From Halobacteriales archaeon (GTDB taxonomy: Archaea > Halobacteriota > Halobacteria > Halobacteriales > SKSH01), in assembly GCA_007118145.1 (NCBI GenBank), contig SKSD01000082.1, positions 1-39,093 of the forward strand: a DNA stretch of 39,093 nucleotides. Reading direction: 5' to 3'. This document shows positions 1 to 39,093 of this stretch, one piece after another. A program made the translations under genes and the position numbers. Position 1 is the stretch's first letter. Every line of letters begins with the position of its first letter. The notes under the pieces are model-generated. The model was given only the letters and a program-made list of their open reading frames with translations. It was not told the origin of the DNA and searched no databases.

Positions 1-74
1 CGGGCCGGGAGGGATTTGAACCCCCGTCCGTCCGGTTAAAAGCCGGACGCTCTTCCTAACTGAGCTACCGGCCC
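1..74 (-). tRNA. tRNA-Lys (anticodon TTT)
   Basis: Read on the reverse strand the sequence folds as a full cloverleaf. The acceptor stem pairs GGGCCGG (68-74) with CCGGCCC (2-8) and position 1 is the discriminator G. The T arm contains GGTTCAAATCC, and the D arm starts TAGCTCAGTTAGG. The anticodon loop CTTTTAA gives anticodon TTT, which reads lysine codons. No intron is visible and CCA is not encoded within the window, whose left edge coincides with the tRNA 3' end. Confidence 0.96.
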
Positions 75-157
75 CAGCATGGACTCCGTCGCCGAGGTGT
101 TTTACCGTTTCCTTCCAGATGCCAAAGAGCCTTGAGCGATTACCTCGCAGGTAGGGT

Positions 158-961
158 ATGGTGATCGAGACGGAACGCCCCCCTGAGGTGCTCCGGAACA
201 AACGGTCTGCCACCAGGTTTCAGATCCTCGCCACCGTGGCGGATAACCAACCGGCGGTCAGCCAGCGAGAGATAGCTGATGTGATCGGTATCACCACCCA
301 GGCGGTCAGTGAGTATCTCAGAGAACTCGCCGAGGAGGGACACGTGAGAAAACACGGACGTGGCAGGTATGAGATCACGAAAGAGGGGGTTGACTGGCTG
401 CTTTCGACATCGGACGCCCTCGAGGTGTATCTCAGTCGTGTCACCGAAGAGATCATCGACTCAGTCGAGATGGAGACGGCCATCGCCACCGCCCCGATTG
501 ATGCGGGAGAGACCGTCACCTTGTGGATGCGAGACGGAGTGTTACACGCCGAACCGGGAACCGCAGAGACAGGTGCCAGGGCGGTGGCCTTCACGGGTGC
601 CAATGCCGGTCAGGAGGTCGGGGTGACCGACTGGGAGGGCGTGATCGACTACGAAATCGGACACGTAACGATCGTGGTGGTACCACCTGTCAGTGATGGT
701 GGTAGTTCGGTGGTCGATGTGGATTCACTACGACAGGCAGTTGAGTCGGCTGATCTTCGTGTTGCGAGTGGGGCGGAGGCGATCGCCGCACTCGGCAGGA
801 TTGACTGCGAACCGGAGGTGAGATTCGGCACAGCTGCGGCGGTACAGGAGGCGGCAGCCCGCGGTCTTGATGTCCTCCTCGTCAGCGTCTCGACCTCACT
901 CTCAGCGCATATCGACCGGTTGAACGAGCTCGATATCGACTACGATCTCATCGAGGCGTAA
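158..961 (+). CDS. Winged-helix (MarR-like) transcriptional regulator
   Basis: A 267-residue protein with an N-terminal winged helix-turn-helix at about residues 18-80. The recognition segment contains QREIADVIGITTQAVSEYL, followed by a wing with KHGRGRYEITKEG. The rest (about 95-267) is a conserved-looking domain without a known catalytic motif that I can name; it may bind a ligand or mediate dimers. It is upstream of and co-directional with the eS6 gene, 66 bases apart, but a TATA-like box lies in that gap, so eS6 probably has its own promoter. It lies divergent from the tRNA-Lys. The ATG at 158 is the natural start just before the conserved region. Its DNA target is unknown; the perfect palindrome at 974-987 is one candidate. 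Assignment to a helix-turn-helix family is firm, the regulon is not known. Confidence 0.85.
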   Translation: MVIETERPPEVLRNKRSATRFQILATVADNQPAVSQREIADVIGITTQAVSEYLRELAEEGHVRKHGRGRYEITKEGVDWLLSTSDALEVYLSRVTEEIIDSVEMETAIATAPIDAGETVTLWMRDGVLHAEPGTAETGARAVAFTGANAGQEVGVTDWEGVIDYEIGHVTIVVVPPVSDGGSSVVDVDSLRQAVESADLRVASGAEAIAALGRIDCEPEVRFGTAAAVQEAAARGLDVLLVSVSTSLSAHIDRLNELDIDYDLIEA

Positions 962-973
962 TCGGGTGTCTCT

Positions 974-1001
974 CGTGTTGCAACACGGTTCGCCATACTT
1001 T
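974..1001 (+). promoter_or_regulatory. Probable eS6 promoter with upstream 14-base palindrome
   Basis: A TATA-like CATACTTTT (993-1001) lies about 30 bases before the eS6 ATG at 1028, the spacing expected for a leaderless haloarchaeal transcript. Directly upstream is the perfect palindrome CGTGTTGCAACACG (974-987). Its position next to the TATA box would suit a regulator, but no binding protein is shown by the sequence. Confidence 0.45.
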
Positions 1002-1027
1002 TGCCTGCCCATCGGCTCGAGACTGAT

Positions 1028-1396
1028 ATGGCAGGATACATCGTCGTCATCGGCGACCCCGAAAAGGGCACCTCTCACCAGTTCGAGGTGGAGGATGTCG
1101 ATTGGAGTGGTCGTACCCTTGGCGAGACGGTTGATGGTACAGAGATTGGCCTTCCGGGCTACGAACTCGAACTGACAGGTGGCTCTGATGCGGCAGGAAG
1201 ACCCATGCGGGCTGATGTCGAGGGTCGTCAACCGACAGAGGTACTCTCCTCTGGGGGCACCGGATTCCACCCCAGTCGAAAGGGTGAGCGCAAGCGTATC
1301 ACGGTTCGAGGCAATGAGATCGGAGGTGATACCGTGCAGCTAAACATGAAGATTACCACTCGCGGTGACCAGTCCATCGAGGAACTCCTCGAGTAA
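1028..1396 (+). CDS. rps6e: Small ribosomal subunit protein eS6 (S6e)
   Basis: A 122-residue protein matching archaeal S6e, a component of the 30S subunit. Family hallmarks are visible: GDPEKG near the N-terminus, LTGGSDAAGRPMRADV in the middle and GERKRITVRG near the C-terminus. The length is that of the short archaeal/eukaryotic core without the phosphorylated eukaryotic tail. The ATG at 1028 is chosen over upstream in-frame starts because conserved sequence begins there and a TATA-like element sits about 30 bases before it, consistent with a leaderless message. It is followed after 7 bases by another small gene, so the two are probably co-transcribed. Confidence 0.97.
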   Translation: MAGYIVVIGDPEKGTSHQFEVEDVDWSGRTLGETVDGTEIGLPGYELELTGGSDAAGRPMRADVEGRQPTEVLSSGGTGFHPSRKGERKRITVRGNEIGGDTVQLNMKITTRGDQSIEELLE

Positions 1397-1403
1397 TCGG
1401 GTC

Positions 1404-1835
1404 ATGCCCGACCGCATCACGCATGAGCATCCGACTATCGACACGATTCGAGGCCGGGTGGCCAGACACGGTGGGTCACGACGCCGTATCGACCTCCCCG
1501 AGGGGGCTGACGCATCTGTCGGTGGCCATGGATCGATCCGGTGTGTTGTCGAGGAGCGAGACCACTTTGCGCAGATCGATTACCATGGAGACCACCTCGC
1601 GATCATCGGCCTGTATACATCACTCGATCAGGCGGAGGCAGGTTCCCCAGCCGGTAGCAAACTGACCGATTGGCTGACATCTATCGGGTGCAATTCGGGC
1701 TCATCGATTGCGATCGATATCATCGATTCAGGAGAGCGCATCGGCTTGCGCCGATACGGCTCGCGAGGCGTCTACACTATCGAGTCTCAGCCCAGTGATA
1801 CACTCCGTGATCTTGCAGACCGTTACTTCGGTTGA
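1404..1835 (+). CDS. Conserved haloarchaeal protein of unknown function (DUF7112-like)
   Basis: A 143-residue soluble acidic protein that begins MPDRITHEHPTIDTIRGRV. The middle has alternating beta-like strands (IRCVVEERDHFAQIDYHG), and the C-terminal part contains GERIGLRRYGSRGVYTI. I recognise it only as the type of small haloarchaeal protein found directly after eS6; the DUF7112 label is from memory. The ATG at 1404 follows the eS6 stop by 7 bases, so the pair looks like an operon, and a link to translation is inferred from that alone. Its last 13 bases overlap the end of the convergent DHH gene. No catalytic motif, signal peptide or membrane segment is seen. Confidence 0.75.
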   Translation: MPDRITHEHPTIDTIRGRVARHGGSRRRIDLPEGADASVGGHGSIRCVVEERDHFAQIDYHGDHLAIIGLYTSLDQAEAGSPAGSKLTDWLTSIGCNSGSSIAIDIIDSGERIGLRRYGSRGVYTIESQPSDTLRDLADRYFG

Positions 1836-2884
1836 TCTTCAGTGACGGTCTCGAACGCCTGAAGGATGAGGTGCTTCGAAGTCGCTCCCTGGGTGACCCA
1901 GTGCTGTGCGAAATCGAGCATGTCATCGAAGATCGCCGGCTTGCACCCAGCTGCCTTCGGGTGGCCACCACCCCCGAGGCGTTGGGCGACGACATGACAC
2001 CTTTGGAACGTATCGGTGCCTCTGAGGCTGATCCCACCAGATGGTTTGATCACCGCTGCCGCATCGGCACCCTCTTGTCGAAGTGTCTCAGCCACCTCAT
2101 TCTGTGAACATCGACCATAGGTGATCCCGATGACGAAGCCCTCGATCTCGTGGAACTCAGCCCTGCTCACGGCAAGATCGATGAGTGACTGTTTCTCCAC
2201 CCGACGCTCATCGAGAAATTCGAGCACATCGGCGGGGAAATCCGCACCGTGTTCACTGATGGTTTCGATGAACTCAGCTGGGTTCGACCAGTACGCGAGA
2301 TCGGCGACATCATCACTTCGTGGATCCTCACGTAGCCAGAGATCGTGATCACGGACAACGGCCACAAGATCGACCCACCGGTCATCGAAGTCACCATCGA
2401 GTTCGTCGAGAGTCACGTCCGCTGTACATACCTCATCTGATGCACCGATGCTGAGATTTACCCCAACCTCTCTCACGGCGTTTGCGGTCGATTCGTCCCA
2501 CTCATGATGGTCGAACCAGTATAGCTCCGCTGTCGTATCGACCATGCTTGTGATGGCCGATTCGATCGGCTCGAACGCATCAGGACTCAGGTCGAGGATG
2601 TAGACAGTCATCCCCGGTTCGATATTATTGACTAGCTGTTCGACCGTCCGCTCAAAGCGGTGTGGTTCCGTTGGAACGAGGGCGATGTCGTCATGTACGT
2701 CCTCGACCAGCGCTGTCGAGGTCAGCCCATCTGCATCCGGGTCAGCAATAACGACTACCTCTACCCCGTCGAAACGCTCTTCATCGACGACCGGTTCATC
2801 CCGGTCGACCTGGAAGAAGCCTTCCCCGGGTATGAGCGATTTCCGGGGTAGGGGTATGGTATCCCACTCGAGATGTTCGACCAT
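1823..2884 (-). CDS. DHH/DHHA1-family phosphoesterase
   Basis: A 353-residue protein with the DHH superfamily layout. The first metal motif is in VVIADPDADGLTS, the signature is YWFDHHEWD, and the C-terminal DHHA1 substrate-binding part ends with QRLGGGGHPKAAGC. Relatives include RecJ-like nucleases, nanoRNases and cyclic dinucleotide phosphodiesterases; archaeal members act on phosphodiester bonds with Mn or Mg. I chose the ATG at 2884, where sequence resembling the family N-terminus (LIPGEGFF) begins; an in-frame TTG at 2959 would add 25 residues and cannot be excluded. The gene follows a UspA gene on the same strand (stop at 2985), so the two may be co-transcribed. Its 3' end overlaps the convergent gene by 13 bases. 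The exact substrate is not predictable here. Confidence 0.85.
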   Translation of the reverse strand: MVEHLEWDTIPLPRKSLIPGEGFFQVDRDEPVVDEERFDGVEVVVIADPDADGLTSTALVEDVHDDIALVPTEPHRFERTVEQLVNNIEPGMTVYILDLSPDAFEPIESAITSMVDTTAELYWFDHHEWDESTANAVREVGVNLSIGASDEVCTADVTLDELDGDFDDRWVDLVAVVRDHDLWLREDPRSDDVADLAYWSNPAEFIETISEHGADFPADVLEFLDERRVEKQSLIDLAVSRAEFHEIEGFVIGITYGRCSQNEVAETLRQEGADAAAVIKPSGGISLRGTDTFQRCHVVAQRLGGGGHPKAAGCKPAIFDDMLDFAQHWVTQGATSKHLILQAFETVTEDQPK

Positions 2885-2984
2885 ACCTCGCACATCTCGC
2901 CCACGGACAAGAACTCCTCGGTCGGTGTGGGCGGTTATCGTAGTGAGCAGGGGACGCAAGGGGCGATCAGCATGCTCCCATCAG

Positions 2985-3449
2985 CTACGCTGGTGTTTCC
3001 TCGGTGACGGTCGTGACCGTCACGGGTCCGTTGAAGTTGAGGATGAGGCGCTGAGCCCGATCACCGAAGATGGCCTTACCGGTGGGTGAGCGCTGTCTAC
3101 CAGTGACGAACAGGTGATCGCAGTTGAACTCATCTGCGACAGCGAGTACCTCATCGACCTTGTCTCCGAGGCGTCCGATCGCCCTGAAGTCGACATCGAG
3201 CCCCTGGAGCACCTCATTACCGACATCTCTCGCGAATTGTCCGGCACCGTCACGTGCTCGGGTGACGTCATATGAGACATCGACATCGGGTATCTTCGCG
3301 AGTGCATCCGCACGGTCGGCATACTCGTCCTCGGTGGTGACGTGTACGAGGATTAACTCTGCACCGACACCAGTGGCAAGCTCGCCTGCCTCACGGAGTA
3401 GATCTTTTGTCGCAGCCGTCGCTTCGACCACAACCAATGCTCGTTCCAT
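2985..3449 (-). CDS. Universal stress protein (UspA family)
   Basis: A 154-residue single-domain UspA protein with the alpha/beta Rossmann-like fold. It starts MERALVVVEATAATKDLL, has the strand AELILVHV, and carries the nucleotide-binding signature GRQRSPTGKAIFGDRAQ, equivalent to G-x2-G-x9-G(S/T). Family members with this motif usually bind ATP or AMP and act as stress or energy sensors in the cytoplasm. The ATG at 3449 is preceded by a TATA-like tract about 30 bases upstream (near 3478-3487 on the reverse strand). The DHH phosphoesterase gene follows on the same strand. A near-palindrome (3459-3474) lies between TATA and start. Confidence 0.93.
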   Translation of the reverse strand: MERALVVVEATAATKDLLREAGELATGVGAELILVHVTTEDEYADRADALAKIPDVDVSYDVTRARDGAGQFARDVGNEVLQGLDVDFRAIGRLGDKVDEVLAVADEFNCDHLFVTGRQRSPTGKAIFGDRAQRLILNFNGPVTVTTVTEETPA

Positions 3450-3458
3450 GTACCACGA

Positions 3459-3474
3459 GGGGCATCGATTCCCC
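3459..3474 (-). promoter_or_regulatory. Operator-like near-palindrome before uspA
   Basis: GGGGCATCGATTCCCC is palindromic except for one mismatched base pair. It sits between the TATA-like tract at about 3476-3485 and the UspA start codon at 3449, where a repressor would cover the initiation site. It is a positional suggestion only. Confidence 0.35.
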
Positions 3475-3523
3475 GTAAAACAATCGATTACCGCTGCTCA
3501 GACCGCAGGACCGATATCCCCGG

Positions 3524-4057
3524 TCACGACCCGGGTAATGACATGGCCATCTCAAGATCGAATCGGTCTGCCTGGACGGTCTCGAAACCGACCGACTTGT
3601 AGAGCTCGAGTGCGGGGAGGTTCCAACGCTCGACCGTCAACCAGATGTGTTCAATAGCCTCGACCTGGGCGGCACCCAACAGGTGGCGTATCAACGTCCG
3701 ACCGTTCCCGGCACCCTGGTAGTCTTGATGGACGAAGATGGCCAGCTCGTGTGAACCGTCACTATCAGGCACGAGCATGGCGTGGGCGATGACGCAACCG
3801 TCATGGCTAGCGATGATGTGGACACCATCATCCAGCACCGTCTTGAGCCATGGCTCGATTCGCTCGGGATGTGCAGGTGGGATACCCTGTGCGCGTTGGG
3901 CGGGGTCGAACGTTGCGTACATGTCGACCAGCCCCTCAAGATCATCGTTCGTGGCGAAGTCCACCACGATCTCGCGGCCCTCCCGGTCGGTCGAGGTGGC
4001 AGGTGGGGCAGGGAACGGTCCCGTCTCGGCCATGGGATATCGTCGTGGTGCACTCAT
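3524..4057 (-). CDS. GNAT-family N-acetyltransferase
   Basis: A 177-residue acetyltransferase. The acetyl-CoA pyrophosphate loop QDYQGAGNGRTLIRHLL matches GNAT motif A (Q/R-x2-G-x-G/A), preceded by the beta strand HELAIFVH. A typical C-terminal LELYKSVGFE motif follows. The N-terminal stretch with RRYP and DREGREI resembles haloarchaeal members of the family. The substrate (protein, amino acid or small metabolite) is not evident. The ATG at 4057 overlaps the stop of the upstream UspA gene by four bases (ATGA), so the two genes are translationally linked. The pairing suggests acetylation connected to stress signalling, which is an inference. Confidence 0.9.
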   Translation of the reverse strand: MSAPRRYPMAETGPFPAPPATSTDREGREIVVDFATNDDLEGLVDMYATFDPAQRAQGIPPAHPERIEPWLKTVLDDGVHIIASHDGCVIAHAMLVPDSDGSHELAIFVHQDYQGAGNGRTLIRHLLGAAQVEAIEHIWLTVERWNLPALELYKSVGFETVQADRFDLEMAMSLPGS

Positions 4058-4422
4058 CGTTCGAGTCTGACGGTGACATCGGCGTTCAACAGCACGTATT
4101 CTGAGATACTGCCGAGGTATCGCTTACCCAGTGGGGTGTCTCGCCCACCGCCGATGACGAGTTGATCGAACCCTTCTCGCTCTGCCATGGCGACGAGTGA
4201 GCTCGCTGGATCTCCCTCGATGCGATGGATAGCCGCATCGATCCCTGCGGCTGTCAGTTCGTCACGGACGGTCGCCTCGATGTGGTCGATGTCCTGATCG
4301 CGCTCATGCTTGGCGAAGATCGCCACGGTGAGTTCATCATCCGCCTCGAGAGCGCGCTCGATAGCATTTCGCAACACGGTCGACGATTCCTCACTGCCCT
4401 CGATCCCAACGAGCACGCGCAT
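4054..4422 (-). CDS. Universal stress protein (UspA family)
   Basis: A 122-residue single-domain UspA protein beginning MRVLVGIEGSEESSTVL and carrying the signature GGGRDTPLGKRYLGSISEYV, which is the nucleotide-binding G-x2-G-x9-G-S pattern. I chose the ATG at 4422 rather than the in-frame GTG at 4443 because the family begins with this beta strand and a TATA-like CTTATGG lies about 28 bases upstream on the reverse strand, which gives a leaderless transcript. It is the first gene of a two-gene unit with the GNAT acetyltransferase (overlap ATGA). It is divergent from the acidic protein at 4507. Confidence 0.92.
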   Translation of the reverse strand: MRVLVGIEGSEESSTVLRNAIERALEADDELTVAIFAKHERDQDIDHIEATVRDELTAAGIDAAIHRIEGDPASSLVAMAEREGFDQLVIGGGRDTPLGKRYLGSISEYVLLNADVTVRLER

Positions 4423-4506
4423 GGTCGCGAGTTCATCCCGCACTCACCATAAGGGAGTCGTTCCATGCGCGCAACGCTTTTTGCCCGCCTGGGGATACCA
4501 CCATGC

Positions 4507-5298
4507 ATGCCCGAGGATCGCCCGGCGAATGTCGACCCCGAGGAGCCTATCGACGAGGGTGACGATGAGGAGGCAGCAACCGAGGTCGAACAGGTCGACC
4601 TCGAGGACGAGCATGGCGAAGCGGTCCCCGTATCGGATCGAGACGATCCGGATCTGGAGACGGGAACACACGAGCCTGGCGATGTGACCGACCAACCCGA
4701 TGAGTTCGGTGAAATCGATGATGCGAACGCTGTTACCGATGAGTCTCCGGACGCGTACGTCCCTGAGGATGTACAACGGTATGCACGGTTCACCAAGCTC
4801 GACCGGGCTGAGTACGATCGTGTCAACCAGTTCCTCCGGAATCGGACGTACATCACCGCACGTGAGTGGGCGATCGCTCGGCTCTGTTCGGATTTCAGGA
4901 CCGAGACAGGTATCGAGATGACGAAGATCGGCAATCATCTCCCCGAGCTCGTCCCGTTCATGACTGAAGAATATTCACCGCAGGCGGTCAACCAGGCACG
5001 CCACGCCTTCGAGGAGAAGGTAAGAAAATCGGGGTCTACCTTCCTGTACGGGGCGATGTGTGATTTCTTCACGGCCGAGGAACTGGACGACGTACTCTAC
5101 GAGGCGACTGAGGTGGCAAGATTCCTGTTGGAGGTCGAGGGTGTTGAACTCGATCTCGAGGAGGAGTTCGGTGCAGAGGAGCGTATCGCCACGGTTATGC
5201 GCGAGGTGCGAACCTCGAGCGATGCACTCAGACACGAGGGTGCGATGTGTCCGAACTGTGGTCACGAGTTCGAACCTGAGCAGACCACCGAGGAGTAG
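4507..5298 (+). CDS. Conserved haloarchaeal protein with acidic N-terminus (DUF5806-like)
   Basis: A 263-residue protein. Residues 1 to about 90 are highly acidic and probably disordered (runs such as EGDDEEAATEVEQ). A well-ordered helical domain follows (about 90-230, with YARFTKLDRAEYDRVNQFL). A short CPNCGHEF segment near the C-terminus offers only two cysteines and might be half of a zinc site. I recognise it as a haloarchaeal conserved family (DUF5806, from memory), with no known function. The ATG at 4507 is preferred to 4465 because the T-rich element near 4476-4483 lies about 27 bases upstream. It is divergent from uspA and convergent with pyrC. Confidence 0.78.
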   Translation: MPEDRPANVDPEEPIDEGDDEEAATEVEQVDLEDEHGEAVPVSDRDDPDLETGTHEPGDVTDQPDEFGEIDDANAVTDESPDAYVPEDVQRYARFTKLDRAEYDRVNQFLRNRTYITAREWAIARLCSDFRTETGIEMTKIGNHLPELVPFMTEEYSPQAVNQARHAFEEKVRKSGSTFLYGAMCDFFTAEELDDVLYEATEVARFLLEVEGVELDLEEEFGAEERIATVMREVRTSSDALRHEGAMCPNCGHEFEPEQTTEE

Positions 5299-5321
5299 GT
5301 ATCACCCCGGTGCGGTCGCTG

Positions 5322-6632
5322 TTATGGCGAGGGGTCGCGTACGTTGCGACCCTCGGGTGCACCGAAGCGGTCAATCTCGAGATCGGTGGGGAGTCGCAAT
5401 GACGAGGTGGGGTCATGATAGACGATCGACCCTCGTCTGATGGTCAGTTCGGGGAAGATACCGTCCCAGCCATCAAAAGGTGTCCACCCACAACCGGTGA
5501 CGAGACGCTCAGCATCGATCGGCTGTATCCGGTCGAGATCGACCAACACGACATCTGCATCGTAACCTGGCTGAATGTATCCCTTCCTTGGCAAATCGAA
5601 CCGTGTCGCAGGGGCATGGGCGGTGAGCCGAGCGACCGCCTCCAGGGTCAGATGCCCAGCGTCCACTTCTGCGAGTAGCAACGGGAGCATCGTCTCAACC
5701 CCAGGTACGCCACTTGGTGCCGACCAGATGTCGGTTTGCTTCTCGTCGATCGTGTGCGGGGCATGGTCGGTCGCGATCATCGTGACAACCCCTGACCGCA
5801 CACGCTTGTAGAGCGCCTTTCGCTGAGCCTCCGACCGGAGTGGGGGGTTCATCCGGCCGAATGTACCCAACTCGTTGAGGTCATCGTCCGATAGGAGGAT
5901 GTGATGTGGGGTAACCTCACAGCTCCATCCAGCTTCGACTGCACGATCGACCGCGGTTGGGGTACTCGCATGTGCGAGATGCATGGCGGCATCGTACCGT
6001 TGAGCGATCTCGATCGCCTGCTCGGTGGCGGAGACCTCAGCCTCGGCCGTGCGGTACGCTGACCACGCCCGAGCGTCACTCCGGTCTCTCACGGATACAT
6101 CGAACTGCGAGGCGTCTTCAGCGTGTACGGTGACGAGCAACCCGTGGGCTGTCGCCAGTTCGACAGCCTGCTCAAACAGTTCAATACCGATACCGAGATC
6201 ACCTGTTGAATCGGCCATGAACACCTCGCCAAGGGCGGTGATCGGCTCAGCTAACAGCCCCTCCGGATCCCATCCCTCCGTCACACCACCGTTGATGCCG
6301 TAATCGACGATAGAGCCACTGGCTGCCAATGCAGCCTTCGCCTCGAAACTAGCCCTGTCGATCGTCGGTGGGTCGGTGTTGGGTTGGTCGATGACGGTCG
6401 TCACCCCACCAGCCGCGGCCGCTCGCGACCCCGTTACCCACGTCTCCTTGTGTTCATGTCCCGGCTCACGGAAGTGGACATGCACATCGATTGCACCGGG
6501 CATCGCCAGTCGACCCGCTGCATCGATATCGGGCTCGCCCAGAATACTCGAACTAATCGCCTCGAATACACCATCCTCGATGAGAAGGTCACACCGCGTG
6601 CCGTCTGGCAACCGGACATCACCGATATGCAT
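5322..6632 (-). CDS. pyrC: Dihydroorotase
   Basis: A 436-residue class I dihydroorotase of the amidohydrolase superfamily, which interconverts N-carbamoyl-aspartate and dihydroorotate in de novo pyrimidine synthesis. The metal-binding motif GAIDVHVHFREPG lies near residue 50, HAED and HLAHAST supply further metal-ligand histidines, and the catalytic aspartate lies in ATDHAPH. The C-terminal strand returns to the small beta sandwich. The length is typical of the archaeal/Gram-positive PyrC type. It lies 59 bases after the lipoate-ligase-like gene on the same strand, but a TATA-like element (6651-6660) plus an inverted repeat (6634-6648) suggest it has its own regulated promoter. Confidence 0.95.
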   Translation of the reverse strand: MHIGDVRLPDGTRCDLLIEDGVFEAISSSILGEPDIDAAGRLAMPGAIDVHVHFREPGHEHKETWVTGSRAAAAGGVTTVIDQPNTDPPTIDRASFEAKAALAASGSIVDYGINGGVTEGWDPEGLLAEPITALGEVFMADSTGDLGIGIELFEQAVELATAHGLLVTVHAEDASQFDVSVRDRSDARAWSAYRTAEAEVSATEQAIEIAQRYDAAMHLAHASTPTAVDRAVEAGWSCEVTPHHILLSDDDLNELGTFGRMNPPLRSEAQRKALYKRVRSGVVTMIATDHAPHTIDEKQTDIWSAPSGVPGVETMLPLLLAEVDAGHLTLEAVARLTAHAPATRFDLPRKGYIQPGYDADVVLVDLDRIQPIDAERLVTGCGWTPFDGWDGIFPELTIRRGSIVYHDPTSSLRLPTDLEIDRFGAPEGRNVRDPSP

Positions 6633-6633
6633 G

Positions 6634-6660
6634 GTGTGAACCTCACACTCAGGTTAACTA
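6634..6660 (-). promoter_or_regulatory. pyrC promoter with inverted repeat
   Basis: On the reverse strand the TATA-like TAGTTAACCT (6651-6660) is followed by the perfect inverted repeat GTGTGA-GGT-TCACAC (6634-6648), which ends one base before the pyrC ATG. A protein bound there would block the initiation site of a leaderless transcript. Function is inferred from position and symmetry. Confidence 0.45.
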
Positions 6661-6691
6661 AGTCGTTCGACCCGCATCGAACAGTCACTGT

Positions 6692-7402
6692 TTACGAAGT
6701 CGTCGATGCGATGAGTTGATCGAGTTCGTCCACCCCGACAACGGAGTTGACAGCGCCATCGACGAGCGTTCGTTCGATCGCCTCGATCACGACCGCTGCA
6801 TCGTCCGGACCGCCTGCGTCGACGATACTACCGACACTCGTTGGGTCGAATGCGACACCGAGTCGCTCGTACACAGCCTCGAGAACGGTTGCGATATCAC
6901 CAGCCTCATCGACGATGACGATACCAGATACGATCGCTGCTGAGGCGGTCACCCGCTGGGCAACCCCGACGATCTTGCCGGCAGCGGAGAGTGAGTGATC
7001 ACCCGGGCAGAACGAATCAGGAGGTTCGCCATGTTCGACCGCGATACCGAACCCTTCGAGTGCCGATGCGAGCAACTCGAGCGTGTATTCATATCGGTCC
7101 GTGAGACCCGTCCGTGGGTCGCTGATTGGTAGGCATCTGGCGAATGCGACGGTCGAGCCGGTGTATGCAACGGCATGGCCACCGACCGAACGTTCACTCG
7201 GTGCGAACCCATGTTCGCGAGCGGCCTCGACAGCTTCGTCGTAACGTTCATGGCGGACATCACGTGGCCCGAACGACACCTGTCGATGTGGGAGCCACAC
7301 CCGTACCACGGTGCATCCGGTCGCCGTGGTGAGATTGAGGAGCTTACCGGCGACTTCCTTATCGGCGGCGATCGAAGATGCCTCCCCGCGAACCACGTAC
7401 AT
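6692..7402 (-). CDS. Lipoate-protein ligase A-like protein
   Basis: A 236-residue member of the biotin/lipoate protein ligase family (LplA/LipM-like), which transfers lipoyl or octanoyl groups to carrier domains of 2-oxoacid dehydrogenases or GcvH. Visible hallmarks are the ligand loop RSVGGHAVAYTGSTVAF (71 onward), SFCPGDHSL and the conserved lysine K143 in AGKIVGVAQR. The loop reads GGH where canonical ligases have GGG, so activity or substrate may differ. The length lacks the large C-terminal domain of two-domain LplA. The ATG at 7402 has a TATA-like GGTTTATC about 28 bases upstream. It is divergent from the M23-like gene and upstream of pyrC. Confidence 0.82.
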   Translation of the reverse strand: MYVVRGEASSIAADKEVAGKLLNLTTATGCTVVRVWLPHRQVSFGPRDVRHERYDEAVEAAREHGFAPSERSVGGHAVAYTGSTVAFARCLPISDPRTGLTDRYEYTLELLASALEGFGIAVEHGEPPDSFCPGDHSLSAAGKIVGVAQRVTASAAIVSGIVIVDEAGDIATVLEAVYERLGVAFDPTSVGSIVDAGGPDDAAVVIEAIERTLVDGAVNSVVGVDELDQLIASTTS

Positions 7403-7424
7403 CGGCGTTCGCTAGGCTGGTGAG

Positions 7425-7457
7425 ACTGATAAACCATTTATTCTGATCCAGATCAGA
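7425..7457. promoter_or_regulatory. Divergent promoter with 16-base inverted repeat
   Basis: The 61-base gap between two divergent starts contains overlapping TATA-like elements: GATAAACC for the reverse-strand ligase gene (start 7402) and TTTATT at 7437-7442 for the forward gene (start 7464). Directly after the forward TATA is the inverted repeat TCTGATC-CA-GATCAGA (7442-7457), with perfect 7-base arms. This is where a repressor of the forward gene would sit. Confidence 0.5.
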
Positions 7458-7463
7458 TAGCCA

Positions 7464-8399
7464 ATGCCAAACGTCGTGCCCTCCTCCGGGAGATGTATGG
7501 TGCTCGTCCCTACGGTGGTCATCGAGCAATACGATGCGTTCACCTGCTACAACTCACCGTACGTGGCGCACGATGATGGTCGTGCGATTGATCTCTATCC
7601 CGCTGGTTCGACTGCACCCTCGCCGGTGAATGGCGAGGTGATCGATATGCACACCGTACGGGCACCACCAAAGCCCTATGCCAACGAGTTTGATCATATC
7701 CTCGCCATCGATACGGCAGCTGGTGGGGATGCCATGTTCCAATCGGGTGGTGGCGAGCCGACGATTGCAAGGATACTTCACGTAGAGCCGACAGTGTCTG
7801 TTGGCGATCAGGTGGAGATAGGCGACACGTTGGGCGAGCTCGTCCGGGCCGGTTTTTTCGCCCCGTGGGTCGATAACCACATCCACCTCGGCTTCAGACG
7901 ACGAGAGAGTGATCTCAGGCGAGCCAGTGGTTCGCTCGAGCTGGCAATCGACGTACCGATCGTACCGATTACCTGGGATGGACATGGACAGGTCCGCTCG
8001 CTCGGAGAGACGTTCGTGATGCTCGATGTATCGGTGGACACGCATGGGACACCCAGACCTCGCGACTGGGTCGGTATGGCCACCGGTGAAGGAGCCATCC
8101 TGGATGGCGGGATGCCACACTATGCCAACGGTGGGTTACTGGACCGCCTAGCGCCCGATGCACTTTCTGCATCGGATGTGGCGGTCAGTCTCCTTGATAC
8201 TGAGATCGGTGTCGCCACAGGTCGGCGGGTGAGTTGGCATGCCCTGAACGTCTATGCAAATGAGACGGTGATTACAGGTATCTCGTTTTACTGCTCGCGT
8301 TGGTCGGACCTCGGTATCAAACTGATCTGCCCTGCACATGACTTTCACGTGGGACAGCATGTCGATGTTGAGATCCGACGGGAACCGATCGAGGGTTGA
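7464..8399 (+). CDS. M23-like (LytM-type) domain protein, function unknown
   Basis: A 311-residue protein whose N-terminal 150 residues resemble the M23 metallopeptidase barrel. H36 and D43 lie in HDDGRAIDLYP, SPVNGEVI follows, and a later H-x-H is present in DNHIHLGFR (H139, H141). M23 enzymes use this His/Asp/His zinc site. The H36-D43 spacing is longer than the usual H-x3-D, so activity is uncertain. The remainder (about 160-311) is a second beta-rich region without recognised motif. There is no signal peptide, and the organism type lacks peptidoglycan, so a murein substrate is unlikely. The ATG at 7464 sits 26 bases after the TATA-like box, fitting a leaderless mRNA. It is divergent from the lipoate-ligase-like gene and abuts the convergent hydrolase gene with no gap. 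Confidence 0.65.
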   Translation: MPNVVPSSGRCMVLVPTVVIEQYDAFTCYNSPYVAHDDGRAIDLYPAGSTAPSPVNGEVIDMHTVRAPPKPYANEFDHILAIDTAAGGDAMFQSGGGEPTIARILHVEPTVSVGDQVEIGDTLGELVRAGFFAPWVDNHIHLGFRRRESDLRRASGSLELAIDVPIVPITWDGHGQVRSLGETFVMLDVSVDTHGTPRPRDWVGMATGEGAILDGGMPHYANGGLLDRLAPDALSASDVAVSLLDTEIGVATGRRVSWHALNVYANETVITGISFYCSRWSDLGIKLICPAHDFHVGQHVDVEIRREPIEG

Positions 8400-8972
8400 T
8401 CAGTCAAAGTTGAGCTCGTCACTCGGGATCACCTCACCGAACAACCAGTCGGCGTGTTCGAGGGCGTACGCTTTGTGTTCCTCGGTGATGTATCCCACCG
8501 CATCCTCAACGATGATGGGCCGGTAGTCACGGAGACCGGCCGAACCAGCTGTATGTAACACACAGACGTTCGCCAGCGTCCCACAGATGACGAGGTCATC
8601 GAGTTGACGAGCGGTAAGCCAGCCGTCGAACTCCGTTTGCTGGAAGGCGTCATAGGTATGCTTCTCAACGATGTGGTCCTCATCAGCAACGCGGAGTTCA
8701 TCGACAATCTCGGCCTCCCATGATCCCTCGAGGACGTGCTCACCCCACCGTTCGAACTCATCGTAATAGTGAGCCTCATCGAACTGTTGAGGCGGGTGCA
8801 CATCGCGGGTGAAGACCACCTGGACACCCACCTCGCGACAGCGGTCGAGTAGTCGAGCGATCGGTTCGATAGCTGCCTCACTAGGTGGAGCGTATAACGA
8901 CCCGTCCGGGTGACAGAACCCGTTTTGCATATCGACAATCACGAGCGCTGTCCGTGCTGGATCGAGATGCAT
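8400..8972 (-). CDS. Cysteine hydrolase, probable nicotinamidase
   Basis: A 190-residue isochorismatase-fold hydrolase. The catalytic triad is visible as D14 (VIVDMQNGF), K104 (VEKHTYDAF) and C137 (GTLANVCVLHTA). D57 and H59 in TRDVHPP plus H79 in WGEHVLEGS match the metal site of nicotinamidase, so deamidation of nicotinamide to nicotinate is the best guess; other amidases of this fold remain possible. A nicotinate phosphoribosyltransferase gene lies two genes away, which supports an NAD salvage role. The ATG at 8972 is preferred over longer in-frame starts because the family begins with this strand and a T-rich element lies about 28 bases upstream. Its stop directly abuts the stop of the convergent M23-like gene. 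Confidence 0.85.
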   Translation of the reverse strand: MHLDPARTALVIVDMQNGFCHPDGSLYAPPSEAAIEPIARLLDRCREVGVQVVFTRDVHPPQQFDEAHYYDEFERWGEHVLEGSWEAEIVDELRVADEDHIVEKHTYDAFQQTEFDGWLTARQLDDLVICGTLANVCVLHTAGSAGLRDYRPIIVEDAVGYITEEHKAYALEHADWLFGEVIPSDELNFD

Positions 8973-9058
8973 ATTCGCACGTCCGATACGCGTGACGAAA
9001 AGCCCATGGGTCACTCCAACAGCGGGCTTATGGCCGTCGGTACCTTTCACGTCTGTGT

Positions 9059-10738
9059 ATGGGTCGCCGCGGTATCGTGATTGCGTTTCTCATCGTGGTG
9101 TTCGTCACCACCGGGGGCGTGCTCGCACTTGCTGATCCTGTCGCAGGTGATATCGAGAGGAACGCGACCACCACCGACCCACCACAACTTGGTATAGAGA
9201 CGTGTGCAGCGGAGCCTCCTGCTGACTTCTCCGACCCCGAGGAGGATGTCCTCGGCTGGTATGATGGCTACTGGTACAACGAACCTCTCGGATTCGATCA
9301 GTCAGATGGATTGACAGACGATGAACTCGATGCGGTCGTGGCCCGAACGAAGGCACGTGTCGAGGCGCTGCGGTGTCTCCCATTCACCAAACCGGTCGAT
9401 GTCTCTGTGATCGACCGCGAGACGTTCCTCGATCAGCGTGGAACGCCCGATCCAGCGCGTGACACCAGGCTGTTTGAGAACGCTCGTGCACAGGCACTCT
9501 TCCTCGTGAACGACTCGACCGACGCCGTGCAGGTCGAGGCTGATAACCGTGGGATGGCAGTGTTGGGGTACTACTCCCTCGCGAGCAGTGAGGTCGTACT
9601 CATCTCTGAAGCGGACGGCACATTGTTCGTCAATGAGGCGACCCTGGCACACGAGCTCGGTCATGCCCTTCAAGATCAACACTTCGGGTTCGAGGTCTGG
9701 AACCGAAACACCACGGATATGCGCTTAGCCGAGCTTGGCCTGATCGAGGGTGACGTGATGTTCTTCCAGCGTGCCTTCGAGGGACATTGTGAGGCAGGTG
9801 CATGGGAGGGGATGTGCCTTGAACCTCCGGAGCGCGAGCCAGTCGAACTCGCCAATGTCGGTCTCTACCTGCTCAGCTTTCAACCCTACTCCGATGGCCC
9901 GAGTTTCATCGAACACCATTACGAACGTGGCGGGTGGGATGCCATCGATGCGATGTATCAACGATTCCCCGATTCAGCCAAGGAGATCATCTACCCCGAG
10001 CGATACGGTACGTTCGAAACACAGCCGCCGTCACTTACAGACCGATCGGATACCGACTGGAGACGCATCTCACCAACCCGTCATCCACCGTATGACCAAC
10101 TCGGCGAGCCCTCGCTCTTCGTATCGCTCGTCTACCCCGGTCTCGAGTCGGGCGATGAACGATACGTCATCGAGTCCGATCACGTCTTCAACCGCGGCCC
10201 GGATGGCGAGCTCGACCCGATGAACCCGTACAACTACAGCCATCCCGCGACCGATGGGTGGGTGGGAGACCGCTTCATGGCGTATACCGAGCCTGATGAC
10301 CCCGGTGACTCAATAGCCTTCACGCAGCAAATCGCATTCGCCGATGCCGACCACGCCTCACAGTATCTCCATGCATATCAGCGCCTGCTCGAGGTACACA
10401 ATGGCGAGCACCTTGAGGGATACGCGGTTCCAGAGCAAGGAGCGATCTATCGCATCGAAGATGGCGATGATTTCTCCGGTGTCTACTGGGTCCAACAGGC
10501 GGGTGACACGGTGACGGTCGTCCATGCGCCCACTGTAGGTGAGCTCACTTCGGTCCATGCCGATGTCGAGTACACGGACGTACCCGATACCACACTGACG
10601 CCAACCCCGGGGGAGGTGACGCCAACTCCATCACCCACACCGGCCGATGCACAGCCTGGCTTCGCTGTGCTCACAACGGTTCTCGTCATTCTCACGAGCC
10701 TCCTCCTGCTCCGGTGGTACCTCGTCAGACGAGACTGA
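9059..10738 (+). CDS. Surface-anchored metalloprotease-like protein (Hvo_1808 type)
   Basis: A 559-residue exported protein. Residues 5-28 form a hydrophobic signal or anchor. A long extracellular domain contains the zinc-peptidase motif HELGH (198-202) within LAHELGHALQDQHF. The C-terminus has a Pro/Thr-rich stalk (about 511-530), then PGF at 533-535, a hydrophobic helix and RWYLVRRD, which is the PGF-CTERM archaeosortase signal layout. I recognise the overall type as the Hvo_1808 family of haloarchaeal surface proteins (from memory). The motif supports a metalloprotease fold; proteolysis is not shown. It is divergent from the nicotinamidase-like gene and 40 bases upstream of the nicotinate phosphoribosyltransferase gene, which has its own TATA-like box. 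Confidence 0.85.
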   Translation: MGRRGIVIAFLIVVFVTTGGVLALADPVAGDIERNATTTDPPQLGIETCAAEPPADFSDPEEDVLGWYDGYWYNEPLGFDQSDGLTDDELDAVVARTKARVEALRCLPFTKPVDVSVIDRETFLDQRGTPDPARDTRLFENARAQALFLVNDSTDAVQVEADNRGMAVLGYYSLASSEVVLISEADGTLFVNEATLAHELGHALQDQHFGFEVWNRNTTDMRLAELGLIEGDVMFFQRAFEGHCEAGAWEGMCLEPPEREPVELANVGLYLLSFQPYSDGPSFIEHHYERGGWDAIDAMYQRFPDSAKEIIYPERYGTFETQPPSLTDRSDTDWRRISPTRHPPYDQLGEPSLFVSLVYPGLESGDERYVIESDHVFNRGPDGELDPMNPYNYSHPATDGWVGDRFMAYTEPDDPGDSIAFTQQIAFADADHASQYLHAYQRLLEVHNGEHLEGYAVPEQGAIYRIEDGDDFSGVYWVQQAGDTVTVVHAPTVGELTSVHADVEYTDVPDTTLTPTPGEVTPTPSPTPADAQPGFAVLTTVLVILTSLLLLRWYLVRRD

Positions 10739-10778
10739 TATCACCCGGTTTTTTCGAGTTCGCACCCGTGTCGGCCAC

Positions 10779-11942
10779 ATGGACCAGCCGTTTCTCACCG
10801 TTCCACCCTCGATGATCAAGGACGGGACGGTCACCGATGCGTACTTCAACCGGACCGATGAGACGCTCGCCCATGCCGGGCGGAACCCGAACGTGGTGGC
10901 CGAGGTGACCGCCGATCAATTCGGGGATGGTACCTTCGAGGTGCTCGCAGGGATGAACGAGGTGGCTGATCTCTTTGAGGACATCCCGGTTGATGTCGAC
11001 GCCCTACCTGAGGGCACACTCTTCGATGGTGGGCCAGTCTTGACGATCGAGGGTCCATATCGATCATTCCTCCGCTATGAGACGGCATTGCTCGGGCTTC
11101 TCTCACAGGCGAGTGCCTTCGCCACCCGTGCACTCGCCGCACGGGTGGTCGCCGGCTCGACACCGCTTCTCAGTTTCGGCTCGCGTCATCTCCATCCGGT
11201 GCTTGCAGCTGTCGTCGAGCGGTCCGCACTCATCGGTGGGTTCGATGGTATATCTAACGAGGCAGCAGGCGAACTCCTCGGACGAGAGGCGAGTGGGACG
11301 ATGCCCCACTCGTTGTTGCTCATCTACGGCCAGGATCACATGCCAGAGGCCTGGCTGGCATTCGATGAGGCAGTCGACGATGACGTGGCCCGCATCGCGC
11401 TCTGTGATACGTTCACCGATGAGCGGGTGGAATCACTGGAGGCCGCGCGCACCCTCGGTGGCGCACTCGAAGGGGTCAGGCTCGATACCACGGGTTCACG
11501 CCGTGGTGATTTCAAACACATCGTCCGCGAGGTGCGATGGGAGCTCGATGCGAACGGGTTCGAACACGTCGATATCTTCATCAGTGGCGGGATAGGTCTC
11601 GAGCTCATCGACCGGCTCAATCCACATGCAGATGGATTCGGTGTCGGCAGCTTCATCACGAGTGCACCACCGGTCGACTTTGCACTCGATATAGTCGAGG
11701 TCGATGGCACATCGACTGCCAAACGTGGTAAGCTCTCAGGTCGTAAGCACGTCTATCGAACCGAGGCAGGCGAGCACGTCGTCAGCCGTGTCGATATCTC
11801 GCCACCACCGAATGCGACGTCACTCATGGAGCCACTCGTTCGTGATGGCGAGATCGTCACCGATGCCGATATCGATATCGCGGCCGAACGAGCCCGTCAA
11901 GAGGCAACACGCGTCGCCTTCGACCCTTGGGACCACACCTGA
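10779..11942 (+). CDS. pncB: Nicotinate phosphoribosyltransferase
   Basis: A 387-residue archaeal-type enzyme that joins nicotinate and PRPP to form nicotinate mononucleotide in NAD salvage. Family features are SFGSRHLHPVLAAVVER, IGGFDGISN, SGTMPHSLLL and the phosphate-binding IFISGGIGLELIDRL near the C-terminal half, giving the type II PRTase barrel. The ATG at 10779 is chosen because a T-rich TATA-like element (GGTTTTTTCG, 10748-10757) lies about 28 bases upstream; longer in-frame starts would run into the preceding gene. Together with the nicotinamidase-like protein it would complete conversion of nicotinamide to NaMN. Confidence 0.93.
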   Translation: MDQPFLTVPPSMIKDGTVTDAYFNRTDETLAHAGRNPNVVAEVTADQFGDGTFEVLAGMNEVADLFEDIPVDVDALPEGTLFDGGPVLTIEGPYRSFLRYETALLGLLSQASAFATRALAARVVAGSTPLLSFGSRHLHPVLAAVVERSALIGGFDGISNEAAGELLGREASGTMPHSLLLIYGQDHMPEAWLAFDEAVDDDVARIALCDTFTDERVESLEAARTLGGALEGVRLDTTGSRRGDFKHIVREVRWELDANGFEHVDIFISGGIGLELIDRLNPHADGFGVGSFITSAPPVDFALDIVEVDGTSTAKRGKLSGRKHVYRTEAGEHVVSRVDISPPPNATSLMEPLVRDGEIVTDADIDIAAERARQEATRVAFDPWDHT

Positions 11943-11994
11943 ACATCTCAGCGAGGTGACCGAGGTGTTCTTTGGTACTCGCCACCTACGTGGT

Positions 11995-12340
11995 GATGAT
12001 AGAGGAAGGCTGGCTCCCGTGTCCGTCATGGACATGAGGAAAGTCCCCCCACCATCCGGACAGGTGACCGGGCGCAAGCCCGGGACGGGCGACCGTCGGC
12101 AAGGGAACAGAAACGACACGGCGTCTGGGGACCGATGACGTGTGTGAACCGGTCACGATAAAGGCTCACGCCGATCAAGTGACCGGGCGTTAACCACACC
12201 GAGGGTCGATCCAGGCGCACCGCTGGAACGGCCACCCTCACCGGTGCAAGTCCACGCTGTCGATGGTAGTCCGGGATGAGGCGTGGATGCTCAGCCGAAT
12301 GCCAGCTTGAACAGAAGGGGGCTTACTCTCCTCTATCATC
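11995..12340 (+). ncRNA. rnpB: RNase P RNA (archaeal type A)
   Basis: This RNA is the catalytic subunit of ribonuclease P, which trims tRNA 5' leaders. The universally conserved boxes are present in order: GAGGAAAGTCC (12036-12046), GGGAACAGAAACGA (about 12103-12116) and ACAGAAGGGGGCTTAC (12311-12326). The ends pair perfectly over 12 bases: 11995-12006 with 12329-12340, forming P1. A TATA-like TTCTTTGG lies about 28 bases before 11995. The exact mature ends are inferred from P1. The last 18 bases are antisense to the end of the gene at 12323. Confidence 0.95.
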
Positions 12341-12784
12341 ACTTTCCGTGATACGAATCTCTTTATTACGAGCGATGCCGGCGTAGATACCAGCTAGCAT
12401 GCCGATGACCAGGACGAGTGTCGCACCGAGCCACGTGCCCATATCCTCACCCCAGAGGACATCGGGATCGACCAGCCCGGCCTCGATGCCGATAAGCACA
12501 CCAGCTGTCGCGACGAGACCACTGGACACGATCACCAACGCGAAATCGATGAGTCGATCCTGGAGTGGTCGGGCGAGGTACGCATCGGTGTCGATACCTC
12601 CTGGTGAGGTCTGTACGTAGACGTGCCAAGAGAATAGCACAACGGCCAACCCGGCGGCAGAGATACTGAGACCATAGGCAGCCGGTACAGCGAGGGCATC
12701 GGTGAGATTCGCCGAGATGACCGTCATGGCGAATAGTGCTACGATCGAGATGATGATGAACCGCCGCCAGTCCCGTGTGGCCAT
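12323..12784 (-). CDS. Small integral membrane protein, unknown function
   Basis: A 153-residue protein with four predicted membrane helices, at about residues 9-27, 33-53, 76-101 and 115-137. The cytoplasmic tail is charged and ends in ESDDRGE. Between helices 2 and 3 lies a loop with SPGGIDTDAYLARPLQDRL. I do not recognise the family. The ATG at 12784 faces the metal ATPase gene divergently across about 90 bases. The stop codon TAA (12323-12325) falls inside the conserved box of the RNase P RNA on the other strand, so the genes overlap tail to tail by 18 bases. A role in metal handling is possible from location only. Confidence 0.75.
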   Translation of the reverse strand: MATRDWRRFIIISIVALFAMTVISANLTDALAVPAAYGLSISAAGLAVVLFSWHVYVQTSPGGIDTDAYLARPLQDRLIDFALVIVSSGLVATAGVLIGIEAGLVDPDVLWGEDMGTWLGATLVLVIGMLAGIYAGIARNKEIRITESDDRGE

Positions 12785-12876
12785 GGGGTAGGCGTCTACG
12801 GGATTTGAGAAAAAGCTGGCGTCACGGTAGAGGGTTTTTCATCGCCGGAGGCGTGTATGTGACAACGAGGTGTGGT

Positions 12877-15111
12877 GTGACCGAATCGATTCGACTGTCC
12901 GTCCCGGAGATGGACTGTCCCACGTGTGCCGGCAAGGTAGATCGCGCACTTGAGCGTGTTCCAGGTGTCATCGAAGCACAGCTTCGGCCAACGACGGGTG
13001 GCGTGGACGTGACCTATGATCCACAGGTGATCGACCTCGACGGGATCATCAACGCGATTGAACGAGCAGGCTATCCGGTGGCATGGGCCGGCAAGGGTGC
13101 ACCACAGCGTGTCATGCGCCCACCAGTTTGGCGAACCAGACGAGCCGGTCTGACCGGTCTCGGTGGTCTACTCGCATTGCTCGGAGCCGTCTTGCAACTG
13201 TTCGTGATCGATCTCAACGTCGAACTCTGGGCAGCACTGTGGTGGTCACTGACGACGGCACAACTCGCCTACCTGCTCGCAACGATCATCGCCGGCCTGC
13301 CGATCTTGCGCGATGGCTTCTATTCACTTCGACAGGTCAACCTCGATATCGATCTCCTGATGAGCATCGCCATCATCGGCGCTGTCGGCGCATCCCTGCC
13401 GTTTGAGGCAGCGATGTTAGCAGTGTTATACAGTATCGCAGAATTGCTCGAACGCTATGCGATGGACAATGCTCGTGCGTCACTTCACGAACTCATGGAA
13501 CTCTCACCGGAGACAGCCATGTTGCTCGGACCCGCAGGTGAGGAGACCGTCTCTGTTGAGAGCCTCGGTGTCGGAGACCATGTCGGCGTCCGCCCAGGTG
13601 AGCGCATCCCGGTCGATGGAACGGTTATCGATGGTACCTCGGCTGTCGACCAGGCACCGATCACCGGGGAGAGCGTCCCGGTGGATGTCGAATCCGGTGA
13701 TGAGGTCTTCGCAGGGACGATCAATGAGACAGGTTACCTCGAGGTGGTGGTCGACCGGGTGGCTGCGGACTCGACCATCGCACGTATCGTCGAACTCGTC
13801 GAGGACGCAGAGACGAGTCAGACCTCCCATGAGCAGTTCGTCGACCGTTTTGCCGCGGTCTACACGCCGGTAGTCGTCGTCATGGCGGTCATCACAGCGA
13901 TCAGCCCACCACTTCTCATCGGTGCCGCGTGGGAGACCTGGTTCCTCCGGGGGCTCACCCTGCTGGTCATCGCCTGCCCATGTGCGTTCGTCATCTCCAC
14001 ACCGGTGAGCGTCGTCTCGGGGATCACGAGTGCGGCGCGAAATGGCGTCCTCATCAAGGGAGGTAGACATCTTGAGGCGATAGCTGAGGTCGATACCGTC
14101 GCGATCGATAAGACCGGCACCCTCACGACAGGTGAACTGAGCGTCGACGAGATTCGCCCACTTGGGACGGACACGGAGACACTCCTTCATCGCGCGAGCG
14201 CGCTCGAGGCACGAAGTGAGCATCCGATCGCATCAGCCGTTCTCACGTACGCGGCTGAACAGGGGATCGACCCACCGGTGCTAGAAGAGTTCGAGGCATT
14301 TGGAGGCAGAGGTGTCGCCGGTGAGATCGAGGGTGAGACATACTATGCCGGGAGTCCAGCCTTCTTCGAGGAGCTTGGCGCCGATCTGGGTGGACTGGAT
14401 GTTCATACCGATGGAGGACGTTGTATCAACGGGCAGGCGTGTGCCACCGATACCCACATCAACCTCGCCGCTGACATCATCCCCACGTACGAGGATGCAG
14501 GAAAGTCGGTCATACTCATCGGCCGGCCTTCGCGTATCGATGGGGTGATTGCGATCACTGATACCGTCAAACCGAACGCCGCCTTGGCAATCGAGACATT
14601 ACAGCGCCGAGGTATCTCGCGTATCGTCCTGTTGACCGGTGATAACCGTGGGGCAGCGGAGCACGTCGCAAACAAGGTCGGTATCGACGAGGTGCACGCT
14701 TCGTTACTTCCCGAAGAGAAGGTCGAGATGATCCATGACCTTGAGGCTCGCTACGGGCGGGTCGCGATGGTCGGTGACGGTATCAACGATGCCCCGGCCC
14801 TGGCGGCAGCCACGGTCGGGATCGCGATGGGAACCGGTGGGACAGATACAGCGATCGAGGCGGCCGATATCGCGCTGATCGGAGACGATCTGATGCACCT
14901 CCCATATCTCACCCGGCTCTCACACAAGGCAGATGGGATCATCCGACAGAACATCTTCTCGAGCCTCGCTGTCAAGGCGATCCTCGCCATCGGAGCACCG
15001 TTCGGTATCGTGACGGTCGTGCACGCGGTACTGATCGGTGATATGGGGATGAGCCTGGGGGTTACCGGTAACGCCATGCGCCTTTCGCGACTGCGCCCAT
15101 CAGCCAAGTGA
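12877..15111 (+). CDS. P1B-type heavy-metal transporting ATPase (Zn/Cd/Pb type)
   Basis: A 744-residue exporter that pumps soft divalent metals out of the cytoplasm using ATP. An N-terminal HMA domain carries MDCPTC (C14, C17). The transmembrane CPC motif is at 367-369 (ACPCAFVIS). The phosphorylated D411 is in DKTGTLT, an SEHPIAS motif follows, and the hinge is GDGINDAPAL (633 onward). The last helices contain VKAILAIG and IGDMGMSL; this K...D-x-G pairing is typical of the P1B-2 group (ZntA/CadA), so zinc, cadmium or lead is favoured over copper. The GTG at 12877 is chosen; GTG at 12859 and 12853 are alternatives. About 25 residues with two cysteines (GGRCINGQACATD) are inserted in the nucleotide-binding domain. 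It is followed by a DtxR regulator and a metal importer. Confidence 0.93.
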   Translation: MTESIRLSVPEMDCPTCAGKVDRALERVPGVIEAQLRPTTGGVDVTYDPQVIDLDGIINAIERAGYPVAWAGKGAPQRVMRPPVWRTRRAGLTGLGGLLALLGAVLQLFVIDLNVELWAALWWSLTTAQLAYLLATIIAGLPILRDGFYSLRQVNLDIDLLMSIAIIGAVGASLPFEAAMLAVLYSIAELLERYAMDNARASLHELMELSPETAMLLGPAGEETVSVESLGVGDHVGVRPGERIPVDGTVIDGTSAVDQAPITGESVPVDVESGDEVFAGTINETGYLEVVVDRVAADSTIARIVELVEDAETSQTSHEQFVDRFAAVYTPVVVVMAVITAISPPLLIGAAWETWFLRGLTLLVIACPCAFVISTPVSVVSGITSAARNGVLIKGGRHLEAIAEVDTVAIDKTGTLTTGELSVDEIRPLGTDTETLLHRASALEARSEHPIASAVLTYAAEQGIDPPVLEEFEAFGGRGVAGEIEGETYYAGSPAFFEELGADLGGLDVHTDGGRCINGQACATDTHINLAADIIPTYEDAGKSVILIGRPSRIDGVIAITDTVKPNAALAIETLQRRGISRIVLLTGDNRGAAEHVANKVGIDEVHASLLPEEKVEMIHDLEARYGRVAMVGDGINDAPALAAATVGIAMGTGGTDTAIEAADIALIGDDLMHLPYLTRLSHKADGIIRQNIFSSLAVKAILAIGAPFGIVTVVHAVLIGDMGMSLGVTGNAMRLSRLRPSAK

Positions 15112-15156
15112 ACGATAGGCTTACCCACGAAACACCCGTAGCGACGCAACGAACGC

Positions 15157-15828
15157 ATGCTCAGCCCGGTTATGGAGGATTATCTGAAGGCCATCTATAA
15201 GCTACAGCTTGAGCATGACGGCCGGGTATCGACCTCTTCGATCGCAGAGGTGATGGATGTCACACCACCGACGGTCACCAGCATGCTGGAGAAGCTAGAG
15301 GCGCGAGAATTGATCGACCGAGAGAAGTACGCCGGTGTCCGCCTCACGCCCGAGGGGGAGCAAGTCGCCCTTGAGGTCATCCGTCATCATCGATTGCTCG
15401 AGACGTTCCTCACCGAGCACCTCGATTTCGATTGGTCTGATGTTCACGACGAGGCTGATCGCCTGGAACATCACATCAGTGAGGAACTCGAACGACGGGT
15501 GGCAAGCCGACTCGAAGATCCCACGGTCGATCCCCATGGTGCACCGATCCCGAGTGCAGATCTCAAACCACTCGAGATGCGTCCGGGGAAGACCCTCACC
15601 GCGTTCGACCCCGGCACCACCGTCGAGGTGCGACAGGTTTCTGATCATGATCGTGAGATTCTCGATTACCTTGCAGATCATGGTATTGTCCCTGGTGAGC
15701 GACTCACCATCGTCGAGATCGCCCCGTTCGGCATGGTAACCGTCGAGACGACCGCTGGCGAGTCCGTTTCGCTGCCTGAGGACATCGCGGCCACCGTCAG
15801 GGCGAGTGAGTGCCAACTCACCAATTAG
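15157..15828 (+). CDS. DtxR-family metal-dependent transcriptional regulator
   Basis: A 223-residue regulator of the DtxR/MntR/SirR family, which represses metal uptake genes when Fe(II), Mn(II) or a similar metal is bound. The N-terminal winged helix contains VMDVTPPTVTSMLEKLEARELI. The dimerisation domain has the metal-binding type sequence HHRLLETFLTEHL and DRLEHHISEELE. The C-terminal third (about 145-223) is an SH3-like FeoA domain (VEVRQVSDHDREIL, GMVTVETTAGESVSLP). It is the full three-domain form. It lies 45 bases after the exporter gene and 48 bases before the importer binding protein. The inverted repeat at 15847-15860 is its likely operator. Confidence 0.93.
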   Translation: MLSPVMEDYLKAIYKLQLEHDGRVSTSSIAEVMDVTPPTVTSMLEKLEARELIDREKYAGVRLTPEGEQVALEVIRHHRLLETFLTEHLDFDWSDVHDEADRLEHHISEELERRVASRLEDPTVDPHGAPIPSADLKPLEMRPGKTLTAFDPGTTVEVRQVSDHDREILDYLADHGIVPGERLTIVEIAPFGMVTVETTAGESVSLPEDIAATVRASECQLTN

Positions 15829-15835
15829 ACCGATA

Positions 15836-15860
15836 CTATTTTATTTTTAGACGTATCTAA
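15836..15860 (+). promoter_or_regulatory. Importer promoter with DtxR-like operator
   Basis: The T/A-rich TATA-like segment (15836-15848) leads into the inverted repeat TTAGA-CGTA-TCTAA (15847-15860), 16 bases before the ATG of the binding protein at 15877. The half-sites resemble the TTAGG...CCTAA halves of IdeR/DtxR boxes. A bound regulator would cover the space between TATA and the transcription start and so repress the importer. Confidence 0.6.
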
Positions 15861-15876
15861 TCATTCATAGTAACCA

Positions 15877-16827
15877 ATGATACGTGATTTCGAGCCGTTG
15901 TCACTCTCGAGACGACAGGTGCTTGGCGCAGGATTGGGAGGCTCGGCTATGTTACTCGCTGGATGTATCGGTGATGATGACTCCGGTGGGGGTGGTGGCC
16001 CATCAGCCGTGGCAGGATCATTCTTCGTACTGTACGATTTCGCCAGGCAGGTGGCGGGGGATCGATTGATCGTCTCCGACCTTGTCCCCGTCGGATCGCA
16101 TGGTGATGACTACGAACCGAGCCCTGGGGTCGTCCTCGACGCAGCCGCATCCGATATCTTCCTCTATATCGGTGGGTTCCAGTCATGGGCAGATAACCTC
16201 GCCTCCACACTCGAAGATGACTATCCTGATATGGTAGTCCTTGATGCCGCCTCACGTATCGACTATATCGAGGGTCATGGAGACCGTCCGCTCGATCCAC
16301 ACTTCTGGTTGGATCCACAACGGTCGATCACGGCCATTGAGACCATCCGCGACGGGTTCATCGACGCCGATCCCGACGGGGCGACAACTTACGAGGATGG
16401 AGCCGAGGATTTGATCGACCGCATCGACCTACTCGATGCTGATCTCATCGATGTGTTCGATCGCAGAACCCGTGATATGATCGTCGTCGCGAGCCACAAC
16501 TCGTTCGGGTACTGGACGGAGCGATATGGCATCGAGATATATTCACCAATCGGGCTCTCACCAGACGCAGAACCCACCCCACAGGCACGGGCTGAGGTAT
16601 CCTCGATCGTTGAGGAGTATCACATCGAGTACCTGCTGTATGATATGTACGAATCGACCCGGTTGGCGGAGCAACTCGCCGACGAAACGGATACCGATCT
16701 CCTGCCACTCTCACCGATTGAAGCCACGACACAGGAACAGTACGATGATGGATGGGGATACGTGGAACATATGCAGGAGATAAATCTACCAAGCCTCTAC
16801 GAAGCGTTAGGGGTTAATGGTGAATGA
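15877..16827 (+). CDS. Metal ABC transporter substrate-binding lipoprotein (ZnuA/MntA-like)
   Basis: A 316-residue cluster A-I binding protein. The N-terminus has a twin-arginine signal (LSRRQVLGAG) and the lipobox LLAGC with the lipidated C30, followed by a Gly-rich linker, so it is a Tat-exported lipoprotein. Metal site motifs are DPHFWLDP (H142) and SHNSFGYW (H207); a histidine at the third position is typical of zinc proteins, whereas manganese proteins usually have glutamate. The first motif is unusual: families usually read DPH-x-YEP, while here HGDDYEP (75-81) puts D77 where the ligand histidine belongs. Zinc or manganese uptake is the likely role. It overlaps the ATPase gene by 11 bases. 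Confidence 0.92.
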   Translation: MIRDFEPLSLSRRQVLGAGLGGSAMLLAGCIGDDDSGGGGGPSAVAGSFFVLYDFARQVAGDRLIVSDLVPVGSHGDDYEPSPGVVLDAAASDIFLYIGGFQSWADNLASTLEDDYPDMVVLDAASRIDYIEGHGDRPLDPHFWLDPQRSITAIETIRDGFIDADPDGATTYEDGAEDLIDRIDLLDADLIDVFDRRTRDMIVVASHNSFGYWTERYGIEIYSPIGLSPDAEPTPQARAEVSSIVEEYHIEYLLYDMYESTRLAEQLADETDTDLLPLSPIEATTQEQYDDGWGYVEHMQEINLPSLYEALGVNGE

Positions 16828-17542
16828 CGTAATACTCTCCCTCGACGACGTCAGCTTCGGCTACGGTGATGAACCGGTCGTCGAGGAGATTACCTTCTCG
16901 GTCGAGCGTGGAACCTTCCTCGGTCTCGTCGGTCCGAACGGGTCTGGTAAGTCGACCGTGCTCAAACTCGCCCTCGGTCTCCTTACGCCCGAGGATGGTG
17001 AGATCAGCCTGTTCGGCGAGCACCCGTCCAGCGATGATGTTCGCAGCCGAGTTGGTTATGTTCCCCAACGAGGCTCAGAAATCGATCGGCGGATGCCGAT
17101 CACCGTCGAGGAGGTGGTCACTCTCGGTCGGGTCCCGACGGCCGGTCTTCGCCCTCTCCGACGGAACGACAGAGAACGCGTGAACCAGGCGCTCAGGCGT
17201 GTCGGAATCGAATCACTCAACGATCGTCGGATGGGTTCACTCTCGGGTGGACAGCGTCAACGTGCTCTCGTTGCACGTGCACTCGCTGCTGACGCAGAGC
17301 TACTCGTGCTGGATGAACCGACCGTCGGTATCGATGCCAATGCTCGCTCATCGCTTTATGACCTGCTCGATTCACTCCACCACGATGGGATGACGATCGT
17401 GTTGATCGATCATGACCTCGGGACACTCGTCGAGCATGTCGACATGATTGCACAATTGAATCGCCACCTGGAGTTCTTCGGGCCACGCGATGCGTTCCTC
17501 GAGGAGCTCTCGGTCGTCGGTCAGCTCGCAGGTGGATGGTGA
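16817..17542 (+). CDS. Metal ABC transporter ATP-binding protein (ZnuC/MntB-like)
   Basis: A 241-residue ATPase that drives metal uptake. Walker A is GPNGSGKST (39-47), the Q-loop region is YVPQRGSEID, the ABC signature is LSGGQRQR (142-149), Walker B is LLVLDEPT (162-169) and the switch histidine is in IDHDLG. YVPQR followed by ITVEEVV(TLGR) is typical of the metal importer ATPases. The ATG at 16817 overlaps the binding protein gene by 11 bases; a GTG at 16820 is equally possible. The 3' end overlaps the permease gene, so the three importer genes form one operon. Confidence 0.95.
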   Translation: MVNDVILSLDDVSFGYGDEPVVEEITFSVERGTFLGLVGPNGSGKSTVLKLALGLLTPEDGEISLFGEHPSSDDVRSRVGYVPQRGSEIDRRMPITVEEVVTLGRVPTAGLRPLRRNDRERVNQALRRVGIESLNDRRMGSLSGGQRQRALVARALAADAELLVLDEPTVGIDANARSSLYDLLDSLHHDGMTIVLIDHDLGTLVEHVDMIAQLNRHLEFFGPRDAFLEELSVVGQLAGGW

Positions 17543-18369
17543 TGCCACTCGACATGTTCTCCGAGATTGTTACCACCCCGTTCATGCAACGGGCGATCCT
17601 GGTCGGAATGTGTATCGGCGTGGTCGGCCCCTTAATTGGGTCGTTCCTCGTCCATCGAGAGATGGCACTCATCGGTGAGGCACTCGCCCACACCGCATTT
17701 GCGGGGGTGGCCATCGGTATCGTGGCCGGGACGCAGATGGACTGGGGTGGCTCACCGTTGTTCGTCGCGTTAGCCGTGGTCATCCTTGCTGCCCTCGGGT
17801 TGCAGTACCTGTCGACACATACGGATGCGTACGGTGATGTCCCGCTGGCCATCCTCTTGACGGGTGGGTTCGCACTGGGTATCGCCGTGATTACCTGGGG
17901 TGTCGCCTTCACCGCCCAGATCGGGCAGTATCTCTATGGATCGATCCTCGCTGTTTCATGGACCTCGGTGTATCTCATGTTCGCCTTATCGGTGGTGGTG
18001 ATCAGCATCGTTCTCGTCACGCACAAACAGCTTCTCATGATCACGTTCGACCGTGAGGTAGCCCGTGCCTCTGGCATCCGTGTTGCCGCCTATGATACGA
18101 TCTTGATCGTGATGACAGCGATCGTCGTTGTCGGGGCGATGCAGATGCTCGGTGCGATACTGGTCGCCGCCATGTTGGTCGTCCCTGTGGCAGCTGCGAT
18201 GTCGCTAACCGCAAGTTTCTACCGCAGCATCTGGTTATCGATCGGTGTGGGTGAGCTCATGGTATTGCTCGGCATCTTCCTCTCCTATGTGTTCGATATT
18301 GCAACAGGGGCGATGATCGTCCTCGTCGGGATCGGTCTGTACCTTGTCGCACTGGCGATTGGTCGGTGA
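17536..18369 (+). CDS. Metal ABC transporter permease (ABC-3/ZnuB family)
   Basis: A 277-residue membrane protein with about 8 hydrophobic helices, of the ABC-3 family that forms the channel of zinc, manganese and iron importers. Family features are MALIGEALAHTAFAGVAIG in the early region, FDREVARASGI before helix 6 and GAILVAAMLVVPVAAAM later. The start is ATG 17536 or ATG 17542, both overlapping the ATPase gene by up to 7 bases, so translation is coupled. It is the last gene of the metal block; a 160-base gap with no evident gene separates it from the convergent permease gene. Confidence 0.94.
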   Translation: MVMPLDMFSEIVTTPFMQRAILVGMCIGVVGPLIGSFLVHREMALIGEALAHTAFAGVAIGIVAGTQMDWGGSPLFVALAVVILAALGLQYLSTHTDAYGDVPLAILLTGGFALGIAVITWGVAFTAQIGQYLYGSILAVSWTSVYLMFALSVVVISIVLVTHKQLLMITFDREVARASGIRVAAYDTILIVMTAIVVVGAMQMLGAILVAAMLVVPVAAAMSLTASFYRSIWLSIGVGELMVLLGIFLSYVFDIATGAMIVLVGIGLYLVALAIGR

Positions 18370-18529
18370 AAGACACTCATATCGATACCTGCATGGTCGA
18401 TAGACAGCTCTGCAAGCAGACCGATTCTTGCTGTTACCGGTGGGTGTTCGCGTGACTGGTTCGAGATGAACGATCCGAGAGTGACACCGCTATCGGCCTA
18501 TCGTGATCGATTACTTCCCAGGGGGATGT

Positions 18530-19735
18530 TCACAATCGTGGATCGGTCGCATCTCGGATCGCATCCCCGGTGATCGTGACCGAGAGCAACATCAGGATCA
18601 ATAACATCGCTGGTACGAGCCATGCCCACCAGACATCAAAGATGGACACACCTGCTGCATCGAATGCTCGCATGATGTCACCACCGAGCGAGACGACATC
18701 GGGGGTAGGGTCGCCGAGTCTGAGAAAGCTCAGTGCAGCCTCGAATATCATGAATGTCGGTATGAGCATCGTCGCTGCGGGCAAGACGGTGTTGGTCGTG
18801 TTCGGGAGGATATGTCGCTGAAGGATGTAGCCGGTCGATGCACCGGAGGCCTCTGCTGAGACGACGTAGAGTTCCTCGCGACGTTGAATCACCTCACTAC
18901 GGACCAGACGGGCGATACCACCCCAACTCAGCAACCCGAAGACAAGCGTCATCACGACGAGATCACCCTCTGCCCCCATCATGATGGCTGCGAGGAGGGC
19001 GTAGACGAAGAACGCTGGAATGGCGTGCATGAAGTCGACCATGCCCATAATGACCGATTCGATCCACCCGCCGACGTACCCGGCGATCGTCCCGAGGGTC
19101 GTACCGATGGTGACGGCGATGATCGTCGCTGTAAAGCCGATATAGAAACTCGTCTGTAACCCGTACAACGAGTACGGGAGGATATCACGACCAGCGGTCT
19201 GTGTCCCAAGTGGGCGCTCCCAGGTACCGTGACATTGCAGGTCTTCCACTGGCCCGATACAGCTGTTGATCTTATAGGACTCGATGGTGAACCCGGGCGG
19301 TGGCTGAAAACGGTGTCCGATATCGACCACCGGGAAGCTCACGAACATCGGACCGAGGGTGGCGAGAGCAAACAAGATGAACGCAATAGCACCGAATACG
19401 AGCGCAATCCAGCTGCTGGCAAATCGCTGCCAGTAGATTCGAATCGCCCCTGGAGAGCGGATCATGGCACCGAAGAGATACAGGCCGAGGAACAACAGTG
19501 ACATCAGATACATCCACTCGTTGTTTGCAAACTCCCATCTGAGCAACGAGATCGAGCCTGTGTCCGGTCCATAGAGGTCATAAATGACCGGGACGGTCAT
19601 GGCCAGGAACAGCAAGAACATCACCGGGAGACGAATCAGTGTCAACAGTCCCAACTGACGCTGGCCTCCCCAGTCGATGTCTTCGAACTGGTCGACCTCG
19701 GCTGGCGTTGAGGGGTTCGACTCCTCAGATCCCAT
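18530..19735 (-). CDS. Dipeptide/oligopeptide-type ABC transporter permease (DppC/OppC-like)
   Basis: A 401-residue permease of the peptide/nickel ABC class. The C-terminal 230 residues hold the six-helix BPD_transp_1 domain with GFTATIIAVTIGTTLGTIAG and the EAA-type loop AEASGASTGYILQRHILPN that docks the ATPase. The N-terminus is longer than in bacterial DppC, with three extra hydrophobic segments and a periplasmic-side loop with cysteines (NSCIGPVEDLQCHG); such extended forms occur in haloarchaea. No second permease, ATPase or binding protein gene is adjacent, so partners must lie elsewhere. It follows the M29 aminopeptidase gene on the same strand after 252 bases and probably has its own promoter (TTATAT near 19760-19770). 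Confidence 0.9.
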   Translation of the reverse strand: MGSEESNPSTPAEVDQFEDIDWGGQRQLGLLTLIRLPVMFLLFLAMTVPVIYDLYGPDTGSISLLRWEFANNEWMYLMSLLFLGLYLFGAMIRSPGAIRIYWQRFASSWIALVFGAIAFILFALATLGPMFVSFPVVDIGHRFQPPPGFTIESYKINSCIGPVEDLQCHGTWERPLGTQTAGRDILPYSLYGLQTSFYIGFTATIIAVTIGTTLGTIAGYVGGWIESVIMGMVDFMHAIPAFFVYALLAAIMMGAEGDLVVMTLVFGLLSWGGIARLVRSEVIQRREELYVVSAEASGASTGYILQRHILPNTTNTVLPAATMLIPTFMIFEAALSFLRLGDPTPDVVSLGGDIMRAFDAAGVSIFDVWWAWLVPAMLLILMLLSVTITGDAIRDATDPRL

Positions 19736-19987
19736 CGATTAGTTGCTCACCCTGAAATGTCAAATATAAGATAAACACCCGTCAATCACTGCATGCTGTG
19801 GGTGTTCCCCGAACGCCAGCTCCACGCAAGATGCCGGCAAGACGTGCGCTCGATCCTGCTCTATCCAACATGTTCCGTCCCACTGTAGCACGGTTCAACA
19901 TTTAAACATTAGGCAAGCTTCAATCTCGATTTCACACAGTTGTAAGGTCTTGAAAAACCTGATTTACCCTTGTTCGCACATCTGAGA
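19736..19987. other. AT-rich intergenic region with inverted repeat
   Basis: This 252-base gap between the aminopeptidase stop and the permease start has no convincing gene. It holds the probable permease promoter (reverse-strand TTATATTTG about 35 bases before the ATG). Upstream of that is the inverted repeat AACACCC (19774-19780) with GGGTGTT (19800-19806). Near 19946-19960 a reverse-strand T run (CAGGTTTTTCAAG) lies after the aminopeptidase stop and could be its terminator. Confidence 0.4.
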
Positions 19988-21091
19988 TCAGTTTGCTGAA
20001 AATCCTGTCTCCCAGACAAATGACCCCTCGCGATAGACGACTTCATCATCGATCGAGAGTGTTGCGTCCTCACTCATGTCCGCGATCATATCGACATGGA
20101 CTGCACTCTCGTTGCCAATCTCACCCTCGGGGAGACACGCATCGTAGGCACGACCCAGGGCGAGATGGAACGTGTCACCCATCTTCTCGTCGAAGAGGAT
20201 GTTGTTCGTGTAGCGGTCGATATCTCGGTTCATCCCGATGCCGAGCTCACCAAGACGTCGCGCACCATCATCGGTCTCGAGGATCCCCTCGATGGTCGCT
20301 AGCCCCTCGGCTGCATCGACATCCACCACCTCACCACCTTCAAACGTGAGATGGACATCGCGAACCGGTGAGCCGTACAGCGTCATCGGGACATCGAAGA
20401 CGACCTCACCCTCTGTCGCATACGGTGCGGTGAACACCTCACCGCTGGGTAGATTGTGCGAGTCATAGGCAACCGATGCAGCACTGTTCACCGCGGTGCG
20501 ACCCTCGATGCGCATAGAGATATCCGTGTTATCCGTGATGATGCGGACCTCATCACCCTTGTCGATGCGTGTCTTGAGTCGGTCCATCTCCCCTGCCAAG
20601 GACTCCCAGTCACGGATCATCGCTCGATAGGCGAACGCTCGATACTCCTCGGTCGCCATCGATGCCTGTTGAGCTAGCGATGGTGTAGGATGGATGGTCG
20701 ACACCCAGTCGGTATCGTATGTAGCCTCGCGGACCTTCTGTCGTGCACGTGATATGGCCTGACGTTTGTCCATCGGTACGTCTGCCATCCCACTGGTGTT
20801 GCTCCCACCCCTGAGTCGCAAAAAGACATCCGCCTCCTCGAACAGTGCGAGTGCATGCTCAGGATCGTCAGTGAAGTCAAGCGATGGAAACGAGTGAAGA
20901 TACGCTCGAGAGAGCTCGTCACTGTTGAAGGTCACGACCATGTTCGCCTCACGCTCACCGAGACACTCCGCGACGGCGATACCGAGTGGGATCGACCCTT
21001 CGTCAAGCTGGACGATGACGTTGTCCCCAGCCGATACCTGTGCACTCCAGTCAACCAATACCTCGGCGTGCTCACGAATGCGCGGATCCAT
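19988..21091 (-). CDS. Aminopeptidase (M29 family)
   Basis: A 367-residue M29-type metallopeptidase, which removes N-terminal residues from peptides in the cytoplasm using two metal ions. Family traits are LPSGEVFTAPYATEGEVVFD in the middle (glutamate ligands), DRYTNNILFDEKMGDTFHLALG, and the C-terminal NESAVHVDMIADM with further ligands. The length fits the family. The ATG at 21091 follows the hutH stop by 56 bases on the same strand. Its place between hutH and a peptide permease suggests a role in using imported peptides as amino-acid sources, histidine among them; this is inferred from order alone. Confidence 0.9.
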   Translation of the reverse strand: MDPRIREHAEVLVDWSAQVSAGDNVIVQLDEGSIPLGIAVAECLGEREANMVVTFNSDELSRAYLHSFPSLDFTDDPEHALALFEEADVFLRLRGGSNTSGMADVPMDKRQAISRARQKVREATYDTDWVSTIHPTPSLAQQASMATEEYRAFAYRAMIRDWESLAGEMDRLKTRIDKGDEVRIITDNTDISMRIEGRTAVNSAASVAYDSHNLPSGEVFTAPYATEGEVVFDVPMTLYGSPVRDVHLTFEGGEVVDVDAAEGLATIEGILETDDGARRLGELGIGMNRDIDRYTNNILFDEKMGDTFHLALGRAYDACLPEGEIGNESAVHVDMIADMSEDATLSIDDEVVYREGSFVWETGFSAN

Positions 21092-21147
21092 ATCGGTATC
21101 GCCGTAGCATGAGGGGTTAAAAGCTCTTCAACCGATCCACTGGCTAG

Positions 21148-22758
21148 TTATCTGAACGCGCTGGCTCGCTCTGGTCTACGAGTGTTCTCAAGTGGTGCAT
21201 CGAGTACGCGGTCGAGGGTCGTCTCGATCGTACCGTGTTCGATTAGCTCCGTGACGGTCTCAAGCGCAGGGGCGATGGGACGGTCACCGGCGAGTGGGGT
21301 CACCTCGGTTCGGATTTCGGTCACGACTGCGTCGGTCCCGACCCCGAGTTCAACGGTCTCTGGAAGATACACGGCCGCCTCGCAGGCACACACAAGTTCG
21401 GTCGCGATTGCACGTCGTGTCGCCTTGAGGGTCTCTCGTGCACGAAGTGCAGATTCAACACTCATACTCACGTGATCTTCCTGATTCCCACTCACCGTGA
21501 CGTTATCGAGAGAGGGCCGACCGATCGAGCGTGCCTGCGCACCCATTGCCGCACTCGTGTATTGTGCGAGCATGTATCCGGATTCGAGCCCTGGATCGCC
21601 TGCGAGAAACGGTGGGAGATAGTCCTCTTGCGCTGAGGGGTTCAACAACCGATCCAGACGGCGTTCACTGATGGTCGCCACCTCTGTGAGGGCTCCTTGC
21701 ACATACTCCAGTGGGAGTGCCAGCGGTTCGCCGTGGAAGTTGCCACCGGAGAGGACAGCCGCGTCTCCCGACCCTTGCGCACGTTCATCGACGGCATCCC
21801 TGGCGAAGACAAGCGGATTGTCAGTCGCTGCGTTCAACTCCACCTCGATCACCTCACGGAGATGGACCAATGCCGCCCTGACCGCACCATGCACTTGCGG
21901 GATACACCTGATGGAGTAGACATCCTGCACGCGGTCGCAGTCATCGTGTGCGTCAAGTACGGATGATTCGGCGGTCAGTCGGCGTATATTGGCAGCCACA
22001 GCGGCATGGCCATGGTGTGGTCGCACCGCAGCGATCGCCGGGTCACAGTTCGACGTGGTCGACATGGTCACCTCGGTCGTCAGCGCGCCGGCCACATCTG
22101 CTGCGTCGAGCAGGCGTTGCATATCGACGACCAACAGTGAACCCACCGCGAGTGACAGCTGCGTCCCGTTGATCAGGGCGAGCCCCTCCTTAGCGTCGAG
22201 CTCGATCGGCTCGAGACCAGCAGATTCGAGTGCCGATAGGCCATCCATTCGTTCCCCATCGACCTGCGCTGTCCCCTCACCGATGAGTACCAGTGCGAGA
22301 TGTGCCAGCGGTGCGAGGTCGCCACTCGCACCGAGACTGCCACGTCGAGGTATGATCGGGTGGATACCGTGATTGAGCAGGTCGAGGACTCGGTCGACGA
22401 CGACCGGTCGAATACCGGAGAAACCCTTCGCGAGTGCGTTCGCCCGTGTCGCAAGCATGCCTCGCACGATCTCGACCGGTAGTGCCTCGTCAACACCAGC
22501 TGCGTGACTGCGGATGAGGTTGGTCTGCAGTTGCCTGAGTTCTGAGCGGTCGATCCGCTTGTCGACGAGTCGCCCGAACCCGGTCGTCACGCCGTAGACA
22601 GGCTCACCTGACTCAAGGACGGTCTCGATTCGTTCACGAGACCGCTGCATCGCCACGTGAGCGGGTTTGGAGATGGTCACCTCGACACCATCTCGGGCGA
22701 TGCGCTCGACATCCTCCGGTGTCAGTGACCTGCCATCGAGCTGCACCAGCTCAGTCAT
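21148..22758 (-). CDS. hutH: Histidine ammonia-lyase
   Basis: A 536-residue lyase that converts histidine to urocanate and ammonia, the first step of histidine breakdown. The self-cyclising MIO triad is A144-S145-G146 in RRGSLGASGDLAPLAH, and the catalytic tyrosine lies in YGVTTGFG (55-62). Other family motifs are QDVYSIRC and SGGNFHGEPLALPL. The ATG at 22758 is preferred over longer in-frame starts, because family sequence begins there and it overlaps the hutI stop by 8 bases, a translational coupling. It is followed by the M29 aminopeptidase gene. Confidence 0.97.
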   Translation of the reverse strand: MTELVQLDGRSLTPEDVERIARDGVEVTISKPAHVAMQRSRERIETVLESGEPVYGVTTGFGRLVDKRIDRSELRQLQTNLIRSHAAGVDEALPVEIVRGMLATRANALAKGFSGIRPVVVDRVLDLLNHGIHPIIPRRGSLGASGDLAPLAHLALVLIGEGTAQVDGERMDGLSALESAGLEPIELDAKEGLALINGTQLSLAVGSLLVVDMQRLLDAADVAGALTTEVTMSTTSNCDPAIAAVRPHHGHAAVAANIRRLTAESSVLDAHDDCDRVQDVYSIRCIPQVHGAVRAALVHLREVIEVELNAATDNPLVFARDAVDERAQGSGDAAVLSGGNFHGEPLALPLEYVQGALTEVATISERRLDRLLNPSAQEDYLPPFLAGDPGLESGYMLAQYTSAAMGAQARSIGRPSLDNVTVSGNQEDHVSMSVESALRARETLKATRRAIATELVCACEAAVYLPETVELGVGTDAVVTEIRTEVTPLAGDRPIAPALETVTELIEHGTIETTLDRVLDAPLENTRRPERASAFR

Positions 22759-23971
22759 GGACGACCCTCCCGTCTTTGATGACCGCCTCGACCGGGTTGA
22801 TACCGAAGCTGTAGGGGAGGTGGAGGCGAGAGGGACTATCGAGGATGATGAGGTCGCCAGGTGACCCCTCATCGAGTCGGCCGAGGTCGGGTCGGTCGAG
22901 CGCATGCGCCGCCTCGGCTGTCGCCGCGCGTAACGCCATATCAGGCGCCATCCCCATCCCATGCGTGGCGAGTTGGACCGTCATCACCATAGACGGCGAG
23001 TGACAGTTTGGATTGAAATCTGAGGCGATCGCCGGCCAGGAACCGGCGTCGGTGAAACGCTCGAAATCTGCATACTCCACACCGAGGGTGAACGCAGTCC
23101 CGGGCAACAACGTGGGGACGACACCAGCATCGGCCAGCGCCTGTGCATCGCTGTCAGTCGCCTGCAGGAGATGATCGGCACTGGTCGCATTGAGGGTCGC
23201 GGCGAGTTCGGCACCGCCGAGTCTGGCGAACTCCTCGGCATGGATCTTCAGGCCGAGACCGTGCTCATCAGCGACGCGAAGGATACGCGCTGATTCATCC
23301 CGGGTGAACGCTCCCTCGTCGCAAAAGACATCGCAGTAGGTAGCTAGTCCAGCATCGACCACCGCTGGGAGTTGCTCATCGATCACATGGTCGACGTACT
23401 CATCACGGTCCATCTCCGGGGGGACAGCGTGTGCCCCGAGGAACGTCGCCACCAGCTCGATTGGGTGTAGTGCATCGGCGGCGGCGACCGCTCGAAGCAT
23501 CTTACACTCCGACTCGGTGCTCAACCCATATCCCGACTTGACCTCGACCGTCGTCGAACCATGAGCGAGCATGAGGTCGAGGATGTCGAGAAGATTATCT
23601 CGTAACTCAGCCTCCGATGCCTCCCGAACCGCCCGAACCGTACGCAAGATACCGCCACCCTCAGCGAGTATCTGCTGATAGTCCGCACCGGCCAGACGGG
23701 CTGCGAACTCGTCAGATCGGTCACCGGCGAACACGGCATGGGTATGCGAGTCAACCAGCCCTGGCACGACGACCTGGTCACTTGCGTCAATGGTTGTGGT
23801 GGCATTCTCCGGGGGAAACCGCCGTTCGATCTCTTCCGTCTGACCAACTTCGATGATCACCCCCTCCTCGATGACCACAGCACCGTCCTCAATCACCTCG
23901 AGGGGATCATCCGTCCCTGGTCCACGCACGAGTTCCTCGGCACCGTGCACGATGGTATGAGATCCTTCCAT
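22751..23971 (-). CDS. hutI: Imidazolonepropionase
   Basis: A 406-residue amidohydrolase that hydrolyses imidazolone-5-propionate to N-formimino-L-glutamate, the third step of histidine breakdown. The metal motif is PGLVDSHTHAVFAGDR, a further ligand lies in LKIHAEEFARLGG, and the C-terminal aspartate is in ASDFNPNC. The length matches the family. The gene starts with ATG at 23971 and overlaps hutH by 8 bases; together they form a reverse-strand operon. It is divergent from the formimidoyltransferase gene across 102 bases; a reverse-strand TATA-like GGTTAATGG lies near 24007-24015. Confidence 0.97.
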   Translation of the reverse strand: MEGSHTIVHGAEELVRGPGTDDPLEVIEDGAVVIEEGVIIEVGQTEEIERRFPPENATTTIDASDQVVVPGLVDSHTHAVFAGDRSDEFAARLAGADYQQILAEGGGILRTVRAVREASEAELRDNLLDILDLMLAHGSTTVEVKSGYGLSTESECKMLRAVAAADALHPIELVATFLGAHAVPPEMDRDEYVDHVIDEQLPAVVDAGLATYCDVFCDEGAFTRDESARILRVADEHGLGLKIHAEEFARLGGAELAATLNATSADHLLQATDSDAQALADAGVVPTLLPGTAFTLGVEYADFERFTDAGSWPAIASDFNPNCHSPSMVMTVQLATHGMGMAPDMALRAATAEAAHALDRPDLGRLDEGSPGDLIILDSPSRLHLPYSFGINPVEAVIKDGRVVHD

Positions 23972-24073
23972 GAGTCGTTCAATGTAGATAGCCGAGGCGG
24001 TAGGCCATTAACCTGCGGTGTTCACCGGTATTCCCAACGCTTGAAGTACGGTTCAGACGCTTGTTTACACACG

Positions 24074-24976
24074 ATGCAACTGGTACAGTGCGTTCCGAAC
24101 TTCAGCGAAGGGCGGCGCGATGCCGTCATCGAGAAGATTATCGAACCGCTTGATCGGTTCGATGTCGAGGTCTTGGATATCTCGCCCGACCCTGATCATA
24201 ACCGTACAGACGTGACGTTCGTGGGTGAACCCGAGGCGGTCATGGAGGCAGCACTCGCCATCGCGATGCGTGCAGTCGAACATATCGATATGACCGAACA
24301 CGAGGGTGAGCATCCTCGGATGGGTGCGATCGATGTCGTCCCGTTCGTCCCGGTGCGTGGTATCTCGATGGATGAATGCGTCGCACTCGCCAAGCGCTTT
24401 GCCGAGCGGTTTGCCGATGAGACTGACGTGCCGACGTTCCTCTATGAGGAAGCGGCGACACGACCCGATCGGGAGAACCTCGCCGATGTCCGTCGAGGTG
24501 AATTCGAGGGGCTTCGTGAGGAGATCGGTTCGAACCCCGACCGTGAACCTGATTTCGGGCCATCGAATATCCACGAAACGGCCGGAGCGACCGCCGTCGG
24601 GGCGCGGTTCTTCCTCATCGCGTTCAATGTCAATCTCGGCACTGACGACCTTGAGGTGGCCAACGAGATCGCCCGTGCAGTGCGTCATTCCTCTGGCGGC
24701 TATCGCCACGTCAAGGCCATGGGTTTTGATATCGCCGACCGAGGTATCGTCCAGGTATCGATGAACATGACCGATTTCCGCAAGTCACCATTGTTTCGCG
24801 TCTTCCAGTCAATCGAGGCCGAGGCGGCGAGATACGGTGTCTCCATCATCGGCAGTGAGATCGTTGGACAGGTGCCGATGGCCGTCCTCGTCGATATCGC
24901 CGAGTACTTCCTCCGTTTGGAGGATTTCGATGCAGAACAGGTGCTCGAGAGCAGACTCCTGGAGGCGGGTGCATGA
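24074..24976 (+). CDS. ftcD: Glutamate formimidoyltransferase
   Basis: A 300-residue enzyme that moves the formimino group from formiminoglutamate to tetrahydrofolate, releasing glutamate. It matches the N-terminal half of animal FTCD: MQLVQCVPNFSEGRRDAVIE at the start, EHPRMGAIDVVPFVP in the middle (active-site region) and MNMTDFRKSPLFRVF later. In this organism the cyclodeaminase half is a separate gene overlapping by four bases (ATGA). The ATG at 24074 is preferred to the upstream in-frame starts because family sequence begins there and the 102-base gap to hutI holds the promoters. Confidence 0.96.
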   Translation: MQLVQCVPNFSEGRRDAVIEKIIEPLDRFDVEVLDISPDPDHNRTDVTFVGEPEAVMEAALAIAMRAVEHIDMTEHEGEHPRMGAIDVVPFVPVRGISMDECVALAKRFAERFADETDVPTFLYEEAATRPDRENLADVRRGEFEGLREEIGSNPDREPDFGPSNIHETAGATAVGARFFLIAFNVNLGTDDLEVANEIARAVRHSSGGYRHVKAMGFDIADRGIVQVSMNMTDFRKSPLFRVFQSIEAEAARYGVSIIGSEIVGQVPMAVLVDIAEYFLRLEDFDAEQVLESRLLEAGA

Positions 24977-25584
24977 GCTTCGCGAACCTCTCACACCGTG
25001 ATTTCAACGACCGCCTGGCCGATGGCTCGCCCACACCGGGTGGTGGCTCGGCTGCGGCGTTGAGTGCGGCGATGGCCGCCGCAGCTGTCGAGATGGTTTG
25101 CAACCTCTCTATCGACAAGACAGACGATGAGGAGGTCGAGGCCAACCTCAAGACGGCTCGTGATGAGCTGCGATATCACCGTGACGTGCTCGAACAGTTG
25201 GCGGATGATGACTCAGAGGCATTTCAGGAGGTCATGTCCGCATTCCGTCTCGAGCAGAGACCCGAACGGACCGAGGCGATACAGAGTGCGATGAAGCATG
25301 CTGCTTCCGTACCGATGGATACGGCCACACGATGTCTGGCGATCACCGAACTCGCCGTCCAGGTGGCTGGTATCGGTAACCCGAACGCGATCACCGATGC
25401 CGGTGCAGGTGGGCTCTTCGCCCACGCGGCAATGGAGGCGGCGCTGTTCAATGTCGAGATCAACCTCGCCAGTATCGATGATGAGTCGTTCGTCGAGGAG
25501 ATGTCGGCTGATGTGGCCGACCGGCGCGATGCAGGTACCGAGGCAGTCGCACGGCTGACCGATGTCGTCAGGGCGTCGTTCTAG
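24973..25584 (+). CDS. Formimidoyltetrahydrofolate cyclodeaminase
   Basis: A 203-residue enzyme equivalent to the C-terminal half of FTCD. It converts 5-formimino-THF to 5,10-methenyl-THF plus ammonia. The family signature [18 protein letters not shown] is at residues 17-34, and the protein is otherwise all-helical with [19 protein letters not shown] near the C-terminal half. The ATG overlaps the stop of ftcD (ATGA), so the two halves are made together from one mRNA. The stop TAG shares the palindromic tetranucleotide CTAG (25581-25584) with the convergent hutU stop. Confidence 0.95.
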
Positions 25585-27347
25585 TCGACCGGGCCGTCCA
25601 TCGGTCGGTTGAGCCCGGATTGTATCGCCTCATCGATCGCATCTTCATAGCCTGCATCAGCGTGGCGCATCACGCCCGTGCCTGGGTCGGTGGTGAAGAC
25701 ACGACGCGCCTTCCTCGCAGCCAGGTCGCTCCCATCGAGGACGACGTGGTTGTTGGCATGTATGGCGTTACCGATACCGACACCACCACCGTCGTGGACA
25801 CTGACGATATCTGCACCAGCGGCGCAGTTGAGCAATGCGTTGAGTATCGGCCAGTCAGCGACCGCATCAGATCCATCGCGCATGGCCTCCGTCTCGCGAT
25901 TCGGTGAGGCGACGCTCCCGGCATCGAGATGGTCGCGCGTCACAACGATGGGGGCGCTGATCACCTCATCAGCAACGAGATCGTTGATCGCCAGCGCGAA
26001 CTGTGCACGCTCAGAGAGTGCCTCTCGCTCGATACCGCTGACGTTACCGCCAGCCTTGGCATCGAAGCCCAACCAGCAGACACGACTTGGAAGGCCCTGG
26101 AACTCGACCTGCTCGTGGGCGAGTTCGATCCAGCGTCGGAGGTGTTCTTTCTCGGGGAATAAATCGAGGACTACCTCATCTGTCAGATGGATATCTGCAG
26201 GGTCACCTGAGAGGGCGACCCACCGAAACGGCCCCTTACCACGACAGAACTGCGGACGGATGTACGCTGGGACGAACCCGGGAAAGTCGAACGCGTCGGT
26301 CACATCGCGATGTTCCATGACCTGCCCCCTGATGTTGTTACCGTACTCGAAGGCGATCGCCCCGCGGTCGCTGAGCTCGAGGATGGCACGCACGTGACGA
26401 GCCATGGTATCGAGACTCTCCACACGGTACCGTTCCGGGTCGCTATCACGAAGCTCGTCTGCCTCAGAAACCGTGAACCCGCTGGGGTAGTAGTCGAGCT
26501 CGTCGTGTGCACTCGTCTGATCGGTGACGATATCGGGGATGACATCGCGGTCGAGGAGTTCCTCGAGCATGTCTGCGGCGTTCATGTGGACCCCAACGCT
26601 GTATGGCTCACCCGACTCGAGTGCCGCCACAACCGCCTCGAGTGCCTCGTCGAGCGATGACGCCTTCTCCTGGCAGTACCCGGTCTCGATACGGCGGTCG
26701 ATCCGTCGCTCGTTCACCTCGGCGGCGAGACACACCCCTTCGTTCATCGTCACAGCGAGTGGCTGTGCACCACCCATCCCGCCCAACCCACCGGTCACCA
26801 CGAGGCGCCCGGCGAGCGAGCCATCGAAGGACTGCCTGGCACACTCTGCGAGTGTCTCGTACGTCCCCTGGATGATGCCCTGCGTGCCGATATAAGCCCA
26901 TGACCCGGCCGTCATCTGGCCATACATGATCAAGCCCCTCGCCTCCAGCTCGTGAAAGTGCGACCAGTTATCCCACTTCCCGACGAGATTCGAGTTCGCG
27001 ATCAGCACACGCGGTGCCATCTCGTGTGTCTCGAACCGCCCGACCGGCTTGCCGCTTTGGACGAGAAGCGTCTCTGTATCACCGAGATCGCGCAGTGCGT
27101 GCACGATTGCGTCGTACGCCTCCCAGCTACGTGCTGCACGGCCGCTACCCCCGTAGACGACCAACCGTTCCGGGTCCTCACCCACCTCGGGGTCGAGGTT
27201 GTTGTTGAGCATCCTGAGTGCAGCCTCCTGTCGCCAGCCCTTACACTCGAGCTCGCTCCCAGTTCTCGCACCCATGTACCGCTCGCGCCAGATACTGCTC
27301 GGCTCGCCGATGTGATCATCGCGGTCGATCCTGCGTTGCTCGCTCAT
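25581..27347 (-). CDS. hutU: Urocanate hydratase
   Basis: A 588-residue NAD-dependent hydratase that turns urocanate into imidazolonepropionate, the second step of histidine breakdown. The NAD-binding motif [15 protein letters not shown] is present, and the active-site cysteine lies in [18 protein letters not shown]. The length is near that of the family. I chose the ATG at 27347 (MSEQRR); an ATG at 27353 is also in frame. A TATA-like tract (reverse CACTTTTGG, near 27372-27381) lies about 30 bases upstream. It is convergent with the cyclodeaminase gene, sharing CTAG, and divergent from the small SnoaL-like gene. Confidence 0.97.
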
Positions 27348-27434
27348 GCACATGGGATACGGACGGCGTGGCCAAAAGTGGTATCGCATCCCCGTCAGTA
27401 TGACGCAGTCGGGGGGAGGGACGTTCCTCGGCGG

Positions 27435-27531
27435 GGCTTATCTCCTGCGGGCTGTCCCCTGTCGATTGTCGAAGATCGGTACGGGTATCGGCCACATGAT
27501 AGCGTATCTCACGCGAGGTTATCTCCTCCGC
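27435..27531 (+). repeat. Two direct repeats in hutU upstream region
   Basis: GGCTTATCTCCTGCGG (27435-27450) and AGGTTATCTCCTCCGC (27516-27531) share TTATCTCCT and similar GC-rich flanks, 81 bases apart, between the divergent hutU and the SnoaL-like gene. They could be paired sites for one regulator, but two copies with a 9-base identical core could also arise by chance. Confidence 0.35.
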
Positions 27532-27559
27532 GAGCGTCTCAATATAGCGGTGACAATCC

Positions 27560-28006
27560 TTGACAACAAAAGCAACCAGTGAGCGAAGCATCGACGTAAC
27601 CCGACAATTCCTAGAGACGGTCATGAACGGCCACGATCTCGACCGAGCGAGCGAGTATTGGTCGGAGGAGTTCGTGCAACACGGTCCGTTCCCAGGCATG
27701 GATGTCGACGCCGAGGAGGCACTTGAGACGTTGCGCCACTTTATGGAGGCATTCCCTGACATGCAAGCGACCGAAGAGTTCGCCTTCACCGATGGTGAGT
27801 ACGTCTGCAGCCGGTATCGCTACAGCGGCACCCATGAGCGCGAGCTGATGGGTATCGAACCGACCGACATGACGGTGGAGATCTACGGCACCGTCATCAA
27901 CCGGATCGATGGTGGAAGCATCGATGAGGCGTGGGTCAACATCGACCTCCTCAGCCTGTACCAGCAGATCGGTGCGGTCCCCGACATCGAGACCCTCGGC
28001 GACTGA
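27560..28006 (+). CDS. SnoaL-like ester cyclase family protein
   Basis: A 148-residue protein with the NTF2-like alpha+beta barrel pattern: TRQFLETVMNGHDLDRASEY, EEFVQHGPFPGMDVDAEE, FMEAFPDMQATEEF, SRYRYSGTHEREL and a final DEAWVNIDLLSLYQQIGAVP. This is the SnoaL/ester cyclase group, small enzymes or ligand-binding proteins often of unknown substrate. The only full-length start is TTG at 27560; an ATG at 27623 would remove the first helix. An AATATA element at 27541-27546 lies close upstream, which makes the exact start uncertain. It is divergent from hutU; a link to histidine use is not shown. Confidence 0.78.
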   Translation: MTTKATSERSIDVTRQFLETVMNGHDLDRASEYWSEEFVQHGPFPGMDVDAEEALETLRHFMEAFPDMQATEEFAFTDGEYVCSRYRYSGTHERELMGIEPTDMTVEIYGTVINRIDGGSIDEAWVNIDLLSLYQQIGAVPDIETLGD

Positions 28007-28080
28007 TTCTCCACGCGCCGCGGTTAACCAACGTTGTATTCACGATTGATGCGGCCATTGATATACGATCCAGACAGCTC

Positions 28081-30399
28081 TTATCCATCGCCGGCTGAGC
28101 CATCTCCCAGACGGTCGTGATCTACCTCGTAAATGGTGATATCCTCCACCGTAAACGCCACGTCGATCCCCTCGATAGCCGCGAAATCACGTAACCCTTC
28201 ACCATAGCGCTCGTGCTCGTTCGACCCGACCCAGATGTAAGCCACCTCGAACGAATGCAGGAGATCGATCGCCGCAGACTCCTGACCTCGATAGATGATA
28301 TCAACCTGGTTCACTCGCTCTTCGTATACCTCGATACCGCGATACCCACGCTGGTGTTCCCAGCCGGCGACGGTCGGTAACCCGGTGAACGTACTCGCGG
28401 GATTGACCCACGTGTATGCTCGATCACCGGGTGCCTCGACGATGACAGGCGTCCCGGATCGGTCATCAAGCCAGTAGATGGCCTCCATCTCCTCAGCCCG
28501 CCAGCGATCGTTCCCCTCCAGGGCATCGATGGAGTGACCCGTCACGTGATCGCGTGTGACATACTCCCCAACCTCGTGACCGGTCGCGAGCAGAGGGAAG
28601 GCGGCCATCCCGAGAAGCACGATCACCAACACACCAGCAACCGAGATCGATCTCCAATCGGGCTGGATCCGAACCCGGTCGAGTACGTCACCGAGGAGTG
28701 CAGTCGCGACAGCACCGGCGGCAAGTGCACACAAGATCCACGCCTGCATCGACACCTTGTAGGTGGTATTCCACCGCTCGCGGTCCGGTGGCCAGACATC
28801 GGCATAGACCAATTCCATCGCCATGACGAGACCGAGACCACCGATGAGGACGACACCGATATAGCCGATGCCGTACTCCTCTCTGACCAGCCACCAGCCG
28901 AGGAGGATGAGCGGCACACCGATGGCGACGGCCTCGAGGCCAAGGAGACCCAGGATGAGCGCGCCTACGATCGTACCACCCAGTACGGCGAGAGCGACCC
29001 TCGGTGTCTCCTCGTCTGCGTGTCGGTCCCACGTGACCATCGCGAGATAGACCGCGAAGAGGGCGAAGAAGCCACCCCAGACAAGTACCTGTGTCTCGAT
29101 CGGGCTCTGATCTGGGAAGAAACCGATGCCATCGTTCTCGGGGAGTTGAAACAGGATGAACGGTGCGATCCATGCAACCCCCAGCATGCCGATCACACCG
29201 GCGATTGTGGTGGCAAGCACGAGTCGGATAGCCTCTGAGAGCGGACGGGCGACGGTCTCCACCCGGTCGACCACCCAGTCGATCGATACCGGCCCTAGCG
29301 TCAGTGGATGTGCCGGGGCGAGTGCGATAGCGAGCCAGGCGATACCGACCGCCCCGGGTAGTGACCAGGTGTTCATCCACCCAACCGCACCTGCCAGTGC
29401 GGGCAGCACATCAAAGGCGATGAGGCGTCGTCGCCAACGCTCCTCGGATGGTGTGATAAAGTAGGCATAGCCGACCGCGGCGATCAACACCATGAACGGG
29501 ATGGTCGTCACATGACCGTGCAGATCTGCCTTGATGAGCGAGTACAGTGGGAACTCCTGTAGCGTCCCCAAGACGACGTATCGGTCGTGCCACCAGAACC
29601 ACGAGAAGATCGACCCCTGCTCGGCGAGTGCCTCCTCGATCGACCACGGCTGTCTGATCGCTCGGAAGGCGAACGCACCATGGGCATGTGCGACCGACTC
29701 CGGGAGAGCGCCGAACAGGATGCGCACCGCGGTGGCGAGATTACCAGCCAGGACGAGGAAGAATACACCGAAGATACCGCCGATGCGACGATCGCGGTCT
29801 ATGTCCACAGCCAACGCGCCGACCAGACCATACGCACCGGCGACGGCCAGACCGAAGACGAGTGCGAGGCCGAGGTTGTACGAGATACGTGGCTCGACGA
29901 ACGCGAGGCGGGCGACCTGATCGACCAGGACGTGACCACCGTAGTAGTAGTTGACCGACTCACCGGCGAACCACATGTCCTCCGGTGGGAACTGTGTTGC
30001 ACGACCAACAGCGTTCAACAGTCCGTAATGGAGGAACTGCTCGCCACCGGCCGGTCCGATCGTGTTACGCGGCAGTCTGAATATGATTGCACCGGCGAAG
30101 CCGATGAGGAAGAAGAGGTACCCCTCCCCGACGCCCCGCCAATCGGGTTCGTATCCCCCGGAGAGCGCAAGCGCACTTAGGCAGCCGATGACGAACAACC
30201 CGGCGAGCAATGCCAGCCAGCCATACCGGAGGTGACCGATCCAGAAGCTCACGACTAACAGAACCATCAAGCTGATGTGGAGGGCGAACGCACCGCCGCG
30301 AGCAGGTAGGCGGTTGAATAACGCTGCGGCGAGGGGTGCGCCTGCGATGGCAAGGAGGGTCGTGACGGTGACCCACCTCACGATGGGAAACCATTCCAT
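28081..30399 (-). CDS. Large membrane protein of the DUF2298 / YYY family
   Basis: A 772-residue integral membrane protein with many hydrophobic helices (first about residues 9-27) and a soluble C-terminal part from about residue 600. The family-defining tyrosine triplet is at 151-153 in ESVNYYYGGHVLVDQ, and the conserved acidic/His stretch is TLQEFPLYSLIKADLHGHV. This layout is known from archaea and Chloroflexi and resembles GT-C glycosyltransferases, but no biochemical activity is established to my knowledge. The C-terminal region (WVNPASTFTGLPTVAGWEHQ) resembles the extracytoplasmic tail of such enzymes. The ATG at 30399 is 51 bases after the mcm stop on the same strand. Confidence 0.88.
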   Translation of the reverse strand: MEWFPIVRWVTVTTLLAIAGAPLAAALFNRLPARGGAFALHISLMVLLVVSFWIGHLRYGWLALLAGLFVIGCLSALALSGGYEPDWRGVGEGYLFFLIGFAGAIIFRLPRNTIGPAGGEQFLHYGLLNAVGRATQFPPEDMWFAGESVNYYYGGHVLVDQVARLAFVEPRISYNLGLALVFGLAVAGAYGLVGALAVDIDRDRRIGGIFGVFFLVLAGNLATAVRILFGALPESVAHAHGAFAFRAIRQPWSIEEALAEQGSIFSWFWWHDRYVVLGTLQEFPLYSLIKADLHGHVTTIPFMVLIAAVGYAYFITPSEERWRRRLIAFDVLPALAGAVGWMNTWSLPGAVGIAWLAIALAPAHPLTLGPVSIDWVVDRVETVARPLSEAIRLVLATTIAGVIGMLGVAWIAPFILFQLPENDGIGFFPDQSPIETQVLVWGGFFALFAVYLAMVTWDRHADEETPRVALAVLGGTIVGALILGLLGLEAVAIGVPLILLGWWLVREEYGIGYIGVVLIGGLGLVMAMELVYADVWPPDRERWNTTYKVSMQAWILCALAAGAVATALLGDVLDRVRIQPDWRSISVAGVLVIVLLGMAAFPLLATGHEVGEYVTRDHVTGHSIDALEGNDRWRAEEMEAIYWLDDRSGTPVIVEAPGDRAYTWVNPASTFTGLPTVAGWEHQRGYRGIEVYEERVNQVDIIYRGQESAAIDLLHSFEVAYIWVGSNEHERYGEGLRDFAAIEGIDVAFTVEDITIYEVDHDRLGDGSAGDG

Positions 30400-30450
30400 T
30401 AACGGTAGATGCGTTCCGTGAACAATCGGTAAGAATCTTTTGTGTCAGCG

Positions 30451-33400
30451 TTATGCTAATCGGTAACGATTGCTCGATGGCTCGTAGATTTCGCCGCTTT
30501 GTTTCATCTTCGAGAGCTCGTGTTCGATACGGTCGGCGTCCATCCCCCGTTCCTCACCCTCCTCGAGGAGTCGGTCGATCGGGACGCCCTTATCGTACTC
30601 TTCCTCGAGGTGCTCGAGAAGGTGTCTGAGACTTCGGATGCGGTCACGTTGTGTCTTCGGTGTACCCGTCTCGATCATGTCGACATCGAACGCACCTGTC
30701 TCTGGATCGAGGCCGATATCGCCCATCGACGCCTCGACGAGACGTATCACGCGTTCGGCATCCTCACGAGTCACCTCACCGGAGAGTCTAATGCGAGCAC
30801 TCGCCTCAGCGAGTCGGACAAGTGCCTCGAGCTTGCGTGCTGTCATCGGGACGGGTGAGTCCTCATCGACACCCTGGCCGCGAAGGTTGAGATAAAAGTC
30901 CTTGATCGCCTGACGTGCCTCGTCGGTCATCATCGGTACGCAGGTTTGCGTGGCGTAGGCGACGTATTTTCGAAGCAGCTCAGGCTCGATCGCGGGCGTG
31001 ACCACCTCGCTCACTTCCTCAACTTCCGCAAGCAGAGCACCATCGCTCACTTCGATCTCACGTCGAGAGTTGAGTTCGCCAGCGTAATTCGTCGTGAGGA
31101 TATGGTCGGCGATGCGCTCGTCACGATCGGGGTCTGGCAGGTCGTCGACGGTGAAGATCAGGTCAAATCGCGAGATGAGTGCCGGCTCGAGCTCGATCTG
31201 CTCAGGGATCGGTTCGTACTGGTCAAACCGACCGTACTTCGGATTGGCTGCTCCAAGTAGCGCACAGCGTGCCTGAAGGGTGGCATTGATGCCAGCTTTT
31301 GAGACACTTACGCTTTGTTGTTCAAGCGCCTCGTGCATCGCGCTGCGGTCCTCTGAGTTATGGACGATGATGCCGTTAGCGACGTAGTTGTGGGTACCAG
31401 CGACCGTGAGGTCGTACACATGCTCGTTGTTGTTCGTGATCGTCGACACCGATGTCACGGTGGCGACCGTCACGTCGGGCGAGCGACCCGAACCATCTTC
31501 GGCGAGTGTGCCTCCATCGGGTTGCAGACGATGACCATCGGTCGGAACGAGTACCTTATCACCGACCTCAACTGCCTCGGCTTCACGCTGTTCGACGGTC
31601 CCCTCGGCTACCACGAGATGCGGGTGATCTGGCGTCGATTGAAGCGTCTCACCTGAGATCACTTCGACTTGGATGAGTGTCTCCGGCGGGTCGTACTCGT
31701 GAATCGCCCTGACCGGGCGGGTCGTGAGACGCCGGTCGTCAGTCATAGTCCAGACCTCCGCATCGATCCCACGGATCGTTCGGCCGTTGGTGAGTTGTTC
31801 GATCGCACCCATGGAAGCGGCCTTTTCCGCCAAGGATCCGATCGATTGTGATGAACCATCCGCCAACCGAACAAGGGTATCCCCGGTCACACATCGCATC
31901 TTATCCAGCTCGTCTACGGCCGCGATACCCTGATCGGCCAGCACGAGCGCACCGGCCTCGAGCGACCACTGCGAGCCGTCGCCGAAGTCATCGCGGATCG
32001 CCGCCGCGGTAAGCCCGGCAGCCGAGGAACCCTTGCCCGAGGTGTACACCGACCGTGGAGCGATCTTCGTGATGTACTGCAGCAACTGTGAGTTGTGCGA
32101 GACGACACCCTCGCTGACGTACGTGTGCGTCCCAGGGACCTCCAGGTCGTACACCCACGTATATGCTGGCTTGACGGCCTCGAGTTTCGTCACTGTCGTC
32201 CAGGCGACGTCCGAGGCGACCTGCCCGCCGTCCGCCCTGAGGGCGGCTGGGACGCCCTGTGAGATCGCACCGCTGGGATCGATTGCCACCTCCATGCCGA
32301 CCCCGAGGTGTTCGGCCCTGACGGCGACCGGTTGATCGATCTCTCCACGGGCGAACAGCGGGTGGCTCGGCGTCATCTCGAGCTCGTGTCCGTGTTCGGT
32401 CGTGATCCGGACCATGTGATCCGGTGCCTCTCGCATCCATACCCTGAGGGCATTTCTGGTGTCGAGCTCGCCTGCGTGCGTCATCGTCCGAAGGGGGATA
32501 TCGGCGTAATCCCAGACACCGTCATCGACCGGTGTCGGCTCGACGAGATGCTCCTCGACGAGTTCATCGATCGGACACTGTTCGCCATCAGCCATCGTGA
32601 CGAGCGTCCCGGGGGCGACGCATTTACCCGTCCCCGGGTCACCCACCAGGAGGACGTGGATATCGCCCCTGACACGCGAGCCATCGGGGAGCGATTTTCG
32701 CACACCAGAGAACAGCTGCAGCGCCATGGCGAACTTCTCATCATCGTATCCCCAGATCGACGGTGCGATCGACTCGACGACGCGTTCGTAGATATCGCCA
32801 CTCGCGGCAAGCTCCTCGATCAGTTCGATATCCTCATCATTGATCTCCATCACCTCGAACTCCTCCTCCTCTGCCTCAACGTGGACACCCTCGAGGAAGA
32901 CATCCAACACGGGTGAGGTGACGCCACCGCTGGTCTGTTCGCGCAGCCTGAGGATACCCGTCGCCGTGACGCGGTCGCCAGGGCTGACTACACCGGTCAG
33001 GTCGTCCTCGAGATGGATATCGATGTTCTCCGGTGTCTCCCCACCGCGAAGGCCCTCCGGGCTCTCCTGGACGCGAAGGCGCTGTGAGTCGACAAAGCGT
33101 GAGCGCTCATCGAGACGGTCGAACTGCGTGTTTCGCTCGCAGTGTGGGCAACGATTCGGCTCACGAAGCTCATGTCCTCGCTGGACCACCTCTATCTCAC
33201 CCGCACAGGTGAGACACTCGTAGATGGCTACCTCGACCTTCGGTCGAACCGGGGTTGCCTTGCGGACGATACCGCGGACGGCGATCAGGCGGTTGACGTG
33301 TTCGGCGCGGAGATCGCGTATCTGCGTGAGTCGAGGGTAACCCTCGACCAGGACGGCCGCCTCGTCGAGGTCGACATCGACCGGGAGGTCGAACTCTCGA

Positions 33401-33594
33401 AGTGCCAGGGTGGCATCGGCGATGACGCGTTTGGGGTGCGCGCGAAGCTCGTCGGCCAGGTCGGGATCGAACTGATACAGGTCGTCCCAGTGAATCGTGA
33501 GCGAGCGACCCTCTTCTGGGTAACCTCGGGCCAGTTCGAGGATACGCTCACGGTAGTATCGTCGGAGGAACTGCTCGAACTCGGCGGTGGTCAT
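30451..33594 (-). CDS. mcm: Replicative DNA helicase MCM with two inteins
   Basis: A 1047-residue precursor; the spliced helicase would be 691 residues, normal for haloarchaea. The N-terminal domain has a zinc site CLTC...CPHC (C127, C130, C149, C152). The AAA+ domain is broken twice: Walker A GDPGTGK (318-324) is followed by intein 1 (325-501), and Walker B with VDELDKMR (560-567) is followed by intein 2 (568-746). After splicing the motifs read GDPGTGKS and DELDKMRSEDRSAMHEALEQQ-like sequence. The arginine finger (SRFDLIF) and a C-terminal winged helix (PSSNRYRLA end) follow. MCM unwinds DNA at replication forks as a hexamer. The ATG at 33594 begins the family sequence. The gene is followed by the DUF2298 gene. 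Confidence 0.97.
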   Translation of the reverse strand: MTTAEFEQFLRRYYRERILELARGYPEEGRSLTIHWDDLYQFDPDLADELRAHPKRVIADATLALREFDLPVDVDLDEAAVLVEGYPRLTQIRDLRAEHVNRLIAVRGIVRKATPVRPKVEVAIYECLTCAGEIEVVQRGHELREPNRCPHCERNTQFDRLDERSRFVDSQRLRVQESPEGLRGGETPENIDIHLEDDLTGVVSPGDRVTATGILRLREQTSGGVTSPVLDVFLEGVHVEAEEEEFEVMEINDEDIELIEELAASGDIYERVVESIAPSIWGYDDEKFAMALQLFSGVRKSLPDGSRVRGDIHVLLVGDPGTGKCVAPGTLVTMADGEQCPIDELVEEHLVEPTPVDDGVWDYADIPLRTMTHAGELDTRNALRVWMREAPDHMVRITTEHGHELEMTPSHPLFARGEIDQPVAVRAEHLGVGMEVAIDPSGAISQGVPAALRADGGQVASDVAWTTVTKLEAVKPAYTWVYDLEVPGTHTYVSEGVVSHNSQLLQYITKIAPRSVYTSGKGSSAAGLTAAAIRDDFGDGSQWSLEAGALVLADQGIAAVDELDKMRCVTGDTLVRLADGSSQSIGSLAEKAASMGAIEQLTNGRTIRGIDAEVWTMTDDRRLTTRPVRAIHEYDPPETLIQVEVISGETLQSTPDHPHLVVAEGTVEQREAEAVEVGDKVLVPTDGHRLQPDGGTLAEDGSGRSPDVTVATVTSVSTITNNNEHVYDLTVAGTHNYVANGIIVHNSEDRSAMHEALEQQSVSVSKAGINATLQARCALLGAANPKYGRFDQYEPIPEQIELEPALISRFDLIFTVDDLPDPDRDERIADHILTTNYAGELNSRREIEVSDGALLAEVEEVSEVVTPAIEPELLRKYVAYATQTCVPMMTDEARQAIKDFYLNLRGQGVDEDSPVPMTARKLEALVRLAEASARIRLSGEVTREDAERVIRLVEASMGDIGLDPETGAFDVDMIETGTPKTQRDRIRSLRHLLEHLEEEYDKGVPIDRLLEEGEERGMDADRIEHELSKMKQSGEIYEPSSNRYRLA
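31357..31893 (-). mobile_element. MCM intein 2 (mini-intein after Walker B)
   Basis: A 179-residue in-frame insertion (residues 568-746 of the precursor). It begins CVTGDTLVRLADG (block A with nucleophile Cys), has block B-like PDHPHLVVAEG and block F/G NNNEHVYDLTVAGTHNYVAN then IIVHN, ending in Asn with Ser as the first extein residue. No LAGLIDADG homing endonuclease is present, so it is a mini-intein that cannot home by itself. It splits DELDKMR from SEDRSAM, directly after Walker B. Confidence 0.95.
32092..32622 (-). mobile_element. MCM intein 1 (mini-intein inside Walker A)
   Basis: A 177-residue in-frame insertion (residues 325-501 of the precursor). It begins CVAPGTLVTMADGE (block A), has block B-like EMTPSHPLFARGE, and blocks F/G in YTWVYDLEVPGTHTYVSEG then VVSHN, with Ser as the first extein residue. 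There is no homing endonuclease domain. It lies between the catalytic Walker A lysine (K324) and the following serine that holds Mg-ATP, so the precursor cannot bind nucleotide normally until spliced. Confidence 0.95.
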
Positions 33595-33725
33595 CGATAC
33601 TACCTTTCAGCACCCTTCTGGTTTAGTCATTTACTGAGCATAGTGGACATGAAATGAAGGGGGGTTCGTACCTTTTAAGGTGGATATCGGCAGTATCGCC
33701 ACAAACCTTCTGGCCACTGACCTGA

Positions 33726-34568
33726 CTACTCCTCGGCAGGTGATTTTCGCTGAGCAATCATGATCTCGCCGTGGCCGTCGCGACCGACAGATGCGGCGAC
33801 AGTCCCGACGAGCTTTCGTCTGATGACAGACTGTTCGGTTGCCCCAAGCAGGGTAACATCGAACTCCGCAGTCGCGTCGATAAGTGCCTCGGCAATGTCC
33901 TCGTGTTCGAACACCTGTGTCGACACCTCGACCGCGTCGAGTCTGGCTCCAGCTGTATCGAGGAGTGTGGTGACCTCATCGTGTGTGGTCTTGGCTGTCT
34001 CCGGATCGACGACGTGTGCGAGTGTCATATCGGCATCGTGACACCTGGCGATCGACCCGCCGAGATCGACCGCGAGTTCGTTGTGTCCCCCCGGTGCCAC
34101 GGCAACGAGAACCGAGGATATCTTCTCCGGTCTCGATGAGGTCAGTCGCTTGACCAGCACGTCACACGGAGTCTTGCGAAGTACCTCGTCGAGGTAGCTC
34201 CCGAGGATGATGTCGCGTCGTGGTGGCCTGCCGTGCCAGCCCATGAGGATGAGGTCAACATCACGCTCTTCTGCGACACTGACGATCCCGTTGGCGACAC
34301 TGCGTGCATAGCGGATCGATGCGTCGACCGGTATTGATGCCTCCTCGACGTGAGCGGTTGCCAACTCGAGGATCTCTTCATCCTCTTCGTCGATCACCTC
34401 ATCCCCACTCGTCAGTGGTAGCTGTGGTGGGACACGCACCACGTGGCGGAGCATAATCCCACAGGAGCGGTCACGGGCGATATCGATCGCCGTCGGGAGC
34501 AGGCGTTCGACTGTGTCGGTCTGGGAAATACCGACGAGGACGTACCCCTCGGGCTCGGACGTGCTCAT
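33726..34568 (-). CDS. Tandem universal stress protein (two UspA domains)
   Basis: A 280-residue protein with two UspA domains. The first (about 8-145) has the nucleotide-binding signature GWHGRPPRRDIILGSYLDEVL (G110-G113, GS 123-124). The second (about 150-275) has the shorter GATEQSVIRRKLVGTVAASV, in which the motif is less complete, so one domain may be regulatory. Such tandem forms are common in haloarchaea, often as sensors near transporters. The ATG at 34568 starts the first beta strand; longer in-frame starts lack family sequence. It is upstream of mcm on the same strand, 131 bases before its start, and divergent from the zinc-knuckle membrane protein. Confidence 0.92.
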   Translation of the reverse strand: MSTSEPEGYVLVGISQTDTVERLLPTAIDIARDRSCGIMLRHVVRVPPQLPLTSGDEVIDEEDEEILELATAHVEEASIPVDASIRYARSVANGIVSVAEERDVDLILMGWHGRPPRRDIILGSYLDEVLRKTPCDVLVKRLTSSRPEKISSVLVAVAPGGHNELAVDLGGSIARCHDADMTLAHVVDPETAKTTHDEVTTLLDTAGARLDAVEVSTQVFEHEDIAEALIDATAEFDVTLLGATEQSVIRRKLVGTVAASVGRDGHGEIMIAQRKSPAEE

Positions 34569-34805
34569 ATGTGCACCGCTTCGTGTGCATGCATGATAAC
34601 AGACTGGGATTTCGACACTGTGGGCGAGCTCACCAAGCTGTGTCGCTCCGTGTGGTGTCACGAACGGTGATGTTGGCCAGGATGAAGTGATCACGAGTGA
34701 ACCGACTATGGACACCGTCAGTGTCCGATACGGTCGCGGCCATCACGTGTTGCGAGACAATTAAGTCACGAGCCGAGATACGGGTAGCCAGCGGGTCGAG
34801 CTCGG

Positions 34806-35273
34806 ATGGGAGGTACACCAAGATGTACCTGGTGTGGCAGGTCAGATGGTACATTGACGCATCATCTCTACCAGGTCAAGGGTCGATTTGGCAGACGGTA
34901 TCGGTCAATACATCTACCCGTTCACCCACGTCATAAGCCGCAGCTCGACCGGGAAATCACCCGATTCAACCGCTTCGGCCTGTTGGTCACATCTCTCATC
35001 ATATTGCTCAGCGGTGCGATCACCGCGGTGATGATGGGAGCGTTCCTACACGGTGGTGTGACAGCTGAGGTGATACTGTTCACCCTGTTTGCGGTAAGTG
35101 CGATGGGTGTCACCTATCTCATCTTCCCATTCGCCACGCCCACCACCGTCGATATCATCGGGATGAAGTGGTCCCGGCGGATCACCCGCGGGCTGGGTGG
35201 TGTCCTCGTGTTGATTCCCATCGTGGTACTACTGCATGACGACGTATCGATTCTCGTGAGCACACTCACGTGA
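34806..35273 (+). CDS. Small membrane protein with N-terminal Cys/His cluster, unknown
   Basis: A 155-residue protein. The N-terminus has CTWC (C7, C10) followed by H19, H20, H36 and H40, which could form a small zinc knuckle. Membrane helices are predicted at about 57-80, 88-110 and 130-147, with a basic stretch MKWSRRITRG between the last two. I do not recognise the family. The ATG at 34806 is the start that includes the CxxC; a TATA-like CAATTAAG lies upstream near 34759. It is divergent from the tandem UspA protein across 237 bases and upstream of tRNA-Pro, which lies on the other strand. Confidence 0.7.
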   Translation: MGGTPRCTWCGRSDGTLTHHLYQVKGRFGRRYRSIHLPVHPRHKPQLDREITRFNRFGLLVTSLIILLSGAITAVMMGAFLHGGVTAEVILFTLFAVSAMGVTYLIFPFATPTTVDIIGMKWSRRITRGLGGVLVLIPIVVLLHDDVSILVSTLT

Positions 35274-35350
35274 AGACCGAACAGCCATTCGCTACGAATA
35301 TCGCCCAACAATACCGCTCTCGATAGACGTACTCTCTGGGAGAAATGGCA

Positions 35351-35423
35351 TGGGACCGCTCGGATTTGAACCGAGGTCGACGGCACCCAAAGCCGTAAGG
35401 ATACCAAGCTACCCCACGGTCCC
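35351..35423 (-). tRNA. tRNA-Pro (anticodon TGG)
   Basis: On the reverse strand the acceptor stem pairs GGGACCG (35417-35423) with CGGTCCC (35352-35358) and the discriminator is A at 35351. The anticodon loop is TTTGGGT with TGG, reading proline codons. The T arm contains GGTTCAAATCC, and the D arm begins TGGGGTAGCTTGGTA. No intron or encoded CCA is seen. Confidence 0.96.
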
Positions 35424-35470
35424 GTACACTGGTACTAGAGCTATCGAGCGGTAAAGCGTTTCGTCACGCA

Positions 35471-37537
35471 TCAGCGGTCGCTCAATCGTACCTCATAGCG
35501 TGCGATGATATCAAGCGGGTTCGTCCCTCGTTGCAGCTGATCTCGTAACCACCCCATATCATCCGGTGGCAGGAAGTGCACACAGGCGACCTGTCCGGTC
35601 GGCGTCACCTCGAGCCCGTCGATGAGTCCAGCATCGAGCAGGTACGCGATCGCTCGCTGGGTATCCACCTCACCGACCATCCGCTCATTGACCGCCTTGG
35701 CTCGCCGACCGGAGACGACGAGGTTGGCGAGTGTCTCCTCAGCGGCCGTCTCGGTGCCATAAACCGCCTCAACCGGCCCCATCCCACCCTCGAGGAGCTC
35801 AAATGCCACCGCCTCTTCGCTGCGTTCCATCCCGGCATGATACACGCCACCGGGTTCGACCAGAAGATACACGATACCCTTGTCGTGATAGTCGGGTCGA
35901 CCCGCACGGCCAAGCATCTGCTCGAACTCCTGGACCGTCAGCCAGTCGATACCCATGGCGAGGCTCTCGAAGATGACGTGCGATGCTGGGAAGTCGACAC
36001 CAGCACCGAGTGCGGCCGTTGTCACGACCGCAGCCAGATCACCATCTTGGAACCGGCGTTCGATATCGTTGCGCTGCTTTGAGGACAACCCACCGTGATA
36101 CGCCGCACTCGGTACCGATAGCTTGCGCGTCAGCTCGTGACAGCGCCGTCGTGCATTGGTGAAGACGATGCTCTGGCCGCGATAACCCTTCGATGAGCGC
36201 TGATTGAATGCTCGGGTGACGATCCGATCGATCACGTCAGCCTTGGCAGGTGCGGAGGTAGCGAACGTGAGGTGGCGTTCGATCGGCACGGGTCGCTCTT
36301 CGTACTCGACGAGACCCGCATCGAGGGCTCGGGCCAGTTCCTGCGGGTTACCCACCGTCGCAGAGAGGTAAAGCCACTGTGTGTTGTACCCTCGGTGTTC
36401 ACAGTGGTCGTGCAATCTGGCGATCAGACCATCGAGACGCGCACCACGTTCACCCTGACCGATCGTGTGCACCTCGTCGATGACGACCGTCCCGATCTCG
36501 CCGAGGTCACGACCGGTGCGTAGAGCGTGATCGATTCCCTCGTACGTTCCGACGATCACGTCCGCAGTCGGGTCGAACGACCCGGCCGGGTCGCGCAATC
36601 TGCTGCGTCCGACACGAAGTGAGACATCGACAAGCTCGCCGTACGTATCGCGAAGATCCTGATACGTCTGATTGGCGAGTGCGACCAGTGGAACGAGAAA
36701 CAACATCGACCCCTCGCCCTTGAGGACGCGATCGATGCCCGCCACCTCGCCGATGAGCGTCTTTCCCGTCGCGGTTGCGCTCACCACGAGCAGGTCTTCA
36801 CCCTCGAGCAGTCCGGCATCGACGGCCTTCGTCTGGACGGGGCGTAACTCGTCGAACCGTTCGGTCAACAGCATACGCAACGGCTCGACGACATCGAGCT
36901 CATCCGGATAGCGTGCCTCGATCTCCTCGTCGGTCGCAGAGATCTCGTCGATACGCGTGAGCTCCGGGTCGAGTTCGCCATCGAGAAGGCGACGTACACG
37001 AGGAAGGTCCTGTACCTGCTCGAGGAGGACGGTGAATCGCTCCGCGACCGCCGGGGTGGCCACGTCGTGAAACGTCAGATCGCGCTCAAGCTGTGCGGTG
37101 GCACAGTCGATGCAGAGCTCGCCCCCATCGGTCGCGATGGCATTGTCGTCTGTAAGTGGGGAGTACCTCCCTCTGGCCGCACACGCCGGGCAGGTGCGCA
37201 CCACGGCCGCCTCGAGCTGGTAGGCATCGAGCATCGCGTCGAGTTGCTCTCGCATCGACACCGGTGTCTGTACCGAGATACGGATACGATCGGCGGCCCG
37301 ACAGAGATCGATGATCGCTGAGGGATCGTCTGGCTCGAGGTCATCGCCGGTCTCCCAGCGGAACAGTCGTGGGCGAGGCCCGGCTTCGGTCTCTTTGAGC
37401 TCCAACCGGGCGGTCATCACCTCGCCATCGGTATGGACCTCGACGATGACGTCATCGTCTCGGCCGTGAAGGAAGACGAGGGACACCTGCGTACCATCGG
37501 TGAGCACGTTCTGATGCGAGGTTGGGCCAACAGGCAC
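35471..37537 (-). CDS. DEAD/DEAH-box helicase, Ski2-like, with N-terminal zinc finger
   Basis: A 688-residue superfamily 2 helicase. An N-terminal region (about 15-160) contains a C4 zinc site CPAC (C116, C119) with CIDC (C142, C145). Motif I is SATATGKT (253-260), motif II DEVH (354-357), motif III SAT (LSATVGNP), motif IV-V VFTNARR...TTAALGAGVD and motif VI QMLGRAGRP. This is the haloarchaeal helicase type that carries a DUF5814-like N-terminus (from memory), with a role in DNA or RNA remodelling not established here. The start is uncertain: GTG 37537 gives the longest form, while GTG 37507 fits a TTATT element near 37542-37546 better. It follows the zinc-rich regulator gene by 157 bases. 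Confidence 0.9.
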   Translation of the reverse strand: MPVGPTSHQNVLTDGTQVSLVFLHGRDDDVIVEVHTDGEVMTARLELKETEAGPRPRLFRWETGDDLEPDDPSAIIDLCRAADRIRISVQTPVSMREQLDAMLDAYQLEAAVVRTCPACAARGRYSPLTDDNAIATDGGELCIDCATAQLERDLTFHDVATPAVAERFTVLLEQVQDLPRVRRLLDGELDPELTRIDEISATDEEIEARYPDELDVVEPLRMLLTERFDELRPVQTKAVDAGLLEGEDLLVVSATATGKTLIGEVAGIDRVLKGEGSMLFLVPLVALANQTYQDLRDTYGELVDVSLRVGRSRLRDPAGSFDPTADVIVGTYEGIDHALRTGRDLGEIGTVVIDEVHTIGQGERGARLDGLIARLHDHCEHRGYNTQWLYLSATVGNPQELARALDAGLVEYEERPVPIERHLTFATSAPAKADVIDRIVTRAFNQRSSKGYRGQSIVFTNARRRCHELTRKLSVPSAAYHGGLSSKQRNDIERRFQDGDLAAVVTTAALGAGVDFPASHVIFESLAMGIDWLTVQEFEQMLGRAGRPDYHDKGIVYLLVEPGGVYHAGMERSEEAVAFELLEGGMGPVEAVYGTETAAEETLANLVVSGRRAKAVNERMVGEVDTQRAIAYLLDAGLIDGLEVTPTGQVACVHFLPPDDMGWLRDQLQRGTNPLDIIARYEVRLSDR

Positions 37538-37579
37538 AATAAGGAGCCCGGTTACGATGGCTCTCGCTTAGACAGTGCG

Positions 37580-37595
37580 GTGCACTACCGTGCAC
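37580..37595. promoter_or_regulatory. Paired GTGCAC palindromes upstream of helicase gene
   Basis: GTGCAC-TACC-GTGCAC consists of two self-complementary hexamers ten bases apart, which also form an inverted repeat. It lies about 43 bases upstream of the longest helicase start, in the 157-base gap after the zinc-rich regulator gene. It could be a regulator site; no protein is assigned. Confidence 0.3.
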
Positions 37596-37694
37596 GGTGG
37601 CCGATGTTTCCCTCTTTCAGCAGGTGGGCATAGGTTCGAGTCGAGGCAGCCCCCTTGGAGTGTACGGACGGTACTGGTAGGTCAGACGCTCGCC

Positions 37695-38654
37695 TCACAT
37701 CCGCGTGACATCGGTGACCTCGAGTTGGTCGTCGACGGCTATCCGGAGCGTGTCGTCCTTGCCGTGCCATCTGAAGGCACCCTCGAAGGGATCCATCGAG
37801 ATCACCTCATGCGACCACGAGGGTCGCTCGGCCGCCGTTGCGGTGACCGGGTTGATCCCCTCCTCGAGGAGGTACGCCATCCACGGCGAACGTGCATAGA
37901 GCATGTAACCGAGGTCACCACCCATTCGCAAGGTGCAGTTGGTACACTGGCTCAGCACGCTGATCTGATACGGACCATTCATGACACCACATGCATCGCA
38001 GATGCCGTCTCCCTCCAGGTCATGTTGCTCGCAGATGTCAACCTCGTGGGTAAGCCGTGCACCACAGTGATGGCAGACGCTACACGACCGATGCATCATC
38101 CGCAGATTGAGCAGGACCTGTCCCGTCCGGTAGGCCTCCTCGAGGGTACGTCCCCCGAGTGCCGCCGGAGGTAGTGGCAACGTGCCGCTGTATCCCCGCT
38201 CAGCGATCGTTCGCTCACCTTCGACGATCCGCGAGCCGAACGCGCCCGAACAGGAGAGGCAAAACCGTGCGAGGCCCCGATGGGTCACCTCAACCTCGAT
38301 GCGGTCGCCACACAGCGGACAGGGTTGGTCGATCTGCTCCATGCGGCGGTCTGGATAATCGGTCAGCACGCCCGAGTAGACGGCGAGGACGACGTTCCTC
38401 CCAGCCTCGAGGAGGGTGTAGCCATCGTCGGTCTTCCTGAGGAAGTGCCCCTCGAGCTCGCCGAGGTGGTAGTTGAACCGACCCGAGTCTTGGATGCCGA
38501 CTCGAGACCAAAGCTCGTTGAACCTGACCGGTCCATCGGCCTTGGCGAGCTCGTGAAGGATCGACATTCGCACCTCGTTCCCCAGAAGGGCGAACGCATA
38601 TTCCGGAGAGAGCCCCTCCTCTGGTTCGGATTCACCTCGATCGAATCGATCCAT
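37695..38654 (-). CDS. Winged-helix protein with many zinc-binding cysteines (DUF7351-like)
   Basis: A 319-residue predicted regulator. An ArsR-like winged helix (about 15-95) contains LLGNEVRMSILHELAKAD and RFNYHLGELEGHFL. The rest holds twelve cysteines arranged as C112/C115/C132/C135, C191/C194/C197/C208 and C219/C222/C237/C240, i.e. about three zinc-ribbon-like sites. A final domain has DPFEGAFRWHGKDD. The type is known in haloarchaea without an assigned function (DUF7351, from memory). The ATG at 38654 is preferred over the longer in-frame start. It is divergent from the luciferase-like gene and precedes the helicase gene. Confidence 0.85.
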   Translation of the reverse strand: MDRFDRGESEPEEGLSPEYAFALLGNEVRMSILHELAKADGPVRFNELWSRVGIQDSGRFNYHLGELEGHFLRKTDDGYTLLEAGRNVVLAVYSGVLTDYPDRRMEQIDQPCPLCGDRIEVEVTHRGLARFCLSCSGAFGSRIVEGERTIAERGYSGTLPLPPAALGGRTLEEAYRTGQVLLNLRMMHRSCSVCHHCGARLTHEVDICEQHDLEGDGICDACGVMNGPYQISVLSQCTNCTLRMGGDLGYMLYARSPWMAYLLEEGINPVTATAAERPSWSHEVISMDPFEGAFRWHGKDDTLRIAVDDQLEVTDVTRM

Positions 38655-38807
38655 GCCGAGCGATGGTACTGCTCGTGACAAAAGTTGCGAGGATGGGGCC
38701 ACCGGAAATAATTATCAACGAGATAACAGAAACGTGGTTCTGATGAGCTATATGCCGAACCCCCCGGGACCTTGCAATGGACATCTGACAACCGATGTGA
38801 ACCAACC

Positions 38808-39093
38808 ATGGCACGTGAATCCACGACTACTACAACACCGAAACACGGGCTCTACCTCGCCAACAGCCCCGGGTACTGCGCTGAGCTCGCAACTCCATCG
38901 AACATGGTCGAGTATGGCGTTGCCGCCGAGGAGGCTGGGTGGGATGGCGTCTACATGGCGGATGCGTTCGGCAACGAACCCCCCGAAATGTTCATCGAAC
39001 CCTACACGACGCTCGCGGCGATCGCGACCCGGACCGACCGCATCAGCCTGGGTACATACATCTCGCCGGTCCCTCGCAGGCAACCGTGGCAGC
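38808..39093 (+). CDS. Luciferase-like (LLM) flavin-dependent oxidoreductase, partial
   Basis: An incomplete gene: the first 95 codons, running off the right end. The translation contains KHGLYLANSPGYC, EEAGWDGVYMADAFGNEPPE and EPYTTLAAIATRTDRISLG followed by TYISPVPRRQPWQ, the pattern of the bacterial luciferase-like superfamily, many archaeal members of which use F420 or FMN. Without the rest, the cofactor and substrate cannot be assigned. The ATG at 38808 starts the family sequence. AT-rich elements at 38705-38715 and 38746-38754 are possible promoter parts shared with the divergent regulator gene. Confidence 0.88.
   Translation, partial: MARESTTTTTPKHGLYLANSPGYCAELATPSNMVEYGVAAEEAGWDGVYMADAFGNEPPEMFIEPYTTLAAIATRTDRISLGTYISPVPRRQPWQ

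Follow-up and report, generated by a model that had tools for sequence, protein, structure and literature searches.

Genes and palindrome at the locus

The window, by which we mean the entire stretch of 39,093 nt analysed here, contains a metal transport locus encoded on the plus strand. A gene for a 223-residue metal-dependent repressor of the DtxR family, SirR/MntR type (15157..15828), is followed by the genes of an ABC importer, which encode a ZnuA-type lipoprotein that binds metal (15877..16827), the ATPase (16817..17542) and an ABC-3 family permease (17536..18369). The three importer proteins score above the corresponding Pfam cut-offs (ZnuA, 184.5 bits; ATPase, 113.5 bits; permease, 199.8 bits) and together make up a ZnuA/TroA-type importer. 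The repressor is composed of HTH, metal-binding/dimerisation and FeoA domains. Its Pfam matches are Fe_dep_repress (67.5 bits, cut-off 26), Fe_dep_repr_C (102.8 bits, cut-off 27) and FeoA, the SH3-like domain of the DtxR/IdeR branch (58.5 bits, cut-off 23). Among the NCBIfam models shown, none had an equivalog or exception cut-off that any of these four proteins reached. For the regulator, which stays under the cut-offs of the MntR, DtxR and IdeR equivalogs, the best score was 203 bits against the 350 bits of the thermophile-type MntR model. A heavy-metal P-type ATPase with an HMA domain (12775..15111, true start uncertain) lies 45 bp upstream of the regulator. From position 12775 onward, an exporter (the Cd/Zn-type ATPase), a sensor and an importer are thereby paired, with the exporter directly before the regulator on the same strand. 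The order of ATPase and then regulator also occurs in a relative from the same family.

The gap of 48 bp between the regulator and binding-protein genes includes the predicted operator, TTAGACGTATCTAA (15847..15860). It is a 14-bp palindrome, not assigned to either strand, with the geometry of a DtxR site for a single dimer. The palindrome begins 18 bases after the regulator stop codon and ends 16 bases 5' of the binding-protein ATG (15877). It is immediately preceded by the T/A-rich stretch TATTTTATTTTT, and the presumed TATA region (15836..15848, plus strand, placed by eye) overlaps its first bases. Sequence inspection thus bore out the first-pass annotation as to the location of the palindrome, its spacing to the ATG, the T/A-rich neighbour and the DtxR-family gene upstream.

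The half-sites had also been likened to those of the IdeR box, and this likeness holds in part. The IdeR/DtxR box (TTAGGTTAGSCTAACCTAA; single-dimer form TTAGGNNNNCCTAA) is likewise a 14-bp TTAG...CTAA element, its cores separated by six bases (PMC8464063, PMC10317159), and the TTAG-N6-CTAA geometry is present at 15847-15860. However, the IdeR-type G at base 5 and C at base 10 are replaced by A and T. IdeR double sites span 19 bp, and this full form could be ruled out in the window, as neither TTAG nor CTAA was found at 5-bp offsets around the box. The window site is therefore a single 14-bp site. According to PMC8464063, a single IdeR dimer needs no more than TTAGGNNNNCCTAA, the proposed minimal target.

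The exact palindrome is rare. It is the sole match to TTAG-N6-CTAA in the window, whereas shuffled windows contain 0.06 matches on average, with at least one match in 6 of 100. With up to two mismatches to TTAGA-N4-TCTAA allowed, there are 2 matches compared to 3.64 expected, so that only the exact site stands out and there is no excess of imperfect ones. The first-pass annotation had suggested a genome search for TTAGA-N4-TCTAA; the only exact copy in the organism's own assembly (88 contigs totalling 1.72 Mb; completeness 78.7%) turned out to be the importer site itself. The less specific TTAG-N6-CTAA occurs five times in this assembly, compared to 21 times for the reversed control pattern. 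A single site might still be a product of chance. It is the conservation in related promoters that identifies the palindrome as real.

Conservation of the box before importers and regulators

Of 391 genomes of the class searched for the binding protein, 310 gave a match. The best 30 places, together with two found via the regulator, constituted a first set of 32 binding-protein genes, including that of the window. A second set consisted of 40 further promoters picked by hand from the same binding-protein matches. Start codons in both sets were assigned by a script. Within 250 bp upstream of the gene, TTAG-N6-CTAA was present in 29 of the first 32 cases, while shuffled sequences had a mean of 0.06/32 and a maximum of 1/32 in 300 rounds. 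The spacing is specific, as every other spacer from 0 to 13 was found in at most two of these 32 promoters. The second set agreed (38/40). Altogether, 67 of the 72 upstream regions, window included, have the box, although the 72 promoters are related by descent and do not represent 72 independent events. The box was not found within 250 bp upstream in five cases (L103, L107, L117, L141 and L144). All of these except L141 form one supported group (99/93) in the binding-protein tree and may obey another regulator.

In 65 of the 72 promoters the box occupies one of two positions. It lies upstream of TATA in 56 (distal class) and between TATA and the start in nine (proximal class), the window being among the latter. 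Two boxes are off both usual positions (L145 at -191 and L154 at -100). In the consensus, the importer boxes begin with TTAG and end with CTAA; in between, A (78%) and C (69%) are separated by two free bases from G (75%) and T (78%). Base 5, which sets the window site apart from the IdeR box, is A in 51 of 65 importer boxes; the others have C (9), G (4) or T (1).

The same box accompanies the regulator family. Relatives of the regulator were found in 267 places, and the best 80 loci were analysed. Of these best 80, 46 have a box before the regulator, at most 80 bp away, 24 have one within 350 bp after it, 18 have boxes on both sides and 28 have none on either side. The remaining 489,133 bases of these loci contain no box. 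An ABC importer is present within the 3-kb flanks of just two of the best 80 loci. Viewed from the importers, a regulator homologue was seen beside 20 of 72 (flanks of about 1.2-3 kb), and 18 of these 20 regulators have a box of their own, either at -18 to -24 or at -71 to -73.

The two exceptions are the regulators of L102 and of the window. Autonomous metal-responsive repression had been predicted for the window. The comparative data fit the importer part of this prediction. There is, however, no exact box before the window regulator, although a degenerate one may exist, so autoregulation can be set aside. We infer that this regulator is probably expressed from the ATPase promoter or from its own promoter without control by the box.

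The box is also retained where the downstream gene is a different one. At a locus in another genome of the same family (L012), the regulator comes after the ATPase and is itself followed by TTAGATTACTCTAA and a different gene; the importer differs while the box stays. The product of that gene is 51% identical to the ZupT-like protein of L021. The L021 protein is encoded after the second box of its locus, and its matches to Pfam Zip and NCBIfam ZupT both stay under the cut-offs. The family relative (G001) has a second regulator copy on contig C127 (L013/L015), whose frame is broken into two pieces, with one internal stop.

A related system has been characterized in Halobacterium salinarum. Deletion of sirR is reported to raise zurA, zurM and ycdH mRNA in Mn (PMC1779511). 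This derepression contrasts with the positive correlation in the expression data of the same authors, which had predicted a positive role, and they note a relative that acts as both activator and repressor (PMC1779511). Table 1 of that paper lists the operon genes ycdH, zurA and zurM as VNG6265G, 6264G and 6262G. Based on gene order and replicon, we identify the pNRC200 operon in our set (L171; binding protein, ATPase, permease) as ycdH-zurA-zurM. Its importer is of the same class as that of the window, and its promoter has TTTGATACATCTAA at -70, with one core mismatch. TTAG follows 16 bp after the start of TTTGATACATCTAA and again exactly 22 bp after it, where it runs into TTAGATAGAAACTACTTTATAA. 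There are also differences. The Halobacterium box is upstream of TATA, whereas that of the window is between TATA and the start. The plasmid importer has no adjacent regulator in 5.8 kb, and SirR is a putative counterpart of the window regulator. Among the four plasmid importers, that of Halopiger has TTAGACAGGTCTAA at -65, and no such box was found in the stretches examined for Haloferax mediterranei and Halostagnicola.

The claim of a DtxR-family operator before the importer is thus upheld, as the same box precedes homologous importers, homologues of the regulator and, with one core mismatch, the Halobacterium operon. Very likely, 15847-15860 serves as operator for the importer genes (15877-18369) and would be bound by the adjacent SirR/MntR-type repressor, which would close the operon when metal is plentiful. 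With boxes before 67/72 importers and before 46 of the best 80 of 267 regulators, the window site very probably represents a further case of a kind of DtxR-family metal operator already known in haloarchaea, the SirR/MntR-type system. Leyn and Rodionov (2015) reportedly described archaeal DtxR-family regulons, haloarchaea included, with palindromic operators before metal transporters. MDR1 of Archaeoglobus fulgidus is said to control an operon with a metal ABC transporter (Bell et al., 1999). The site provides a concrete candidate for repressor binding at a metal importer, in a lineage represented by a partial assembly.

Metal and reader of the box

The regulator residues D8, K11, H78, E82, H97, E104 and H105 are kept in all of the best 80 of 267 homologues, and D101 is kept in 78 of these 80. 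In the alignment to IdeR, Asp8 takes the position of Met10 and Asp101 that of Cys102. As described in PMC10317159, sulfur ligands favour iron, and MntR has Asp or Asn in place of Met10 and Glu in place of Cys102, the Asp replacing Met10 being a mark of MntR. Asp8 fits a site of the Mn type, whereas position 102 is Asp and not Glu. A counterpart in these features is DR2539 of Deinococcus radiodurans, a dual Mn(II)/Fe(II) repressor that PMC3327659 distinguishes from MntR by Lys at position 11 and by His98. Lys11 and His97 of the window regulator correspond to these two residues, and both proteins have the SH3-like domain. DR2539 differs in that it governs mntH, an Nramp-type importer, in a bacterium; the likeness lies in the protein features.

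The binding protein is also unusual. Its first ligand position, residue 77, is His in 68 of the 72 proteins; the window and L098-L100 have Asp instead, so the window protein lacks the His expected at this position in a three-His ZnuA-type receptor. H142 and H207 are invariant (72/72), while D256 is present in 40/72. Asp77 together with H142, H207 and D256 gives two His and two Asp ligands, a mix known from Mn receptors such as PsaA. His75, two residues before Asp77, might join the ligand set. A change of metal preference through Asp77 is possible.

Taken together, these features suggest that the sensed metal is most likely Mn(II), possibly with Fe(II) as well. This assignment is provisional, since most of the models closest to the importer describe zinc systems and the upstream ATPase is of the Cd/Zn type. 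That zinc and not manganese is sensed and imported is unlikely, yet deserves serious consideration; the box would be a metal operator all the same. Zinc would agree with the nearest NCBIfam models of the importer (AztA/B/C, AdcA), the Pfam ZnuA match of the binding protein, the Cd/Zn-type ATPase before the regulator (TIGR01512, 501 bits), a 65% identical heavy-metal ATPase in the family relative and the naming of Haloferax homologues as zinc transporters in PMC8155600. It agrees less well with the Mn/Fe-type ligand positions of the regulator, with the two His and two Asp of the window binding protein (even if D256 occurs in only 40/72) and with the sirR deletion effect in Halobacterium, which was observed with Mn (PMC1779511).

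The genome also contains a second type of site, TTAGG-N4-CCTAA, in three copies (L127, L128 and L129, each at 1501-1514; contigs C75 and C77). One copy directly precedes the more likely start codon of an SBP_bac_6 binding-protein gene in a second ABC operon, and another separates this gene from the next, whose membrane protein product resembles its permease. The third lies beyond a ferritin-like gene, 210 bp from the 3' end, and not before it. L130 is the fifth TTAG-N6-CTAA site of the genome. The SBP_bac_6 protein matches general families only, in addition to thiamine- and phosphonate-type models below cut-off, and for this reason we do not take the TTAGG sites as proof of an iron regulon. 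A second DtxR-family gene of the genome has no FeoA match, and there are two further sub-threshold matches to the family. The TTAGG-N4-CCTAA sites are probably operators of another DtxR-family regulator. Two operator codes, TTAGA-N4-TCTAA and TTAGG-N4-CCTAA, therefore seem to coexist and can be contrasted inside one archaeal genome, and their pairing with particular proteins is our inference.

These additional proteins raise the question of whether one of them, and not the neighbouring regulator, reads the importer box. In 52 of 72 importer loci, moreover, no regulator homologue was seen in the flank examined, so the binder there acts from elsewhere. We nevertheless consider such a reader improbable for the window. 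The box precedes homologues of the neighbouring regulator itself (46 of the best 80 of 267 loci), including 18 of the 20 that adjoin an importer, and the second protein could read the TTAGG-type sites, whose different base 5 gives them a code of their own.

It is hardly credible that the regulator transcript ends in a terminator hairpin formed by the palindrome, or that the inverted repeat arose by chance. In favour of these readings are the T-rich stretch after the regulator stop, a surrounding 101 nt that fold better than shuffles (z -2.2, 8/200 shuffles as good) and the 6/100 shuffled windows with a match. A terminator is rejected on the predicted fold, in which the palindrome pairs with the preceding sequence and not with itself, and on the lack of any terminator-like site found. 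Chance is rejected on the conservation of the box, which is retained both upstream and downstream of TATA and in front of different genes.

Position of the box and a possible 22-bp register

If the adjacent SirR/MntR-type protein is the reader, its metal-loaded dimer would bind 15847-15860. The Haloferax znuA1 transcript is reported to start 4 nt before the ATG (PMC8155600). If the window start is similar, the box would lie between the presumed TATA and a start near the ATG, where a bound repressor would block the transcription machinery. With plentiful metal the operon would be shut; as metal falls, the apo-repressor would be released and the importer made. Since most homologues have the box upstream of TATA, simple blocking between TATA and the start cannot be the general mechanism. 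With a conserved operator at two places relative to TATA, it would be possible to test directly how an archaeal core promoter is controlled by a repressor of bacterial type.

Proximal boxes occur at three places on the binding-protein tree (72 sequences). One is the group of four that includes the window (support 88/87), another is a four-member group with the Halococcaceae sequences (100/96), and the third is L162, which belongs to the other half of the tree. The position label requires three changes on the tree, compared to a mean of 8.7 after shuffling. The position of the box is therefore inherited, without a single origin on this tree.

A second, weaker copy of the left half had been noted at 15825-15838 (TTAGACCGATACTA). 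It does overlap the TAG stop of the regulator. As a full 14-bp box it is rejected, since three of the four right-half core bases differ. What remains is TTAGA at 15825..15829 (plus strand), which is probably a half-site; it lies exactly 22 bp upstream of the box and just before the presumed BRE.

The same distance recurs in related promoters. Filtering to a maximum promoter identity of 70% left 44 of the 56 distal promoters and all nine proximal ones. In the distal class, the box matrix has its best secondary match exactly 22 bp downstream of the box; TTAG is found there in 16 of 44 promoters, compared to 6/44 at 44 bp, 2/44 at 5 bp and fewer at the remaining offsets. In the proximal class, the best secondary match is exactly 22 bp upstream, with TTAG in 3/9 (the window, L098 and L102) and, at -41, in 2/9. 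Judged by eye, the secondary site falls just before BRE/TATA in both classes. An exact TTAG at 22 bp is absent from 28/44 distal and 6/9 proximal promoters. The window sequence TTAGACCGATACTATTTTATT is similar to TTAGACCAATAGTATTAAATA in L147 and to TTAGATAGAAACTACTTTATA in Halobacterium.

The half-site is not an ordinary extension of the BRE, as TTAG is found 22 bp before the box in only 2 of 46 regulator promoters and in none of the 24 promoters after regulators, two of which (L019 and L020) are importer promoters. It may still be an element peculiar to importer promoters.

We read the secondary sites as marking a two-turn register around TATA. A tentative and somewhat doubtful generalization would be that haloarchaeal importer promoters carry DtxR-type sites in a 22-bp register with slots near -67, -45 and -23. 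The full palindrome would occupy different slots in different lineages, either upstream of the BRE or, as in the window, between TATA and the start; the middle slot would be kept as a TTAGA half-site just before the BRE, and dimers would bracket TATA. In the window, the last two slots are at about -52 and -30 from the start codon. The half-site at 15825, two helical turns upstream of the box and on the far side of TATA, would probably help a second dimer to bind, and dimers on one face of the DNA could repress cooperatively. If the register exists, the main operator could shift between slots with control retained. No 22-bp array of sites was found in the literature searched, which did not cover Leyn and Rodionov 2015 and Martinez-Pastor 2017; the two-slot register may be new.

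A layout akin to the 22-bp pattern is seen after regulators. In 11 of the 24 promoters of this type (L021, L022, L023, L027, L028, L041, L047, L048, L052, L061 and L066), a 15-bp palindrome, TTAG-N7-CTAA, is located 41-45 bp before the 14-bp box.
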